Shown here: positions 1 through 64,000 of the stretch, one piece after another
Layout of the letters: every line of letters begins with the position of its first letter
How positions within the stretch are numbered: the stretch's first letter is position 1
Assembly: GCF_025685575.1 (NCBI RefSeq)
Contig: NZ_JAGSYD010000001.1
Coordinates: 1,181,852-1,245,851 of the forward strand
Direction: 5' to 3'
DNA from: Granulicella cerasi
GTDB taxonomy: Bacteria > Acidobacteriota > Terriglobia > Terriglobales > Acidobacteriaceae
DNA: 64,000 nt
The notes under the pieces: generated by a model
Seen by the model: only the letters and a program-made list of their open reading frames with translations
Told to the model about the DNA's origin: nothing
Databases searched by the model: none
Program-made: the position numbers and the translations under genes

Positions 1-119
1 CCGCGTGTCGCAGCTGTGCGCTCCCGCGTTTGCGCGGCGAACAGGCGCGCCTCCTCGGCGGCGAGTCTTCGCGCGAGCTCAGGCTGTGCCTCTTTCAGCG
101 GTTTGGAGCGAGCATCCAA
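1..119 (-). CDS. partial ORF at window edge, unidentified
   Basis: An open frame on the minus strand runs from a possible TTG start at 119 off the left edge. It would give about 39 residues, very rich in Ala, Arg and Glu and helical in character (motifs such as ELARRLAAEEARL). It starts 16 bases after the stop of the TonB-like gene, in the same direction, so it may be the next gene of that operon. No ribosome binding site is obvious, and the start is uncertain. Too short to assign a family. Confidence 0.35.
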   Translation of the reverse strand, partial: MDARSKPLKEAQPELARRLAAEEARLFAAQTRERTAATR

Positions 120-135
120 CGCTTACGAGAGTAGC

Positions 136-1194
136 TTATTGCTGCTCGTTTACGGTGTAGTAGAAGCGGACGACGAGGTTCGGTCCATGGAACTCAGAGG
201 GTAGCGGTTGCAGTTTGCCCTGCGTCACTACGGACCCCCATGCCGACTTGTTGATGGCGTCGTCATGCGTCGAACTCTCCAGCTTCCATCCACCGATCGT
301 GCCGTCCGGCAGAATGGTGAGAATCCAGACCGAATGGCCGGACTTGGAAAGCGGCGGATAGATTTCCTCGGGTAGCAGCGGTCCCCAGGCGTTCTTGGTA
401 TCGCGGACCAGGCGGGCCATGTACTTGCTGAAATCCACACCCTGCGTGTCGGAGAGGATCTCTGCACCGGAACCGGCAGAGCCTCCACCACGAATGGGGC
501 TTTCAATGCCGCCGCGCGGCAAGCCGCCACCGCCGCGTGAGGGATTACGCGTAATCTCGCTCATCGCAGAGCTGGGGTTGGTCGACGGCTTCGGCAGCAA
601 GCCGTGCGAGCCCGGCTGCGGCGAAGGCGCATCGGCCAGGGCCGGCGACGGATGCGTCGATGGCTGCGGTGTGGGATTGTTCGGCGTCGGCTGCACATGC
701 GGTTGTGGTGCATTGGGCATGTTTGGCGCGTTGTTCGCGGCCATCGTAGGTTGCGGCGTCGGCTGGTCGTGAGGCGGCTGCGTCGTCGGCGGCCGCTCGA
801 CGCGGAGCTTGTCGAGCAATTCCTTCGGCGGAAGCTGATTGCGCGGAATTTCCTTCAGGCGCGGCGTCGGCGGCGTGAGCTGTGGCGCGACGAGCATGGT
901 GAGTTCATGCTGCTTCATCGCCTCGCTGGGGAGCACCAGACGCGGCGCATGCCAAAGGACACGCGGGCCGTAGAAGACGAACCATGCGATCGCGAGCCAG
1001 ACGAAGACCGAGATGTAGATGGATTCGCGGAAACGACCGCGGGCGCGCTCGTCCTCGATGGTGTCCAGCATTCGAACGAGTTCATGGGCTTCCATCTCGC
1101 CATACTTGGACGTGCGGATGCGCGTCGCTGCGGACGTGGAGTCGTTCGGTTCCTGCGGGGGAGGAGGTGGCTGCTGCGGATCGAGGAGAGGCAT
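136..1194 (-). CDS. TonB-like energy transducer (orphan)
   Basis: 352 aa protein with the TonB layout. It has a short proline-rich cytoplasmic N-terminus, one membrane segment at about residues 59-76 (ISVFVWLAIAWFVF), a long Pro/Gln/Thr-rich periplasmic spacer at about 105-225, and a C-terminal TonB-type domain at about 255-352 with the typical hydrophobic-LPDG turn (TILPDGTIGGWKLESS). Such proteins pass proton-motive energy from the inner membrane to outer-membrane transporters. No exbB or exbD and no receptor gene lie in the window, so its partners are elsewhere. Domain order is seen; the function is inferred from the family. Confidence 0.75.
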   Translation of the reverse strand: MPLLDPQQPPPPPQEPNDSTSAATRIRTSKYGEMEAHELVRMLDTIEDERARGRFRESIYISVFVWLAIAWFVFYGPRVLWHAPRLVLPSEAMKQHELTMLVAPQLTPPTPRLKEIPRNQLPPKELLDKLRVERPPTTQPPHDQPTPQPTMAANNAPNMPNAPQPHVQPTPNNPTPQPSTHPSPALADAPSPQPGSHGLLPKPSTNPSSAMSEITRNPSRGGGGLPRGGIESPIRGGGSAGSGAEILSDTQGVDFSKYMARLVRDTKNAWGPLLPEEIYPPLSKSGHSVWILTILPDGTIGGWKLESSTHDDAINKSAWGSVVTQGKLQPLPSEFHGPNLVVRFYYTVNEQQ

Positions 1195-1288
1195 CTATCG
1201 TGTCTGTATCTTCTGACGGACGAACCACCTACAAGTTGCGGTGGAAGATCATTTGCCGTGCGTTTTTCGCCGCAGCGCGCGTCCTCTC

Positions 1289-1294
1289 TATTCT
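1289..1294 (+). promoter_or_regulatory. candidate -10 box for mogA (leaderless layout)
   Basis: TATTCT lies seven bases before the ATG at 1302. With a normal -10 to start distance, transcription would begin at or next to the start codon. There is no Shine-Dalgarno sequence, and no good -35 is visible. Confidence 0.4.
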
Positions 1295-1301
1295 CGCATT
1301 T

Positions 1302-1811
1302 ATGCTTGGCAGCATGAGCCTTCAAGGAGTTCGTGCCGTTGTCGTCACTGTCAGCGATCGCTGTTTCGCAGGGACGCAGCAGGATGTTTCCGGCCCAACG
1401 CTGGTGCGTTTACTGACCGAGGCCGGCGCAGAAGTCTCGCCCGCAACGGTCGTTGCCGATGACCGCGCTGAGATCGCGGCGATATTGCGTGAGGCATCAC
1501 AGCAAGCGGAGATCATCCTGACCACTGGCGGCACGGGCGTAGCGGCGCGGGACATCACGCCCGAGGCCACGCTGGATGTTTGCGATCGACTGGTGCCCGG
1601 GCTTGCCGAGCATATCCGCCGCGAGGGTTTGGCGGAAACTCCATTTGCGGTGCTGGGCAGAGGCGTTTCAGGCATTTGCGGCGATTGCCTGATTGTGAAC
1701 CTGCCTGGGTCGCCACGCGGCGCGGAGAGCGGTCTGCGCGCAGTTCTGCCGTTACTGCCTCATGCGGTGGCTTTGCTGCGCGGCGACACCCAACATGCTG
1801 AGCCCGCGTAA
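1302..1811 (+). CDS. mogA: MogA/MoaB family molybdopterin adenylyltransferase
   Basis: 169 aa, normal length for the single-domain MogA/MoaB family. These enzymes bind molybdopterin and adenylate it before molybdenum insertion during cofactor synthesis in the cytoplasm. Visible features are the N-terminal strand and VSD motif (AVVVTVSDRC), the TTGGTG loop at residues 74-79 (IILTTGGTG), and the NLPGSPRG motif near residue 137 that contacts pterin. The start is taken at 1302 because TATTCT sits seven bases upstream; an in-frame ATG at 1314 is the alternative. The DedA-like gene follows 11 bases downstream. No other molybdenum-cofactor genes are in the window. Confidence 0.88.
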   Translation: MLGSMSLQGVRAVVVTVSDRCFAGTQQDVSGPTLVRLLTEAGAEVSPATVVADDRAEIAAILREASQQAEIILTTGGTGVAARDITPEATLDVCDRLVPGLAEHIRREGLAETPFAVLGRGVSGICGDCLIVNLPGSPRGAESGLRAVLPLLPHAVALLRGDTQHAEPA

Positions 1812-1822
1812 AATAGAGCGTA

Positions 1823-2476
1823 GTGAAACTGCATCCTGTTGTTCTCCTCCACAAGTTTTCCGGATTCCTGCTGGCCGTCCTGAAGCCGCTCGGCATTTGG
1901 GGCGTTGGCGCGCTGTCGCTCATCGACTCGGCGCTCATTCCGATTCCCGTTTCGATGGACGGCGTGCTCATCGGCTACGTCGCCACCGACCACTCGCGCT
2001 TCCTCGCGTACAGCCTGATCGCGGCCGTGGCGTCGGCGATCGGCTCGTTGGTGCCGTATTACATCGGCCGCGCGGGCGGTGAACTGGTGCTGCTGAAGCG
2101 CGTGAACCGCGAGCGCTATGAACGCATTCGCGATCGCTTCGAGAAGCAGGAGTTCCTCGCCATCATGATTCCGGCGATGCTGCCGCCGCCCACACCGATG
2201 AAGCTCTTCGAGTTCGCTGCTGGTGTGTTTGAAATGAAGCCGGTCACCTATGTGCTGGCTGTCTTCACAGGCAAGCTGATCCAGTTCCTCGTCTGCTCGC
2301 TCCTCACCATCTGGTTTGGACCGACGCTGGTACACACGCTCAAGGCGGGCTTCCATGAACACATGGGTCTCACGATCGGCGGCATCTGCGCGGTGCTCTT
2401 CCTCATCGTGTTCTGGGTCGTGCGTAAGACCTTTGATAAGAAACGCGGCGCAGAGTCGCTGCCGATCGAAGACTAA
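1823..2476 (+). CDS. DedA/SNARE-associated (VTT domain) membrane protein
   Basis: 217 aa polytopic inner-membrane protein starting at GTG. It has the VTT/DedA signature: an N-terminal hydrophobic segment with a re-entrant proline-rich loop (SALIPIPVSMDG), a glycine-rich helix and YYIGRAGG motif, a second re-entrant segment (MIPAMLPPPTPMK), and C-terminal membrane helices. DedA family proteins are implicated in lipid (undecaprenyl-phosphate or aminophospholipid) transport across the membrane and in membrane homeostasis. A TAAAAT hexamer overlapping the mogA stop eight bases before the GTG could give it its own promoter; otherwise it is co-transcribed with mogA. Exact substrate unknown. Confidence 0.8.
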   Translation: MKLHPVVLLHKFSGFLLAVLKPLGIWGVGALSLIDSALIPIPVSMDGVLIGYVATDHSRFLAYSLIAAVASAIGSLVPYYIGRAGGELVLLKRVNRERYERIRDRFEKQEFLAIMIPAMLPPPTPMKLFEFAAGVFEMKPVTYVLAVFTGKLIQFLVCSLLTIWFGPTLVHTLKAGFHEHMGLTIGGICAVLFLIVFWVVRKTFDKKRGAESLPIED

Positions 2477-2572
2477 TCGTCAGGCATCGGGCAAGACAAA
2501 GGGAGTCGGCAAAGCAAAGCGCGCGGCGCTAAGCGATGCCTACTCCCTTGTTGTTCTTGCGTTGATTGTGGC

Positions 2573-3121
2573 TTACTTTCTGGCTTTTACGCGAACCGGT
2601 ACCGGCTCTTCCGCAGTCGTGATCTCGATCAGTGCAGGAAGCCCGAAGAAAGCCGCTGCGAAGATTGCGGTGGAGATCAGATCGTTGACATAGAAGGGAA
2701 CCGCAGCCGCGTAGCAATCACCAAGACCCGCTGCGGTGTGAGCGTACATGCCGCTGCTGACCCATACGACAAAGTTGGAGAGCAGGAAGAAACCCGTAGC
2801 GGAGGCGAGCACGCCGGCGACCACACGCAGTGCAGTGACCTTGCGCAGCAGCGCGCTGCCGATCAGGCAGACCGCAGCGTACCAGCACCACGTCACAATG
2901 TATCCGCGGATGTGAAACGGATACTCGTAGACGACGCGCGTGAGGATGGCATCAGTAACCGCCATGACGGCGACCGCCACGATGGCTTCCCAACGAGGGC
3001 GGCGTGAGCCAAAGAAAAGCAGACCTGCGCCGACGGCGGTGAAGTTGACGGCCGTGCCGTGTGCCGAGTGCGGCAGGAAACGGCTAAGCGCAGCGAGAAA
3101 CAGAATGATAAATGCGAGCAT
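2573..3121 (-). CDS. DUF6580-type integral membrane protein
   Basis: 182 aa protein made almost wholly of membrane helices, beginning MLAFIILFLAALSRFLPH. The N-terminal helix ending in a SRFLPH motif followed by NFTAVGAGLLFFG is characteristic of the DUF6580 family of small membrane proteins, which resemble ECF-type transporter substrate-binding components. The start at 3121 is preferred over the longer frame beginning at 3169 because GAGCGAGG lies just upstream and the extra 16 residues are hydrophilic. Function unknown. It is convergent with the DedA-like gene. Confidence 0.65.
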   Translation of the reverse strand: MLAFIILFLAALSRFLPHSAHGTAVNFTAVGAGLLFFGSRRPRWEAIVAVAVMAVTDAILTRVVYEYPFHIRGYIVTWCWYAAVCLIGSALLRKVTALRVVAGVLASATGFFLLSNFVVWVSSGMYAHTAAGLGDCYAAAVPFYVNDLISTAIFAAAFFGLPALIEITTAEEPVPVRVKARK

Positions 3122-3192
3122 AGGCCTCGCTCTCGTTGAAGATATCGGCGAGCAAACGCCTTCCTTCATTCTATTCCTGTGCGCAAAGAGAA

Positions 3193-3223
3193 AGAAGGCC
3201 AGCCATCGAATGGCTGGCCTTCT
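3193..3223 (-). terminator. intrinsic terminator of glycine-zipper lipoprotein gene
   Basis: Perfect 14-bp inverted repeat (3193-3206 with 3210-3223) around a CGA loop. On the minus strand it is followed by TTTCTCTTT, 18 bases after the stop of the gene at 3241. Confidence 0.75.
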
Positions 3224-3240
3224 CTGCGTTTGCGGCGCAA

Positions 3241-4167
3241 TTAGTGTTGGACGACGAGGTCGTCGGCGAGGCGGAAGTGCTGAATCGACTCTGCCGGGAT
3301 GACGATGTCGCGGTTGCCGGTGGTACCAGCGATGAGCGTGCCTGCACCTGCGCCCGAAGCTGCACCGATCGCAAGGCCAACGCCGCCCGATGCGATGCCA
3401 CCGATGAGCATACCGGCGCCGGTCATGCCGCCGATCCAGCCAGCGGTGCGCTTACCCTTGCCCTTCTTGGTGTGCACGTTGTCATGCGTGTCGAGCGCGT
3501 ACTCGTTGCCGCCGAGCGTCATCGAGGTCAAGCGAAGTTCCAGCACCGAAGCGCCCTTGAAGTGACCGCGGCGATGCGATGCATCGACACGACCGCGCAC
3601 CGGAACGCCACGCGGAATGACGACGTTGCCGTTCAGGACGACGGGCTCGGCAACCTCACCGGTGAAGTGCGAACCGGCAGGCGTGTGCTTCACATCAATG
3701 CGTTCGTTGATGCGGATCGCAAGCGAGGTGCCTGCAGGAACCGTTGCGTTGAACGCTGCGGGCGCCGTAACGGGTGCTGCGCCGTTCGTGGCGGCAGGAG
3801 CCACAGTGGTTGTGGTCTGCGAGCCGTCAGTCGGCACAGGGCCAGCTGCGTTCGCAGCGTTCGCTGCCAGCGGAGCTGCACCATACGGCGTTACTACCGG
3901 ATTGGTCTTCGCGGGCTTGGGGCCGGGCGCGGGAGGCGTTGTGGTCGTCGTGATCTGCTGCGTCTGTCCTGCGACAGGCGGCTGCACGACGGTGGTCACG
4001 GTGTCACCGTTGCCATCCACGTACTGGATCTGCTGCGCGGTGTTCGTCGAAGCTGCCGCAGCCTTGGCTTGCTCGAGCGCCTTCTCCTGATCGCTCTTGC
4101 AACCAGTGGCCATACCCAGAGCCAGCAATGCTGCGCATGCAGCGAATTGAATCTTTGTCTTGAACAT
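3241..4167 (-). CDS. putative lipoprotein with glycine-zipper domain
   Basis: 308 aa envelope protein. The N-terminus is a signal peptide ending in a candidate lipobox with Cys23 (GMATGCKSD), though the -3 residue is Ala, so lipidation is likely rather than certain. An alanine-rich stretch and a low-complexity Thr/Pro/Ala linker follow to about residue 155. A globular domain (SLAIRINERIDVKHTPAG) begins next, and near residues 240-290 there is a glycine zipper (GGMTGAGMLIGGIASGG). The mid-domain with the zipper is a common Acidobacteriota layout of unknown function. An AAGGAG ribosome binding site precedes the ATG. Monocistronic, with its own terminator. Confidence 0.7.
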   Translation of the reverse strand: MFKTKIQFAACAALLALGMATGCKSDQEKALEQAKAAAASTNTAQQIQYVDGNGDTVTTVVQPPVAGQTQQITTTTTPPAPGPKPAKTNPVVTPYGAAPLAANAANAAGPVPTDGSQTTTTVAPAATNGAAPVTAPAAFNATVPAGTSLAIRINERIDVKHTPAGSHFTGEVAEPVVLNGNVVIPRGVPVRGRVDASHRRGHFKGASVLELRLTSMTLGGNEYALDTHDNVHTKKGKGKRTAGWIGGMTGAGMLIGGIASGGVGLAIGAASGAGAGTLIAGTTGNRDIVIPAESIQHFRLADDLVVQH

Positions 4168-4545
4168 CCGAGCTTCTCCTTGTGGTGCGCCGCGCCAGGT
4201 CAGTGGCCACGCGCGTTGCGCAGTGTGTGCGAACAGGGAGTACGATGCCGCGATTTCACGCGGTGCTGCCTAGAGTCTCAAAAAGTTTCATGAACTGGAC
4301 TTCACTTTCGGTCGCTCCGAAGACGGTGTTGGCGTGTCCGAAAGATAGGGATGCGCTGCGTGTTCGCTATGGAATACTCACGCCAGATGAGCAGAGGACG
4401 CGGCCCACAGAGGCCTTGCCAGACGCGCATCGTGCAGTAGGCTCCATCGTTTTTGCAGGTAGTCATGCTGTTGCGGAGTTGGGTCGCAAACGCTGTTCCG
4501 CAGCAACATGCAGAACTCCTAAGAGATCGCATGAGGAAAGCAACG
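4168..4545. other. 378-bp divergent intergenic region
   Basis: Separates the lipoprotein gene (minus) from the small membrane protein gene (plus). It should hold both promoters, but no hexamer pair is convincing. Longer frames crossing it on either strand have unlikely composition and no ribosome binding sites. No RNA gene recognised. Confidence 0.5.
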
Positions 4546-4830
4546 ATGATTTCATTCCGCCGAGAGAACGACAGAAACGCCTCGGGCAAAGGTTTCTGGC
4601 AAGCACAGCTTCCGGTGTTTGCTGCGCTCTTCGTCATGCTGCTCACGCTGAGCATGGGCATTGCAGAGTCTTCGCACAGAGCTTTGAGCGAAGGCGTCGC
4701 TGCCGGAGCTGCGGGCAGCGTATTTGCTGCCGCACTGCTCACCTCTAACCCGCGCCGCATGGTGTCACGCCTGCGAACTGCGGCTGCAAGAAAGCAAGCG
4801 CCGCTGACCGCAGAGGCGGTCAAAGGCTAG
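4546..4830 (+). CDS. small single-pass membrane protein, unknown function
   Basis: 94 aa protein with a charged N-terminus, one strong membrane segment near residues 25-43 (LPVFAALFVMLLTLSMGIA), an alanine/glycine-rich second hydrophobic stretch (GVAAGAAGSVFAAALLT) and a basic C-terminus. The ATG at 4546 is chosen because GAGGAAAG lies five to eight bases upstream; upstream in-frame ATGs at 4531 and 4453 lack this. A strong terminator follows. I do not recognise a family. An overlapping minus-strand frame is less plausible because it lacks such a start signal. Confidence 0.5.
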   Translation: MISFRRENDRNASGKGFWQAQLPVFAALFVMLLTLSMGIAESSHRALSEGVAAGAAGSVFAAALLTSNPRRMVSRLRTAAARKQAPLTAEAVKG

Positions 4831-4896
4831 GCCAAACAAGTTTCCGCGCGGCGCGATGTTTGCATCGACACTGCGCGAACCAAGGTTGTCTCTTAT

Positions 4897-4937
4897 AGGG
4901 TCGCTACCAACGCCACAGGTAGCGGCCCTCTTTTTTT
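4897..4937 (+). terminator. intrinsic terminator
   Basis: A 12-bp stem with one G-U pair (4897-4908 with 4918-4929) followed by C and seven Ts. It ends the plus-strand small membrane protein gene and separates it from the convergent rel gene. Confidence 0.85.
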
Positions 4938-4953
4938 GAGGGAGGATTCGCTC

Positions 4954-7470
4954 TTAGATCTTCTGCACGCGCAGCACATCGCGTACGCCTTCGACCTTGC
5001 GGAGGTTTTGCGTGAGGCGAGTGAGATGGCGCACATCGACGGTTTCAATCACGAACTCCACATTGACGACGCCGTCCCTGGGAGGCTGCGAGTCGACGGA
5101 GCGGATGTTCGTGTTGTCGTCGGAGATGATAGCCGTGAACTCTTTGAGCAGGCCGGAGCGGTCGTCGCAAACGATGACCAGCTTGACCGGATAGGTCGTG
5201 GGTTTGGGGCCGCCGGTCTTGCCGGTGGATTCGGGCGTGGCGGACCAGTCCACATCGATGCGGCGATCGGCCTCGTAGAGCAGGTTCTGCACGTTGCTAC
5301 AGCTTCGTGCGTGGACCGCGACACCCTTGCCGCGCGTGACGTAGCCGATGATGGCTTCGCCGCGAATCGGGTTACAACAGCGCGCGCGGTAGACGAGCAG
5401 ATCGTCCTGGCCTTCCACCTGCAGCGACTCCGAGCCCTTGCCGAAGAAGACGCGCTTCACGGCGTCGGACATCTGCGACATCGTGTTGCCGACGGGCGTC
5501 TCTGCGTGCGGTGCTTCAGCAAGCTGCGTGGAGCCCGGCTCGAGCTTGTTCAGCACCTGACGCGTCGAGTACTTGCCGAAGCCGATGCCGGCGAGCAGGT
5601 CTTCTTCACCGCCGAGCCCGTACTCGTGCGCAACGCGGTCGAAGTCCGTAGTGGAGTGCTTGGAGAGGCTGACCTTGTACTTACGGGCTTCGCGGTCCAG
5701 CAGCTTCTTGCCGATTTCAATCGCACGCGCGCGCTGGTTCTCGTTCAGCCAGTGCTTGATCTTGTTGCGTGCGCGCGAGCTCTTTGTGAAGCTGAGCCAG
5801 TCACGCGAAGGCGCATGGCCGCTCTGCGTGGTGATCTCGACGATGTCGCCGTTGCGCAGGCGCGAGCGCAGCGGAACGATGCGTCCGTTCACCTTGGCGC
5901 CGGTGGTGGCGTGGCCCACGTCCGTGTGGATCGCATAGGCGAAGTCCACGGGGCTCGCGTCCTTGGGCAGCACGATCACCTTGCCCTTGGGCGTGAAGGT
6001 GTAGACCTCCTCGGGATACATGTCCATCTTCAGCGTGGACATGAACTCGTTGGGGTCGTTCATTTCGCGTTGCCACTCGATGAGCTGACGCAGCCAGGCG
6101 AGCCGTTCTTCGTCCTTCGCGCTGACGTTGTCGGTGGCCTTGTACTTCCAGTGCGCGGCGATGCCTTCTTCGGCAACGCGATGCATGTCGTCGGTGCGGA
6201 TCTGCACCTCGAACTGGTGTCCGCCCTCGGCGATCAGCGTGGTGTGCAGCGACTGATAGAGGTTCGGGCGCGGCATCGCGATGAAGTCTTTGAAGCGTCC
6301 GGGCACCGGGCGCCAGGTGGCGTGCAGCAGACCCAGCGCGGCGTAGCAGTCCTGCTCGGTCTGGGTGATGACGCGGACGGCGAAGAGGTCGAAGACCTGA
6401 TCGACGGGCACGTTGTGCGCGTTCAGCTTCTGCTGAATGGAGTAGAGGCGCTTGATGCGGCTTTCGACGCGCGCCACAATGCCTGAGTCACGCAGCTTGG
6501 TTTCCAGCGTGGTGACGATGCGGTTCAGGAAGGCTTCGCCTTCGCCGCGCAGTGCGTCGACTTCCGCAGTGAGCTGCGTATACGTAAAGGGATCGGTGTA
6601 GCGGAAGGCGAGGTCTTCGAGCTCGCCGCGCAGCTTACCCATGCCGAGGCGATGCGCGAGCGGGGCATAGACCTCGAGCGTTTCGCGCGCGATGCGTTCC
6701 TGCTTCTCGGGCTTCAGGTGCTCGAGCGTGCGCATGTTGTGCAGGCGGTCGGCGAGCTTGATGATGACGACGCGCACGTCGGTGACCATGGCGAGCAGCA
6801 TCTTGCGGATGTTTTCGGCCTGGTGGTCTTCGCGGTTGGCGAACTTGATCTTGTCGAGCTTGGTGACGCCTTCCACGATGTGTGCGACCTGCTCGCCGAA
6901 GCGTTGAGCGATGTCGTCGGGTGTGACGTCGGTATCTTCGACGGCGTCGTGCAGCAGGCCGGCGGCGATGGCGGTCGAGTCCATCTTCAGCTCGGCGAGC
7001 ACCTGCGCGACTTCGAGCGGATGGATGACGTACGGCTCACCGGAGGCGCGCTTCTGGCCGGCGTGATGCTGCAGGCAGAAGAGCCATGCCCAGCGGATGA
7101 GGTTCAGGTCATCGTTCGGGCGGTTGGCGCGAACGGTGGTGAGCAGATGCTCGAAGGTCTGCTCGAGCGGGTCGCCTTCCGGATAGTGCTTGCGCAGATC
7201 GACCGGCGGCATGGTGGTCTCTTCATGCGGCTGCGCGGTCTCCAGCGCGAACTCGCCGGCAGGCTCATCGAGCGCCGTCTTGATGGGCACAACAGGAATG
7301 GCATGGGGGATAGAGGGCGCCGCGGCTTCAGCGACGAGGCCGCTTTCGCTGGGAGAAAGGGTAGACACGCCAAGCACGGCGTCGGCTTGCAAGCCGAGGG
7401 TGCTCGCTGCGTGCGTCTCCGGGTTCGATCCCGCACCAGAGATCGTCATCTCCGGCTTGTTAGAGGCCAT
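4954..7470 (-). CDS. rel: bifunctional (p)ppGpp synthetase/hydrolase Rel
   Basis: 838 aa RelA/SpoT homologue that makes and breaks (p)ppGpp in the stringent response. In order: an N-terminal extension of about 100 residues; an HD hydrolase domain (His150, HDAVEDT at 174-180, LADRLHNMRT at 239-248); a synthetase domain at about 335-440 with GRFKDFIAMP at 391-400 (the RxKD form typical of bifunctional enzymes) and HWKYK; a TGS domain at about 488-548; and a C-terminal ACT domain. Both active sites look intact. The extension makes it longer than the usual 730-750 aa; the ATG at residue 87 (MPPVDLRKHY) is an alternative start, but TATAAT just upstream of 7470 favours the long form. Confidence 0.95.
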   Translation of the reverse strand: MASNKPEMTISGAGSNPETHAASTLGLQADAVLGVSTLSPSESGLVAEAAAPSIPHAIPVVPIKTALDEPAGEFALETAQPHEETTMPPVDLRKHYPEGDPLEQTFEHLLTTVRANRPNDDLNLIRWAWLFCLQHHAGQKRASGEPYVIHPLEVAQVLAELKMDSTAIAAGLLHDAVEDTDVTPDDIAQRFGEQVAHIVEGVTKLDKIKFANREDHQAENIRKMLLAMVTDVRVVIIKLADRLHNMRTLEHLKPEKQERIARETLEVYAPLAHRLGMGKLRGELEDLAFRYTDPFTYTQLTAEVDALRGEGEAFLNRIVTTLETKLRDSGIVARVESRIKRLYSIQQKLNAHNVPVDQVFDLFAVRVITQTEQDCYAALGLLHATWRPVPGRFKDFIAMPRPNLYQSLHTTLIAEGGHQFEVQIRTDDMHRVAEEGIAAHWKYKATDNVSAKDEERLAWLRQLIEWQREMNDPNEFMSTLKMDMYPEEVYTFTPKGKVIVLPKDASPVDFAYAIHTDVGHATTGAKVNGRIVPLRSRLRNGDIVEITTQSGHAPSRDWLSFTKSSRARNKIKHWLNENQRARAIEIGKKLLDREARKYKVSLSKHSTTDFDRVAHEYGLGGEEDLLAGIGFGKYSTRQVLNKLEPGSTQLAEAPHAETPVGNTMSQMSDAVKRVFFGKGSESLQVEGQDDLLVYRARCCNPIRGEAIIGYVTRGKGVAVHARSCSNVQNLLYEADRRIDVDWSATPESTGKTGGPKPTTYPVKLVIVCDDRSGLLKEFTAIISDDNTNIRSVDSQPPRDGVVNVEFVIETVDVRHLTRLTQNLRKVEGVRDVLRVQKI

Positions 7471-7475
7471 AGGCC

Positions 7476-7481
7476 ATTATA
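7476..7481 (-). promoter_or_regulatory. candidate -10 box for rel (leaderless layout)
   Basis: Reads TATAAT on the minus strand, only five bases before the ATG at 7470, with no Shine-Dalgarno sequence. Transcription would start at the first base of the coding region. No convincing -35. Confidence 0.5.
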
Positions 7482-7532
7482 AGCGGCGCACGCAATACGC
7501 GCGTGAACGGCAACGGGCGGGAACCTTGAGAT

Positions 7533-8849
7533 TTACTGCTTGCCTGCGGCACCGGGTTCCTTCACGCCGGGCTGCAGCGGCTGGTTCTTGGGCAGGTCCT
7601 TCACACCGGGCACCGAGAGCGGCGTTTTCGTGGGTTCCTTGCTGGCGGGTGTCAGCAGCTTCAGCAGGCCGGGCTGAGGGCGCGCGCCGTGGTGAACCCA
7701 TTCGACGAGTTCGTCGAAGGCGCGCAGCTCTTCTGCACCGTTGATGTTGCAGTGGCCCTCGCTGCGCACGTACTGCTGCACGAGGTTGTCACCGAAGCCT
7801 TCGAGCTCGACCTGCTGGTTGTACAGCATCAGCGTGCTGGCAGGGATGATCGGGTCGTAGACGGTGTGGACGGCGAGCATCGGCTTGGTGAGACGTCCGC
7901 TGGGCGTGTAGTGGCGCAGCAGGTACTCGCGCGCCTTCGGCTCGGCGGCATAGCGCTTCACGCCGTCGTTCAACGCGTAGTCCATGTGCGAGTCGCCGGG
8001 AGTGGTGCCGGTGTAGATGTAGTTGCGATTGTCGAAGGGATTGCCACCGCTGCGGCGGATCATGTCCGCAACAACATAGGTGAAGTACGCGATATTTGAG
8101 GCCACGCCGGTGTCCGTATGCACGGTGAGCAGGTGGCGCATGATCTCGGCGGACTTCGGGTCCTTCTTCAGCGCGGCCATCACCTTGTCACGCTCGGCGT
8201 TGTTGGCGATGTAGTCGTCGGGCACGTTCAGCAGCGACGGCATGACGTTGGGGAAGTAGAAGTCAAAGGCCGCGCGCATGGCGAAGCGGCGATCGAACGA
8301 AACGTACGTCGGGCCGACGGCGCCGCAGAGATCGAGCCCACCCATGTAGGGCTTGGGGTTCAACTCCAGCGTCACCATTGTGAGCGCTCCGCCCATCGAT
8401 CCACCGGAGACGTAGGTTTCCTTCGGCTGGCCGTAGCGCTTCACGAAGTATCGACGCAGCGCTTCGGTTTCGGGGTATGCCTGCGGCAGCGCCCAGCCGG
8501 GCTGCGAGTATCCGCTCTGGATCACCGCGTAGTGGCGCTCGAGGAACGGTGCCTGCTGGCCGCCGAGGCGCTCGGCGATGTGGAAGGTCACGTTCGTCAT
8601 GGAATAGCCGTGGTAGAAGACGACCAGCGAGCCGTTCCAGTCGGCCGGGATGTCGATGCGGTACGGCGCGCCGGTCAGCACACCCACCTCGGTAAGCCCG
8701 AGCGGGCCGCGAAGCGTGTCGGTGCTGCTGGGACGTAGCTCTGAAGAGCTTTTGCCGCCGCCAGCGGCGTGCGCCGCGGGCAGGCAGAACAGGGTGGCAA
8801 CCAGGGGAAGGGCAGCGCAGCGCTTCAACGCGCGTAAGTACGATCGCAT
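7533..8849 (-). CDS. secreted alpha/beta hydrolase
   Basis: 438 aa exported hydrolase. A signal peptide covers about residues 1-29 (LPAAHAAG). The alpha/beta fold is shown by the oxyanion-hole region (VVFYHGYS), the nucleophile elbow GGSMGG at 149-154 with Ser151, an acid candidate in HTVYDPIIP and a late His in SEGHCN. The C-terminus is a low-complexity Pro/Lys tail (about 400-438) with repeated PGVK. It resembles bacterial tannase/feruloyl-esterase-like and polyhydroxybutyrate-depolymerase-like proteins, but the substrate cannot be read from the sequence. Monocistronic; the next gene upstream starts 41 bases away on the same strand. Confidence 0.75.
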   Translation of the reverse strand: MRSYLRALKRCAALPLVATLFCLPAAHAAGGGKSSSELRPSSTDTLRGPLGLTEVGVLTGAPYRIDIPADWNGSLVVFYHGYSMTNVTFHIAERLGGQQAPFLERHYAVIQSGYSQPGWALPQAYPETEALRRYFVKRYGQPKETYVSGGSMGGALTMVTLELNPKPYMGGLDLCGAVGPTYVSFDRRFAMRAAFDFYFPNVMPSLLNVPDDYIANNAERDKVMAALKKDPKSAEIMRHLLTVHTDTGVASNIAYFTYVVADMIRRSGGNPFDNRNYIYTGTTPGDSHMDYALNDGVKRYAAEPKAREYLLRHYTPSGRLTKPMLAVHTVYDPIIPASTLMLYNQQVELEGFGDNLVQQYVRSEGHCNINGAEELRAFDELVEWVHHGARPQPGLLKLLTPASKEPTKTPLSVPGVKDLPKNQPLQPGVKEPGAAGKQ

Positions 8850-8890
8850 GACGGTGTACCGCTGATTCTACTCAACCTGCGAGGTTGCCG

Positions 8891-10606
8891 CTATCGCTCC
8901 CAGCGGCTGGAGTGAAACGCCCACGAAAATCCGACGGTGATGACCGGGTAGAAACGCAGCGGGCTGATGTCGTTGTTGATGTTCTGCACCTGCTGCGCCA
9001 GGCTGGTCTGCGCGTCGGGGTCGGTGGCGATGTCACTGCAGCCGTAGCTGCCGTTCTGCGAGCCGCAGGCGCTGCCGGCGAGCACCATCGTCAGCTTTGG
9101 CTGCGAGAGGTATTCAAAGCCGATATCGACGGGGATGCTCCAATGACGGCCGCTGCGCGGAATCATGTTGCTGGTGCCGAAGGTGAGGCTGGGGCCGTAG
9201 TTTCGCGCGAAGTTCATATGCGCTACGCCGTGTACGGGGTTCGTCGGGTCAGAGGTATAGTCGTCGTCGCCAAGCGAAAACTTGCCCCCGCCGGGCACGT
9301 AGGTGGTGGCGTGCAGCGAGTTGCCGCTGTAGATCGTCATGCCGGGCGTGATGCGGAACCAGTTGTTGAACGGCATGATGTCTACGCCAACCGTGCCTGA
9401 GCGCAGGAAGAACGCACCGTTGATCTGCATGCCATCGACGTTGAAGTCGCTCGCATAGGAGAAGTACGTGCCGCCGACGCGCAGGTTGAAGCGCTTGGCG
9501 AGCGGCGTGGCGAACTCGAGTCCCGTACCCTGCGAACCAGCTTTCATCTGCACGGCCAAGGCGCTGAAGGGGCGCACGCCTTCGCGGTGCACAATCGGCG
9601 CGGGCGGAAGGTCGTCTCCTCGCTGTGGCGGTTGCTCGCCGAGAACGCGGCCCTGCAGCGGGGGCTCGCCCACACCCACAGACTGCGGCTGGGGAGCATA
9701 GCTCACACCCGGCGGCAGCACGCCGATGGGCATTCCGGTCTGCGGATCAGGCTGCCCCGGTTGCGCATACTGGGTCGGCGGCAGGGGTGACGCGGCCGGA
9801 GCTGCGTCCTTCGGCTTGGCGGGAACCGTGTACTGATACGTCGACGGCTGGCCCGGCTGAGCGTACACCGGCGTGCCTGGAGCGGGCTGATCGGCAGCCG
9901 CAGCCGTCTTCGGCGCGGGGTAGATTTCATTGCCCAGACCGGGAATGTGGTCGTTGCCTGCGGTCGGGGGCGGAGCCGACTCGTAGACCCCAGTGGGAGT
10001 GTGTTGCAGCGGAGCGAGCGTCTCGTTGCTCGGCGCGGGCACGGCGGTCTTCGGATAGATCTCAGTCCCGAGTGGGACGACGTTCTCGCTACCCGCAGGC
10101 GCCTGCGCAACATCGTCTGTGCGCGTCGCCGGCTCAGGAATACTGTCCATCGGCGCGAGCGTGCCTTGCGGACGGGCTGGAACCTGCGTTGCGGGCACGA
10201 TTTCGGTCCCCAGGGGGACGACGGTTTCGCTGCCGGCGGCTCCAGTTGCGGCGTGGTCCTCCGGAGGAAGCGCACGTGCCGGAAGGCGCTGCGTGCGAAC
10301 CGCCGTGGATCGCGTTCTGACGCGCGTTGTGGGAGCCTGTGTCGTCGCCGCCGCCCCGTTCAGGTCGATGGGGTGGATCTGGTCCTCAGGAACCGGCGGC
10401 ACGTCAGCCGAATTCACGACGGCAGGCCCGGCCACCTTGCGGCGCACGGGCTTTCGACGCGCATGCGTCACCGGCGTCGTACTGGCCTGAGCGGTGGTTG
10501 CATCGGGAGTGATGACGTACGGGGTGCTCGCCTGCGCGAGAGCAAACTCAGGAGCCAAAGCCAGCACACCTGCCAGCGAAACGGAACGAACGAGCTTATT
10601 TGTCAT
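8891..10606 (-). CDS. outer-membrane beta-barrel-like protein with proline-rich repeat region
   Basis: 571 aa exported protein with a signal peptide (LAPEFALAQ, about 1-25). Residues about 30-320 are Pro/Ala/Thr-rich low complexity containing three imperfect repeats of about 45 residues beginning at 124, 171 and 216 (AGSETVVPLGTEI, AGSENVVPLGTEI, AGNDHIPGLGNEI). The C-terminal half has alternating hydrophobic strands and aromatic girdle residues and ends VTVGFSWAF plus a short polar tail, as in an outer-membrane barrel. The flexible region may cross or bind the peptidoglycan. Family unknown to me. It is divergent from the phosphodiesterase gene, with an 18-bp palindrome between them. Confidence 0.6.
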   Translation of the reverse strand: MTNKLVRSVSLAGVLALAPEFALAQASTPYVITPDATTAQASTTPVTHARRKPVRRKVAGPAVVNSADVPPVPEDQIHPIDLNGAAATTQAPTTRVRTRSTAVRTQRLPARALPPEDHAATGAAGSETVVPLGTEIVPATQVPARPQGTLAPMDSIPEPATRTDDVAQAPAGSENVVPLGTEIYPKTAVPAPSNETLAPLQHTPTGVYESAPPPTAGNDHIPGLGNEIYPAPKTAAAADQPAPGTPVYAQPGQPSTYQYTVPAKPKDAAPAASPLPPTQYAQPGQPDPQTGMPIGVLPPGVSYAPQPQSVGVGEPPLQGRVLGEQPPQRGDDLPPAPIVHREGVRPFSALAVQMKAGSQGTGLEFATPLAKRFNLRVGGTYFSYASDFNVDGMQINGAFFLRSGTVGVDIMPFNNWFRITPGMTIYSGNSLHATTYVPGGGKFSLGDDDYTSDPTNPVHGVAHMNFARNYGPSLTFGTSNMIPRSGRHWSIPVDIGFEYLSQPKLTMVLAGSACGSQNGSYGCSDIATDPDAQTSLAQQVQNINNDISPLRFYPVITVGFSWAFHSSRWER

Positions 10607-10682
10607 GAATAGGCGAGCTGCGACTAGCTCTTCTCCGAGAGTACGACTCTGTCATCACGGGTACATGACACAACGGTACGGT

Positions 10683-10700
10683 GGAACCACGCGTGGTTCC
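10683..10700. promoter_or_regulatory. 18-bp perfect palindrome, candidate operator
   Basis: GGAACCACGCGTGGTTCC is a perfect dyad placed in the 136-bp gap between divergent genes starting at 10606 (minus) and 10743 (plus). Its half-site CGTGGTTCC recurs upstream of the amine oxidase gene (15864-15872) and ftsK (19077-19085). Confidence 0.5.
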
Positions 10701-10742
10701 TCCTTGAAGGCGGTTTAGGATGGAGGCGCGAGACGACGAAGG

Positions 10743-12065
10743 GTGGAGTTCATGGTTCTGAAGGCGATGGGTTGGGTAGCGCAGGCGGCATTGCTTGCGG
10801 GTGCAGTAGCGGCAGGAGCGCAGACCAGGGCGCAGCACAAAGTGGTGGTGATCAGCCTCGATGCCTTCGGCGCAGAAAGCCTGCACGACCCGATGCTGCC
10901 CGCGCCGACGCTGCACGCCATGATGCGTGATGGAGCCTACGCTCGCGCCATGAATCCGATCAACCCTTCAGTGACCTGGCCAAACCACACGGCGATGGTG
11001 ACGGGCGTGAACGCCAGCAAACATCACCTGCTGGTGAACGGCCTGATCGTCGACCAGCGCACGGACAAAGCGCCGAGCAGCGTCGCGCACACACCGAAGA
11101 GTGTGCTCGTCGCGGTGCCGACGGTGTATGACGCCGCGCACGCTGCGGGACTGACGACCGCAGAGGTTGACTGGGTCGCCATCGAGAAGGCCGATGGCAT
11201 CACCTGGCGTTTCACCGAGTACACCGAACCGCATGGCGAGATTGAGCAGGACCTCGTGCAACAGGGCACGATCACCGAAGGCGAGCTCGCACACTGGCAC
11301 AAAGGCTCGCAGGCCTGGCGCGATCGCATGTACACCGCCGCAGCCAGGGACATCATCCGCAAGCATCACCCGGACCTGCTGCTCGTCCATCTGCTGTCGC
11401 TCGACAGCATTGAGCACAAGACCGGCTGGGGCAATGACTCGGGCATCAACACGATCGCGTTTCTCGATGATCGTGTGAAGGAGATCGTCGACGCCGTGCG
11501 CGATGCAGGGGATCTCGCCCATACGACCTTCCTGGTGGTTTCCGATCACGGTCAGATGAGTGTGCAGAAGTTCGTCGATCCGAACGACGTGCTGATCAAG
11601 GCCGGACTGCAAGGCCCCGGCGTCGCAAACCCCGCGTTCGCGTTGAACGACGGAGGTTTCGCGCTGGTCTACCAGAAGCACGCCACGCCCGACTCCGCAG
11701 CGCAACTCAAGAAGCTCTTCACCGGGAGCGAAGGCATTCGTTCCGCCCTGCTGCCGGAAGAGGCAGCGAAGGAAGGCTGGCCCACGCCCGCGCAGACGGA
11801 CCAGGCAGGTGACCTTCTGCTGTATGCGGCCAACGGCTTCGCTTTTGGCCCTGCGCGTGAGAAGAACAAGGGCGCGCACGGCTACCCCAATACAGAGCCG
11901 TTGATGAAGTCGATTTTCATCGCCTCCGGGGCAGGCGTTGCGAAACGCGGAGAGATCCCTGAGTTCAACAACATCGACATCGCGCCGACGATCGCGCGTC
12001 TGCTCGGTATCGAGATGAAGAACGTCGATGGCAAGCCTGTCGACGCGATCTTCAGCGGGAGGTAA
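10743..12065 (+). CDS. secreted nucleotide pyrophosphatase/phosphodiesterase family protein
   Basis: 440 aa alkaline-phosphatase-superfamily enzyme of the type I phosphodiesterase/NPP group. A signal peptide (AGAVAAGAQ, about 10-27) sends it to the periplasm or outside. Metal and nucleophile residues are visible: Asp40 (VVVISLDAFG), Thr78 as catalytic nucleophile (NPSVTWPNHTAMVTG) with Asn81, and the metal-binding VVSDHG and AHGYPN motifs further on. Such enzymes hydrolyse nucleotide or other phosphodiesters. The GTG at 10743 gives the longest form; the ATG at 10752 after GGTGGAG is an equally good start. It is followed by a gene remnant and a beta-barrel gene. Confidence 0.8.
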   Translation: MEFMVLKAMGWVAQAALLAGAVAAGAQTRAQHKVVVISLDAFGAESLHDPMLPAPTLHAMMRDGAYARAMNPINPSVTWPNHTAMVTGVNASKHHLLVNGLIVDQRTDKAPSSVAHTPKSVLVAVPTVYDAAHAAGLTTAEVDWVAIEKADGITWRFTEYTEPHGEIEQDLVQQGTITEGELAHWHKGSQAWRDRMYTAAARDIIRKHHPDLLLVHLLSLDSIEHKTGWGNDSGINTIAFLDDRVKEIVDAVRDAGDLAHTTFLVVSDHGQMSVQKFVDPNDVLIKAGLQGPGVANPAFALNDGGFALVYQKHATPDSAAQLKKLFTGSEGIRSALLPEEAAKEGWPTPAQTDQAGDLLLYAANGFAFGPAREKNKGAHGYPNTEPLMKSIFIASGAGVAKRGEIPEFNNIDIAPTIARLLGIEMKNVDGKPVDAIFSGR

Positions 12066-12114
12066 GCGGTCGAGCGCCTTCAAGGGGGCGGTATACTGGG
12101 GCACACCCAAACCC

Positions 12115-12436
12115 ATGAAGCTGCGCTCGCTGGTCCTGTTCACGCTGCTGTTTTTGTCTTCGCTTTCGGCTCTGGCCACGGAGACGTTCTCGAATTCTCG
12201 CAAGGTCCCAACGCCGGGCGATCCCGCGTTCCTTATCGTCGGTAACATCAACGGTGACGGCTTGCCGGACATCGCCTGGTCGCTCTCCGTGGCCCCGCCG
12301 ATTCACGTTCTGTTGCACCGCTAGCTGCTCCACGCTCACCACCGTTTCCACGGGCGGCCAGTCCATGCTGGTGACAGGCACGGATGCAGCCGGACACACG
12401 CAGACTGCCACGCTGAATTTGAAGGTGACTCAATGA
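12115..12436 (+). pseudogene. remnant of an FG-GAP/Ig-like surface protein gene (internal deletion)
   Basis: Frame 1 from the ATG at 12115 gives a signal peptide (MKLRSLVLFTLLFLSSLSAL) and the beginning of an FG-GAP/VCBS propeller (FLIVGNINGDGLPDIAW), then hits a stop at 12322-12324. The next stretch, in another frame, reads as the last strand region of an Ig-like repeat (SMLVTGTDAAGHTQTATL) to a stop at 12434-12436. The simplest reading is a large repeat protein that lost its middle, joining its first and last exported pieces out of frame near 12290-12325. TATACT at 12092-12097 may be its old -10 box. Confidence 0.65.
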
Positions 12437-13065
12437 TGCTTCTCCCTCGCAGCCGATCGATGATGGCCGCGGCTCTGCTCTTCGTTTTCGCGGCTCGGTT
12501 TTCAGCGGTCAAGGCCCATGCACAAGCCGAGGTCACGGCGGCGCGCGCTATCAGCTTTACGCTCTTTGCAGGCGCCACAGGAACGCGCACCGGCTTTGGC
12601 AATACGCGCAATCTGTCTGTGACGGCAGGGTGCGATCTCGACTTTCAGCCCGCGAACCGTCTCGCGTTTTCGCTGGAGTTGCGGGGCACCTACCCGGTCG
12701 ATCGCGGCTCGTTGGTCGCGCAGAAGAACATCCTGATCGGGCCACGCGTCCGCTATCAATATCGTCGCTTTGAGCCTTACGCGAACGTTCTCGTCGGCAG
12801 GGGCTCGCTGGATTTTGGTCCCGACGGCTATCTCGATCCAAACCATCGCTTGACGTATTACACGATTACCGATGGCAATGTATTTGTCGGTGGCGGAGGC
12901 CTGCGCTATCGCATGAGCGACGAATGGCGCGTCGTGGTCGATCTCCAGGAGCAGCGTTACGCGACTCCGGTGGCAGCATCCGGTCACGTGATGGCCACCG
13001 CAGGAACGATTGGCCTCGCGTATACCTTCCCGCCGCGCAAGCGTGCTTGCTTCTTCTGTCGATAG
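12433..13065 (+). CDS. small outer-membrane beta-barrel protein
   Basis: 210 aa exported protein. The signal peptide has a tandem methionine start (MMLLPRSRSMM) and ends near AKAHAQA-like sequence at about residue 32. The rest shows short alternating strands with glycine turns (FTLFAGATGTRTGFGN, FVGGGGLRYRMS, GTIGLAYTFPP), as in eight-stranded OmpA/OmpX-type barrels; porin-like function unproven. The Cys-containing tail (ACFFCR) is unusual. Its ATG overlaps the stop of the preceding remnant (ATGA), so the two were probably translationally coupled. Its present promoter is uncertain after decay of that gene. Confidence 0.6.
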   Translation: MMLLPRSRSMMAAALLFVFAARFSAVKAHAQAEVTAARAISFTLFAGATGTRTGFGNTRNLSVTAGCDLDFQPANRLAFSLELRGTYPVDRGSLVAQKNILIGPRVRYQYRRFEPYANVLVGRGSLDFGPDGYLDPNHRLTYYTITDGNVFVGGGGLRYRMSDEWRVVVDLQEQRYATPVAASGHVMATAGTIGLAYTFPPRKRACFFCR

Positions 13066-13111
13066 CCTCGAAAGAAGGGGATACGCCTCACAAAATGTAA
13101 GAAGGAAAAAA

Positions 13112-15784
<2,673 letters not shown>

Positions 15785-15899
15785 CGCACAAAAGTCCTCG
15801 CGCCACTGTTGCTCGTGGGTTACAGTCACAGTCAGAGCACCTCTGAACAACCCATAAAGACAACGTGGTTCCAACACCCGAGAGGACAGGTGTACGCGG

Positions 15900-17552
15900 A
15901 TGAGCGTGACGCGCCGGCAGTTTCTGGCACGTGTAGGGCAGGCTGGTGGATATTCAGCGGCCGTTGTGGCGATGCAAGGCCTTGGACTTTTTCCCACCTA
16001 TGCGGAGGCGAGTATCGGCGCTCCCGAGGTGGCTGCGGGCCACGGCAAGGGTGTGAAGGTCGTTGTTCTCGGCGGCGGCATCGCAGGGTTGGTGGCGGCG
16101 TATGAACTGCGCGCACGTGGCTACGAGGTGACGCTGCTCGAAGCGCGCTCGCGGCCGGGCGGACGCAACTGGAGCGTGCGTCGCGGCGATAAGATCGAGT
16201 TCCTCGACGGCACCGTGCAGCACTGTACATGGGACGAAGGGCACTACCAGAACTTCGGTCCCGCGCGTCTGCCCTCCGTCCACAAACTGATGCTCGGCTA
16301 TGCGAAGACCTTCGGCGTAGAGCTGCAGGTAGAAGTGAACACCACGCGCTCGAGCTTTCTGCAGAACGACAACGCCAACGGCGGCAAGCCTGTGGTGCAG
16401 CGTCAGGCGATCAACGACACGCGTGGCCATGTTTCGGAGTTGCTGTCGAAGTCGATCCTCGGCGGCTCGCTCGATCAGGAGTTCACTGGCCAGGACAAGC
16501 AGCGCATGTTGGACTTCCTGCGGCTCTACGGTCCGCTGGATGATGCAGGTAAGTACGCTGGCTCCGACCGCGCAGGTTATGACGTGATGCCCGGCGCAGG
16601 TGAACAGACAGGCTCGCTCACCAAGCCGCTTGATATGCATACGTTGCTCGACGCGGAGTTCTGGAACGGCTTGCTGTACGAAGAGACCTTCGATTGGCAG
16701 GCAACGATGTTCCAGCCGGTCGGCGGCATGGACCGCATCCCGTATGCGTTTGCGAAGTCGCTCGGCTCGATCATCAAGTATGAGTCGCCAGTGACGGAGA
16801 TGCGCCGCACGTCCAAGGGCGTTCGCATTGGCTACAAGCACAAGGGTGTCGAAGAGCACCTCGAGGCGGACTACTGCATCTGCGCGATGCCGTTGACGCA
16901 GTTGAAGAAGATTCCGAATGACCTCAGCGCGCCGACGCAGAAGATCATCGGCGAATCCGTCTACGGCGACGCCTATAAGATCGCGTGGGAAAGCCGCCGT
17001 TTCTGGGAACAGGATTACAACATCTACGGGGGCCTCGAGTTCGTGAACGTAGGCTGCTCGCCGGTGTGGTTCCCCTCGGACAAATTCTTCTCGGAGCGCG
17101 GAGTCTTTGTTTCGGGATACACCGAAGAGCACATGACGCCGCTGGCGAAGATGACGCTCGAGCAGAAGTTTGCGGAGAGCCGCAAGACGATCGAGCGGCT
17201 GCATCCCGGCAAGGGCAAAGAACTCGAGAAGCCGCTCTACGTGAACTGGGGCAAGATCCCGTTCAACGAGGGCTCGTGGATCGACACCTACGGCGCGGGG
17301 CAGGAGCGCAACGCGTCGGCGGTTTCGCAGGGCTCCGCGCGCGCGTCGGCGCGGCCCATCGGATCGAACCAGGCGAACTACGAAGAGCTGCTGCAGCAGG
17401 ACGGCCCGTTCTTCCTCTCCGGCGACCACATGAGCCACATCGTCGGCTGGCAGGAGGGCGCGGCGGAGAGCAGCCACCGCGTCGTCGGCATGCTCGACAA
17501 CGTGGTGAAGCACGCTCGACTCGCTACAGCTACCAGGAATGTGAACGCATAA
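15900..17552 (+). CDS. exported flavin monoamine oxidase / L-amino-acid oxidase family protein
   Basis: 550 aa FAD-dependent amine oxidase. The N-terminus RRQFLARVG followed by a hydrophobic stretch is a twin-arginine (Tat) signal, so the folded, FAD-loaded enzyme probably reaches the periplasm. The dinucleotide-binding motif VVVLGGGIAGLVAAYE lies at 54-69 with Glu at the end of the second strand (TLLEARSRPGGR). Flavin amine oxidases oxidise amines or amino acids to imines with release of hydrogen peroxide. A GAGAGGACAGG element precedes the ATG. A RidA-type gene with its own signal peptide follows 15 bases downstream, suggesting a joint role. Substrate unknown. Confidence 0.85.
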   Translation: MSVTRRQFLARVGQAGGYSAAVVAMQGLGLFPTYAEASIGAPEVAAGHGKGVKVVVLGGGIAGLVAAYELRARGYEVTLLEARSRPGGRNWSVRRGDKIEFLDGTVQHCTWDEGHYQNFGPARLPSVHKLMLGYAKTFGVELQVEVNTTRSSFLQNDNANGGKPVVQRQAINDTRGHVSELLSKSILGGSLDQEFTGQDKQRMLDFLRLYGPLDDAGKYAGSDRAGYDVMPGAGEQTGSLTKPLDMHTLLDAEFWNGLLYEETFDWQATMFQPVGGMDRIPYAFAKSLGSIIKYESPVTEMRRTSKGVRIGYKHKGVEEHLEADYCICAMPLTQLKKIPNDLSAPTQKIIGESVYGDAYKIAWESRRFWEQDYNIYGGLEFVNVGCSPVWFPSDKFFSERGVFVSGYTEEHMTPLAKMTLEQKFAESRKTIERLHPGKGKELEKPLYVNWGKIPFNEGSWIDTYGAGQERNASAVSQGSARASARPIGSNQANYEELLQQDGPFFLSGDHMSHIVGWQEGAAESSHRVVGMLDNVVKHARLATATRNVNA

Positions 17553-17567
17553 CCGAAGGAGATTGCG

Positions 17568-18053
17568 ATGAAGATGAAGTTTGCTCTTGCTGTAACCGTG
17601 TTGTGCTCGAGCGCTGCGTTTGCGCAAACCGAAGTGAAGCATATTCAGCCGAGCGAGAAGATGCCGATCGCGAACGCGGTGTGGGCGGGCGATACGCTCT
17701 ACTGCTCTGGCCAGCTTGCTGATCCGATTACGCCTGCTGATCCAGCGAAGGGAACCGCTGCGGTGTATGGCAACACGGAACAGCAGTCGCTGAGCGCGCT
17801 GATGAAGATTCAGGCGTTGCTGAAGTCGCAGGGGCTCGACATGAAGGATGTCGTGAAGATGACGGTCTTCCTCGCAGGCGATCCGGCGAAGGGCGGCAAG
17901 CTTGATTTCCCCGGTCTGCAGGCGAGCTACACGAAGTTCTTCGGCACAAAGGAGCAGCCGAACAAGCCTGCGCGTTCGGCGGTGCAGGTTGCCGCGCTCG
18001 CAGCGCCGTGGGGGCTGGTGGAGATTGAAGTGATTGCTGTTAGAAGCAAGTAG
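17568..18053 (+). CDS. exported RidA family (YjgF/UK114) protein
   Basis: 161 aa. RidA proteins hydrolyse reactive enamine/imine intermediates; this one begins with a signal peptide (residues 1-20, ending SSAAFAQ) and so should act outside the cytoplasm. The RidA fold is shown by ANAVWAGDTLYCSGQLA, the central helix region LLKSQGLDMKDVVKMTVFL, and the substrate-binding Arg in NKPARSAVQVAAL. GAAGGAG lies about seven bases before the ATG. It is the second gene of an operon with the flavin amine oxidase, whose imine products it could deaminate (inference). A terminator follows. Confidence 0.9.
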   Translation: MKMKFALAVTVLCSSAAFAQTEVKHIQPSEKMPIANAVWAGDTLYCSGQLADPITPADPAKGTAAVYGNTEQQSLSALMKIQALLKSQGLDMKDVVKMTVFLAGDPAKGGKLDFPGLQASYTKFFGTKEQPNKPARSAVQVAALAAPWGLVEIEVIAVRSK

Positions 18054-18083
18054 ATAGCGGTTAGCCGTTCGCACGTGACGACA

Positions 18084-18107
18084 AAGCCTGCGCTGAAGCG
18101 CAGGCTT
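18084..18107 (+). terminator. intrinsic terminator of amine oxidase-ridA operon
   Basis: A 10-bp GC-rich stem (18084-18093 with 18098-18107) with a TGAA loop, followed by TTGTCTTG. It lies between convergent genes and could act in both directions. Confidence 0.75.
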
Positions 18108-18138
18108 TTGTCTTGCATATGCTGCCCCCAAGCGCTGC

Positions 18139-18918
18139 CTACTTCGCGCCTCGCGTCACCACATACGCGCTTGCTTGCGCGGTCGGGCAGAGCACCATCG
18201 TCTGGATCGACACGTGCGCGGGGCGAGTTGCGGCCCACACGATCGCGTCGGCGATGTCTTCAGCGAGCAGGGGTTCGATGTTCGCGTAGACCTTCGCGGC
18301 CTTTTCCTCGTCGCCGCGATAGCGCACGACGCTGAACTCGGTCTCCACCATCCCAGGGTCGATCGTCGTCACGCGCAGGTCGGTGCCGTTCACGTCGATA
18401 CGCAGGCCGTCGGTGATGTAGCGCTCAGCGACCTTCGTCGCGCAGTAGACCGCGCCGCCGGGATATGCTGCAAGGCCCGCGATGGAGCCGAGGTTGATGA
18501 CGTGTCCGCTGTTGCGCGCCACCATGCCCGGTACGACCGCACGCGTCACGTAGAGCAAGCCCTTCACGTTCGTGTCGATCATCTCTTCCCAGTTGTCGAC
18601 GTCATCCTCGTAGAGCTTGTTGAGTCCGCGCGACAAGCCGGCGTTGTTGACGAGGATGTCGATCTCGCGCCACTCGGCGGGCAGCGTTGCGATGGTGCCC
18701 TGCACCTCGTCGCGATCGGTGACGTCGAGCTGAAAGCTGAAAACTTCAGGCGCGCCCAGCTCTTTCAGCTCGGCTTCGAGCTTCGTCAGGCGTTCGAGAC
18801 GACGTGCGCAGATCAGCACGTTTGCGCCCTGCTTGGCGAACTCCTTTGCGGTCGCTTCGCCGATGCCCGCGCTTGCGCCGGTTACAAATACACGCTTGCC
18901 CTTGAGAGAAAGTGCCAC
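18139..18918 (-). CDS. SDR family NADP-dependent oxidoreductase (YdfG-like)
   Basis: 259 aa classical short-chain dehydrogenase. The cofactor motif TGASAGIG is at residues 13-20, followed by the NNAG motif at 91-94 and catalytic Ser145, Tyr158 and Lys162 (YCATK). The end of the chain (CPTAQASAY) and the overall pattern resemble the 3-hydroxy acid / malonic semialdehyde reductase (YdfG) subgroup, which uses NADP(H); the true substrate is unknown. The GTG at 18918 is chosen because GGAG lies seven bases upstream and it fits family N-termini; a longer frame to 19017 adds a non-homologous leader. Confidence 0.88.
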   Translation of the reverse strand: MALSLKGKRVFVTGASAGIGEATAKEFAKQGANVLICARRLERLTKLEAELKELGAPEVFSFQLDVTDRDEVQGTIATLPAEWREIDILVNNAGLSRGLNKLYEDDVDNWEEMIDTNVKGLLYVTRAVVPGMVARNSGHVINLGSIAGLAAYPGGAVYCATKVAERYITDGLRIDVNGTDLRVTTIDPGMVETEFSVVRYRGDEEKAAKVYANIEPLLAEDIADAIVWAATRPAHVSIQTMVLCPTAQASAYVVTRGAK

Positions 18919-19222
18919 AGTGTTGCTCCTCGATTCAGTCGTTCGAGCGCGCGGAGTGGCGCACAGTTGTTCTATAGATGGGACGGCGTAAGCCCTTCCC
19001 AGGATGCAGGATTGCACGGATCGCCGCTGGAACGCGCTTTCGCCACGTCAATTCCAGTTCAGCGGCGGTTATCGACCGTGGTTCCTGCGCTGCGGAACCC
19101 GCACCCTGCTATGGAAGAATTGATTTGCTCTGGTGGTGCTCGGCCTGCCTCCGTGGCGCACCAGCGCTGGCGATGACGTGGCCTGCCCGCGTCTCGTTTC
19201 TGTTTTTGAAGGGGACCACGAC

Positions 19223-22009
19223 ATGCGACCACAGAGACTCGTTTACGCGCCCACGCGCAGCCGCCGATTGAATGAAATGTTCGGCCTCTGCGTGCTTGCT
19301 GGCGCCGGCCTCCTTCTGCTTGCGCTGTTGACCTATACGCCGTCGGATCCCTCCTTCAACACCGTCGCCGCTGTTACCTCAACGCGCCCCGCGCATAACT
19401 GGACCGGCGTGGTTGGCGCCTACACCAGCGATCTATTGCTGCAACTCTTCGGCGTGGCGATCTTCGTGCTTCCGCTTGTGCTGATTCGCACTGGCGTCTG
19501 CTGGATGCGCTCGCGCGCTGTCGGCGCGCCTGTGGCGAAGTCCATCGGCCTTGTGCTGTGGATGCTTTTCGCACCTGCTGTGATCGCGTTGCTGCCCGTG
19601 CATCTCCTGTGGGCCCATGCGCTTCCCATCGCTGGGGTCGAAGGCCGCATCGTGGCGGATGGTCTCGTCCGCTTTGTCAATCTGCCCGGTGCTGCGACGA
19701 TCGCTGGCCTCATGGTCGCGCTGTCGATCTATCTGTCCACCACCTTCCTCATCGCGATGGCTCGCGAATGGTTCGCCGAACATACCGCATTCGTTGGCAA
19801 GACGAAGGTGCGCATCGCATCCTGGCGTTCGGACAAGGAAGAGAATGTTGAACCTGCTGAAGCTGATCTGAACGAGCGCCACTCGCGCGTGGCAGCTCGC
19901 CTGAAGTTCGAACCGATGCAGGATGAGGTCGCCGAAGAGCAGCGCAAGAACTCATTGGTCGCAGGCTTCCTCTCGCTCTTCCGTCGCAAGCGTGCTGTGG
20001 CTGAGACCGCAGCCGACGACGACCACGATCGTGCTCACTTTGGTGGTGAAACACCCTCGGTGTGGGATTCGCTGCCACGTACCGATGTCGAAGCCATTGG
20101 CGCGACCTCGATTGCAAAGGCCGCGGCTGCGGCTGCGCCGTTTGCTGCCGAACTCGCCGCGGCCGCAGCGCCCATTCGCGAAGCGGTGATGCCGATGCAC
20201 ATGGAAGAGCCGACTGTGGCTCGCGCCGAGTCGTATGAGCCGATCGAAGACGATGGTTGGCTGGACGCGCCGGAGCGCGCGACCTTCGGCCGCGCCTCGT
20301 TTGAGAGCGTGGACATGCCCGAGCCTCCTCCTGCGCGCATCCCTGTGGCCGAGCCGATGCGTCCGCAGCTCGTGCAGCGTGCGGAGCCGCAGGCCGCGCC
20401 AGAGTCGCCGCGTCGCATTCAGCCCGTGCCGCCTCCTCCGCCAATGCCCTCGCCGATGGCAGACCTGCGCGATCAGAACATCGCCTTCGGGCGCCGTGCC
20501 GATGCGGACATCAGGTCCATCGCGATCACACCGAAGTCGATCCGCGGCTATAAGCTGCCGCCGTCTTCGCTGCTCTATCGCAGCGAAGAGCAGACCACCG
20601 TTCGCGAAGATCAACTTCGCGATGAAGCTCGCATGTTGGTCGAGAAGTGCGCTGAGTTCGGTGTGCAGGGCAAAGTCGAGCAGATCAATCCCGGCCCCGT
20701 TGTTACGACGTTTGAATTCAAGCCCGACTCGGGTGTGAAGTACTCCAAGGTGACCGGCCTGGCCGATGATCTTTGCCTCGCGATGGCTGCGGAAAGCGTG
20801 CTGATCGAGCGCATGCAAGGCAAGTCCACGGTGGGCATTCAGGTGCCGAACAGCGAGCGCGAAACGATCTGGCTGCGAGATGTGGTCGAGTGCGAATCGT
20901 TTGCGCAGTCGAAGTCGCGTCTGGCGATCGCGCTTGGCAAAGACATCAACGGCGCTATCGTGACAGCGGATCTTGCGTCGATGCCCCACGTGCTCATCGC
21001 GGGTTCGACGGGCTCCGGCAAGTCCGTGGCGATCAACGCGATGATCATGAGCGTGCTCTTCAAGTCCACGCCCGAGCAGGTGCGCATGATCCTCGTGGAT
21101 CCGAAGCGCGTGGAACTCGGCATGTACGAGGGCATCCCGCATCTCTTCACGCCGATCATCACCGAAGCCAAACAGGCGGCGAATGCGCTGCGTAACGCGG
21201 TGAAGGAGATGGAGCGCCGCCTCAAGCTGCTCGCTGCAAACCACGTTCGCAACATCGACCAGTTCAACAAACTCTTCGACAACGGCAGCGACTATCTCTT
21301 CGAGGACGTAAACCAGGAACCGCTGCCGTACATCATGATCATCATCGACGAGCTTGCCGACTTGATGATGCTTGACCGTGCAAACGTCGAAGAGGCGATC
21401 ACGCGCATCGCGCAGATGGCCCGCGCTGTCGGCATCCATCTTGTGCTCGCAACGCAGCGCCCGTCGGTAGACGTCATCACTGGCTTGCTTAAGGCGAACG
21501 TGCCGACGCGTATGAGCTTCCGTCTTGCGACGAAGGTCGACTCGCGCACCATCATCGATTCCAACGGCGCTGAGAGTCTGCTGGGTCGCGGCGACATGCT
21601 TTATCTCCCGCCGGGCACCTCGCGTTTGCAGCGTGTTCATGCGCCTTTTGTGACCGAGAAGGAAATCTCCGCCGTGACGGAATTCTGGCGCGCACAGGGT
21701 GAGGCCGAGTACGCCGAAGGCTTCCTCGAAGGTCCGAAGGACGAGAACGGGAATCCTGAAGGCGGCTCCGGCGGCGATCGCGAAGACAACGACCCGATGT
21801 TCGACGACGCGGTTCGTCTTGTCTTCGAGTTTGGCAAGGCATCGACGTCGTTGCTGCAGCGTCGTTTGCGCATCGGCTATGGGCGCGCGGCAAGCCTGAT
21901 CGACATGATGGAGCAGGACGGCCTCGTAGGTCCGGCAGATGGCTCGAAGCCACGTGAGATCCTCAAACGTCCGGACTTCTACAGCGAAGTCGATGCGGCG
22001 ATGCGGTAA
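19223..22009 (+). CDS. ftsK: DNA translocase FtsK
   Basis: 928 aa septal DNA pump for chromosome segregation. About four membrane helices occupy the first 180 residues (AGAGLLLLALLTYTPSDPSF and following). A long Ala/Pro/Glu-rich linker runs to about residue 420. The motor domain has Walker A GSTGSGKSV near 594-602, Walker B IIIDELADLM near 706-715, and the RPSVDVITGLLKANVP motif. The C-terminal gamma winged-helix domain (about 855-928, GYGRAASLIDMMEQDG) reads KOPS-type sequences. The ATG at 19223 follows AAGGGG at a good spacing; the open frame extends upstream to 19133 without support. A strong terminator follows. Confidence 0.96.
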   Translation: MRPQRLVYAPTRSRRLNEMFGLCVLAGAGLLLLALLTYTPSDPSFNTVAAVTSTRPAHNWTGVVGAYTSDLLLQLFGVAIFVLPLVLIRTGVCWMRSRAVGAPVAKSIGLVLWMLFAPAVIALLPVHLLWAHALPIAGVEGRIVADGLVRFVNLPGAATIAGLMVALSIYLSTTFLIAMAREWFAEHTAFVGKTKVRIASWRSDKEENVEPAEADLNERHSRVAARLKFEPMQDEVAEEQRKNSLVAGFLSLFRRKRAVAETAADDDHDRAHFGGETPSVWDSLPRTDVEAIGATSIAKAAAAAAPFAAELAAAAAPIREAVMPMHMEEPTVARAESYEPIEDDGWLDAPERATFGRASFESVDMPEPPPARIPVAEPMRPQLVQRAEPQAAPESPRRIQPVPPPPPMPSPMADLRDQNIAFGRRADADIRSIAITPKSIRGYKLPPSSLLYRSEEQTTVREDQLRDEARMLVEKCAEFGVQGKVEQINPGPVVTTFEFKPDSGVKYSKVTGLADDLCLAMAAESVLIERMQGKSTVGIQVPNSERETIWLRDVVECESFAQSKSRLAIALGKDINGAIVTADLASMPHVLIAGSTGSGKSVAINAMIMSVLFKSTPEQVRMILVDPKRVELGMYEGIPHLFTPIITEAKQAANALRNAVKEMERRLKLLAANHVRNIDQFNKLFDNGSDYLFEDVNQEPLPYIMIIIDELADLMMLDRANVEEAITRIAQMARAVGIHLVLATQRPSVDVITGLLKANVPTRMSFRLATKVDSRTIIDSNGAESLLGRGDMLYLPPGTSRLQRVHAPFVTEKEISAVTEFWRAQGEAEYAEGFLEGPKDENGNPEGGSGGDREDNDPMFDDAVRLVFEFGKASTSLLQRRLRIGYGRAASLIDMMEQDGLVGPADGSKPREILKRPDFYSEVDAAMR

Positions 22010-22031
22010 ACGCGGACCGCGCACCTCGCGA

Positions 22032-22056
22032 AAAGCCGAGCCTCTGGCTCGGCTTT
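22032..22056 (+). terminator. intrinsic terminator of ftsK
   Basis: An 11-bp stem (22032-22042 with 22046-22056) around TCT, ending in Ts, 22 bases after the ftsK stop. The convergent TPR gene stops at 22058, so it probably serves both. Confidence 0.8.
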
Positions 22057-22057
22057 C

Positions 22058-22804
22058 TTACTTGTGCGCTGCTCGCGCTCGCAGCCAGCGCATGGTGTCA
22101 GCGCGCAGGGTGCGATAGCTCGGCTCCTGCTTGTAGTGACGAATCGTCCCGTGACCCGAACCTGTGTACCAGTTCAGCGCGAACTCTCCGGGTGCGGCGG
22201 GGATGTCGTCTTTGCCGATCACCACCTGCGGCGCGCGCTCCAGGGCTGTCTTCGCCGCGTCCGCGCGCTCGAGCGAGATGTACTCGCTGGCCTTGCCTTC
22301 AGGGGTGAAGTGTTCGAAGTTATAGCGTGCTTCGGAGCGGCCCATAGGGACGAAGTACTCGCGCACCAGCCACGGCTTACCCGCAACCTCGAAGCTATCG
22401 ATGAGGTCAGACTCCTTCGCGGAGATGTTGTCTGCACCGCGCACGCGCGCATCATGCAGGAGTTTGCGCTCGCTTTCGAAGTCATCCCAACGACCGAGCT
22501 TGGCTTCGACGAGCACGAGGCTCTTGTGCGCGGGCCATAGGTTCGGATCAATCATCACAGCGCGGCGATAGTCGAGTTCCGCAGCTTCGTACTGATGCAT
22601 CATCAGTTCGGCGTCGCCCATCCCCTGCGGCGCGCGCGCGTCAGTGGGATGTGCCTTGGCGAACTCTTCATAGCGCGTCTTCGCGAGCGCTGGGTTCCGG
22701 GCCGTCAGCGCCTCGCGCGCGGAGACCAGAGCAGGAGGCTGCACGTTCTGCGCGTTGGCTGCGATGAACGACGTGAAGACTATGGCTGAGAGGAGAACAC
22801 GCAC
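22058..22804 (-). CDS. exported tetratricopeptide-repeat protein
   Basis: About 248 aa. The N-terminus is a signal peptide (VLLSAIVFTSFIAANAQ). TPR-like helical pairs are seen in the first half (ARNPALAKTRYEEFAKAHP, then YEAAELDYRRAVMIDPNLW). The second half (WLVREYFVPMGRSEARYNF) has the character of a small beta domain of unknown role. Two tandem GTG codons could start translation; the second (22804) is preferred because TACTCT lies six bases upstream, giving the leaderless layout seen elsewhere. TPR proteins in the periplasm usually mediate protein contacts. Specific function unknown. Confidence 0.6.
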   Translation of the reverse strand: MRVLLSAIVFTSFIAANAQNVQPPALVSAREALTARNPALAKTRYEEFAKAHPTDARAPQGMGDAELMMHQYEAAELDYRRAVMIDPNLWPAHKSLVLVEAKLGRWDDFESERKLLHDARVRGADNISAKESDLIDSFEVAGKPWLVREYFVPMGRSEARYNFEHFTPEGKASEYISLERADAAKTALERAPQVVIGKDDIPAAPGEFALNWYTGSGHGTIRHYKQEPSYRTLRADTMRWLRARAAHK

Positions 22805-22810
22805 CACAAC

Positions 22811-22816
22811 AGAGTA
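22811..22816 (-). promoter_or_regulatory. candidate -10 box for TPR gene (leaderless layout)
   Basis: Reads TACTCT on the minus strand, six bases before the GTG at 22804 and three before the GTG at 22807. No Shine-Dalgarno sequence. Confidence 0.35.
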
Positions 22817-22859
22817 GACGCTTTCGCCGCGAGAAGGTGAGGCACCGAAAGCTGACGTC

Positions 22860-24164
22860 CTAGCGGTGTCCGCTGCGGTGCTTCATCTGGCTGATGGAGG
22901 TCGCTCCGAGGATGGCCACCACTGCGAGCAGGGCGATCCAGAGGAGCTCCGGATGACGCTCGGTAAACGGGCGATGGTCTTCACGCGGCTTGTAGGCGGG
23001 GTTCAACTGCTCTGGTCCGAGCAGCGCGGAGCTAGCCGCATCGTTTGCCTGGAAGAGCCGAGCATAGTCGTACACCGGCGCGGTTAGCGAGTTGTCGCCG
23101 TACATCAGCTTGTAGTGCGCTTCACTCTCCGCGTGGAAGCAGAGGCGTCGCTCTCGCATCTCCAGCACGGCGCCTGAGAGCGGGAGTGGTTGATCGTTGC
23201 CGTTTGCGATGCGCAGTTCGATCGTCGCCGGCTCACGAAGGTTGGCGGCCATGACTGCGTCGACCGTCAGGTGCTCGGAGTGGATGGGCGCAGCTCCGGC
23301 GTAGGGCGCGGGCAGATCGACGCGCGATATCTCTCCGTTGAGTTCATCGCCGTGTGCGCCATCGCTGTGCTGCGTCACGTCGCGCAAGCTCACGTTGCGC
23401 AGAAAGTTGCCATGGAAGCTCGGAGGCAGCAGCACGCGCAAACGCTCGAGCGGCACATGCGCCGGAACCTGCAAGCGCGCCACGGAGTCATGCCCGTCTT
23501 GCTGAAAGCTGCTGGCGCTCGCAACTGCTGTGTACAGCGTTTGTGCCTCACGGCTGGGAGGAACCGTTGCGGACTGCACCGTGCTCGCGGGCAACGTACG
23601 CGGTGTGCCGTCGAGCGCGGTGAACCGCAGCACGATGTGGAGACGCGGAAAGGTCTCTTCCGCCAGCGGCAGCGTCGTTGCGCGCCCCAGGTGTTGGGAG
23701 GAGAGATCGAAAAGCGTGAAGACGCCGAGCTTGACCGGTGCAGAGCCTGGCACCACGCCAAGGCCGCTGACTTCGGCGGTCGCGACGAAGTCTTTCGCAT
23801 CGAGTTGCAGGTCGACGGCCGAGTAAGGGCGCGCAGGCATCATGAGGTCGAAGCTCACGCCGTGGTCTGTCGTACCAAGGTTCTGCACGGTGGCGGTGTC
23901 AGCGTCGCGCGTGCTGGCGGAACTTTCCGTCAACGCATAGGGCGTCTCGATGTTGCCGTCACGATAGAGTCGCAGATCGCTGCCTGCGCGATCTCGCCCA
24001 TGCGCAAGCAGCTCCGCGTCCAGCACAATGCAGGATGTTTCCGCATGCGGCGCGCTGACGTTGACGGCGCGTTCAAAACGAAGATGCTGAGGCTCTGCAG
24101 AAGGAGCATCGAACTCGGTGGCCTGAAAGAGGAACGCTGAGAGCAAAATGATGGCAGATTTCAT
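22860..24164 (-). CDS. DUF3999 family envelope protein
   Basis: 434 aa. A signal-peptide-like N-terminus (MKSAIILLSAFLFQ) is followed by a large periplasmic region of beta strands with a conserved early block (HLRFERAVNV, DLRLYRDGNIETPYAL). A single C-terminal membrane helix (LLWIALLAVVAILGATSI) anchors it, with a basic tail inside. This layout and its pairing with a DUF2339 gene match the DUF3999 family, of unknown function. Its start overlaps the stop of the DUF2339 gene by four bases (ATGA), so the two are translationally coupled and probably form one membrane complex. Confidence 0.8.
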   Translation of the reverse strand: MKSAIILLSAFLFQATEFDAPSAEPQHLRFERAVNVSAPHAETSCIVLDAELLAHGRDRAGSDLRLYRDGNIETPYALTESSASTRDADTATVQNLGTTDHGVSFDLMMPARPYSAVDLQLDAKDFVATAEVSGLGVVPGSAPVKLGVFTLFDLSSQHLGRATTLPLAEETFPRLHIVLRFTALDGTPRTLPASTVQSATVPPSREAQTLYTAVASASSFQQDGHDSVARLQVPAHVPLERLRVLLPPSFHGNFLRNVSLRDVTQHSDGAHGDELNGEISRVDLPAPYAGAAPIHSEHLTVDAVMAANLREPATIELRIANGNDQPLPLSGAVLEMRERRLCFHAESEAHYKLMYGDNSLTAPVYDYARLFQANDAASSALLGPEQLNPAYKPREDHRPFTERHPELLWIALLAVVAILGATSISQMKHRSGHR

Positions 24165-25930
24165 GCGGGGTCCTCATCGTCCTGGAGCACCCCGCCAAGA
24201 TTCAAGAAGCCCTTCTGATAGGCGAAGCTGACAGCCAGTAGCAGCGCCCCAAGCGCGAGGTAGCTGACGATGCGAAAGCCTGTGCTCAGCGTGCGCATGT
24301 CGTAGAAGACGACCTTCAGCAGCGTCGCTGCGAGCAGCAGCAGTCCCGTCCAGCGCGCAAGAGCGACACGCTTCATAAATCCTGCCACGAGCATGGCGGT
24401 GCCTTGCACGGCGAGCCAGCCAGAATAAGCGAAGCTGCGCAACTCCTGGATGTGGCCGTCATCGCCAGCGCGGTACTGCAGCATATGGTTGATCTGCCGA
24501 AATGCCGCGATGCACAGCACGATGTTGAAGAGTGCAAAGGCGAGTATCCCGATGAACGCAGGGTCAGGTGCGCGACGTAATGCGCGTGCCATGCGTGGTG
24601 CAAGCATCATCACCGCAGCGAGGACGATCAGCGCGCCTATTTCGGTGCCGAATCCGTGGTGAAAGATCGACTTCGTCGTGGAGCCGAAGATCTCCGGCGC
24701 GAAGGTCGCTCCGCCGACTCCGAGCAGCATGGCAACGACGCCCATCCAGCGCACCGCAGCGGATGCGCGCGGCTCCAGCGTGGGCATGGTAGCGATCCAT
24801 AGCAGGGCTACGGACTCTGCCAGCCATGCGAGCGAGATGCCATGGCCCGTCAGCTTCAGCGGGATCGCGATGGTGATGAACGCAATCGCTATGGAGAGAT
24901 GGATCGCCGAGGCTGCTGCTCGCGAGCGCCAGCGGGTAGCTACAAGATAGGCGGCCGCGAAAAGCAGCGCTGCCCACGGCTCCCACTGCCTGGCGTGTCC
25001 GACTTCGAGAAAGCCGTAGACGGCGAGCCCCCCGAAGAACGCGGTGAGCAAGGGCAACACCACTTGCACCAGTGCGGACTCGTCATCGGCCGCGAGCAGC
25101 GGAACTGCCGCGAAGATCGCCCAAAGTATCAGCGTGAGGCACAGGGTTTCGCTCAGCGGGCTCTCCTGGGACCACGAAAACCCCCACATCGTGACATATA
25201 GGACCGTTGCAGGCAGAGGCCCCAGCAGCAGTAACGGCCAGCGGCGAGCGCGTTGCAGCGCCAGCACTGCAGCAGCCACAGCCGCAAGATAGCCGAAGAG
25301 AAAGGCCTCGTGGTTGCCGCCGCTGGAAAGCAGCGCAGGCGTGAGGTACGCGCCCGTAAGCGCATACGCGGCCAGCAGCGGCGACTCCTGCAGCACAGCC
25401 ATCGTGGCGTTCCACGCGGTCACCAGCACCATGCCCAGCAGCGCCACCGGCGCAGGGACGAGATGGAAGAGTTGGAAGCTTGCCCACAGCGAGAGATAGA
25501 GTACGCCTGTGCCCACAGCCTTCAGCGCGTAGCTGAACGACGGTGTGCCGGTGCGGCGAAAACGCTCAGACCAAACGATGAGACCGCTCCCCGCTGCGAG
25601 CCCGATCAACACGCGGCCAGCTGGCCCTACCCAGCGATTGTCAAAGGCCCACTTGAGAAACCATGCTGATCCCACAAGCAGCAGCAGGATCGCGATCTTG
25701 CTCAACACTTCAGAGCCGAGTCGTGACTCGAGGTCACGTTTCGGTGCTGCGGGCTCGATGCTGGCGAAGGCGACCGTAGGCGGCGGAGGTGCGGCCGCCA
25801 CCACACGCTTCACGGGCAGCGTTTGCCCGGCGAGCGCTCGCTGTAGGGCCGCAACCTGAGTCTCCAAACGGGCCACGCGCTCGGCGAGCGCAGCTTCGTT
25901 CGACGCAGAAAGAATCGGGGCATCGTCCAT
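24161..25930 (-). CDS. DUF2339 family multi-pass membrane protein
   Basis: 589 aa. A short N-terminal coiled coil (AERVARLETQVAALQRAL, about 15-32) and a Pro/Ala linker precede the DUF2339 signature LGSEVLSKIAILLLLVGSAW and then some fifteen hydrophobic helices to the C-terminus. It begins with the leaderless layout (TAAAGT seven bases before the ATG) and leads a two-gene operon with the DUF3999 gene. DUF2339 proteins are large inner-membrane proteins of unknown function, often beside DUF3999. Membrane topology is seen; the function is not known. Confidence 0.85.
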   Translation of the reverse strand: MDDAPILSASNEAALAERVARLETQVAALQRALAGQTLPVKRVVAAAPPPPTVAFASIEPAAPKRDLESRLGSEVLSKIAILLLLVGSAWFLKWAFDNRWVGPAGRVLIGLAAGSGLIVWSERFRRTGTPSFSYALKAVGTGVLYLSLWASFQLFHLVPAPVALLGMVLVTAWNATMAVLQESPLLAAYALTGAYLTPALLSSGGNHEAFLFGYLAAVAAAVLALQRARRWPLLLLGPLPATVLYVTMWGFSWSQESPLSETLCLTLILWAIFAAVPLLAADDESALVQVVLPLLTAFFGGLAVYGFLEVGHARQWEPWAALLFAAAYLVATRWRSRAAASAIHLSIAIAFITIAIPLKLTGHGISLAWLAESVALLWIATMPTLEPRASAAVRWMGVVAMLLGVGGATFAPEIFGSTTKSIFHHGFGTEIGALIVLAAVMMLAPRMARALRRAPDPAFIGILAFALFNIVLCIAAFRQINHMLQYRAGDDGHIQELRSFAYSGWLAVQGTAMLVAGFMKRVALARWTGLLLLAATLLKVVFYDMRTLSTGFRIVSYLALGALLLAVSFAYQKGFLNLGGVLQDDEDPA

Positions 25931-25937
25931 GGCTCAC

Positions 25938-25943
25938 ACTTTA
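25938..25943 (-). promoter_or_regulatory. candidate -10 box for DUF2339-DUF3999 operon
   Basis: Reads TAAAGT on the minus strand, seven bases before the ATG at 25930, with no Shine-Dalgarno sequence. Confidence 0.35.
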
Positions 25944-26036
25944 CGCGAGCGCGCTGCGCAGAGCGACGGCATGAAACAAAATATCGTGCCGCAATGCAAT
26001 CCGATGCGGTGCGCGAGTTACCCTTGAGCCATCCTC

Positions 26037-26768
26037 ATGGTCAAGTCTCTCCACGTCCTGGTGATCGATGACGATCCCATCATGCGCGAAATTCTGGAAG
26101 CGCTGCTCAGCCTCTCCGGTTGCACGGTTGAACTCTTCAGCTCCGGCGAACCGGGCGTGGCGCGTTTGCGCGAAGCGGGCAAAGCTGTCGACGTCGTGTT
26201 GACCGACCTGCACATGCCCGGACTGCAAGGCGCTGAGTTAGCTGCGGCGCTGCAGGCGGAGCGCACGGAAGGCACCGCGCTGGTCGGCATGAGCGGCAGC
26301 TCGCCTACCGAAGATGAGACCCGTCTGCTCGACAGCTTTCTGCAAAAGCCGTTCAACGTGGAGGACTTCTACGCTGCGCTCGAGGCGGCGCAACGGCGCG
26401 CTACCGCACCTGCGACCGCTGCAGGCGCTGCTCCTGCGTCGGAGGCTGTGCTGGATGAAGACACCTTCGCGCGCCTGCGTGAAAGCTTCCCGGCCGAAGC
26501 TCTGCGCGGACTGTACGAGCTCACGGTGAGCGACGTGCGGCAGCGGATCGAGCGCATGAAGGTCGCAGCGGCTGCGGGCGATCTTGACCTCGTGCATCGC
26601 GAAGCCCACGCCATCAAGGGCGGATGCGGCATGGTGGGCGCGGTGGAGTTGGCGCGGCTTGCTACTGCTACGGAAGAGGGAACCGAGTTAGATGCTGAGG
26701 GGATTGTGCGATTGCATCTTGCGTGCGAGCGACTCGAGGTTATGCTGGAGAGGAAGCTTGCGCTGTAA
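26037..26768 (+). CDS. response regulator with C-terminal HPt domain
   Basis: 243 aa phosphorelay protein. The receiver domain occupies about residues 1-118, with the acidic pocket (VIDDDP), phospho-acceptor Asp57 (VVLTDLHMPG), conserved Ser/Thr region (GMSGSS) and Lys104 (FLQKPF). An alanine-rich linker joins an HPt four-helix domain from about 140 with phospho-accepting His191 (EAHAIKGGCGMVGA). It could pass phosphate between kinases and regulators. No sensor kinase is adjacent; a NarL-type regulator follows 30 bases downstream in the same direction, so the two may form one circuit (inference). Confidence 0.88.
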   Translation: MVKSLHVLVIDDDPIMREILEALLSLSGCTVELFSSGEPGVARLREAGKAVDVVLTDLHMPGLQGAELAAALQAERTEGTALVGMSGSSPTEDETRLLDSFLQKPFNVEDFYAALEAAQRRATAPATAAGAAPASEAVLDEDTFARLRESFPAEALRGLYELTVSDVRQRIERMKVAAAAGDLDLVHREAHAIKGGCGMVGAVELARLATATEEGTELDAEGIVRLHLACERLEVMLERKLAL

Positions 26769-26798
26769 TCGTAATCATTAGCCCCGACGGAGAACGCG

Positions 26799-27509
26799 AT
26801 GCCGAATTCTGCTGTGAAGAAGAGCTCCACCACGCGAAGCAACGCCCCCGAGGTCCGCATCGTTGTTGCCGACGACCACCCAGTGGTGCGGTTCGGCGTG
26901 AAGAACATGCTGATGAGCGAAGAGGGCTTCCAGGTCGTGGGCGAAGCCTCTGACGGCGAAGAAGCCATCACCGAAACCATCGAGCATGAGCCGGACATTC
27001 TGCTGTTGGACATGCAGATGCCGAAGCTGCCTGGCCTTGAGGCAATGCGCGCCATCATGAGCCGCTCGCCGCGCGTGAAGATCATCCTACTCACCAGCAC
27101 GATCACGACGCAGCAGATCATCGAAGCGCTGCAGATCGGCGCTCGCGGCATCGTGCTGAAGGATACTGTCGCGGGCGACCTCGGCGAGAGCATCCGCGCC
27201 GTGCTCAGCGGCGACTACTGGATCGGCGGCCAGCGCGTCGCGAACCTGCTCGCTGCGTTGCATGACCTGATGCAGCAGGCCGCAGCTGTACCTGAGAAGA
27301 AGACCTACGGCCTGACACCGCGCGAACTCGAAGTAGTAACGTGCATCGTCGAAGGCTGCTCGAACAAGGACATCGCCAAGCAGTTCACGATCTCGGAAGA
27401 AACGGTCAAGCGCCATCTGTCGAACATCTTCGACAAGACCGGTGTTTCGACGCGCCTCGAACTCGCGCTGTTCGCCATCAGCCACAAGCTGGTGGATCTC
27501 GACGCTTAA
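26799..27509 (+). CDS. NarL/FixJ-type DNA-binding response regulator
   Basis: 236 aa. A polar N-terminal tail of about 18 residues precedes a receiver domain with VVADDHPVVRFGV, phospho-acceptor Asp71 (ILLLDMQMP), Thr in LLTSTITT and Lys in IVLKDT. The C-terminal LuxR-type helix-turn-helix (about 170-236) shows LTPRELEVVTCIVEGCSNKD and ETVKRHLSNIFDKTGV. It should bind DNA as a dimer when phosphorylated. CGGAG precedes the ATG. It lies just after the REC-HPt gene and is followed by a terminator. The cognate sensor kinase is not in the window. Confidence 0.92.
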   Translation: MPNSAVKKSSTTRSNAPEVRIVVADDHPVVRFGVKNMLMSEEGFQVVGEASDGEEAITETIEHEPDILLLDMQMPKLPGLEAMRAIMSRSPRVKIILLTSTITTQQIIEALQIGARGIVLKDTVAGDLGESIRAVLSGDYWIGGQRVANLLAALHDLMQQAAAVPEKKTYGLTPRELEVVTCIVEGCSNKDIAKQFTISEETVKRHLSNIFDKTGVSTRLELALFAISHKLVDLDA

Positions 27510-27524
27510 GGCGTAGCAAGGATC

Positions 27525-27555
27525 AAACAGCCGCAGCTTCTCGCTGCGGCTGTTT
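27525..27555 (+). terminator. intrinsic terminator after NarL-type regulator
   Basis: A 12-bp stem (27525-27536 with 27544-27555) with a seven-base loop, followed by TCTTT. It separates the regulator pair from ypdA. Confidence 0.8.
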
Positions 27556-27569
27556 TCTTTGGTGCGCTC

Positions 27570-27575
27570 TACAAT
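27570..27575 (+). promoter_or_regulatory. candidate -10 box for ypdA (leaderless layout)
   Basis: TACAAT lies six bases before the ATG at 27582. No Shine-Dalgarno sequence. The region just upstream is the preceding terminator. Confidence 0.45.
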
Positions 27576-27581
27576 CGATCT

Positions 27582-28622
27582 ATGAGCGAAGATTTCTTTG
27601 ACGTCCTTGTCATTGGTGCGGGCCCGACCGGGCTTGCGTGCGCGATTGACGCGCAGAACGTCGGGCTGCGCGTTGGCGTGGTCGACAAGGGGTGTCTGAC
27701 GAACTCGCTCTTTCACTATCCGGCGAACATGGTCTTCTTCACCACGCCGGAGCTGCTTGAGATTGGCAACATCCCGTTTCCGTCGCCGAACCAGAAGCCC
27801 ACGCGCGCCGAGGCGTTGGAGTACTACCGCAAGGTCGCGCAGCACTACAGGCTCGACACGCGGCTCTATGAGTCGGTGAAGCAGGTGAGCGGCAGCGATG
27901 GCGACTTCAGCGTGCAGATCGAAGATCGCTTCGGCCGCGCGAAGGTCTATCGCGCAAAGAAGCTGATCGTCTCTACGGGCTACTACGATCGCCCGAATTA
28001 CCTCGGCATTCCCGGTGAGGAGCTGTCGAAGGTCGAGCATTACTACGACGATCCGCATCCGTTCTATAACCAGGATGTGCTCGTCATCGGCGGCAAGAAC
28101 TCTGCGGCGATTGCGGCGCTGGAGCTGTATCGCCACGGCGCGCGCGTCACGTTGATTCATCGCGGCGCCGAGTTGCATCGCCACATCAAGTACTGGATCA
28201 AGCCGGACATCGAAAACCGCATCAAGAACGGCGAAGTGCAGGGCTTGATGAACACGACCTGCACGCAGATCACCGAGGACACCGTGACGCTGCAGACGCC
28301 GGAGGGCGAGCGCACGATCAAGAACGATTTCGTCTTCGCGCTCACCGGCTATCAGCCGGACTTCAGCTTCATCGAGTCGATGGGCGTGCACCTCGACCCC
28401 GACAATGCGCGCTGCCCGGTCTGCAACAAGGAGACCCTGGAGTCGAACGTAGCGGGCATCTATCTCGCGGGCGTTGTCGTCGCAGGCGAGCGCACCAATG
28501 AGGTCTTCATCGAGAACGGTCGCTTTCACGGTGCCTTGATTGCGGCGGACCTTGCTGTGAAGTTGAAGGGCGCGGCCGCGCAGCATCTCGAAGCGCCATC
28601 GCACACGGTTGCTGCGGAGTAA
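27582..28622 (+). CDS. ypdA: YpdA family bacillithiol disulfide reductase (putative)
   Basis: 346 aa flavoprotein. The FAD motif VIGAGPTGLACAIDAQ is at about 10-25, and the second nucleotide-binding motif VLVIGGKNSAAIAALE (for NADPH) is near 167-182. The conserved KGCLTNSLFHYPANMVFF region and the absence of a CxxC redox pair distinguish YpdA from thioredoxin reductases. YpdA reduces bacillithiol disulfide with NADPH and so maintains thiol balance; this implies that the organism makes bacillithiol (inference). Strong promoter-like TACAAT just before the ATG. The C-terminal 20 residues are a low-complexity tail. Confidence 0.88.
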   Translation: MSEDFFDVLVIGAGPTGLACAIDAQNVGLRVGVVDKGCLTNSLFHYPANMVFFTTPELLEIGNIPFPSPNQKPTRAEALEYYRKVAQHYRLDTRLYESVKQVSGSDGDFSVQIEDRFGRAKVYRAKKLIVSTGYYDRPNYLGIPGEELSKVEHYYDDPHPFYNQDVLVIGGKNSAAIAALELYRHGARVTLIHRGAELHRHIKYWIKPDIENRIKNGEVQGLMNTTCTQITEDTVTLQTPEGERTIKNDFVFALTGYQPDFSFIESMGVHLDPDNARCPVCNKETLESNVAGIYLAGVVVAGERTNEVFIENGRFHGALIAADLAVKLKGAAAQHLEAPSHTVAAE

Positions 28623-28671
28623 GCGTCTTCCAACGCAAACGTAGCGTCTAAGTGCAGAAGGAGTTACCTTG

Positions 28672-29760
28672 ATGCGCTTTGCTGCTGCTTTGCTCTTTGC
28701 TGCTCTTGCTCTGCCCACCTCTGCACAGGTCTTCAAAGCGAAGGAAGCTTTGACGGTTCCCGGCACCACGACGAACGGCGTCGCCGTGCGCCCCGATGGC
28801 AAAGTCTTTCTTGTCATCGCCCGGCAGCCCGGCCAGAACGTGCCGCAGATTGCGGAGTTCGAGCAGGGCAAGCTCATTCCATATCCCAGCGCGGCGTGGA
28901 ACTCCTACAAGGCCGGCGATGATGCAAGCCAGAAATTCGTGCACGCGAATGCGCTACGATTCGACACGGAAGGCGTGCTCTGGGTGGTCGATGCTGGCGC
29001 AGAGGACATCGGTAAGCCCTACGTGAAGGGCGGCCCGAAGCTCGTCTCCATCGATACGCATACGGGCAAGGTGAAGCGTGTGCTCGCGCTCGATGACGAC
29101 AGCCTGAAGCCGACGAGCTACATCGACGATGTGCGCTTCAACGACGACCACGCCTACATCACCGACGCTGGCGCGCCTGGCCTCATCGCGATGCACACGC
29201 CCGACGGCTCCTTCCGGCGTGTGCTGGATGGCGATCCTTCGACGACCGCGCAGCGCCCGGTACGCGCTGCAGGCAAGCAGCTTTCCACCGCGGAGGGTAA
29301 GCCGCTGATGGTGCACGCCGATCAACTCGAGGTCTCGCCGGATGGCTCGAAGCTCTACTACCAGCCGCTCTGCGGGCCGATGTCAGTGATCGAAACGCAG
29401 TACCTCGATGAGATCGACCTCAGCGAAGCAGAGCGTCACACCCATGTGCAGCACTTTGCGGACACGCCCTGCACAGGTGGAACGGCGATCGACGCGAGTG
29501 GCAACATCTACGTCACGGACGTCGATGGGCAGCAGATTCTTCGCTACACGCCGATGGGCGTGCCGACCACGCTCACGCAGGATAAGCGCATCATCTGGGG
29601 TGACGCGCTGTGGCTTTCAGCCGATGGCAAGCTATGGATTCCCGACGCGCAGAACAGCCTCTCGGCGGGCATGAACGGCGGCAAGAACGAACAACATTTG
29701 CCGGGCAAGGTGTACACGCTGGAAATCGGTGCGAAGCCGCCGATCAACGACCATCGATAG
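28672..29760 (+). CDS. secreted major royal jelly / yellow-like beta-propeller protein
   Basis: About 362 aa. A signal peptide (AALLFAALALPTSAQ, about 4-20) precedes a six-bladed propeller with MRJP/yellow-family landmarks: TTNGVAVRPDGKVFL, VLWVVDAGAE, SYIDDVRFNDDHAYITDAG, the HADQLEVSPDGSKLYY region, and GGTAIDASGNIYVTD. Bacterial members are periplasmic or secreted; insect homologues act in dopachrome conversion or as binders, but the bacterial substrate is unknown. The ATG at 28672 follows AGAAGGAG at eight bases; a TTG three bases earlier is also possible. It sits 49 bases after ypdA. Confidence 0.8.
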   Translation: MRFAAALLFAALALPTSAQVFKAKEALTVPGTTTNGVAVRPDGKVFLVIARQPGQNVPQIAEFEQGKLIPYPSAAWNSYKAGDDASQKFVHANALRFDTEGVLWVVDAGAEDIGKPYVKGGPKLVSIDTHTGKVKRVLALDDDSLKPTSYIDDVRFNDDHAYITDAGAPGLIAMHTPDGSFRRVLDGDPSTTAQRPVRAAGKQLSTAEGKPLMVHADQLEVSPDGSKLYYQPLCGPMSVIETQYLDEIDLSEAERHTHVQHFADTPCTGGTAIDASGNIYVTDVDGQQILRYTPMGVPTTLTQDKRIIWGDALWLSADGKLWIPDAQNSLSAGMNGGKNEQHLPGKVYTLEIGAKPPINDHR

Positions 29761-29803
29761 CGAGTGTGCGGGTGTACGCTATCTGCACAGGAGGAAATCG
29801 AGC

Positions 29804-30337
29804 ATGGCTGCCGCGATGACTACACCTTTCGTCTCCGTTGACGAATACCTCCGCACATCCTACTCGCCGGACGTTGAGTACCTTGACGGCGTGATCGAGG
29901 AACGCAACTTGGGTGAGTTTGACCATTCTGATCTGCAGCGCATTTTGACGACCATCTTCGGCGTGAACGCAAAAGCATGGGGCATCAAAGCGCTGCCGGA
30001 GCTTCGTACGCAGGTTGCCCCTATGCGTTACCGCGTGCCCGATCTGCTGGTGATCGAAGCCACTCGCCCGCGCACGCCGATCATCAAGCAGGCGCCCCTG
30101 CTTTGCATTGAAATCCTTTCCCCAGAAGACCGCTGGCCGCGCATGGAAGTGAAGCTGCGGGATTATTTTGAAATGGGTGTGCCCGAGGTCTGGGTGTTTG
30201 ATCCCGAATCCCGCTCCGTCATCGTCGTGAAGAGAGATGGCTCGCGCACGGAGCATCGCGAGGGTGCATTGACGCTTTCCGGCACGCCTGTTCAGTTATC
30301 GCTCGCCGAAGTCTTCGCGGTTCTGGATGAAGGTTGA
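29804..30337 (+). CDS. Uma2 family (DUF820) endonuclease-fold protein
   Basis: 177 aa, typical length. Uma2/DUF820 proteins have a PD-(D/E)xK nuclease-like fold and are abundant in some lineages, but their role is not settled. Visible hallmarks are the N-terminal VSVDEYLRTSYSPDVEYLDG with the conserved YxDG, the VPDLLVIEA strand, ICIEILSPEDR-like motif (LCIEILSPEDRW) with the catalytic-type Glu, and KLRDYFEMGVPEVWVFDP containing the Lys and Asp positions. AGGAGG lies about nine bases before the ATG. It stands alone between the royal-jelly-like gene and fumarase. Confidence 0.88.
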   Translation: MAAAMTTPFVSVDEYLRTSYSPDVEYLDGVIEERNLGEFDHSDLQRILTTIFGVNAKAWGIKALPELRTQVAPMRYRVPDLLVIEATRPRTPIIKQAPLLCIEILSPEDRWPRMEVKLRDYFEMGVPEVWVFDPESRSVIVVKRDGSRTEHREGALTLSGTPVQLSLAEVFAVLDEG

Positions 30338-30378
30338 GCCGGAGTCGTATCCTAAGAGGCGCAAAGGAATCCGCCCTT

Positions 30379-31926
30379 ATGACCACGATCCAGCAAGACG
30401 ACTTTATCGAGAGCGTGCGCGCCGCGCTGCAGTACATCAGCTTCTATCACCCGGTCGATTACATCGAAAACCTCAAACGCGCCTATGAACTGGAGCAGTC
30501 GCCTTCGGCCAAGGACGCGATGAAGCAGATCCTCGTGAACTCGCGCATGTGCGCCGAGGGTCATCGCCCCATCTGCCAGGACACCGGCATCGTCACCGTC
30601 TTCGTGAAGCTTGGCATGGAGTGCCGCTTCGCCAAGGGCGACGCACCTGCAAGCATGACGCTGCAGGAGATGTGCGACCAGGGCGTGCGCGAAGCGTGGC
30701 TCGACCCCGACAACAAGCTGCGCGGCTCTATCCTCGCGGACCCTGCGTTCTCGCGCAAGAACACCAAGGACAACACGCCGTGCGTCGTCGAGGTCTCGCT
30801 TGTCGCGGGCAACACTTGCGATGTAACAGTAGCGGCTAAGGGCGGCGGCTCGGAAGCGAAGTCGAAGTTCGCGATGCTCAACCCTTCGGACCCCGTCGTC
30901 GATTGGGTGCTGAAGACCGTGCCGACGATGGGCGCGGGATGGTGCCCCCCGGGCATCCTGGGCATCGGCATCGGTGGCACCGCTGAGAAGGCCATGTTGC
31001 TCGCCAAGCAGGCGCTGATGGACCCGATCGACATGCAGGAGTTGAAGACGCGCGGGCCGCAGACGAACATCGAGAAGCTGCGCGTCGAGATCTACGACAA
31101 GGTAAACGCGCTCGGCATTGGCGCGCAGGGCCTTGGCGGCCTTACGACCGTGCTCGATGTGAAGATCTATGACTGGCCCTCGCACGCAGCGAACTTGCCG
31201 GTCGCGATGATACCCAACTGTGCAGCGACGCGTCATGCGCACTTCGTGATGAAAGGTGAAGGCCCGGTGTATCTCGATCCGCCGTCGCTCGAACACTGGC
31301 CGTCGATGACTTACGAAGCGCACAATGGCAAGCGTGTGAACCTCGACACGCTGACGCACGAAGAGACGAAGTCGTGGAAGCCTGGCGATGTGTTGCTGTT
31401 GAACGGCAAGCTGCTCACCGGCCGCGATGCCGCGCACAAGCGCATGACGGACATGCTGAGCAAAGGCGAGAAGCTCCCCGTCGACTTCACCAACAAGCTC
31501 ATCTACTACGTTGGCCCGGTGGATCCGGTGCATGGCGAGGTCGTTGGTCCTGCAGGCCCCACGACGGCAACGCGCATGGACAAGTTCACGCGCCAGATGC
31601 TCGAGCAGACAGGATTGCTTGGCATGGTGGGCAAAGCTGAGCGTGGCGTCGCAGCGATTGACGCGATTCGCGACAACGAAGCGATCTATCTCATCGCGAT
31701 TGGCGGCGCGGCATATCTTGTCTCGAAGGCGATCAAGGCATCGAAGCTGCTCGCCTTTGAAGACCTCGGCATGGAGGCGATCTACGAGTTCGATGTCGTG
31801 GATATGCCTGTGACCGTTGCGGTCGATAGCAAGGGCAATAGCGTTCACATCACCGGGCCGCAGGAGTGGAAGGAAAAGATTGCGCACTCGATGCAACTCG
31901 GCGACGTGGCGATCTTGAATCAGTAA
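30379..31926 (+). CDS. fumA: fumarate hydratase class I
   Basis: 515 aa iron-sulfur fumarase that interconverts fumarate and malate in the TCA cycle. Alpha and beta parts are fused in one chain, as in FumA/FumB. Cluster-binding Cys candidates are in RPICQDTGIV and MIPNCAATRH, with GWCPPGILGIGIGG near the active site and the beta-part block YVGPVDPVHGEVVGPAGP. The C-terminal segment YEFDVVDMPVTVAVDSKGN is also typical. An AAAGGAA element precedes the ATG at 30379; an upstream in-frame ATG at 30334 lies within the end region of the Uma2 gene and is unlikely. Confidence 0.95.
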   Translation: MTTIQQDDFIESVRAALQYISFYHPVDYIENLKRAYELEQSPSAKDAMKQILVNSRMCAEGHRPICQDTGIVTVFVKLGMECRFAKGDAPASMTLQEMCDQGVREAWLDPDNKLRGSILADPAFSRKNTKDNTPCVVEVSLVAGNTCDVTVAAKGGGSEAKSKFAMLNPSDPVVDWVLKTVPTMGAGWCPPGILGIGIGGTAEKAMLLAKQALMDPIDMQELKTRGPQTNIEKLRVEIYDKVNALGIGAQGLGGLTTVLDVKIYDWPSHAANLPVAMIPNCAATRHAHFVMKGEGPVYLDPPSLEHWPSMTYEAHNGKRVNLDTLTHEETKSWKPGDVLLLNGKLLTGRDAAHKRMTDMLSKGEKLPVDFTNKLIYYVGPVDPVHGEVVGPAGPTTATRMDKFTRQMLEQTGLLGMVGKAERGVAAIDAIRDNEAIYLIAIGGAAYLVSKAIKASKLLAFEDLGMEAIYEFDVVDMPVTVAVDSKGNSVHITGPQEWKEKIAHSMQLGDVAILNQ

Positions 31927-32101
31927 GCGAATCGCCAACAATCATGCAGGTTTCGTAAAGAAGGTTGCCTGCGGAAGAAGTATCTTTCGCGGGCATCGCT
32001 TTGTCGCTTTCATCGCATCCATTTCAAATGTTCGCGTAGTTTTGCGCGAGATTTCTTCAGCCAGCATCCTGCAGGCGAAGTGACAGTGCGAGGAGACAAA
32101 G

Positions 32102-33649
32102 ATGTTCAGCAAGGCCCAACGACTTACCGGTGTGCTCTCGGCCGCCGCAGTTCTAGCGTTCGTTCCCTTTTTTGCGAACGCGCAGGAAGCCAACCCCACC
32201 ACCATTGCTCCCGGAGCCAAGCAGGCCGCGATCGTCGCAGACGGCCCGAACGGCATGTACATCTACAAGGTGAAGGTGGTCGAGCGTGACCTTGACGCGG
32301 TGAACTACCTGAACCGCTCGGGCTCCACGAAGATCGGTTTCCAGGGCACGAGCCTGCTGCCGCAGGCGACCGGCGAAGGCAAGGTTGATTCCGTCACCGG
32401 CAAGACGAACATTCAGGTGAACTTCAAGGGCCTCAAGCAGGCCAATAGCTTTGGTCCTGAGTACCTGACCTATGTGCTGTGGGCTATCTCGGCTGACGGC
32501 CGTCCGCAGAATCTCGGCGAGCTCGAGCTCGCAGGCGATAAGGCGAGCCTGCAGGTGAGCTCAGGCTTCCAGTCGTTCGGCATGATCGTCACCGCTGAGC
32601 CTTACTACGCTGTCTCGCAGCCCAGCGACGTGGTCGTCCTGCAGAACGTTTTCTCCGACAAGACGCAGGGCATCCTGCAGCACGTGAACATCCACTACTC
32701 GCTGCTGCCGAAGGGCCTCTACGCCAACACCGGCGGTCAGAACTCGGTGCAGGATCCGATCACGGACCGCGAGCACTATCCGCTGGCGCTCTACGAGGCG
32801 CATAACGCTGCGCGCATCGCGCTTGCTGCTGGTGCGGAGAAGTATGCTCCGGGCGTGGTCGAGCGTATGAACACGAACCTGAAGAACGCTGACGATATGC
32901 AGGCCTCAAAGAGCCGCGACGTAAAGATGATCTTTACGCAGGCACGCGAAGCGACACAGCGTGCGGAAGATGCTCGCCTGATCTCACTGCGCAAGCAGGC
33001 AGCTGATCGTGCCCAGGCCGAGCGTGATGCGCGCGCTGCTGCTGAAGCCAATGCCGCTGCCTCGCAGCAGCAGGCTGCTGATTCGCAGGCCGCTGCAGAC
33101 CGCGCCGCCGCCGCCAAGGCTGAAGCCGATGCAGAACGTGCGAAGGCTGAAGCTGCAGCAGCTGCTGCGAATGCACAGGCCGCATCGGCCAAGCAGGACG
33201 CCGCTGCCACTCGCGAGAAGCTGCGCGCACAGCTCAACAACGTGCTCCAGACCAGCGAAAACGCTCGCGGCCTGATCGTGAACATGAACGATGTGCTCTT
33301 CGACACCGGCAAGTACACGCTGAAGCCCGGCACGCAGGTTTCGCTGGCCAAGGTCGCGACGATTCTGCAGCTATATCCTGGCCTGAAGGTGCACGTCGAA
33401 GGCTACACCGACTCGGTGGGCGGCGACGACTACAACCAGAAGCTCAGCGAAAATCGCGCCAACGCTGTGAAGGACTTCCTGACGCAGAATGGTGTTCCCG
33501 CTGACAACGTTACCTCGCAGGGTTATGGCAAGACGCATCCTGTTGCGGATAACGGCACCAAGGAGGGGCGCGCCCAGAACCGTCGCGTGAACCTCGTGGT
33601 CTCCGGTGACGCGATCGGCGTCAAGGAATCCACGCCTGATCAGCAGTAA
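32102..33649 (+). CDS. OmpA family protein with long Ala-rich helical region
   Basis: 515 aa exported protein. A signal peptide covers about 1-27 (FVPFFANAQ). Residues 40-260 form an unrecognised beta-rich domain. From about 290 to 390 there is an Ala/Glu/Arg/Gln-rich helical segment (RAQAERDARAAAEANAAAS) likely to be an extended coiled coil. The C-terminal OmpA domain (about 395-505) binds peptidoglycan and shows NMNDVLFDTGKYTLKPG, HVEGYTDSVGGDDYNQ, LSENRANAVKDFL and QNRRVNLVV. It probably tethers the outer envelope to the wall. GAGGAGACAAAG precedes the ATG; a perfect terminator follows. Confidence 0.9.
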   Translation: MFSKAQRLTGVLSAAAVLAFVPFFANAQEANPTTIAPGAKQAAIVADGPNGMYIYKVKVVERDLDAVNYLNRSGSTKIGFQGTSLLPQATGEGKVDSVTGKTNIQVNFKGLKQANSFGPEYLTYVLWAISADGRPQNLGELELAGDKASLQVSSGFQSFGMIVTAEPYYAVSQPSDVVVLQNVFSDKTQGILQHVNIHYSLLPKGLYANTGGQNSVQDPITDREHYPLALYEAHNAARIALAAGAEKYAPGVVERMNTNLKNADDMQASKSRDVKMIFTQAREATQRAEDARLISLRKQAADRAQAERDARAAAEANAAASQQQAADSQAAADRAAAAKAEADAERAKAEAAAAAANAQAASAKQDAAATREKLRAQLNNVLQTSENARGLIVNMNDVLFDTGKYTLKPGTQVSLAKVATILQLYPGLKVHVEGYTDSVGGDDYNQKLSENRANAVKDFLTQNGVPADNVTSQGYGKTHPVADNGTKEGRAQNRRVNLVVSGDAIGVKESTPDQQ

Positions 33650-33664
33650 CTTCACTGCACTGAA

Positions 33665-33702
33665 AACAAGAAGGCCGCGGATAACTCCGCGGCCTTCTTG
33701 TT
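33665..33702 (+). terminator. intrinsic terminator of ompA-like gene
   Basis: A perfect 16-bp stem (33665-33680 with 33687-33702) with a six-base loop; the right arm ends in TTCTTGTT. Located just after the OmpA-like stop. Confidence 0.85.
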
Positions 33703-33860
33703 ATCCGATGAACATCATCGGCGGCAGCGATAAGACTCATCGAAGACCGGGGCAAACGCCTGCCGATAACTCGCATCCATCTTTATACGTAAGCGCTTTG
33801 CGAACAACGCAGGCGCGGGCTTGCTGAGGGCGCGGGGTTTTCGCGATTTCTCTCGCTTGT

Positions 33861-33914
33861 CGTCAACGGCGGAGAATCGCACACAGTTGACGGACCTCAG
33901 CAGCAAACAAGATT
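33861..33914 (+). promoter_or_regulatory. promoter with overlapping inverted repeat before PA2169-like gene
   Basis: TTGACG at 33887-33892 and AAGATT at 33909-33914 are spaced 16 bases and fit a housekeeping promoter. CGTCAAC (33861-33867) and GTTGACG (33886-33892) form a 7-bp inverted repeat 18 bases apart, with the right arm covering the -35, as expected for a repressor site. Confidence 0.45.
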
Positions 33915-33933
33915 AGTTCCGGGGGATAAGGCA

Positions 33934-34404
33934 ATGGCAAACACACTCGAAGGATCGACGAAGAATCAGGAAACAGAGAAGGTATTGCTGGACGTCATCA
34001 AGACGCTGGCAGACAGCCAGAAGGGCTTTGCGGACATCGGCGAGCATCTGAAGGACGAGACGATCAAGCGTTTCTTTCTCGCAGAGAGCCTGAAGCGTGC
34101 GAACTTCCGCGCGGAGCTCGAGAACGAACTTCATCGTGCAGGTATGCCCGATGTGAAGGAAGGCGGCTCGGTGGCGGGCGCTCTGCATCGCTCGTGGGGT
34201 GATCTGAAGGCGAAGCTCGGCGGCGGCGATCACTCGCTGCTGGAGACGGCAGAGCAGGGTGAGGACGAAGCGAAGAAGGCTTATAAGACGGCGCTTGAGA
34301 GCGATCTGCCGTTGCCGGTTCGCGAGTTGCTCAGCACGCAGCAGGCGCACATCCTCATGTCGCATGACTTCGTGAAGAATCACCGCGACGCGTTGAAGTC
34401 GTAA
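33934..34404 (+). CDS. PA2169-like (DUF2383) four-helix-bundle protein
   Basis: 156 aa, wholly helical and charged, no signal peptide. It matches the PA2169/DUF2383 ferritin-like family: LLDVIKTLADSQKGFADIGEHL, SLKRANFRAELENELHRAG, the GGSVAGALHRSWGDLKAKL block, and a last helix HILMSHDFVKNHRDAL. Members are small stress-associated cytoplasmic proteins of unknown activity. GGGGGATAAG lies just before the ATG, and an inverted repeat over the -35 suggests regulated expression. A terminator follows before the DoxX gene. Confidence 0.85.
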   Translation: MANTLEGSTKNQETEKVLLDVIKTLADSQKGFADIGEHLKDETIKRFFLAESLKRANFRAELENELHRAGMPDVKEGGSVAGALHRSWGDLKAKLGGGDHSLLETAEQGEDEAKKAYKTALESDLPLPVRELLSTQQAHILMSHDFVKNHRDALKS

Positions 34405-34422
34405 GTCGTTACAGCTTGTACC

Positions 34423-34449
34423 AAGCGGCAGCCTTAGTGGCTGCCGTTT
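34423..34449 (+). terminator. intrinsic terminator after PA2169-like gene
   Basis: An 11-bp stem with one G-U pair (34423-34433 with 34439-34449) and a five-base loop, followed by GTCTTT. Confidence 0.75.
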
Positions 34450-34464
34450 GTCTTTGGGGGCAGA

Positions 34465-34827
34465 ATGCGAATTGGTAGGTTGTTGATGGGGGCGATGTAC
34501 ATCGCTGCAGGTATCGCACACTTCGCGTTCACCCGCCGCTATGAGGCGATCATGCCGGAGTATCTTCCAGCGCATCGAGAGCTGGTGCTCGCCAGTGGAG
34601 CCGCTGAAATTGCCTGCGGCGTCGGCATTTTGATGACCGCGACACAGTCCGCTGCAGCATGGGGAACCGTCGCGTTGCTGATCGCAGTTTTTCCCGCAAA
34701 TCTCTGGATGGCGCAGCATCCTGACCGCTTCGCTCCCGTGCCCGTGTGGGCGCTCTACGCGCGCCTCCCATTGCAGTTCCTCCTGATGGCGTGGGCGCTC
34801 CGCTATCGTCGGCAAGACGCTGTGTGA
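34465..34827 (+). CDS. DoxX-like small membrane protein
   Basis: 120 aa with four membrane helices in DoxX-family order. The first helix ends in the typical AAGIAHFAF motif; a loop YEAIMPEYLPAHRELVLASG, then GAAEIACGVGILM, follow, and the last helix PLQFLLMAWALRY ends in a basic tail. DoxX-like proteins are inner-membrane proteins of varied or unknown role, some linked to quinol oxidation or thiol stress. It is preceded by a terminator and an intergenic gap of 60 bases, so it probably has its own promoter. A hairpin follows, shared with the convergent uppP. Confidence 0.8.
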   Translation: MRIGRLLMGAMYIAAGIAHFAFTRRYEAIMPEYLPAHRELVLASGAAEIACGVGILMTATQSAAAWGTVALLIAVFPANLWMAQHPDRFAPVPVWALYARLPLQFLLMAWALRYRRQDAV

Positions 34828-34837
34828 GCAAAACAAA

Positions 34838-34859
34838 AGGCGCGACCGAAGTCGCGCCT
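34838..34859. terminator. hairpin between convergent doxX-like and uppP genes
   Basis: A 9-bp stem (34838-34846 with 34851-34859) with a CGAA tetraloop. On the minus strand it is followed by TTTTGTTTTG, a good T-run for uppP; on the plus strand only TATGTC follows. Confidence 0.7.
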
Positions 34860-34875
34860 ATGTCTTGCCGAAGCC

Positions 34876-35787
34876 TTAGAGATGCATCGGACCGAAGTGC
34901 AGGTAGAGCACGACCGCGCTCGCCAGAATGCAGTAGATGCCGAAGAGCCACCAGCGGCCTTCTTCGAGCCATGCGCTGAGCCACTTCAAACCAGCCAGGC
35001 CTGCGAAGAAGCTCGCGACCATACCGATAAGCGCGAAGACGAGGCTCGAGTGCAGATCGATCGGCGCACCGGCGGCGGTGGCTTCATGAGAAGCCTTCAG
35101 CAAACGCAGCAGCTCGCGACCAATGACAAGTGGGGTGATGATGACAGCCAACGCAAAGGAGAAGCGTTCGGCGCGCTCGCGCTGTGCACCCACCATCATG
35201 CCCGCGGAGATCGTCGCGCCGGAGCGCGAGAAGCCGCGGAAGGGCATGCACAGGCCTTGCACGGCGCCCATCCATCCAGCCTGCGCGAAGGTGACGTTGT
35301 CGCCCGAGCGTGTCGCTGCGCGCTCATAAGCAAGCGTCCTGTCCTTCTGTTCGCCGCGCTCACGCAGGCCGGAGAGCAGGATCAGCACACCAGCCGCGAA
35401 CAGTGCGATGCCCACGAGATCAAGGCGGCCAAAGAGCAATTCGATTTCGGCTTTGGGCATGCCTTTGAAGGCCGTCTTCTCGATGACCTTGATGATGGGG
35501 TAACCGATGGCGCCGGTCAGCACGGTGGCCCAGCCTGCGCGGATCGCAAAGCGGGCGAACGCGTCGCCGGTCGCGAAGTACGCACGACGCCACTGGTTCA
35601 GGAAGTAGACGATGACCGCAAACATCGTGCCGGTGTGCAGCATCACGAGCACGAGCGTCATCTCGGGCGAGCTGGGGTCGAGGTGCAGCAGCTTCTCTGC
35701 GACGACAACGTGTGCGGAGCTCGAGACGGGGAGCAACTCAGCAAGGCCCTGGACGATCGCCAGAATCAGAACTTTGAGCAAAGACAT
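34876..35787 (-). CDS. uppP: undecaprenyl-diphosphatase UppP
   Basis: 303 aa integral membrane phosphatase (BacA family) that recycles undecaprenyl pyrophosphate to the carrier lipid used for peptidoglycan and glycan export. The first active-site motif GLAELLPVSSSAH is near residues 14-26 and the second, usually PGTSRSG, appears as FRGFSRSG (Arg and Ser kept, first residues altered). Membrane helices continue to the C-terminus. It begins with TAGAAT only six bases before the ATG, the leaderless layout. UppP activity also gives bacitracin tolerance in other bacteria. Confidence 0.93.
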   Translation of the reverse strand: MSLLKVLILAIVQGLAELLPVSSSAHVVVAEKLLHLDPSSPEMTLVLVMLHTGTMFAVIVYFLNQWRRAYFATGDAFARFAIRAGWATVLTGAIGYPIIKVIEKTAFKGMPKAEIELLFGRLDLVGIALFAAGVLILLSGLRERGEQKDRTLAYERAATRSGDNVTFAQAGWMGAVQGLCMPFRGFSRSGATISAGMMVGAQRERAERFSFALAVIITPLVIGRELLRLLKASHEATAAGAPIDLHSSLVFALIGMVASFFAGLAGLKWLSAWLEEGRWWLFGIYCILASAVVLYLHFGPMHL

Positions 35788-35793
35788 GGCCTG

Positions 35794-35799
35794 ATTCTA
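35794..35799 (-). promoter_or_regulatory. candidate -10 box for uppP (leaderless layout)
   Basis: Reads TAGAAT on the minus strand, six bases before the ATG at 35787. No Shine-Dalgarno sequence or clear -35. Confidence 0.4.
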
Positions 35800-35831
35800 A
35801 CGGAGCGCCGCGCCCCGGAATATGACACTTC

Positions 35832-36836
35832 TTAGTCGCGGTCGCTACCGTAGATGGGAATGTTCTGCGCGACGCGGAAGGCGAGACTCTGCGCGCGCGC
35901 CGCGTACTCCGACTGCGGAAACGCCTTCGAGAGCTGGTCGGCGATCTCCTGGCAGTCGTGCTTGGCCTGCTCGGCGCGCCTGGTCTGCTCGTCAACGGTG
36001 TACATCGTCACAAGCACGCCCTGCCGGTAGGCCGCGTTGTAGAGCGCCTCGGCGGTCTTTGGCCCGAGCGGGAACTGGTTGGCGTACTTGATGTACAGGC
36101 CGGCCTCCATCTCCGGGCACTTCGGCAGGCCCTGCCAGTCGCCGCACAGCTTGTTGTCGATCAGGTCAAACGCCGCCTTCGCTGCCTGCGGCGAGTTGGG
36201 ATACTGCTTCATCACGCGCTTCAGGTCGCCTTCGAACAACTGTGGCCGCAGGTACGCTTCCTGCTCATGCGCGCTGGGCAGCGTGCTGATGTCCGTCTTG
36301 TCGAGCTGCCAGCGAATATCTGCGGAGCGATACGCCGCCTCGGCTGCCAGCGGTGACCGCGGGAAGTAGTCGGCCACGCGCTGGTAGAGCCAGTGCGCTG
36401 CCGCGGCAGCACCCTTCGGCGGATGCGGCAGCATCGCCTGCGCCTCAAACTCCAGCGCCGCGCCGTAAAGGATGTTGTCCCCGTTCGGCGTGCCCGGGCT
36501 GACGATGCCTTTGTCGCGAATCCAGCCCGTTGAAGGATCGGGATGTACGCCGGGGTCTTCGATCTCCGGCGCTGCGTCGGGATCGGCCTTGTCGGCGCTG
36601 TCCGTGTTTGCAAAGACGTTCACCCACGCGCCGTTGCGCGCCACGACCACCACTTCGTGCCCGGGCGTCACCTGCGTCATCGGCGAAGTCCCGCCATCGG
36701 CGGTCACGTAGACGTTCGCGGTATGCAGCACCGTCGCACGCGCGGCAAGATCATAACCGGCGAGGTCCTGCTTCTTCTTCTGGGCGAACATGGCCGTGGA
36801 GCAAAGCAGCAGGGCAATCGCGACGGTGGTCTTCAT
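35832..36836 (-). CDS. exported SH3-like and TPR-like protein, unknown function
   Basis: 334 aa. A signal peptide (AIALLLCSTAMFAQ, 1-19) is followed by an SH3-like segment at about 30-110 (VLHTANVYVTADGG, VTPGHEVVVVARNGAWVNVFA, TGWIRDKGIV). The rest is helical with TPR-like pairs (AAAAAHWLYQRVADYFPRSP, LKRVMKQYPNSPQAAKAAFD, GLYIKYANQFPLGPKTAEAL, LSKAFPQSEYAARAQSLAF). The layout recalls periplasmic assembly factors such as BamD or CpoB, but no direct homology is claimed. CCGAGGA precedes the ATG. It lies between uppP and the threonine dehydratase operon, on the same strand. Confidence 0.65.
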   Translation of the reverse strand: MKTTVAIALLLCSTAMFAQKKKQDLAGYDLAARATVLHTANVYVTADGGTSPMTQVTPGHEVVVVARNGAWVNVFANTDSADKADPDAAPEIEDPGVHPDPSTGWIRDKGIVSPGTPNGDNILYGAALEFEAQAMLPHPPKGAAAAAHWLYQRVADYFPRSPLAAEAAYRSADIRWQLDKTDISTLPSAHEQEAYLRPQLFEGDLKRVMKQYPNSPQAAKAAFDLIDNKLCGDWQGLPKCPEMEAGLYIKYANQFPLGPKTAEALYNAAYRQGVLVTMYTVDEQTRRAEQAKHDCQEIADQLSKAFPQSEYAARAQSLAFRVAQNIPIYGSDRD

Positions 36837-36890
36837 GCGGTCCTCGGGGAGTAGCTATCTCTTCGTTAGACGGTGAATCGTCCTCGACCG

Positions 36891-37865
36891 TTACGCTGTC
36901 ATCTCCGCGCGCAGCTTCGGGTCGATGTTGCCCCCGCTGACGATTGCGATGAGACGCTCGGCGGGCGGCAGCTCCTCCGTGTGGAAGAGCGCAGCGGCCA
37001 ACGTTACCGCACCTGAAGGCTCGGCCACAATGTCGGTCGTCGTCAAGAGCAATCGCAGAGCCTCGCGCAGTTCCTCTTCCGTGATCGTGACGATGCCGTC
37101 GGTGAAGCGCAAAATGTGCTCGAAGTTCTTAGCGCCCAGCGACTGCGTGCGCAGCCCGTCGGCAAGCGTGCGCGTCGTTTTCTCGGCGGGCCATTCGACC
37201 AGCGACTTCGTGCGAAAGCTCTCGGCGGCATCGCCCGCAAGCTCCGGCTCGCAACCCCACACCTGTGGCGCTGTCCATCCGCGTGCTTCGCTGGCCAGCT
37301 TCACCCCGGTAGAAACTCCCGAGAGCAGTCCGCCGCCGGACACCGGCGAGAGCAACAATGTCTTCGCCGCTTCTTCAGCGGTCAAAGCGTTCACGATCTC
37401 CACGCCGCACGTAGCTTGCCCTGCGATGATGCGCTCGTCATCATACGGAGGAACGACCGTGTAGCCGTGTTCGGCAGACAGCTCTTCCGCTTTGAGCTTG
37501 CGTGCCGCGCTCGCCGTGCCGACAAAGACCACCTCCGCGCCCAGCGCGCGCGTAGCCTCCACCTTCACCTGCGGTGCATTGTCTGGCATCACGATCACGG
37601 CTTTCGAACCCAACGCACGCGCCGCATACGCAACGCCCTGCGCGTGGTTGCCGCTGGAGTACGTGATGACGCCGCGCCGCAACTGCTCAGGCGTGAGCTG
37701 CGCGATCATGTTGTACGCGCCGCGCAGCTTGAAGCTGCCGATCGGCTGCTTGGATTCATCCTTCAGCCAGATGCGCTCATTGAAGCGTACGAGAGGCGTT
37801 TCCACCGCGACTCCGTGGATGCGCCTCTGCGCGCCTTCGATCTCCTGCAGTGTGACGAAACTCAC
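36891..37865 (-). CDS. threonine/serine dehydratase (TdcB/IlvA catalytic type)
   Basis: 324 aa PLP enzyme that deaminates threonine to 2-oxobutyrate (or serine to pyruvate). The PLP-binding Lys is in GSFKLRGAYN, the substrate loop is SSGNHAQGVA, and the phosphate-binding glycine-rich loop is SPVSGGGLLSG. There is no C-terminal ACT regulatory domain, so it resembles catabolic TdcB or serine racemase-like members rather than full-length IlvA. The GTG at 37865 follows GGAGGAAGA and overlaps the upstream hydrolase stop (GTGA), so it is the last gene of a coupled operon. The longer frame to 38021 overlaps the hydrolase and is rejected. Confidence 0.9.
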   Translation of the reverse strand: MSFVTLQEIEGAQRRIHGVAVETPLVRFNERIWLKDESKQPIGSFKLRGAYNMIAQLTPEQLRRGVITYSSGNHAQGVAYAARALGSKAVIVMPDNAPQVKVEATRALGAEVVFVGTASAARKLKAEELSAEHGYTVVPPYDDERIIAGQATCGVEIVNALTAEEAAKTLLLSPVSGGGLLSGVSTGVKLASEARGWTAPQVWGCEPELAGDAAESFRTKSLVEWPAEKTTRTLADGLRTQSLGAKNFEHILRFTDGIVTITEEELREALRLLLTTTDIVAEPSGAVTLAAALFHTEELPPAERLIAIVSGGNIDPKLRAEMTA

Positions 37866-39091
37866 TCTTCCTCCGCATCGGCAAGAATCATGCCGAAGAA
37901 ATGCACCAGCCGCAAGCGGTCGCCTGCGCTGGGCGCGTGTCCATCCAAATCCAGGTGCGAAAGCACCGGCGAGATCAGCACGGCGCGCAAGGACTCGCTC
38001 GGAAGCTCCGAGGCCATCCACTGCGTCTCCGCCGCGGGGATGATGTTGTCGCCTTCGCCGTGTAGCAGATACACAGGCGTCATCAGCGTCTTCAGGTGCC
38101 CGTCCGGACTGACGCCGGCCATCTCCAGCACATGCTTCAGCTCGGCCTGCGTCAGCATCCGTCGCGTGTCCGGTGAGGTCGTGTCGAGCAACTGCTTCGC
38201 CTCGGCACGCTGCGCGTCGCTCATCTGCGCGAGCGCGGCGTTCTCCGCATCATGGTCTTCGTACAAATGCGCGCGCAGCAGCCGGCGCATGGCTTCATGG
38301 TCTTGCGCGGGGACAAAGTCCTCCACATGCTCGTACTCGAGCACCAATGCGCCGTACTCATGCGGCGGCAGCAGCTCAGTCTTGCCGTCCGGCATCGTAT
38401 CTTCGCCGGTGCGGTAATACGAAGCCACGCGCGACATCGCATCCTGCGAGCCTACGGCGACGACGAACTTGATGCTCGGCCGATACGCCGGGTCGGCCGC
38501 TGCGAGCAACGAAAGACCGCCCGAGAAGCTCAACCCCATCACCGAAACCGGTCGGCCGCCGCTCTGCTGCGAAAGCCACTTCGCCGTTTCACCGATCGTC
38601 TCAATCGAGTTCGCACCGACGTGATAGTCCTTGATGTCGGGCAGCTCCGGCGTCAGCACGCGCAGGCCGCACGACGCGATCGCCGACGCAAAAGCCACGA
38701 GCCGCGGCTCGTTCATGCCGAGATGGTGCACGCCATGCAGCACGAGAAACGCCGGCGCGTCGGGCTTCCCGACGGGCTCATACATCCGCGCGGCAACAGG
38801 GCCATTCGGTGTGTTGATCGTCACCTCGCGCGTTATCACCTTCGTGCTCACCACGCGTTGTACGAGCGGCGGCACAGGTTGGTTGCCCACCAGGTCGAGC
38901 ACCGCAATGGCCTGCAAGTGCGCACGCGTCGTGGGCCACACCGCGATGCCAAAGCACACCAGCGCGACGAGCAACATCACCGCCGCGATGAGCCGGCGCT
39001 GCGTTTTGCTGCGTTGCTTCCTCTCTTGTTTGCGGTGAATGTCGTCGGCGATGCGTTGTACGCCGCCAAGCTCGCTTGCGTGTTCGCGCAT
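37862..39091 (-). CDS. membrane-anchored alpha/beta hydrolase
   Basis: 409 aa. A basic N-terminus (RKQERKQRSKTQRRL) and one membrane helix at about 34-52 (LIAAVMLLVALVCFGIAVW) anchor a periplasmic alpha/beta hydrolase. The oxyanion motif is FLVLHGVHHLG, the nucleophile elbow MGLSFSGG (Ser in GLSFSG), and a late acid/His pair in YLLHGEGDNIIP and LSHLDLDGH. An inserted helical lid (about 230-330) is acidic. Substrate unknown. It starts five bases after the coiled-coil gene and overlaps the dehydratase start by four bases, so it is the third of four coupled genes. Confidence 0.75.
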   Translation of the reverse strand: MREHASELGGVQRIADDIHRKQERKQRSKTQRRLIAAVMLLVALVCFGIAVWPTTRAHLQAIAVLDLVGNQPVPPLVQRVVSTKVITREVTINTPNGPVAARMYEPVGKPDAPAFLVLHGVHHLGMNEPRLVAFASAIASCGLRVLTPELPDIKDYHVGANSIETIGETAKWLSQQSGGRPVSVMGLSFSGGLSLLAAADPAYRPSIKFVVAVGSQDAMSRVASYYRTGEDTMPDGKTELLPPHEYGALVLEYEHVEDFVPAQDHEAMRRLLRAHLYEDHDAENAALAQMSDAQRAEAKQLLDTTSPDTRRMLTQAELKHVLEMAGVSPDGHLKTLMTPVYLLHGEGDNIIPAAETQWMASELPSESLRAVLISPVLSHLDLDGHAPSAGDRLRLVHFFGMILADAEEE

Positions 39092-39096
39092 CCGCG

Positions 39097-39474
39097 TTAT
39101 CGCCTCACCAGCAGAACGATCATCATGACGACAAGCACAACGGTCATCGCAAAGGACATCGCGACCAGCACACGCAGCGAAGCCACTTTGTTTTCGAGAC
39201 CCGCAATGCGTTCTTCGGTCGCCACCAGCGCCACGCGCGCGGTACGCACTTCGCTCACGGCGAGATCGATGCGCTCGCTCTGCTCGTTCATCTGGCGATA
39301 AACGCTCTCATGCGCGTGCAGCGTCTTGCTCACTTCGACACGCAGCGCGTCAAGGGAGTTGCGTGTCTCTTCGTCGTTGCCACTACGCGACTGCAGGAAG
39401 CGGTCGGCCATCGGCACCAGTCGCGAAACATGGGGCAGCAATTCAAGCAGTTGAGGAATCAACTTGGGCCACAT
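39097..39474 (-). CDS. coiled-coil protein with C-terminal membrane anchor
   Basis: 125 aa. A helical N-terminal part (LIPQLLELLPHVSRLVPMAD) leads into a probable coiled coil at about 45-100 (ESVYRQMNEQSERIDLAV, VATEERIAGLENKVASL), and the protein ends in one membrane helix (FAMTVVLVVMMIVLLV) with a short RR tail. This is a tail-anchored layout. AGGAGG lies five bases before the ATG. It sits between VKOR and the hydrolase, nine and five bases away, and is probably cotranslated with them. I do not recognise the family. Confidence 0.6.
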   Translation of the reverse strand: MWPKLIPQLLELLPHVSRLVPMADRFLQSRSGNDEETRNSLDALRVEVSKTLHAHESVYRQMNEQSERIDLAVSEVRTARVALVATEERIAGLENKVASLRVLVAMSFAMTVVLVVMMIVLLVRR

Positions 39475-39483
39475 AGACGCCTC

Positions 39484-39966
39484 CTAGGCGACAACGAAAC
39501 GCTTGCGCATGCGCCACTGCATCCACGTGCCCACGAGGCACAGCGCAACAATCGCCGCGATCAGACTCTGCGACCACACGCAGTAGATGCACCACTTCTG
39601 AATGACGAAGGCCTCCAGGTAGCTGAGCACCGCTGCGCCGCCAAAGCCGATCTCCGCCACCTGCAGCGTCAACCAGAACGGAGCAAAGAGCGCCAGCACC
39701 GCGATGGCTGCGTAGCCGATGATGCCGAGCGTTGCCACCGGAACGTGCACCGCTTTGCTCGTAGCCGGATCTTCTTCGAGCGACTGCGCAGGGAAGACCG
39801 CATAGCGTGAGTGGTTCACCGAGCCGCAGTCCCACTTTTCGCTCACCGCACAGGGCGGCGCCATCGACGGGTCCTGCTTATGAATGCGCAGCGCGAGGAA
39901 GGAATCCACCATGCCGCCCAGGGCGATCAACGCGACGAGAAAACGCAGGAAGCGCAAAGCTGTCAT
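39484..39966 (-). CDS. vitamin K epoxide reductase (VKOR) family protein
   Basis: 160 aa inner-membrane protein with four to five helices. The catalytic CxxC is visible as WCIYCVWSQS in the fourth helix, and the loop pair in CAVSEKWDCGSVNHS. Bacterial VKOR replaces DsbB: it reoxidises a DsbA-like partner and passes electrons to quinone, making disulfide bonds in exported proteins. There is no fused thioredoxin domain, so the partner must be elsewhere. The start at 39966 is preferred to the ATG at 39975, because that ATG lies within a TACAAT box seven bases upstream of 39966. First gene of a four-gene operon. Confidence 0.9.
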   Translation of the reverse strand: MTALRFLRFLVALIALGGMVDSFLALRIHKQDPSMAPPCAVSEKWDCGSVNHSRYAVFPAQSLEEDPATSKAVHVPVATLGIIGYAAIAVLALFAPFWLTLQVAEIGFGGAAVLSYLEAFVIQKWCIYCVWSQSLIAAIVALCLVGTWMQWRMRKRFVVA

Positions 39967-39973
39967 GCGCTCC

Positions 39974-39979
39974 ATTGTA
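39974..39979 (-). promoter_or_regulatory. candidate -10 box for VKOR operon (leaderless layout)
   Basis: Reads TACAAT on the minus strand, seven bases before the ATG at 39966 and overlapping the alternative ATG at 39975, which argues against that start. Confidence 0.45.
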
Positions 39980-40038
39980 GAGTCCCGCGCGGCCGTTCGT
40001 GCATCCTTACACTAAGAAGCGAAGGAGTTCCGCCACCG

Positions 40039-42039
40039 ATGGAAGCAATTCAAGACACGCTGCACCTCTGGGCCAACGAAGCGAATGCCGATGCCGCCAA
40101 GGCCTGGGTGGAGCATCATCTGAGCGCCGCGCGCGAGCTCGTCGCCGCGCTTACCGCGGAGACCGCGCCGCGCACGGTCGCCAACACGCTCGAGCGCTAC
40201 GACCGCGCCTGCTGGCATCTGCGCATGGCCGGTTCGCAGGCGCATGTGATGTTCATGGTGCATCCGCTGGCCGCTGTGCGCGACGCCGCACAGGAGCTGT
40301 CGCAGGTCGTCTCCGCAGAAGGCGTCGCATTGTCGTTGAACCGCGATGTCTACGACGCGCTGGCGGCTGTTGACGTCTCGCAGGAGGACGAGCGCACGCG
40401 TTTCTTCGCCGACCGCGCTTTGCTTGGCTATCGTCTCGCCGGTGTCGACCGCGACGAGGCCATACGCATCAGGATCGGCGAGATCTCTGAGAAGTCCACG
40501 ATGCTGGCGATGCAATTCAGCCGCGCCGTGCAGGACGACGTCCGCACCATCAACGTCATCGACCCCGAGCAACTGCGCGGCCTGCCCGCCGACTACCTCA
40601 TGCGCAAGGGCGTCCTCGAAAACGACGGCAAGCTGACCGCCGAAGGCCCGGTGACGATCACGACCGATCCGCCTGATCTCTCGCCCGTCATGAGCTACGC
40701 TGCTTCGCGCGAGCTGCGTCGTGAGCTCTACCTCGCCTACAACGGTCGCGGCTATCCTCAGAACAAGCAGGTGCTGCTCGACCTGCTGGCGCTGCGTCAG
40801 GAGCTCGCCGAAGTCCTCGGCTTCCGCTCCTATGCCGACCTCGCCACCGTGGACCAGATGATGGGTTCGGCGGCGAAGATGCGCGAGTTCCTTGCCTCTG
40901 TCGAAGCTGTTGCGCGCCCTACGGCACAGGTGGAATACGCTGCGCTCGAGAAATTCGTTGCTGCGCAGGACGCCGCCGCGCTGCCGCTCACGCTCTCCGA
41001 CGCACGCTTCTGGGAAGAGCAGTATCGCCGCGCGCAGTATGACTTCGACTCGCAGTCCGTGCGTCCGTACTTCCCCTACGAGCCGGTGCAGCAGGGCATC
41101 CTGCGCACCGCGGGCAAGTTCTTCGCCGTGCGTTTCGAGCGTGACCTCGCCGCCAGGGTCTGGGATCCGAGCGTCGAAGCCTACTCGGTCTTCGACGAAG
41201 CCGAAGGTGCGGACAAGACGCGGATCATCGGCCGCATCTACCTCGACATGCACCCGCGCGAAGGCAAGAGCAAGTGGTTCTCGGAGTGCTCGCTGGTCGG
41301 TGGCCTGCTTGGCACCGCGTTGCCCGAAGCTTCGCTCGTCTGCAACTTCCCACAGCCCACCGCGGAAGACCCCGGCCTGATGCAGTATGCCGACGTCGTC
41401 ACCTACTTCCACGAGTTCGGTCACCTGATGCACGAAGTGCTCGGTGGCGCACGTCAGCGCTGGGCATCGCAGAGCGGCATCGCCACCGAGGGCGACTTTG
41501 TCGAAGTGCCCTCTCAGATGCTCGAAGAGTTCTTCGAAGATCCCGAGCTGCTACGAACCTTCGCGAAGCACTACGAGACCGGCGAGCCGATCCCGTATGA
41601 CGCGGTCGCTCGCATGACGCGTGCCGCTGCACATGGTCGCGGGCTCTCCACCTTAACGCAGGTCATGTACGCGACCTACTCCATGGAGACGCACGATCGC
41701 CGCGCCGCAGAACTCGACCTCGACACGCTGTTGCGCGATGGCTATGACCGCTTCTCGCGCTACGAGTTCGTCGACGGTAACCGCATGTACGCCGCATTTA
41801 CGCACCTCATCGGCTACACGTCGAACTACTACACCTACCTCTTCGACAAGGTGATCGCGCTCGAGTTCTTTGCACAGTTCCCGCAGGGCGAGATCGGCGG
41901 CACGACGGCGTTGAAGTATCGCCACGAGGTGTTGGAGCCCGGCGGCTCGAAGCCCGCAGCCGATCTGGTGAAGGCGTTCCTTGGTCGCGAAACCAGCATG
42001 AACGCGTTGCAGGCGTATATCGAGAAGTCCGTCGAATAA
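40039..42039 (+). CDS. M3 family metallopeptidase (oligopeptidase A/thimet type)
   Basis: 666 aa cytoplasmic zinc peptidase that cleaves short peptides. The zinc-binding HExxH is seen as YFHEFGHLMHEVLGG near residue 459, with the third ligand Glu in the following EGDFVEVPSQMLEEFF block. The preceding GRIYLDMHPREGKSKW is also typical of the M3 family. No signal peptide. The start at 40039 follows GAAGGAG about eleven bases upstream; the open frame reaching back to 39811 is antisense to VKOR and rejected. A strong terminator follows. It probably recycles peptides released from protein turnover. Confidence 0.92.
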   Translation: MEAIQDTLHLWANEANADAAKAWVEHHLSAARELVAALTAETAPRTVANTLERYDRACWHLRMAGSQAHVMFMVHPLAAVRDAAQELSQVVSAEGVALSLNRDVYDALAAVDVSQEDERTRFFADRALLGYRLAGVDRDEAIRIRIGEISEKSTMLAMQFSRAVQDDVRTINVIDPEQLRGLPADYLMRKGVLENDGKLTAEGPVTITTDPPDLSPVMSYAASRELRRELYLAYNGRGYPQNKQVLLDLLALRQELAEVLGFRSYADLATVDQMMGSAAKMREFLASVEAVARPTAQVEYAALEKFVAAQDAAALPLTLSDARFWEEQYRRAQYDFDSQSVRPYFPYEPVQQGILRTAGKFFAVRFERDLAARVWDPSVEAYSVFDEAEGADKTRIIGRIYLDMHPREGKSKWFSECSLVGGLLGTALPEASLVCNFPQPTAEDPGLMQYADVVTYFHEFGHLMHEVLGGARQRWASQSGIATEGDFVEVPSQMLEEFFEDPELLRTFAKHYETGEPIPYDAVARMTRAAAHGRGLSTLTQVMYATYSMETHDRRAAELDLDTLLRDGYDRFSRYEFVDGNRMYAAFTHLIGYTSNYYTYLFDKVIALEFFAQFPQGEIGGTTALKYRHEVLEPGGSKPAADLVKAFLGRETSMNALQAYIEKSVE

Positions 42040-42061
42040 TCCTCGCAACACTGAAGGACAG

Positions 42062-42090
42062 AAGGGCCGCGAGCATCACTCGCGGCCCTT
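42062..42090 (+). terminator. intrinsic terminator of M3 peptidase gene
   Basis: A 12-bp stem (42062-42073 with 42079-42090) with a five-base loop, followed by CTCTTGTTTG, 22 bases after the stop. Confidence 0.85.
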
Positions 42091-42142
42091 CTCTTGTTTG
42101 TCATTCCCTTGGTGCGTCGGCGTCTCGCCGACGCGATGGGCG

Positions 42143-44146
42143 TTACCGCTTACCCGTTTTCTTCGCGACAGCTTTCTTGGCCGGGGCTGCGGTCTTCGCT
42201 ACGACTTTCTTCGCCGGGGCCTTCTTGGCAGGCACGGCCTTCTTCAATGCGGGCTTTGGTGCAGCCTTCACCGCGACCTTGGCGGGAGCCTTCTTGGCGA
42301 CAACTTTCGCGGGCGCCGGCTTGGCCTTGGCCGCGATCTTGATAGGCGCAACCACTTTCCCGGCAGCTTTCACCGGAGCCGGTTCAGGCTTCTTCGTGGC
42401 AACCTTCGCCACAGGCGCAGCAGGCTTCGCCGCGACCTTCGGCGCTTCCACCTTCTTCGCTGTACCCTTCGCAGGAGCAGACGCCACGACCGGCGCAAGG
42501 GTCGCTGGGGGCGGCGCAGCGGCAGCCTTCTCCGCAGCTACGCTCGCCGTCATCACCTTGGTCGCCGAAGCCGTCGGATCGATGCCGCCCTCCGCCGTTT
42601 CGTGGCCCTGGCGCAACGCATGAACGATCACACGCAGCATTTCTTCGGTCGGCGCAGGCTTGCCCGTCCAGATCTCGAACTGGCGCGCACCCTGCGTGAC
42701 AAACATCTCCACGCCGGTGATCACGGGCAGACCCTTCGCGCGCGCCATCTTCAGCAACGGCGTGTCGATCGGGTTGTAGACCGTGTCGAAGAACAACCGA
42801 GCGTTCAACTCTTCCGGCTTCAGCACGTTTGTCAGCTTGTTGCCGAGCATGCCCGCGGGCGTGCAGTTGATGATGACGTCGAAGCTCATCTTCGCCAGCT
42901 GCTCGCGCTTGATGACCTTCGCACCCGACTGACGGGCCAGCTTTGCCGCCGTCTCCGGCGTGCGGTTCAGGATGGAGACCTCCGCACCCTTGTCCGCGCA
43001 GCCAAAGACTGCAGCACGTGCTGCGCCACCGGCGCCGAGCACCAGCACCTTCGCCCCGCGCAGCTGCAGACGACGCTCCAGCGGGCCGACAATGCCGGCG
43101 ACATCCGTGTTGAAACCGTAGAACTTGCCGTCCGGCATCCGCGCGATCGTATTCACCGCGCCGATCTTCTGGCTCAGGGCATCGGTGCGTTCCAGGTGCT
43201 TGATCACATCCTGCTTCAGAGGCATCGTCACGCTCAGGCCGTGGATCGGCACCTCGCGCATCACCTTGAAGAGGTCATCCACATCGGTCGCGAGCAGCGC
43301 CATATACACGGCGTTCACGGTCTCGCGGCGGAAAGCGGTGTTGAGCATCAGCGGCGACATCGACGCGCTGACGGGATTGCCCGCCACGCCGAAAACCTTG
43401 GTGGCCTTATCGATCAGCTCAACGCGGTAGGTCTCGATCAGCGTGCGCGCGGCAATCTGGCCGGGTGCGGTCGCTTCATCGGCTACCGCGGCAGCGAAGG
43501 TAAACGCCGAGCCGGAGCGCAGACCCAGCACGCGCGACAGGATGCCTGCTTCGCCCATGCAGATACCGATCACCGGCACCGAACCCTTGTCCTGCGCGCT
43601 GTCGAGGAAGCGCAGCATGGCGATGTTGTCGGAAAGCTTCTGCGCCGTCGGCACGACCTTCATAAAGTCGGGCTCGTAGACGGCCATGCGCTTGTAGAGC
43701 GCATCGAGGTCGGTCGTGCGCTTGAAGTCGTGGTGACTGATCATCACCGTCGCCCCGGTGGAGCGCAGCCTGCTCACGGCGTCCTTCGGCAGTTTCTCGG
43801 CGGCCTCCAGTTCGAGATCGATGATCTGGAAGCCAGCCTGGCCAGCCTTCATCAGGATGTCGAAGGCCTGGCTCGGCGAACCGGTAAACTTACCGCCAAA
43901 ATCCTTACATCGGCAGGTGGCAACGACGACATCCGCTCCGTGCGTCTCCAGCCACGCCTTCATCGCGGGCAGGGCAGCGGCGGGCTTCGGCAGATAATCC
44001 AGCCGGAACTCCAGCAGGCTGGTTTCGGCTACGGCCACGTTGGCTTTTTGCAGGATTTCGTCGGCGGTAGCGCCCGTCAAGGCGACGCACAACTTGCCCA
44101 GGCGCGAACGCAGAAGGTGGGAGGCGATTTGTGTCTCTGTGCTCAT
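42143..44146 (-). CDS. aroDE: fused 3-dehydroquinate dehydratase / shikimate dehydrogenase with Lys/Ala/Pro-rich tail
   Basis: 667 aa. Residues 1 to about 225 are type I AroD, with Schiff-base Lys163 (PDFMKVVPTA), catalytic His in ISHHDFK and GICMGEAGILSR. Residues about 232-512 are AroE, with VFGVAGNPVSASMSP, the substrate Lys in TMPLKQDV, and the NADP motif VLVLGAGGAARAAV. Together they catalyse two consecutive shikimate-pathway steps towards aromatic amino acids. From about 515 to the end is a strongly basic tail of repeated Lys/Ala/Pro units (AKKAPAK, VKAAPK, PAKKVVAK) like histone H1 or AlgP, not part of either enzyme. This tail could bind nucleic acid (inference). Confidence 0.92.
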   Translation of the reverse strand: MSTETQIASHLLRSRLGKLCVALTGATADEILQKANVAVAETSLLEFRLDYLPKPAAALPAMKAWLETHGADVVVATCRCKDFGGKFTGSPSQAFDILMKAGQAGFQIIDLELEAAEKLPKDAVSRLRSTGATVMISHHDFKRTTDLDALYKRMAVYEPDFMKVVPTAQKLSDNIAMLRFLDSAQDKGSVPVIGICMGEAGILSRVLGLRSGSAFTFAAAVADEATAPGQIAARTLIETYRVELIDKATKVFGVAGNPVSASMSPLMLNTAFRRETVNAVYMALLATDVDDLFKVMREVPIHGLSVTMPLKQDVIKHLERTDALSQKIGAVNTIARMPDGKFYGFNTDVAGIVGPLERRLQLRGAKVLVLGAGGAARAAVFGCADKGAEVSILNRTPETAAKLARQSGAKVIKREQLAKMSFDVIINCTPAGMLGNKLTNVLKPEELNARLFFDTVYNPIDTPLLKMARAKGLPVITGVEMFVTQGARQFEIWTGKPAPTEEMLRVIVHALRQGHETAEGGIDPTASATKVMTASVAAEKAAAAPPPATLAPVVASAPAKGTAKKVEAPKVAAKPAAPVAKVATKKPEPAPVKAAGKVVAPIKIAAKAKPAPAKVVAKKAPAKVAVKAAPKPALKKAVPAKKAPAKKVVAKTAAPAKKAVAKKTGKR

Positions 44147-44180
44147 GCTTTAGTGGTTTGCAGTTTCGTACAATCGCGGT

Positions 44181-44209
44181 ATCGTAACGCTGAACTCGAG
44201 CCAATGCAA
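44181..44209 (-). promoter_or_regulatory. promoter of aroDE
   Basis: On the minus strand TTGCAT (44209-44204), a 17-base spacer and TACGAT (44186-44181) form a sigma-70-like promoter, giving a leader of about 28 bases before the ATG at 44146. Confidence 0.5.
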
Positions 44210-44560
44210 GCACTAAGCGCATTTGACGGCTTCCGCGAAGCGCGGCACCAAGGGTACGTCGCTTCTCGCATCACACCCATTAAGTTGACTCCCACAAAGG
44301 TGTTAGGGGCGTCCATCAAAGTAGGAAACTCGAGTCAGCGCACAAAAATTAACACAGTTGTAAAACTTTCCACCGCGAAGAGGCATCTACTACAAGTAAC
44401 TGAGAGGCATTTCCAAACTGTCCTACCTTTTGTAGTAACCCCTATTTGTCCAGCTTTTTGGACCCATTCACACAATCCTCAGTTTTTTCCTCCCCCTATA
44501 TGCCTCTCGTGGCCCCGCATGAAAGCGGGGCCAAAATTCTTAAGCCACCTTTTTCGCCGG

Positions 44561-44566
44561 TAGACT
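44561..44566 (+). promoter_or_regulatory. candidate -10 box for pgeF (leaderless layout)
   Basis: TAGACT lies seven bases before the GTG at 44574; TTCTTA at 44537-44542 is a possible -35 at 18 bases. No Shine-Dalgarno sequence. Confidence 0.4.
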
Positions 44567-44573
44567 GTCCCCT

Positions 44574-45422
44574 GTGACTGACTCCGCGAACATCGCTGCT
44601 GACATCGAATGTGTCCCCGGCTGGGAGAAGTTTCCCTGGCTGCGCGCTGGCTTCTCGACCCGCCTGCGAGGCGTTTCTACTGTCTACAACTCACACGGCA
44701 TCGGCGAGCTCAACCTCGGCTGGACCGCCACCGACACGCAGGAAGCGGTCGAAGAGAATCGCCGCCGCTTTCTGGCTGCGGTGAACGATGGCAGCGTCGC
44801 GGAACTCGTTACCATCGGCCAGACGCATACGGACGTTACGCAGATCGTCCGCGCTGGGCATGGCAAGCTGTCCACGGACACCGGACGTGCCACGCTCGAG
44901 GGCGACGGCCTGGCAACCGCGCTGCCGGGGCTGATGCTCGGCGTACAAACCGCCGATTGCACGCCGGTGCTCGTCGCGGATGTCGAGAAGCGCGTGGTGG
45001 CGGCCTTCCACGCCGGCTGGCGCGGCACGGCGGCACGCATTGTGGAGCAGGGGATCGCTCTCCTGGTGCAGGAATACAGTTCCCGGCCGGAGGATATGAT
45101 CGCGGCGATCGGCCCGGCGATCGGAGCTTGCTGCTACGTCGTCGGCCAGGACCTCAGAGACCAATTCGACGAGCAGTTCCCCTATGCGGGCGATCTCTTC
45201 CGCGAGATCGATGGCATACCCGCGCCGCAGTTTCATCTCGATCTGCACGAGGCCAACCGCCGACAGCTACTCGACGCCGGTCTCATGCCGCAACAGATCA
45301 CCGTTCTCGGCGAGTGCACCGCCTGTACGAGAACGCCAACGGGCCAGCGGAAGTACTTCTCCCATCGCGACGAAAAGGGCTTCACCGGTCGCATGATCTC
45401 GGCGATCGGGATTACGGGATGA
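44574..45422 (+). CDS. pgeF: PgeF/YfiH laccase-domain protein
   Basis: 282 aa. The family (formerly called polyphenol oxidase) has purine nucleoside phosphorylase/deaminase activity and, in E. coli, edits misincorporated L-Ser in peptidoglycan precursors. Zinc-binding residues are visible in the canonical motifs GQTHTD, GVQTADCTPVLVAD and VAAFHAGWRGTAARIV, plus IGPAIGACCYVVG later. The last part (CTACTRTPTGQRKYFSHR) ends the conserved core with a paired Cys. The GTG start places the coding region seven bases after a -10-like box. It stands alone and is convergent with the ABC permease. Confidence 0.92.
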   Translation: MTDSANIAADIECVPGWEKFPWLRAGFSTRLRGVSTVYNSHGIGELNLGWTATDTQEAVEENRRRFLAAVNDGSVAELVTIGQTHTDVTQIVRAGHGKLSTDTGRATLEGDGLATALPGLMLGVQTADCTPVLVADVEKRVVAAFHAGWRGTAARIVEQGIALLVQEYSSRPEDMIAAIGPAIGACCYVVGQDLRDQFDEQFPYAGDLFREIDGIPAPQFHLDLHEANRRQLLDAGLMPQQITVLGECTACTRTPTGQRKYFSHRDEKGFTGRMISAIGITG

Positions 45423-45432
45423 GGGAATCCAG

Positions 45433-45467
45433 CAAACCCACATCTGCAGAGGCGCAGACGTGGGTGC
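45433..45467. repeat. dispersed hairpin repeat, copy 1
   Basis: A near-perfect hairpin, ACCCACATCTGC paired with GCAGACGTGGGT (one mismatch) around a six-base loop, with CAA before and GCC after. It has the same layout as the element at 59009-59045 and no T-run, so it is more likely a repeat than an intrinsic terminator, though it lies between convergent genes. Confidence 0.5.
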
Positions 45468-45488
45468 CGGCCTGTTGAACGGTGTTGC

Positions 45489-47261
45489 TTAGCTCTTCTT
45501 GCCCAGCTCTTCAAACAGCGCATCGCGACGTTCGAAGGCATAGGCGTCCATTTTGCCGAGGTTCTGCCAGTAGATGAATCCTGCGACCACCGCGAGCGCC
45601 GCGAGGATCAGCGGCATCAGCCAGCCGAAGCCGCTGAAGCGCGCCAACTGCATCAGCGACCAACCCACTGCCGCCGAAAGCAGCAGAATGCCCATGCTGA
45701 TGAGCGCGCTGACGCCATTCGCCTGCTTCTGCGCAGTCTTTTGCAGCTCGATTCTCTTCGGGCTGCTGATCGAGCGGTAGTTGCCGACGGTCATCTCCAC
45801 CGCCAGCGTTGCCAGCGCCCATAGGACGGAGCTCAAGAGCATCACGGGGCTCGGCGCGCCGATCAGGTACGCGATCAGCGCGATGACGGCGATCATCTCG
45901 ATCGCCGCGAGGATCGCGTTCAGCAGATTCTTCGCCAGCAGGACATCTCGCATCTTCACCGGCGCCATGAAGTAGAACTGCGTGCCCGTGCCGTCAAGGC
46001 CGAAGGCGTTGTAGCTGATCGGCACGATGCCGAGGAGTGCATACGAGAGCGCTGCCGGATAGACCCACTCCGATGACGTGTTCGACGTAACGCGCCCGGC
46101 AAAAAGGAAGACCATGACCAGCGGCGCTACGATGCCGTAGAGGATGCCCATGTTGCGGCGGAGGTAAAGAAACTCCTTACCGAGGATGGCCTGAATGGCT
46201 CCGACCGGACGCCCCTGCACGGCAGTCGTCGAAGGCACGGTTCTCGACGCTACACGCTGCTCGGTGTTGACGCGCTTCGGCGTACGAACCGCGTTCGCGA
46301 CGTCGCTCAGGTTCTCACCCGCGAACTCTGCCTTCATGCGCAGGCCAAAGATCGCGAGGAAGAGCGCGCCGTAGAGCACTATCCCCGCCTCTTCCATGAC
46401 GGCCTTTGCGGGCTGGCCGTTCGCGCTGGAAGCGACGGAATCTCCCATTAACCCCGGAGGCAGCAGACGGAAGTATGGACGCGCCTTGTCCCAGTAGAGC
46501 AGCGCGCGGCTCGCGGTCGGGGAGGGCTTCTCCGGCTCGGTAACATGCGTCATGCCCAGCTCGACACTGTCCGGCGTGGTGCTCGTCGCGTGGTGACGAT
46601 GATGGCGACCGTGGTTGCGGTCCATGTTGTAGTGAACGTTCAGCCACTGCACGCTCATGGACGCGATGAAGATCAGCGCTGTGAAGACCTCGCGCGCGCG
46701 TCGCGTGGAGAGCCAGCGGTCCACCCAGGCGAAGACCATGCGCGTGAAAAGCAGATTGACGGCAGCGAAGAGCAGGGCTCCGACCAGCGCCACGAGCCAC
46801 AGGTGTGCGTTACCCACGATGATACCCACCGCCGCTGCCAGCGACAGCACCACCACGAGCACATTGCCGGGGCTAATGATGCCAAAGAAGAGACGTACGA
46901 GCGCGTAGCGACCCACGGTCAGCGGAAAGCGGATGAGCTGCGTCGGATCAAACGTGGTGCCGGGCGAGCCGAGGTTGATGTTGATGAGCTGCGAGAGCAC
47001 GAAGATGCCCCACATCATGCTCGTCACCAGGCCATACTTGCCTTCGCTCGCCGCATACGCGCAGGCGATGCCGATGCCCGCAGCAAGCCCCGCCGCGATC
47101 ACCAGCGTCAGCAGGCCCACAAAGAGCCACGACAGGGCTTCGCTCTTGCCACCCTTGCGCCCAAGCATGTTGCGGAAGATGCGCCAGCGCAGCGTAATGA
47201 TGGCGAGATACTGCGCCTTCGTCTGCTCTGCGGTCCACGGTGCGGAGGTTAGCTCAGCCAT
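45489..47261 (-). CDS. ABC transporter permease (ABC-2-like exporter)
   Basis: 590 aa membrane protein with an N-terminal helical region, about twelve membrane helices and a cytoplasmic loop containing a His-rich stretch (DRNHGRHHRHHATSTTP, about 210-227). The segment AILGKEFLYLRRNMGILYG is the typical amphipathic entry of ABC-2-type permease halves, so the protein looks like two such halves in one chain. It overlaps the ATPase gene by 13 bases and so forms an exporter with it. Substrate unknown. The His-rich loop may bind metal (inference). Confidence 0.8.
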   Translation of the reverse strand: MAELTSAPWTAEQTKAQYLAIITLRWRIFRNMLGRKGGKSEALSWLFVGLLTLVIAAGLAAGIGIACAYAASEGKYGLVTSMMWGIFVLSQLININLGSPGTTFDPTQLIRFPLTVGRYALVRLFFGIISPGNVLVVVLSLAAAVGIIVGNAHLWLVALVGALLFAAVNLLFTRMVFAWVDRWLSTRRAREVFTALIFIASMSVQWLNVHYNMDRNHGRHHRHHATSTTPDSVELGMTHVTEPEKPSPTASRALLYWDKARPYFRLLPPGLMGDSVASSANGQPAKAVMEEAGIVLYGALFLAIFGLRMKAEFAGENLSDVANAVRTPKRVNTEQRVASRTVPSTTAVQGRPVGAIQAILGKEFLYLRRNMGILYGIVAPLVMVFLFAGRVTSNTSSEWVYPAALSYALLGIVPISYNAFGLDGTGTQFYFMAPVKMRDVLLAKNLLNAILAAIEMIAVIALIAYLIGAPSPVMLLSSVLWALATLAVEMTVGNYRSISSPKRIELQKTAQKQANGVSALISMGILLLSAAVGWSLMQLARFSGFGWLMPLILAALAVVAGFIYWQNLGKMDAYAFERRDALFEELGKKS

Positions 47262-48058
47262 GACAGCTCGCCTTCATGTGCCGTATGCTCGGCGCTGTCC
47301 TTGCCCACCACGTTCAGGAATATCTGCTCCAGCGTCAGTCGCTCAGTCTGCGCGCCCTGCTCGGTCTGCAGCTTGGCCTGCACGCCTGCGCGCAGCTCTT
47401 CCAGTGATCCATTGGCCACAATATGGCCCTTGTCGATGATGGCGATGTGCGAGCACAGGCGCTCTACGATCTCGAGCACATGGGAGGTGAGGAAGATCGT
47501 GGCACCGCGTCCGATCATGCCCTGCAGCATCGACTTCAGCGTGCCAGCGGCGACGGCATCGACGCCCTCAAACGGTTCGTCGAGAAAGAGCACCTTTGGC
47601 CCGTGGATCACCGCCGCAGCGAGAGCGAGCTTCTTGCCCATACCGTGCGAGTAGTCCGCCAGCAGCTTCTTCGGCTCGTTGGCAAGGTCCATGAACTCCA
47701 GCAGCTCCGCTGCGCGCTGGCGCGTGGTTTGGCGGTCGAGCCCATACATCTGCCCCACGAACTCCAGATACTCCGTCGCGGTAAGTTTGCCGAAGAGCGC
47801 CATGCCCTCCGGCACGACACCGATCTGCCGCTTCACCTCGAGCGGGTTCGCGAAGAGATCGTTGCCCATGATGCGAATGGAGCCAGACGTCGGGCCGAGC
47901 AGGCCGGTCAGCATCTTGATCGTCGTCGACTTGCCCGCACCGTTCGGGCCGAGGAAGCCGAAGAACTGGCCCGGTGCAACTTCAAGGTCGATGTGGTCTA
48001 CAGCGGTGAAGTTCTGGAAGGTGCGCGTTAGGCCCTGAGCAGAGATGGCTGGCGTCAT
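47249..48058 (-). CDS. ABC transporter ATP-binding protein (exporter)
   Basis: 269 aa nucleotide-binding subunit. Walker A is GPNGAGKST near 42-50, the Q-loop region is QIGVVPEG, Walker B is VLFLDEPFEGVD, and the switch His is in TIFLTSHVLE. The signature, usually LSGGQ, reads YSHGMGKKLALA; this YSHGM form is usual in ABC-2 exporters of the CcmA group. The start at 48058 is chosen over an in-frame ATG at 48127 because a full promoter (TTGGTG-17-TATGTT) lies seven bases upstream of it. First gene of a two-gene operon with the permease. Confidence 0.92.
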   Translation of the reverse strand: MTPAISAQGLTRTFQNFTAVDHIDLEVAPGQFFGFLGPNGAGKSTTIKMLTGLLGPTSGSIRIMGNDLFANPLEVKRQIGVVPEGMALFGKLTATEYLEFVGQMYGLDRQTTRQRAAELLEFMDLANEPKKLLADYSHGMGKKLALAAAVIHGPKVLFLDEPFEGVDAVAAGTLKSMLQGMIGRGATIFLTSHVLEIVERLCSHIAIIDKGHIVANGSLEELRAGVQAKLQTEQGAQTERLTLEQIFLNVVGKDSAEHTAHEGELSWLS

Positions 48059-48065
48059 GCCTACC

Positions 48066-48094
48066 AACATACGGCATCCCGCAACTCCCACCAA
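48066..48094 (-). promoter_or_regulatory. promoter of ABC exporter operon (leaderless layout)
   Basis: On the minus strand TTGGTG (48094-48089), a 17-base spacer and TATGTT (48071-48066) lie seven bases before the ATG at 48058. Confidence 0.55.
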
Positions 48095-48126
48095 TGGATT
48101 CGTGCTGTGGCGTTGCACAAACGACA

Positions 48127-48155
48127 AGAGCGACCTCGCATCGCAAGGTCGCTCT
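48127..48155 (-). terminator. intrinsic terminator of HU gene
   Basis: A 10-bp stem (48127-48136 with 48146-48155) with a nine-base loop; on the minus strand TTGTCGTTTG follows. Located just after the HU stop at 48178. Confidence 0.65.
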
Positions 48156-48177
48156 CTCAGGTGCTGCTTGATTCGGT

Positions 48178-48507
48178 CTAAACTTCTTCGGAAGGGGTTG
48201 CGGTAGAGCCGAGCGGCAAGGAACGCACGCCGCCGGGGTTGACCTGATCGCGCAGGTCTTTGCTCGGCTTGAAGAAGGGCACACGCTTTGCCGGTACATC
48301 GACCGACGCTCCCGTCTTCGGGTTGCGCCCGGTGCGCGAGTTGCGTTTGCGCGTGCGGAAGCTTCCAAAGCCACGTACCTCTACCTTGTCGTCAGCCTTC
48401 AGGGCTTCAGTGATGGAGGCGAAGAGGAGGTCGACGATGGTTTCGCCGTCCCGCCGCGTAAGGTCACCGAGCGCCACTACGTGGTCGACAAGATCGGCTT
48501 TCGTCAT
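48178..48507 (-). CDS. HU/IHF family DNA-binding protein
   Basis: 109 aa histone-like protein that bends and compacts DNA. The N-terminal helical dimerisation part (MTKADLVDHVVALGDLT) and the HU/IHF signature are visible: VEVRGFGSFRTRKRNSRTGR followed by NPKTGASVDVPAKRVPFFKP, with the intercalating Pro in NPKTG. A C-terminal tail of about 17 polar residues extends beyond the usual end. The ATG at 48507 follows GGGAG; an upstream in-frame ATG at 48528 adds seven residues. Sequence alone does not separate HU from IHF subunits. Confidence 0.92.
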   Translation of the reverse strand: MTKADLVDHVVALGDLTRRDGETIVDLLFASITEALKADDKVEVRGFGSFRTRKRNSRTGRNPKTGASVDVPAKRVPFFKPSKDLRDQVNPGGVRSLPLGSTATPSEEV

Positions 48508-48531
48508 AGTCGTTCTACTCCCAAGCAAAGT

Positions 48532-48663
48532 TCAGTCGAGAGACGCGCTCTCGAGAAAAGCGGTGTACCGCGCAATGGTGGTCGTGGGGCCCATGAACTG
48601 CCAGCGTTCGTCCGGCATGGAGAAGTTACCAACGGTGCCGCGACGATGGGGTCGTACATTCAT
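48532..48663 (-). CDS. possible small protein upstream of HU
   Basis: A 43-codon frame from the ATG at 48663 (MNVRPHRRGTVGNFSMP) to a stop 25 bases before the HU start. It is GC-biased at third positions and basic at the N-terminus. It has no clear ribosome binding site, and in-frame ATGs further upstream are possible. It could be a small coupled leader ORF or noise. Not recognised. Confidence 0.25.
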   Translation of the reverse strand: MNVRPHRRGTVGNFSMPDERWQFMGPTTTIARYTAFLESASLD

Positions 48664-48730
48664 CTTGCGCTTTTCCGGCGGCATAAAGCAAATGGCCAAC
48701 GCTGGCGGAGAAGGTAAAGCGCACAAAAGA

Positions 48731-48757
48731 AAGGCCCACGCAAAATGCGTGAGCCTT
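48731..48757 (-). terminator. intrinsic terminator of propeller lipoprotein gene
   Basis: A 12-bp stem with one mismatch (48731-48742 with 48746-48757) and AAA loop; on the minus strand TCTTTTGTG follows, about 35 bases after the stop of the gene at 48792. Confidence 0.75.
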
Positions 48758-48791
48758 CAAGGTAACTACACCGAAGTTGCTAGACGGTGGT

Positions 48792-50813
48792 TTAGTACGA
48801 GGGGGCAGTTCCTGCAAGGGCCGCACCGCTGGCGATCTGCGCCGAAACCGGCGTGATCGTCGGGTAAGCCTGGCCCGGGAACAGCGTGAGGGTGAAGGAG
48901 CCTGGCGTGCAGCTCGTGGTGAGGCAGCCTGAGTTGGCGACCCAGATGTTGCCCTCGTTATCGACCGAGATGCCCTCCGGGTTCGTCAGCGTGTTGCCGT
49001 AGCTGCTGTTGTGGTTCAGCACATAACTGGTGAACTGACCGGCGCTGTTGATGTAGTTCGAGTAGGCGCGTCCGGTGCCGCTGTTCTGCGGAACCGAAGC
49101 GACCGAAGCCGTCTGGTTATACGCCAGCCACAAGGTGCCCGTACCATCCACCGAGATGCCGGTGGGACGGTTGTAGGTCTTGTTGCCGGCCATCGATGCG
49201 CAAGCACCGTTGCCGATGAAGCAGAGGCCGTCTACAGCGTAAGAGGCTCCACCGTTGTTGTAAGCCTTCACTCCGACCAGGTCACCACCAGTCCATGCAG
49301 ACTGACCCGCGAGATCGTTCGCGAAGCCCTTCTGTGAAGTGGAGGTAGCACCACTGACAACGTAGTAGTCGTAGAAGCGGGGAACCGAGCTGTTGTAGCC
49401 GGTGAAGATCAGGTTGCTGCCGTTATCACTCGCAATGCTCTGCGGAATGTAGCTGGCGGCGATGCCCGAGGGGGATCCCGTGACGGTGTAAGCGGTGTGC
49501 GCGGAGTCGATCGTACCGAGCTTCGGAGCCGTTCCCACCATGGAGCCGATGCGCACCTGCGAGTTCGAGTCAATCGAAACCGCGTAGCTCGTCGAGTTCG
49601 CCAGTGTAAACACCGAGTACGTGGAGGGCGCCGTGGTATTGATGCCAGCCACCTTGGTGCTCTGCGTATCAGTGACCCATGCGTAGCCGTTGCCGTCGAT
49701 AGCAATCTGCTGCGGATGCGTCAGGCCTGCGCCGTTGTACGGGCCGTTGAAGCTCTGGCTGGTGACATCGAAGTAGCCGATACCCACCTGGCCGGAAGCG
49801 TTCGACGGGAACCATACGCGGTTCGACGAGTCCGTATCGATCGTGGCGATGGTGTTGGTATCCACGCCAAGGCCGAAGGACGAAGTCGTGAAGCTGATCG
49901 CGAGGCTGAAGTCGTTCGGCTGCGTCGCGAGCGCGGCAGCGAACGCCGGCTGTGTGGGCGGGATCGCGAACAAAGTGCCGACATTCTGCGTCGGGTTCTT
50001 TGCGATCGCTACGGCCGCCTGCAGCGTGTCGTTCGGGCGCGAGCTATAGGTGGTTGCAGTGAAGAGCTTGCCGCAGTTCGAGGTCGCGTCCGAGGTGCCG
50101 GACTGGCCGGTAGAGTTCACGCAAGCTGCGAGGATGTTACCCAGCAGGCTGACCTTGGTGCTCTCGGTCGTCATCGTGCTGGTGCTCGGCATGGGGTTGC
50201 CGGTCGCTACATTGGCGATCAGCCCTGCCGTCGTGTTGCTGCCAAGCACGAGGCCGCGCGAGTACGTGACCACGCTACCGCTCGTAGAGGACGGTCCACC
50301 GAAATTGTCACCGGTAACGCCGCCGTTGCTGGCCGCTGTCGTGTAAGACGTGTTGAAGAAGTTTGCCAGCGCATAGGCTGCAGCGACGGTCGTGATTTCA
50401 TTGATGTTTACGTACGACTGCTTGGCGTTCGTGCAGGTTCCGAGCACGGCTGCCAGGACAGCGTTCGGGTTCGACTGGCCAACGCCAGGGTCGCCGCCCG
50501 AAGAAAGCAGGTAAACGGGGGTGTTGCTCTGCGGGCAGGTGTACGCGCCCGAGGCAAAGGAGAAGCTGCCGGTGCTGTCGGTGGTGGTCGATGCAAGCAG
50601 CGTCGCTGCCGAACCATAGCCGCCCGTACCGTATTGGTAGACGCCGATGACGGAGCCGATGAGCGGCTGCTGGCCACCCATGAGACGGCCATTCAATTCT
50701 CCGGATGCGACGTTGGTCTGAACTTCATTCAGACCCATTCCGCAGCCAGTGAGAGCGAGGGCCAAGCCGCAGCCAAGAAGTCCTGAAATCGTCCGCAGTG
50801 GGGAAAAACGCAT
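48792..50813 (-). CDS. propeller-like (NHL/Vgb-type) surface lipoprotein
   Basis: 673 aa. A lipoprotein signal ends in LALALTGCGMG. Residues about 30-100 resemble a carboxypeptidase-regulatory-like beta domain (SGELNGRLMGGQQPLIGSVI). A Ser/Thr/Asn-rich region follows, and the second half contains several blades of the NHL/SMP-30/Vgb type (QIAIDGNGYAWVTDTQ, GISVDGTGTLWLAY, PEGISVDNEGNIWVANSG). Composition is Asn/Ser/Thr/Gly-rich, as in secreted Acidobacteriota proteins. GGAGG lies eight bases before the ATG at 50813, which is preferred over the frame start at 50843. Ligand or substrate unknown. Flanked by terminators, so monocistronic. Confidence 0.75.
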   Translation of the reverse strand: MRFSPLRTISGLLGCGLALALTGCGMGLNEVQTNVASGELNGRLMGGQQPLIGSVIGVYQYGTGGYGSAATLLASTTTDSTGSFSFASGAYTCPQSNTPVYLLSSGGDPGVGQSNPNAVLAAVLGTCTNAKQSYVNINEITTVAAAYALANFFNTSYTTAASNGGVTGDNFGGPSSTSGSVVTYSRGLVLGSNTTAGLIANVATGNPMPSTSTMTTESTKVSLLGNILAACVNSTGQSGTSDATSNCGKLFTATTYSSRPNDTLQAAVAIAKNPTQNVGTLFAIPPTQPAFAAALATQPNDFSLAISFTTSSFGLGVDTNTIATIDTDSSNRVWFPSNASGQVGIGYFDVTSQSFNGPYNGAGLTHPQQIAIDGNGYAWVTDTQSTKVAGINTTAPSTYSVFTLANSTSYAVSIDSNSQVRIGSMVGTAPKLGTIDSAHTAYTVTGSPSGIAASYIPQSIASDNGSNLIFTGYNSSVPRFYDYYVVSGATSTSQKGFANDLAGQSAWTGGDLVGVKAYNNGGASYAVDGLCFIGNGACASMAGNKTYNRPTGISVDGTGTLWLAYNQTASVASVPQNSGTGRAYSNYINSAGQFTSYVLNHNSSYGNTLTNPEGISVDNEGNIWVANSGCLTTSCTPGSFTLTLFPGQAYPTITPVSAQIASGAALAGTAPSY

Positions 50814-51144
50814 GTAGTTAGCCTCCAGTCGCCGTGGACTCACGTCGTGCTGTCGCTGGCAACTTATTTCTCACTTGTTCTTGTTTTCTTCAAGGAAGCA
50901 GAGAGACTCTTCCTTTGGACAAAGCTATTCACCAAATGGGGTATTGCATTCCGACACGGACTCAGAGTGTTAGAGAGTCGGAGAACATTCAGATGAGAAC
51001 TTTCTTATCTCTATGATGCTTGGGTTTGTCCATTGTTGCCAGCAAAAAGTGTAGAAAAATCAGCAGTATTACCGTAAGGCCACAAAAAAGTCGTACCCGC
51101 GTGGGGTACGACTTTTGAAGTTACCGTGAGGTTACTTTTGCACG
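50814..51144. other. 331-bp AT-rich intergenic region
   Basis: Lies upstream of the minus-strand lipoprotein gene and downstream of sppA. It is less GC-rich than its flanks and contains the sppA terminator (51086-51116). Elsewhere I see no gene or RNA; it should contain the lipoprotein promoter, but none stands out. Confidence 0.5.
51086..51116 (-). terminator. intrinsic terminator of sppA
   Basis: A 13-bp stem (51086-51098 with 51104-51116) with a five-base loop; on the minus strand a run of Ts follows. The sppA stop is about 30 bases away. Confidence 0.85.
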
Positions 51145-52158
51145 TTACTTCCACAGGAAGTAGAAACCCGGCGCCCGGTTCAAAAGCTGTGACGGCGTCG
51201 GAATCAGCGATTCGGCGTCGTCGTCGCCCGAGAGAAGGCCGACCAGGCCATGTTTGTCGCGGGGTGTCTTCACGACTTTAGGCTCGCCGGAGATGCCCGC
51301 CAGCTTTCCGGTAGCCAGCAATGCTTCGTGGTAGCCACCTTCGCTGTCGATGAGGCCGAGCGGAAGCGCCTGTTCGCCGGTCCAGACCTGTCCGGTGGCC
51401 AGCGGCTGGATTCTGGCATCGGTGGAGTGGCGGCCGATGGCGACGTCATGCACGAACTGCGCGTACATGTTGTCGACGAGGCCCTGGAAGTAGGCTTCTT
51501 CCTTCGGCGTCAGCTCACGCGTGGGATCGCCGGCGTCTTTCAGTTCGCCTTTGCTGATGGTAATGTTCTTCATCTTGGCCCAGCGCAGCAGGTCGCCGTA
51601 GTTGGTCCACTGCATGATGACGCCAATGGACCCAACGACCGAAGCCTGGTTGGCATAGATTTTGTCGCAGGCGGAAGCGATGTAGTAGGCGCCCGAAGCG
51701 CCAACGCTTTCTACGCTGGCGACGATCGGCTTATGCGACTCTCTTCGCACGCGCATCACGTCGTGGTAGACCTCTTGCGAGGCGGCAGCACCACCGCCTG
51801 GCGAGTTGATGCGCAGCAGGATCGCCTTGACGTTGTCTTGCTTGGCGAACTTCTCAAGCTGCTTGTCGATCTTGTCCGCGTCGAGGATGACGCCGTTGAT
51901 CTCGACGACGGCCACGGCATCGCCGCCGCCAAAGCCGCTGGAGATCGAATTGTTCTCGCCCTCATGGCTTAGCGACTTAAACGCCGAGGCGAAGATCGCT
52001 GCGACGATGATGAAGACCACGCCGACGATTGCGATCGCGACCACAGCCCAGATCCAGCCATTACGACGCGGCGGCGGTAGCGCTACGTAGCCATAGGGTG
52101 TCTGCGGCGCTTGAGCGGGATATCCGTAGGGGGAAGGGGGCGGAGGCATGCTCGACAT
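51145..52158 (-). CDS. sppA: signal peptide peptidase SppA
   Basis: 337 aa serine protease (S49 family) that degrades cleaved signal peptides in the membrane. A Pro/Tyr-rich cytoplasmic N-terminus (YGYPAQAPQTPYGY) precedes one membrane helix at about 34-56. The protease domain shows INSPGGGAAASQEVY, nucleophile Ser155 (VGASGAYYIASA), and a Lys candidate near 203-207 (ISKGELKDAG). It is the short form with one catalytic domain, so it should assemble as an octamer-type ring. A TACACT box lies seven bases before the ATG. Terminator downstream. Confidence 0.92.
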   Translation of the reverse strand: MSSMPPPPSPYGYPAQAPQTPYGYVALPPPRRNGWIWAVVAIAIVGVVFIIVAAIFASAFKSLSHEGENNSISSGFGGGDAVAVVEINGVILDADKIDKQLEKFAKQDNVKAILLRINSPGGGAAASQEVYHDVMRVRRESHKPIVASVESVGASGAYYIASACDKIYANQASVVGSIGVIMQWTNYGDLLRWAKMKNITISKGELKDAGDPTRELTPKEEAYFQGLVDNMYAQFVHDVAIGRHSTDARIQPLATGQVWTGEQALPLGLIDSEGGYHEALLATGKLAGISGEPKVVKTPRDKHGLVGLLSGDDDAESLIPTPSQLLNRAPGFYFLWK

Positions 52159-52165
52159 GTGCCGG

Positions 52166-52195
52166 AGTGTACCAGCCTTCAGGGGTGCGACCCAA
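52166..52195 (-). promoter_or_regulatory. promoter of sppA (leaderless layout)
   Basis: On the minus strand TTGGGT (52195-52190), an 18-base spacer and TACACT (52171-52166) lie seven bases before the ATG at 52158. Confidence 0.5.
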
Positions 52196-52403
52196 AATCC
52201 CTGCGGCTGCTGGTGACCGCAAGGACGCGCGGGATGAAAAAGTTGTAACGTTTTGGAGACGGGATACGTCTGTGTCAGTAGAGACTCACGAAGGCCAAGC
52301 TCTCTTGCTGTGACGTATTATGGTTTGGTCGAAGGGCTGTCGCGTCTTGCTGGCAGCCTACTGATCATCACTTCTGGGCCCCTTGGATTTCATCAACGAG
52401 AGA

Positions 52404-53264
52404 ATGACTGTGTCCTCCTCCAATCCGGACATGACCGAGCGTCCGCCGGCGCTCAGCATCGTGATCCCCGCGTACAACGAGGCCTTGCGCATTGAAGGCA
52501 CGCTGGAGCGGGTGGTACTCGCCGTCGCGCAGCGACAGTGGGACGCTGAAGTGCTGGTCGTGGACGACGGTTCCAGCGATGAAACGGTCGAGATTGTGCA
52601 TCACTGGATGGACCGCCATCACTGCATCAAGTTGATCTCCAACCTCGGCAACCGCGGTAAGGGCTTTTCGATCCGCAACGGTCTGCTGCAGGCACAGGGA
52701 CGCATTGTGATGTTCACGGACGCCGATCTCTCCGCTCCGATCGAAGAAGCCGAGCGACTCTTCGAGGCGCTGGATGCCGGTGCGGACGTGGCGATCGGTT
52801 CTCGCTGGCTCGACAAGCAGCGCCAGATCGTTCACCAGCCTTTGTATCGCCGCTTCTTTGGCCGCTGCTTCAACATGGTGACGCGTCTGCTGATCGGCTT
52901 GCCGTACAAGGACACGCAGTGCGGCTTCAAGGCGTTCAAGCGCGAGGCGGCACAGGTGATCTTCCGCCTGCAGACCATCGAGCGCTGGGGCTTCGATCCG
53001 GAGATTCTCTTCATCGCCCGCAAGCTGAAGTACAAGATCGCGGAAGTGCCCGTGACCTGGGGACACGATGAGCGTTCGCGCATCTCGTATCTCAAGGACG
53101 GTCTGAAGATGCTGGAAGAGATGTTGCAGGTCCGCACGAACTCCGTCCGCGGTCGCTACGACGAAGCCATTGCCGCGTTCCGCAATACGTCCACGATGGT
53201 GACGCCGCAAGTGAGCGTGCGCACGCTGCTGAACGCAGCTGAGCAGGCCGAAGCCAAGCGCTAG
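52404..53264 (+). CDS. family 2 glycosyltransferase (dolichyl-phosphate mannose synthase-like)
   Basis: 286 aa GT-A enzyme. Nucleotide-sugar binding is shown by LSIVIPAYNEALRIEGTL, VVDDGSSDET (about 53-62), GNRGKGFSIRNGLLQAQG and the metal site MFTDADLSAP. The region QCGFKAFKREAAQVIF and the WGFDPEILF block are typical of bacterial polyprenyl-phosphate sugar transferases such as Ppm1/DpmS, which load a sugar onto a lipid carrier. There are no membrane helices, so it may associate with a partner. The ATG at 52404 is preferred over a TTG at 52383. Acceptor and sugar unknown. Confidence 0.88.
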   Translation: MTVSSSNPDMTERPPALSIVIPAYNEALRIEGTLERVVLAVAQRQWDAEVLVVDDGSSDETVEIVHHWMDRHHCIKLISNLGNRGKGFSIRNGLLQAQGRIVMFTDADLSAPIEEAERLFEALDAGADVAIGSRWLDKQRQIVHQPLYRRFFGRCFNMVTRLLIGLPYKDTQCGFKAFKREAAQVIFRLQTIERWGFDPEILFIARKLKYKIAEVPVTWGHDERSRISYLKDGLKMLEEMLQVRTNSVRGRYDEAIAAFRNTSTMVTPQVSVRTLLNAAEQAEAKR

Positions 53265-53357
53265 CCGCTGCTGCGGATTCGTTTGATCGCACCCATACTC
53301 TGATCGCTTTCTTTCGCGTCGAGTGCAATCGCTTTCCTCAGGTTGAGCGTTCTGGCA

Positions 53358-53363
53358 TATCCT
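53358..53363 (+). promoter_or_regulatory. candidate -10 box for proline dehydrogenase gene
   Basis: TATCCT lies eleven bases before the ATG at 53375, giving a leader of only about five bases. It supports the ATG start over the GTG at 53366. Confidence 0.35.
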
Positions 53364-53374
53364 GAGTGACGAAC

Positions 53375-54304
53375 ATGCTTCGATCGTTCTTCATCGCCCT
53401 TTCGACTAACGCCGCCCTCCGCAAGTTCTCTGAGAGCTCCTCAGTGGGGCGTCGTGTGTCGCGCCGCTTTGTTGCAGGCACGACTGTGGCTGAAGCCGCC
53501 GCTGTTGCTGAAGCCCTGAACCACGAAGGCATCGCCGTTACGCTCGACTGCCTGGGCGAGAGCGTGCTGCAGGTCTCGCAGGCTGAGGAGTCGGCCGCAG
53601 CCTACCAGCGGACGCTCTTCGAGATCCACGCTCGAGGTTTGAATGCCAACGTCAGCTTGAAGCTGACGCAGATGGGCATGGACATCGGCGGACCCGGAGC
53701 AGGGCCTGCGCTGGCCGAACGCATCGTCGGCGAACTCGTGGCGCAAGCCGCTACGGATAACAATTTCGTCCGCATCGATATGGAAGGCTCTCAGTACACC
53801 GAGGCCACCGTGCAGATGACCGAACGGCTCTACGCGCAGTATCCCGGATGCGTCGGTACGGTGTTGCAGGCCTACCTGTATCGCACGGAAGCTGATATGG
53901 AGCGGCTCTTCGCGAAAGGCATTCGCATCCGCCTGTGCAAGGGCGCTTACAAGGAAGACGCCGACAAGGCGTTTCCCGAGAAGGCGCACGTGGATGCGAA
54001 CTATGTGAAGCTGATGAAGCGCGCGGTCACCTCGGGCGTCTACTGCGGCATCGCCACGCATGATGAGGCGATCGTCGATCAGCTTTGCCGGTTCGTGGAG
54101 TCAGGCGGCACCAGCAAGGACGCCTTTGAGTTCCAGATGCTCTATGGCATCCGCCGCGACCTGCAGCGCAAGCTCGTGCAGCAGGGGTACCGGGTGCGCG
54201 TGTACGTGCCCTTCGGCACAGAGTGGTATCCGTACTTCATGCGTCGGCTTGCCGAGCGCCCCGCCAACGTACTCTTCCTGATCAAGAACTTCTTCCGCAG
54301 CTAG
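53375..54304 (+). CDS. proline dehydrogenase
   Basis: 309 aa flavoenzyme that oxidises proline to pyrroline-5-carboxylate. It is the monofunctional (PutA-N-like) form, without a fused P5C dehydrogenase domain. Family blocks in order: AVTLDCLGESV, LNANVSLKLTQMGMDI, NFVRIDMEGSQYTEAT, VLQAYLYRTEADME, IRLCKGAYKE, HVDANYVKLMK, IATHDEAIVD, FEFQMLYGIRRDLQ and VYVPFGTEWYPYFMRRL. The C-terminal RRLAERPAN binds substrate (two Arg). FAD is held by the conserved Arg/Lys in the barrel. P5C dehydrogenase is not in the window. A -10 box just upstream suggests a short leader. Confidence 0.93.
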   Translation: MLRSFFIALSTNAALRKFSESSSVGRRVSRRFVAGTTVAEAAAVAEALNHEGIAVTLDCLGESVLQVSQAEESAAAYQRTLFEIHARGLNANVSLKLTQMGMDIGGPGAGPALAERIVGELVAQAATDNNFVRIDMEGSQYTEATVQMTERLYAQYPGCVGTVLQAYLYRTEADMERLFAKGIRIRLCKGAYKEDADKAFPEKAHVDANYVKLMKRAVTSGVYCGIATHDEAIVDQLCRFVESGGTSKDAFEFQMLYGIRRDLQRKLVQQGYRVRVYVPFGTEWYPYFMRRLAERPANVLFLIKNFFRS

Positions 54305-54308
54305 AGAA

Positions 54309-54427
54309 GGGTGTAGGGGATAGCGTTTAGGGTGTAGCGTTTAGGGTTTAGAAAAGCGAAGCCGGAAGCGAGGTCACCTCCGCTCCGGCTTTTGTCTTCT
54401 AAACCCTAAACGCTACACCCTACACCC
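54309..54427. repeat. inverted repeat of TTTAGGG-like units flanking a terminator hairpin
   Basis: 54330-54352 and 54398-54420 are perfect 23-bp inverted copies made of GTTTAGGG/GTGTAGGG-type units; further units extend both arms to 54309 and 54427. Between them an imperfect hairpin (AAGCCGGA with TCCGGCTT) is followed by TTTTGTCTTCT. It sits between the convergent proline dehydrogenase and DUF3106 genes, so it can terminate both. The telomere-like repeat is unusual. Confidence 0.85.
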
Positions 54428-54432
54428 TCGCC

Positions 54433-55080
54433 TTACTGCGGCATGATCGGTTCCACCCGCATCAGTTCGTCAAGGCTCTGCCGTTGCTGTGGCGTCATGG
54501 GGCCGTACTGTCCGCTGCTGAGCGCGGCTGCACGCTGATTGGGTGGCATGGAACGTAGATCGCGGAATGCCCGCGACACCGTGCGGCGCTGGTCCGGCGG
54601 AAGAGCGCTCAACTGAAGCATAGCGGAGCGGAAGTCCGCTCGCTGCTGCGGCGACATGCGCTCCATCTGCTCGGCGCGGTTGATCATCCGCTGACGCTGG
54701 CCGGGGGCCATGCTGTCCAGCTGCGAAAGGCGATCGCGCATGCGTTGCTGCGTTTCCGGCGGCAGGTTGTGGAAGCCGGGCTCACGCCCGAGAGCTTCCT
54801 GCCGTTGCTGCGGCGACATATTGCTGTGGCTGTTCATCCACTCGTTCAAGTGCTGGCCGCGCAGCGAACCCGGCGCTTGCACCTGGTCCATGCCGCCTGC
54901 ACGTCCGGGATTCGGGTTCGCACTCATGCTGTCGCGAGGCCCCATCGGCGCACCACGACGTTCACCGCCACCACCGCCGCGACGCATCCCTTGTGCAGCG
55001 AGCGTAGGCGCGAGCAACACGGTCGCCGCCAACACCAAAGTGCTGAGCATTGCGGGCCGGGTTGTGGCGCTGAACTTCAT
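54433..55080 (-). CDS. exported DUF3106 family protein
   Basis: 215 aa. A signal peptide (LVLAATVLLAPTLAAQ) is followed by a Gly/Arg-rich stretch (MRRGGGGGERRGAP) and then Gln/Arg/Met-rich helical repeats with the motif MSPQQRxxx / LPPDQRR, each about 20 residues (NMSPQQRQEALG, ERMSPQQRADFR, SALPPDQRRTVS, SMPPNQRAAAL, PMTPQQRQSLDEL). This is the DUF3106 pattern, which resembles helical periplasmic sensors of the CpxP/RsbR type. The ATG at 55080 after AGAAGAT is taken rather than the TTG at 55086. Downstream of sigma and anti-sigma genes; a third component of that system is likely (inference). Confidence 0.8.
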   Translation of the reverse strand: MKFSATTRPAMLSTLVLAATVLLAPTLAAQGMRRGGGGGERRGAPMGPRDSMSANPNPGRAGGMDQVQAPGSLRGQHLNEWMNSHSNMSPQQRQEALGREPGFHNLPPETQQRMRDRLSQLDSMAPGQRQRMINRAEQMERMSPQQRADFRSAMLQLSALPPDQRRTVSRAFRDLRSMPPNQRAAALSSGQYGPMTPQQRQSLDELMRVEPIMPQ

Positions 55081-55120
55081 GGGCAATCTTCTGGCCCTGA
55101 GGCCGGTGTTTCTTTCAGAA

Positions 55121-55154
55121 CGATGGCCTCATCCTACGTGGGAAGAGGCCATCG
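55121..55154. other. hairpin between anti-sigma and DUF3106 genes
   Basis: A perfect 10-bp stem (55121-55130 with 55145-55154) with a 14-base loop, in the 119-bp gap between the two minus-strand genes. There is no T-run, so it may attenuate or process the operon mRNA rather than end it. Confidence 0.4.
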
Positions 55155-55199
55155 CTTCAAATCTCGGGAGTTCCAACAGTGCCTGGAAGTGACGCCGGA

Positions 55200-55715
55200 C
55201 TAAGTGCTCGGCGCATCCGTGCTGTTGTCGTCCTGGTTGCTCAACAGTTGGTCCATCTGCTGCAGAGCGGTAGCGTTATTGTCGATGATCTTCAGATCAT
55301 TGACCGTGGCCGAGGAGCTGGGCTGCGCCTGGTTGGAGTACAGCTCCAGCGCGACGCCACCACCGCAAAGCACCATGACCACGGCCAGCGCACCGGCAGC
55401 CATGGGGCGGAACGAGCGTCCCGCGGAGAACATCATCCAGGAGCGAACGCGCTCCATAAAGCTCTCCGGCTTGGCTTCCACCGCTTCGCGGAGTCGCGCG
55501 TGCAAGCGCGTATCGAAGTACGGCGTCGGCTCAGGCGCGGTCCATTCATTCATCATCGCCATCGTTGCCAGCAGATCGGCCCATTCCTGGCCACACTCGG
55601 CGCACTGCGCCATGTGCGCTTCAAACTCAGGATGCGCGGACAAAAAGCCCGGCTCGAGTAGAGCGTCTGCCATCAACGTTTGGGAAGTCTTGCAATCGAT
55701 CATCGTGTTCATCAT
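55200..55715 (-). CDS. anti-sigma factor (zinc-finger type)
   Basis: 171 aa. A cytoplasmic N-terminus carries the HxxxCxxC motif of zinc-binding anti-sigma domains (His34, Cys38, Cys41 in AHMAQCAECG), a helical region follows, then one membrane helix at about 104-123 (MAAGALAVVMVLCGGGVAL) and a small periplasmic C-terminus. It should bind and hold the ECF sigma factor encoded 99 bases upstream until a signal releases it. GGAGG precedes two tandem ATGs. The periplasmic tail is short, so sensing may need the DUF3106 protein (inference). Confidence 0.88.
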   Translation of the reverse strand: MMNTMIDCKTSQTLMADALLEPGFLSAHPEFEAHMAQCAECGQEWADLLATMAMMNEWTAPEPTPYFDTRLHARLREAVEAKPESFMERVRSWMMFSAGRSFRPMAAGALAVVMVLCGGGVALELYSNQAQPSSSATVNDLKIIDNNATALQQMDQLLSNQDDNSTDAPST

Positions 55716-55814
55716 TTTCCTCCCGTTCTACGGCCGGGTCGGTCGTTGGTTCTTTCTTCTTTTGTCTGACGAGGGGAAACCTCATCAGGCCTCAAATCTT
55801 TTCTGCGTGCTGCG

Positions 55815-56609
55815 CTACACAAAGTCCTTCAGCTTCTCGCGCAACGTCTGGTAGGCGCGGAAGAGCAGGCTCTTCGTGGCGGACTCACTCAGTTTCAGCA
55901 CTTCGCCGATCTGCTTGTAGTCCAGCCCTTCATACTTGTGCATCAACACGGCTGTACGCTGACGCTCCGGCAAGGCCATCACATGGTCGCGGATCGCCTT
56001 CATGCGCTCATCGCGCAGGATGTCGGCTTCCACGTTCGGCGTGTCGTCGGCCACGTCCGGCCGGGTGCCCGTTTCCGGGTCCGGATCGTCCAGATAAACC
56101 GTCTGCGCCGAGCGCTCGTAACGCGTGTCGCGAGCGTGATTTACGCCGAGGTTCGTAGCGATGCGATACAGCCACGTCGAAAACCGTGCCTCGGCGCGGT
56201 ACGTCTCGCGCGAGCGATAGACGCGCAGAAAAACTTCCTGGGCCAGCTCTTCTGCCACCGCCTGGTTATGCACCATGCGGAACATGAAGTGGATGATCTG
56301 CTTGCGGTACTTGTTCAGCAGCACATCGAAGGCTTGCAGGTTGCCGGCCTTCAGCTCAAGCATCACCTCGGCGTCGTTCAGCTCGGAAAAGTCCCCGCGA
56401 GCTACCGCCGCGGCACGCTTTTTCGCCTGTTCCGGCGTCAGTTCGGTGATCACGGCTTCGCGTTCGCTTGCCGCTCCGATTTCTCCGGGATGGATGACCA
56501 GCGTGCCCATATCTTCCTCAACCCCGGATTTTTCGGCAGGTTGCGCCGCCTCCTCAATTTCTTCGGGGCGGGGCGCTGTCTCGTCGGGTTGGGGACGCTT
56601 GAGGGGCAT
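55815..56609 (-). CDS. ECF RNA polymerase sigma factor (RpoE-like)
   Basis: 264 aa, longer than usual ECF sigmas because of an acidic N-terminal extension of about 75 residues (EEIEEAAQPAEKSGVEED). Region 2 (about 95-165) shows FDVLLNKYRKQIIHFMFRMV, AEELAQEVFLRVYRS and FSTWLYRIATNLGVNHAR; region 4 (about 205-262) shows ALPERQRTAVLMHKYEGLDY and the helix-turn-helix KLSESATKSLLFRAYQTL. It directs polymerase to stress promoters. The anti-sigma gene follows. TACAAT lies eight bases before the ATG, a leaderless layout. Confidence 0.92.
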   Translation of the reverse strand: MPLKRPQPDETAPRPEEIEEAAQPAEKSGVEEDMGTLVIHPGEIGAASEREAVITELTPEQAKKRAAAVARGDFSELNDAEVMLELKAGNLQAFDVLLNKYRKQIIHFMFRMVHNQAVAEELAQEVFLRVYRSRETYRAEARFSTWLYRIATNLGVNHARDTRYERSAQTVYLDDPDPETGTRPDVADDTPNVEADILRDERMKAIRDHVMALPERQRTAVLMHKYEGLDYKQIGEVLKLSESATKSLLFRAYQTLREKLKDFV

Positions 56610-56617
56610 CAGGGCAG

Positions 56618-56623
56618 ATTGTA
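56618..56623 (-). promoter_or_regulatory. candidate -10 box for ECF sigma gene (leaderless layout)
   Basis: Reads TACAAT on the minus strand, eight bases before the ATG at 56609. No Shine-Dalgarno sequence. Confidence 0.45.
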
Positions 56624-56736
56624 TCGTCCCGTGGCGACTCCGGGCAGGACCTCAGGTGGTTCGATGTACCATTCCCCGCATGGAGATTCGCCACGGCTGA
56701 GTCCTGGGATTAGCGTGTCCTCTCGCAACACTTGTT

Positions 56737-57471
56737 TCAACTGCCCGCTTTTCTGACCGACTGATTCTCCGCGTGGAACGACCAGAAACTCGTAAGGGCT
56801 TTTTCATCCATGTCGGGCAGTACCAATAGGGACCCCTGATCTTGAAGAATTTGCATTGCCGTTGACGTGGCAGTTTGGTCAGTTCTCCAACCCTCTCCGG
56901 CCTTCCTGAGTTCCCCTGCGACTAGATCCGCCATTTGTAATGGAAGGCAGGTGGCATCATCCTCCATGAACAGTGAACCCATGAGCGATCCGGCTCTTGG
57001 ATTCTTGTGTTTCAAAGACTCCCAACTCTCCGTCAAGTTGTGACCGTGCATCTCGCAGCTATCGCAGGTGAAATCGATCTCGCCCTCGTAGCCGGCATTC
57101 GAAAGCCCGTAAGCTAACAGCACGATGTGTAAGTGGTATGTAAGTAAATGTGGATCGCGAAGATAATGCTTTGGCAGGGGAGCGACTTTGCGGTGCCTTG
57201 AGAAATAGCCTCTGTCCAGGCGCATACCTACTGAGATCATTCCCGAATTTGCGATTGCACGCGCGAACTGCTCCAGCGAGGCGGGCCGTTGTCTGAAATG
57301 CCGATGTTTGAAGGGGCGATCTCCCGTCTTTCGAAGAGACCTCCATTCAGTCTCGGCCTTCAACACATCCCGTTCATTCCCGATCACCGCACCTACCGCA
57401 AAAACGCCCTCGGGCGCAGGATCAAAACTCTCGTCGAGATAGGCCATAAGCCTTGGCATGTGCTTCTCCAT
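56737..57471 (-). CDS. DUF3800 family protein
   Basis: 244 aa. DUF3800 proteins have an RNase H-like fold and often occur in mobile or defence-associated settings, but their activity is unproven. Hallmarks: the N-terminal YLDESFDP with two acidic residues, a middle YHLHIVLLAYGLSNAG helix, and the C-terminal LPLQMADLVAGELRKA containing the conserved Gln-Met-Ala-Asp. The ATG at 57459 (MPRLMAYLDES) is an alternative start. Codons are visibly less GC-rich than in the flanking glmM and sigma genes, suggesting acquisition. It begins 11 bases after the glmM stop. Confidence 0.75.
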   Translation of the reverse strand: MEKHMPRLMAYLDESFDPAPEGVFAVGAVIGNERDVLKAETEWRSLRKTGDRPFKHRHFRQRPASLEQFARAIANSGMISVGMRLDRGYFSRHRKVAPLPKHYLRDPHLLTYHLHIVLLAYGLSNAGYEGEIDFTCDSCEMHGHNLTESWESLKHKNPRAGSLMGSLFMEDDATCLPLQMADLVAGELRKAGEGWRTDQTATSTAMQILQDQGSLLVLPDMDEKALTSFWSFHAENQSVRKAGS

Positions 57472-57482
57472 TTCGCGGCGAA

Positions 57483-58832
57483 CTAGACGCCCAACTCCGC
57501 GCGAATCTCGTCCGCGATCGCCTTCGAGTGGCGCTGCATGGCCTCTTCGCTCTCGGCCTCGATCATCACGCGTGCCAGCGCCTCGGTGCCCGAATAGCGG
57601 ATGACGACGCGACCCGAGTCCTTGAGCTCTTCTTCGGCGGCGGCGATGGCGGCGGCGATCTTCGGGAAGCCTTCGAGCGGCTTCTTCTCGCGAACCTTCA
57701 CGTTCACGATCACCTGCGGAAAGTTCTTGAGGTCGGCGACGAGTTCGCCCAGCGTCTTGCCCGAGCGGTGCACGACGTCGAGCACCAGCAGCGCAGACAT
57801 GAGGCCGTCGCCCGTGGTCGCGAGCGCGGGGAAGAGGATGTGGCCGCTCTGTTCGCCGCCCAGCGAGGCGTCGTTCTTTTGCATCTCTTCGAGCACATAC
57901 TTGTCGCCCACCGGCGCGCGCAGCATCCCGATGCCGGAGCGCTTCAGCGCCGCCTCGAAGCCCATGTTGGACATCGTGGTGGCGACGACGAGGTCGTGCT
58001 TGAGCAGGCCGCGGGCCTTCAGGTCGCGCGCGCAGACGAGCATCACGGCGTCGCCGTTGATTACGTTGCCGTGCTCGTCGGCAAACATGGCGCGGTCGGC
58101 GTCGCCGTCAAAGGTGAAGCCCACCGATGCACCGCGCTCTTTCACTTCGGCGGCGACGATGTGCGGCTTCGTGGCACCGCAGTTCTCGTTGATGTTGCGG
58201 CCGTCGGGCGAGGCGTGTGTGACGTCGACGGTGCCCTTCAGCTCTACGAAAAGCTGCGGGGCAACGGCCGAAGCCGCGCCGTTCGCGCAGTCGATGACGA
58301 CATGCTTGTTGTCGAGCGAAATGCCCGGCACGGCAGCGAGCAGGAACTCGATGTACTCGCGGCGGAAGGCTTCGTTCGCTTCGGGGAGAGCCGTGCCTTC
58401 CGGGCCCTGAGCCCTGGCCCCTGGACCCTCTGCCAGCACGGCGTCGATCTCGGCTTCAATGCCGAGTTCCACCGCGTCGGGCAGCTTGTAGCCGTCGCCG
58501 CCGAAGATCTTGATGCCGTTGTCCTGCCACGGATTATGCGAGGCGGAGATGACCACGCCTGCAGCGTAGCCGTGCTTGCGCGCGAGGAAGGCGATGGCTG
58601 GCGTGGTGATCACGCCTGCGAACTCCGCGGTGGCGCCGCCTTCGCTCAGGCCCGCGATCAGCGTCGCGGCGATCCACTCGCCGGACTCGCGCGTGTCCAT
58701 GCCGAGCACAACATGCGCGCCTGCGCCGAGCTTGCGCGCCAGGGCCACGCCCACGGCGAAGATGGTGCGCTTGTCCAGCGGGGCCTCTCCTGCCACCGCG
58801 CGAATGCCGTCCGTTCCGAAGTACTTCCTCAT
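57483..58832 (-). CDS. glmM: phosphoglucosamine mutase GlmM
   Basis: 449 aa. GlmM converts glucosamine-6-phosphate to glucosamine-1-phosphate for UDP-GlcNAc, a precursor of peptidoglycan and lipopolysaccharide. The N-terminus MRKYFGTDGIRA is the classic start. The phosphoserine is Ser98 (ISASHNPWQDNG), the metal loop is FTFDGDADRAMFADEHG, the sugar-binding loop is GGEQSGH, and the phosphate-binding C-terminal loop is VIRYSGTEALARVMIE. All expected residues are present. TACAAT about 29 bases upstream may be its promoter. The DUF3800 gene follows closely. Confidence 0.96.
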   Translation of the reverse strand: MRKYFGTDGIRAVAGEAPLDKRTIFAVGVALARKLGAGAHVVLGMDTRESGEWIAATLIAGLSEGGATAEFAGVITTPAIAFLARKHGYAAGVVISASHNPWQDNGIKIFGGDGYKLPDAVELGIEAEIDAVLAEGPGARAQGPEGTALPEANEAFRREYIEFLLAAVPGISLDNKHVVIDCANGAASAVAPQLFVELKGTVDVTHASPDGRNINENCGATKPHIVAAEVKERGASVGFTFDGDADRAMFADEHGNVINGDAVMLVCARDLKARGLLKHDLVVATTMSNMGFEAALKRSGIGMLRAPVGDKYVLEEMQKNDASLGGEQSGHILFPALATTGDGLMSALLVLDVVHRSGKTLGELVADLKNFPQVIVNVKVREKKPLEGFPKIAAAIAAAEEELKDSGRVVIRYSGTEALARVMIEAESEEAMQRHSKAIADEIRAELGV

Positions 58833-59073
58833 GCTGTTATCGGTCTCTCCTGCGACGCTTCATTGTACGAAGTTGTGATGCGGGAATGGTGCGCGGGGGG
58901 CGAGGTTGCCTGCCACTCCTGTCATGCCTCCCCCCATCACTGTCATCCTTCGCGTTTCTCAGTTGACAGTGGCTTGAGGGTGTCCTTTGGATCTCCTCGG
59001 GCATCGTGCAAACCCATGTCTCAAAAAGCGAGATGTGGGGCACCCGTTCTTCCTGGTGTGAGAGTGGGGTAGC
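58833..59073. other. 241-bp intergenic region with inverted repeat
   Basis: Between glmM and xseA, both on the minus strand. It holds the glmM promoter region, an 8-bp inverted repeat (CACTGTCA at 58938-58945 with TGACAGTG at 58964-58971) and the dispersed hairpin at 59009-59045. No gene recognised. Confidence 0.5.
59009..59045. repeat. dispersed hairpin repeat, copy 2
   Basis: CAAACCCATGTCTC and GAGATGTGGGGCACC form a hairpin with a seven-base A-rich loop. The order CAAACCCA, variable stem, GTGGG, then GC(A)CC matches the element at 45433-45467. It lies 29 bases after the xseA stop. Confidence 0.5.
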
Positions 59074-60648
59074 CTATTCCGAATACTCGACGCGGGCGCG
59101 GACGCGGCCTTCGCCGAAGCGCGCCACGATGCCCTGGCCGGAGTGCAGTTGCGCGGCCTTGCGCACCAGCTTGCCTTCGCTCGTGTAAACCAGCGAATAT
59201 CCGCGTTCGAGCACAGCGAGCGGGCTCAGCGCGCCCAGCCGCAACGCTGCGCGATCAAGCTGCGTTTGGCGCTGGTCGATCATCTTCGCGCGCTGCTGCT
59301 CGAGCCGCGCTGTGAGCGCTTCGAGGCGGCTGCGATCGCCAGCGAGCTTCAGCGCGGGATGGTGTCGGCGCAGTGTCGCTTCCAGGCGGTCCAGCTGCGA
59401 GTGCTGCTTGCGAACGCGCTGCTGCACGGCGTTCTCGGCACGGTAGTCGAGCTCATCAACACGCTGTGCGCGGCGGCGCAACAGGTCTTCGATGCGACCG
59501 ACGAGCCGCTGTTCGCCGAGCCCGGCGAAGCGTTGGCGAGCGCGCAGAAGCTCGTAGCGGCTCGCACGCTGCAGGCGTTGCGTCAGGCGATCGACCTGCT
59601 CCTCCACGCGATGTTGCGCGGCCGTGAGCAATTCGGCTGCGGCAGAAGGCGTGGGCGCGCAGACGTCTGCCGCGGCGTCGGCGATCACGCAGTCCGGCGC
59701 GTGGCCGATGCCGGTGATGACCGGCACGCTGCAGGCGGCGATGGCGCGCGCGACCTCCTCGGCGTCGAAGCCGTGCAGGTCCTCCCAGCTTCCTCCGCCG
59801 CGCGCGACGAGCACCACGTCCACCCGCTCAGGATGCGCGGAGAACCAGCGCACGCCGGCGGCCACTTCGGCAGGGCAGTTCGGCCCCTGAACGGCGGCGT
59901 GATAAACGAGCAGATTGACCGCAGCATGGCGTCGTCGGCAGACCTTGACGATGTCGCGCAACGCCGCGCCCTGCAGGCTGGTGACGATGCCAATGCAGCG
60001 CGGAAACGCGGGCAGCGGGCGCTGGCGGTCGAAGAGCCCCTCGCGGCGCAGGCGCTCCTTGAGCTGGCGCACGGCCTCGAGCATCGCGCCCAGGCCGACC
60101 TGCTCCATGCGCTCGGCGACCATCTGCATCTGGCCGCGCGCTTCGTAGATGCTGAGCGAGCCGGTGATGCGGACGGCATCGCCGTCCTTGGGGCGGAACT
60201 TGACGCGCATGGCCTCGCGGCGGAACATGACGATCTGCAACTGCGCGCCGTTGTCCTTGAGCGTGAAGTAGCAGTGGCCGCTCGTCGCCGGACGCCAGTT
60301 GGAGATTTCGCCTTCGACGGTGACACTGCCGAAGCGGTTCTCGACGAGGCCGCGAACGCGGCTGATGAGTTGCGAGACGGAGAAGACGGCCGGCTCGGGT
60401 GCTGGCGGAGGTGTCGGGGGTTCGAATCCCTCCCTGTCCGCCACGTTCGCCACCGGGGCGAGAGCGGACTTCTTTTCGACGATGACCGCCGGAGGCTCCT
60501 CCGCAAACAGCGCCTCGCCAAACAGCGCCTCGCCAAACAACGAGGGCATCGCCGGAGCGTTGGAACGGGCTTTCTTGCGCGCGCCTTTTTTCAGCCAGAG
60601 ATCGGCTGCGGTCGGCACTGCATCCGGATTGCGGGAGTCCTCGGCCAT
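59074..60648 (-). CDS. xseA: exodeoxyribonuclease VII large subunit, N-terminally extended
   Basis: 524 aa subunit of the single-strand DNA exonuclease. The core begins at about residue 88 with FSVSQLISRVRGLVENRF and the OB-fold (VEGEISNWRPATSGHCYFTL); the catalytic region shows GIVTSLQGAALRDI, VDVVLVARGGGSWEDLHGF and the conserved GIGHAPDC. Helical coiled-coil follows (REELRARQ-like region, LEQQRAKMIDQRQTQL). An extra N-terminal stretch of about 85 residues is lineage-specific and includes a repeated SLFGEALFGEALFAEE segment and, at about 69-78, sequence coded antisense to a tRNA-Ser 3' end. The small subunit XseB is not adjacent. TACACT lies eight bases before the ATG. Confidence 0.92.
   Translation of the reverse strand: MAEDSRNPDAVPTAADLWLKKGARKKARSNAPAMPSLFGEALFGEALFAEEPPAVIVEKKSALAPVANVADREGFEPPTPPPAPEPAVFSVSQLISRVRGLVENRFGSVTVEGEISNWRPATSGHCYFTLKDNGAQLQIVMFRREAMRVKFRPKDGDAVRITGSLSIYEARGQMQMVAERMEQVGLGAMLEAVRQLKERLRREGLFDRQRPLPAFPRCIGIVTSLQGAALRDIVKVCRRRHAAVNLLVYHAAVQGPNCPAEVAAGVRWFSAHPERVDVVLVARGGGSWEDLHGFDAEEVARAIAACSVPVITGIGHAPDCVIADAAADVCAPTPSAAAELLTAAQHRVEEQVDRLTQRLQRASRYELLRARQRFAGLGEQRLVGRIEDLLRRRAQRVDELDYRAENAVQQRVRKQHSQLDRLEATLRRHHPALKLAGDRSRLEALTARLEQQRAKMIDQRQTQLDRAALRLGALSPLAVLERGYSLVYTSEGKLVRKAAQLHSGQGIVARFGEGRVRARVEYSE
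60416..60443 (+). other. tRNA-Ser 3'-end fragment inside xseA
   Basis: Reading the plus strand: T-stem GGGGG, T-loop TTCGAAT, T-stem CCCTC, acceptor strand CCTGTCC, discriminator G and CCA, exactly in tRNA order. G73 is typical of tRNA-Ser. No matching 5' half (expected GGACAGG) is seen in the 60-90 bases upstream. It overlaps the xseA coding region antisense, where it encodes the peptide ADREGFEPPT. It could be an old attachment site or a captured fragment. Confidence 0.7.
60509..60538. repeat. 15-bp tandem repeat inside xseA
   Basis: Two perfect copies of AGCGCCTCGCCAAAC (60509-60523, 60524-60538), preceded by a partial copy. In frame with xseA, it doubles a five-residue unit (LFGEA). Confidence 0.9.
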
Positions 60649-60656
60649 CGCGTTCC

Positions 60657-60662
60657 AGTGTA
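60657..60662 (-). promoter_or_regulatory. candidate -10 box for xseA (leaderless layout)
   Basis: Reads TACACT on the minus strand, eight bases before the ATG at 60648. No Shine-Dalgarno sequence. Confidence 0.4.
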
Positions 60663-60687
60663 CGCGCGGTGGCCGGAGGAATTGCGC

Positions 60688-61080
60688 CTAGGCGGCGGAG
60701 GCTTCGAGCAGATCGCGCGTCTCGCGCAGCAGTTCAACGGGCGGGCAGGGCTTGGCCAGCAGCTTGATCTGGCGCTTGGTACGCTGCGCGTGCACATGCA
60801 CTTCGCGCATATTGCTGGCGTAGGCGGAGAACATCATCACCTTGCACGAGGGCATCTCGGCGTGAAGCTTCTCGAGCAACGAAAGGCCGTTTTCTTCAGG
60901 CATCGTCACGTCGCAGAGCACCATGGAGGGCGCGAAGATGCGCGCTGTCTCCAGACCGGAGGCGGCCGAGTAGCAGGCCTGGCTTTCGTAGCCGTTGGCG
61001 CTGTAGATCAGGCTCACGGTGTCGGCAACAAGACGATCGTCATCGACGACAAGAATGCGGTGTTTCATAGGGCCCATCAC
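60688..61080 (-). CDS. single-domain response regulator (CheY-like receiver)
   Basis: 130 aa receiver domain without an output domain. It has the acidic pocket (ILVVDDDRLVAD), phospho-acceptor Asp57 (VLCDVTMPEENG), Ser/Thr position (MMFSAYAS) and Lys in IKLLAKPCPP. It probably acts by protein contact or phosphate transfer, as CheY or Spo0F do; the partner kinase is not in the window. AGGGAAAG lies upstream of the ATG at 61080; the in-frame ATG at 61068 (MKHRIL) is also possible. It precedes xseA on the same strand but with a 39-base gap containing the xseA -10 box. Confidence 0.88.
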   Translation of the reverse strand: MMGPMKHRILVVDDDRLVADTVSLIYSANGYESQACYSAASGLETARIFAPSMVLCDVTMPEENGLSLLEKLHAEMPSCKVMMFSAYASNMREVHVHAQRTKRQIKLLAKPCPPVELLRETRDLLEASAA

Positions 61081-61244
61081 GCTTTCCCTGATTTTGAGGG
61101 TCAGTTGTTTGTTCTTGCGTGAACTACGGCGATGCGCTCTGACGATCGCGAGGAGTGAAGCTTAGTAAACGCCCGTCTCCCGAAAAAATCCAGTGGAATT
61201 GTGTCAGGTCACGAGAAATTGCAAAACTGTCACACAAGCAAAGG

Positions 61245-61270
61245 AAAAGGCCGCCCGAAGGCGGCCTTTT
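61245..61270 (-). terminator. intrinsic terminator of YfgM-like gene
   Basis: An 11-bp stem (61245-61255 with 61260-61270) with CGAA loop; on the minus strand TTTTCCTTTG follows, 16 bases after the stop. Confidence 0.8.
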
Positions 61271-61285
61271 CCGGAGGAGAGCGGT

Positions 61286-62002
61286 TTACTTCTGTGCCAG
61301 ACGGCTCGCTGCCACCTGACCAGCCGGTCCGGGGTTGCCCTTGGCATCCTTGTCGGAGTCCTTGAGCTGAGCGTAGATCTTCTTGGCTTCAGCCGGCTTG
61401 CCCTGCGACTCGTAAAGCTCTGCAAGCTGGATCTGAGCGAGACCACCGGGGACCGTGGCAGCCTTGCTGGTCGAGAGCTCGTTGTAGAGCGCAATCGCGT
61501 CGGCGTCGCGGCCGGTCTGCTGATCAAGCTGCGCGAGCGCGAGCTTGGCGAGAGCGGCGACATCGCCGTTCCAGCTTCCCGAAGCCTGCTTCAGGGTGGT
61601 CTCGGCCGAAGCGTTCTGGCCCTGCTCGATGAGCGAAACACCCTGGAAGTATCGGGCGAGCTTGCCGGGCTTGGTCATGCCGTACTGGTCTGCCACTGCC
61701 TGGAAGGCCGAGGAGGCTTCGGCGGCACGGGCCTTCTGATCGGAGTACGTCTTTACTCCCGGAGGAACCTGCTGGCCGGGCTGCGCGATCGGCGTCTGGT
61801 AGATCGACATAGCGTTGCCGAAGGCCGTCTGTGCGGCTTCCGTACGCTTCTGGAACACCGTAAAGCCGATGGCAATGACCGCGACGAGCACGACGACCGC
61901 AATCAAGGTGGCGACGAGCGCCTTGCGGTTGGACTCACCGATGGGGAGACCGTTGTTCAGCGATGTTTCGAGGGAGTTGATCTGGTTGCTTACGTTGCTC
62001 AA
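61286..62002 (-). CDS. YfgM-like membrane-anchored TPR protein
   Basis: 238 aa. A short cytoplasmic N-terminus, one membrane helix at about 28-50 (ALVATLIAVVVLVAVIAIGF) and a periplasmic helical domain with TPR_21-type repeats (FQAVADQYGMTKPGKLARYF, LAQIQLAELYESQGKPAEAK, IYAQLK). This is the YfgM layout; in E. coli YfgM works with periplasmic chaperones near the Sec translocon. The start codon is TTG at 62002 with GAGAG upstream; a conventional start may not exist. It is followed by a terminator and has a long upstream region shared with the gas-vesicle-type gene. Confidence 0.75.
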   Translation of the reverse strand: MSNVSNQINSLETSLNNGLPIGESNRKALVATLIAVVVLVAVIAIGFTVFQKRTEAAQTAFGNAMSIYQTPIAQPGQQVPPGVKTYSDQKARAAEASSAFQAVADQYGMTKPGKLARYFQGVSLIEQGQNASAETTLKQASGSWNGDVAALAKLALAQLDQQTGRDADAIALYNELSTSKAATVPGGLAQIQLAELYESQGKPAEAKKIYAQLKDSDKDAKGNPGPAGQVAASRLAQK

Positions 62003-62392
62003 GTCGTTGCTCTCGATGGATTTCTTTGCCCCGCCGTCGGATCTTGACCCGGGCGGCTCCCGCAGCGCTGCAGAACTGACGCTTTACCGCGGGCGTGGCA
62101 TCGCTCTCAAGTGTATCAGCCACAGCCGATGGACTCCGGTAGATGCCAGAAAAGGCCATTATTAGAGCGGTTTTCCGAGGTGTCTGGCAGCGACATTTTC
62201 TGCTTGCCAATCGCTAATCGGCACGCATAGTATCCGACACGCAATGGGACATTTGCACTATGTCGCAAATTTGTCCGGTTGCGCTCGACCGCTGGCTGTT
62301 TCCAACGTTTGAGGCCATTGAGTAGTACCAGACAAATCGCTGCATGAGCAATGTACTCCGCAGCAGAAGAAGCACAGGGAGCAACCGAAACC
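62003..62392. other. 390-bp divergent intergenic region
   Basis: Lies between the YfgM-like gene (minus) and gvpL/F (plus) and is less GC-rich than its flanks. It contains a near-palindrome GGACATTTGC / GCAAATTTGTCC (62248-62277, two-base insertion in one arm) and a TAGTAT -10-like box near 62228. No ORF of likely coding character on either strand, no RNA recognised. Confidence 0.5.
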
Positions 62393-63142
62393 ATGGCGTG
62401 GTATGCCTATTGCATCGCAGAACGTAGTGCCTTTCCGGAGTTAGCCCGTCACCGTCGTCCGATGCCTTTGCCGAACGTGACCGGACTTTTCGGAAACCAG
62501 ACCTTCCTCTTCCCCGCAGCCGACCTGACGGTGATCGTCAGCGAACATCTTCCCGAAGATACCGCCCGCCTCGCAGGCCCTGAAGCTTCTGCCGCCTGCC
62601 GCGAGCACGCCAATGTGATCGCGACCGCTTTCAAGCGTTCCACGGTGCTGCCCTTCCGTTTTGCCACCACTTTCCAGGACGACGATGCGTTGCGTCGCTC
62701 GGTGCGCTCCAACCAGCGCCACTTCATGGCGAACGTTGAACGTCTGCGTGGCAAGGCTGAGATGCACCTGAAGGTGCTGGTGGACGACGTTTCGAACGAA
62801 GCACGCGAGCAGGGCAGCGTTTCTGCGGCCGCTGGTCAGCAGTATCTCGCGCAGATGCGTGAGACGGCGTCGCGCCAGCGCGAGCGCCAGTCCAAGGCCC
62901 GCGCATTGACGCTGCAGATGAACCGCATGTTCCTGCCGCTGGAAGAAGAGATCACCTGCAAGCGCATGGACTCCGGCAAGATGCTTATCGACATCGCGCA
63001 CCTGGTCGACAAGAGCACGGTGGAGCGCTACCAGAACAAGTATTCGACCGCGACGAAGGAGCTGAAGGACCTGGCCATGCAGCTTTCCGGTCCCTGGCCG
63101 CCGTATCACTTCGTGCAGCGCGAAACGCGGACCCACGCTTAG
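62393..63142 (+). CDS. GvpL/GvpF family gas vesicle protein (isolated)
   Basis: 249 aa. GvpL/F proteins are accessory gas-vesicle proteins. The family pattern is visible: WYAYCIAERSAFPEL at the N-terminus, the SREHANVIATAF-like helix followed by VLPFRFATTFQ, KAEMHLKVLV in the ferredoxin-like domain, a long helix with ERLRGKAEMH, and the closing LSGPWPPYHFVQ. No gvpA or other gas-vesicle genes are nearby. The ATG at 62393 matches family N-termini; the open frame to 62351 adds a short non-homologous leader. In Acidobacteriota such isolated genes are common and probably act outside gas vesicles (inference). Confidence 0.88.
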   Translation: MAWYAYCIAERSAFPELARHRRPMPLPNVTGLFGNQTFLFPAADLTVIVSEHLPEDTARLAGPEASAACREHANVIATAFKRSTVLPFRFATTFQDDDALRRSVRSNQRHFMANVERLRGKAEMHLKVLVDDVSNEAREQGSVSAAAGQQYLAQMRETASRQRERQSKARALTLQMNRMFLPLEEEITCKRMDSGKMLIDIAHLVDKSTVERYQNKYSTATKELKDLAMQLSGPWPPYHFVQRETRTHA

Positions 63143-63167
63143 GCAAAAGCTTTCGCTGAGCAACTGG

Positions 63168-63191
63168 AAGGGCGGCCCTCGGGCCGCCCTT
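63168..63191. terminator. terminator between convergent gvpL/F and pgsA
   Basis: A 10-bp GC-rich stem (63168-63177 with 63182-63191) with a four-base loop, ending TTCTTGCG on the plus strand and TTCCAG on the minus strand. Confidence 0.7.
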
Positions 63192-63213
63192 CTTGCGTCT
63201 GGAGATTCGAGAA

Positions 63214-63930
63214 CTACTTGACGGCGGTGCTGGCCGGTTCGACAGCCTTCTTCTTGCGGCTGAGCACGCTGGTGCGGCGCTTGCGGCGGCTGGAGCTGGC
63301 ATGCTCGATCTTGTTCCAGAAGGCCACGAAGTAATCCACGGCAGAGATGATCGAGACGATCGTCATCCAGTAGGTGGCCGTCACGGCGATCAGGTGGACG
63401 CCGATCGGGAAGCCCCACCAGTTCCAGTAATCCCAGCGGTGGTTCAGAATGACGGCGACCACGGCGACGATCTGGATCACCGTTTTCAGCTTGCCGATCT
63501 CGCTGGCGTCGATGGTGAAGCCTTCGCTGGAGGCGATGGAGCGCAGACCTGTGACAAGAAATTCACGACCGATCACCAGTACGGCGATCCACGGCACCAT
63601 GATGCGCGGGTTATAAGCCACCAGCAGAATCAACGCGGCGGTGACCATGAGCTTGTCGGCCAGCGGGTCGAGCAGCATACCGATCGTGGTGATCTGTCCT
63701 CGTTTGCGGGCCAGGTAGCCGTCGAGGCCGTCGGTGATGGAGGCCAGAATGAAGACGCCGGCGGCGATAAATTCCTGTTGGCCGTTCGCGCCACGCAGCG
63801 GAAAATGCGGACTCAACACCCAGATCAGCAGCGGGACGGCTGCGATGCGGGAGAGCGTAATGGAGTTCGGCAGGTTCACGGCGAGGCAGCGTTTCGTGCG
63901 CGCAAAGGCAACAACGGCAAACACAGTCAT
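63214..63930 (-). CDS. pgsA: CDP-diacylglycerol--glycerol-3-phosphate 3-phosphatidyltransferase PgsA
   Basis: 238 aa membrane enzyme that makes phosphatidylglycerol phosphate, the precursor of phosphatidylglycerol and cardiolipin. The CDP-alcohol phosphotransferase signature is complete: DGLDGYLARKRG followed by GMLLDPLADKLM (the three Asp and two Gly positions). Membrane helices cover most of the chain, and a basic C-terminal tail (RRKRRTSVLSRKKK) ends it. A GTG at 63879 (NLPNSITLSRI) matches the usual PgsA N-terminus, so the ATG at 63930 may give 17 extra residues or be the wrong start. The upstream gene lies outside the window. Confidence 0.93.
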   Translation of the reverse strand: MTVFAVVAFARTKRCLAVNLPNSITLSRIAAVPLLIWVLSPHFPLRGANGQQEFIAAGVFILASITDGLDGYLARKRGQITTIGMLLDPLADKLMVTAALILLVAYNPRIMVPWIAVLVIGREFLVTGLRSIASSEGFTIDASEIGKLKTVIQIVAVVAVILNHRWDYWNWWGFPIGVHLIAVTATYWMTIVSIISAVDYFVAFWNKIEHASSSRRKRRTSVLSRKKKAVEPASTAVK

Positions 63931-64000
63931 TCTGCCACATCAAACGTCGGAGCGTTGGCGCGTGTGTACGCAAATCCTCGCGAAAGCTCGTCTTTACAGG

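What the first reader, a model, noticed from the sequence alone, without database searches (positions are those of the whole stretch)
60416..60443. Exact tRNA-Ser 3' end antisense inside the xseA coding region
The plus strand holds a full T-arm, acceptor 3' strand, discriminator G and CCA with no 5' half nearby, and it is translated in xseA as ADREGFEPPT in a non-conserved N-terminal extension. Mobile elements often integrate at tRNA 3' ends, so this could be an attachment-site scar or a captured tRNA end. GFEPP-type peptides occur in protein databases where ORFs run antisense through tRNA genes; here the fragment lies in an open essential-type gene.
Basis: partly seen in the sequence, partly recalled or inferred. 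Interest (0 to 1): 0.7.

Follow-up and report, generated by a model that had tools for sequence, protein, structure and literature searches.

The report
tRNA-Ser end copied into xseA gene
A 29-base exact copy of the end of this soil bacterium's own serine tRNA gene sits inside the flexible front part of an intact DNA-repair enzyme gene, where it is read backwards as about ten tolerated amino acids; it is real but most likely a functionless genomic scar.

Summary
Window 60415-60443 (+) is a 29/29 exact copy of the 3' end (T-arm, acceptor 3' strand, discriminator G, CCA) of the genome's own tRNA-Ser(CGA) gene, which lies on another contig. It lies antisense inside an intact xseA (exonuclease VII large subunit), in the unconserved linker before the OB-fold. 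Control matches in this window reach 10-11 bases. Relatives' xseA lack it: their linkers share at most 9 bases with the tRNA. Only this genome and two near relatives have a tRNA-Ser ending exactly this way, so the copy is lineage-specific and probably recent.

The attachment-scar reading is only partly supported. The same T-arm-to-CCA segment is a known integrase core (phage Ms6; about half of Islander islands) and occurs as lone cores in viral contigs. Here, however, both flanks are native xseA, gene order is undisturbed in two relatives, no tyrosine integrase lies nearby, and donor and copy are not in island configuration. Genuine tRNA islands in this genome look different.

Best reading: a one-off templated copy of the tRNA gene end, joined at TGGCGGAC microhomology, in frame and tolerated in a linker. 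It matters little beyond annotation.

The parts
60415..60443 (+). 29-base exact copy of the 3' end of tRNA-Ser(CGA) (one variable-loop base, T-stem, T-loop, acceptor 3' strand, G73, CCA)
59074..60648 (-). xseA, exonuclease VII large subunit, 524 aa, intact; reads the fragment antisense, codons 69-79 VADREGFEPPT
60436..60443 (-). TGGCGGAC at the CCA side of the fragment; with the preceding base it makes GTGGCGGAC, next to GTGGCGAAC (60445-60453), an 8-of-9 tandem pair in the linker: candidate microhomology
   Evidence: sequence; alignment
60415..60435 (-). 21 bases (7 codons, REGFEPP) of tRNA identity beyond the candidate microhomology

Best explanation
It is a short copy of the bacterium's own tRNA-Ser(CGA) gene 3' end that was pasted, in frame and antisense, into the linker of xseA. 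The most likely route is a DNA-templated repair or replication error: a broken or stalled xseA strand paired at the 8-base microhomology TGGCGGAC, copied about 20 further bases of the tRNA gene, and rejoined xseA. The product adds roughly REGFEPP to a non-conserved linker, keeps the frame and was tolerated. Shown: exact identity, donor tRNA gene, intact host gene, absence from relatives, in-frame position, a Ku gene in the genome. Inferred: the templated-copy mechanism, that the microhomology is older than the copy, and the absence of function.
For: 29/29 identity with unrelated flanks. In the genus only G000, G006 and G009 have an exact match to this tRNA-Ser end; the rest differ at 1-3 of 25 bases, so the donor is of this subclade and most simply the genome itself. 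The xseA linkers of G006 and G009 share only 7 and 9 bases with the tRNA, and those of 14 measured relatives at most 9; none of the 29 relatives translated shows the FEPP peptide. The single AGG codon of xseA lies in the fragment, and GGA is 4 of 36 Gly codons. Microhomology with a linker tandem pair sits at the CCA-side junction and 21 bases (7 codons) lie beyond it. The same linker has a second tandem duplication, FGEALFGEALF, so it undergoes small rearrangements. The genome encodes Ku and no PF00078 reverse transcriptase was found.
Against: tRNA genes make up only about 0.1% of the genome, so a random donor would rarely be one, although the finding was picked because it looks like a tRNA. 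The copy spans almost exactly T-stem start to CCA, a natural unit for integrases or tRNA-derived RNAs. The closest relative held is only 71% identical in XseA, so the empty site, the true breakpoints and the age of the microhomology cannot be seen.
Confidence: 0.5

Rival explanations
1. Attachment-site scar: a phage or island whose attP holds the tRNA-Ser T-arm and acceptor end integrated at a secondary site in xseA and was later lost, leaving the core behind.
For: The segment is exactly what T-loop type integrases use: the Ms6 core is 26 bases from T-stem to the tRNA end (PMC1762012) and 1836 of 3919 Islander islands use T-stem region sites (PMC4383910). Lone cores of this tRNA-Ser end occur in viral contigs (13 of 81 scored matches), in one case next to a gene with a weak integrase match (L118). 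A 27-base T-arm type pair at tRNA-Arg occurs in a genus member (G016:C20).
Against: Both flanks are native xseA and synteny is undisturbed in G006 and G009. No PF00589 gene on C1 and none within 60 kb of the donor tRNA. Precise excision restores the original site and would not leave a whole core. The three genuine-looking cis pairs in this genome have longer cores reaching into the anticodon region, two with an integrase beside the tRNA.
Confidence: 0.28
2. RNA-templated capture: a 3' tRNA-derived fragment (T-arm to CCA) was copied into DNA during repair.
For: The limits of the copy are close to those of a T-arm-to-CCA tRNA fragment.
Against: CCA is encoded in the gene, so it does not point to RNA. 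No PF00078 reverse transcriptase was found in the genome.
Confidence: 0.06
3. The fragment came in with foreign DNA, for example phage DNA carrying the tRNA end, by recombination into xseA.
For: Viral contigs carry the 25-base end exactly.
Against: Flanks are native xseA on both sides, and the resident tRNA gene is a sufficient donor.
Confidence: 0.08
4. Assembly artefact or chance identity.
For: The two copies lie on different contigs of a 7-contig assembly.
Against: Chance is excluded by length. A misjoin would not leave xseA reading frame and native sequence on both sides.
Confidence: 0.02

Closest known systems
tRNA gene fragments left by integrative elements (Islander, PMC4383910; van der Gulik et al. 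2023, PMC9897764)
   Same: A 3' tRNA end without its 5' half, identical to a resident tRNA gene
   Different: No island between tRNA and fragment, different contigs, no integrase nearby, fragment inside a conserved gene with native DNA on both sides
T-loop type attP/attB cores such as mycobacteriophage Ms6 (PMC1762012)
   Same: Same part of the tRNA, T-arm plus acceptor 3' strand, similar length (26 against 28-29 bases)
   Different: No element, integrase or attL/attR pair here; serine rather than alanine tRNA
CRISPR spacer holding a tRNA gene fragment (Thermococcus nautili, PMC9897764)
   Same: An isolated tRNA piece far from any tRNA gene
   Different: Here it lies in a coding gene and matches the host's own tRNA
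AntiFam-type spurious proteins translated from RNA genes (general knowledge)
   Same: GFEPP-type peptide produced by reading a tRNA end antisense
   Different: The host frame is a genuine gene, xseA; only the segment is tRNA-derived

Membership tests
Integrative-element tRNA att fragment (Islander criteria) | Fragment is an end piece of a resident tRNA gene | tested here: met
   29/29 identity to the tRNA-Ser(CGA) 3' end
Integrative-element tRNA att fragment (Islander criteria) | tRNA and fragment bound an island of 2-200 kb, fragment downstream in the same orientation | tested here: not met
   C6:66933 (+) and C1:1242294 (+) are on different contigs; in a matching orientation the interval would exceed 1 Mb
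Integrative-element tRNA att fragment (Islander criteria) | Integrase gene in or overlapping the island | tested here: not met
   None of 11 PF00589 matches is on C1; those on C6 are over 60 kb from the tRNA. Serine recombinases were not searched
Integrative-element tRNA att fragment (Islander criteria) | Fragment does not overlap a Pfam domain of a coding gene | tested here: met
   Codons 69-79; the first Pfam domain starts at residue 89
Scar of an element once integrated in xseA | Element or core at this locus in a relative | tested here: not met
   G006 and G009 are syntenic without insert or core; no same-species strain was available
Functional tRNA gene | Complete cloverleaf with a 3-base anticodon | tested here: not met
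xseA, exonuclease VII large subunit | OB-fold and Exonuc_VII_L domains, TIGR00237 above cut-off | tested here: met

The most novel reading that the evidence does not exclude
The xseA messenger carries a 29-base perfect complement of tRNA-Ser(CGA); it could pair with that tRNA or its 3' fragments and so tie exonuclease VII expression to tRNA damage or supply.
Probability: 0.02. Interest if true: 0.7.

Novelty: new variant of a known kind. Interest (0 to 1): 0.3.

Why it matters
Isolated tRNA ends are normally taken as marks of an integrated island. This is a clear case where such a mark lies inside an intact housekeeping gene without an island, so it warns against automatic att calls and false tRNA calls. 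It also shows how a tRNA piece can become coding sequence. If sister strains revealed the empty site, it would show whether bacteria make short templated insertions from tRNA genes or whether integrases can leave whole cores behind.

Tried and rejected
Functional tRNA: rejected. Rfam hits at the site are all below gathering scores. Assembly misjoin: rejected because native xseA continues in frame on both sides. Ancestral xseA sequence: rejected, absent from all relatives checked. Two apparent lone tRNA-Glu ends in relatives (G016:C19:793240, G007:C1:358217) turned out, on reading the upstream sequence, to look like complete tRNA-Glu genes that ARAGORN missed, so they are not parallels. Integrase search beside lone viral cores gave only one weak match (L118). 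Linker length comparison gave no sign of added length, as own and G006 unaligned linker stretches are similar (272 and 281 bases between aligned blocks) and the linker varies too much. Literature searches found no report of a tRNA end inside xseA.

Full report
The fragment. Window 60415-60443 on the plus strand reads CGGGGGTTCGAATCCCTCCCTGTCCGCCA. The genome (4.08 Mb, 7 contigs) holds the last 28 bases exactly twice: here and as the 3' end of tRNA-Ser(CGA) at C6:66906-66933; ARAGORN confirms the latter as a complete tRNA-Ser(CGA). The identity is 29 bases long and ends abruptly on both sides. The best match of the tRNA on the other strand of the window, or on the reversed window, is 10-11 bases. 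The identity is not chance. The fragment alone is no tRNA: ARAGORN's 'tRNA-???' call has a 4-base anticodon and the RNA folds no better than shuffles.

The host gene. The minus-strand ORF 60648-59074 is a complete xseA with OB-fold and Exonuc_VII_L domains and 449 bits to TIGR00237. The fragment supplies codons 69-79 (VADREGFEPPT), before the domains start at residues 89-90. The N-terminal part is native xseA: the start region and the SLF motif have counterparts in relatives. Gene order on both sides is kept in G006 and in L127, the contig of G009. The only AGG codon of the gene lies in the fragment.

Relatives and timing. xseA was found in 57 of 61 genomes. None of the 29 relatives whose N-terminus was translated has the peptide. 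In 14 relatives measured, the linker shares at most 9 bases with the tRNA. In the genus, only G000, G006 and G009 have an exact match to this tRNA-Ser end; others differ at one to three of 25 bases. The three share the whole 29-mer in tRNA-Ser(CGA). The simplest history is one insertion in this lineage after its split from G006, with the resident tRNA gene as donor. xseA is about 75% identical in DNA to G006; 29 unchanged bases in an otherwise fast-changing linker suggest the copy is recent (inference).

Is it an att scar? The segment is the right one: Ms6 uses a 26-base core from T-stem to tRNA end (PMC1762012), and about half of Islander islands use T-stem region sites (PMC4383910). Viral contigs hold lone cores of tRNA-Ser ends (13 of 81 scored matches). 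But the configuration is wrong. Donor and copy lie on different contigs and in an arrangement that would need an interval above 1 Mb; no tyrosine integrase is on C1 or within 60 kb of the tRNA; both flanks are native gene. Three cis pairs in the same genome, at tRNA-Val(GAC), tRNA-Val(CAC) and a tRNA read as Glu, have longer shared segments reaching into the anticodon region, and the last two have an integrase next to the tRNA. Also, precise excision from a secondary site would restore the site, not leave a whole core (general knowledge of tyrosine recombinases).

Best mechanism. At the CCA-side junction the xseA sense strand reads GTGGCGAAC GTGGCGGAC AGGGAGGG..., an 8-of-9 tandem pair whose second unit is shared with the tRNA end (TGGCGGAC). 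If that unit is native, only 21 bases, exactly seven codons, were added. A strand switch at this microhomology, copying about 20 bases of the tRNA gene before returning, explains the exactness, the frame and the ordinary flanks. The genome has Ku, so end joining is available; no PF00078 reverse transcriptase was found. The step is inferred: no close enough relative shows the empty site, and the neat T-stem-to-CCA limits remain a point for integrase or RNA routes. The copy is most likely neutral.

Limits. Only tyrosine integrases were searched. tRNA-like ends were surveyed by patterns that cover most but not all tRNAs, and the output was truncated. No same-species strain was held.

Noticed in passing
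G000:C3:753484 and C3:842523 (L123, L124): About 50 bases of tRNA-Val(CAC) 3' end repeated 89 kb apart, same strand, integrase beside the tRNA at C3:841841: a candidate 89-kb genomic island.
   Followed up: partly
G000:C6:189353 and C6:214816 (L125, L126): About 45 bases of a tRNA (Glu by sequence) repeated 25 kb apart with an integrase beside it at C6:189547: a candidate 25-kb island near the contig end.
   Followed up: partly
G000:C1:727686 and C1:729237 (L122): tRNA-Val(GAC) 3' part repeated 1.55 kb away with similarity running at least 60 bases beyond CCA, like a segmental duplication or tandem att.
   Followed up: no
window 60505-60540: 15-base tandem duplication in the same xseA linker (FGEALFGEALF), a sign that the linker changes by small rearrangements.
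   Followed up: no
L102 and L110 (viral contigs): Two viral contigs share a lone tRNA-Ser 25-base core with the same right flank (TATTCTATAAGGGTTTGCGG); neighbouring ORFs tested have no Pfam match.
   Followed up: partly
G016:C20:384068 and C20:447793 (L330, L217): 27-base T-arm type tRNA-Arg end 64 kb downstream of tRNA-Arg(ACG), no PF00589 gene listed between them.
   Followed up: partly
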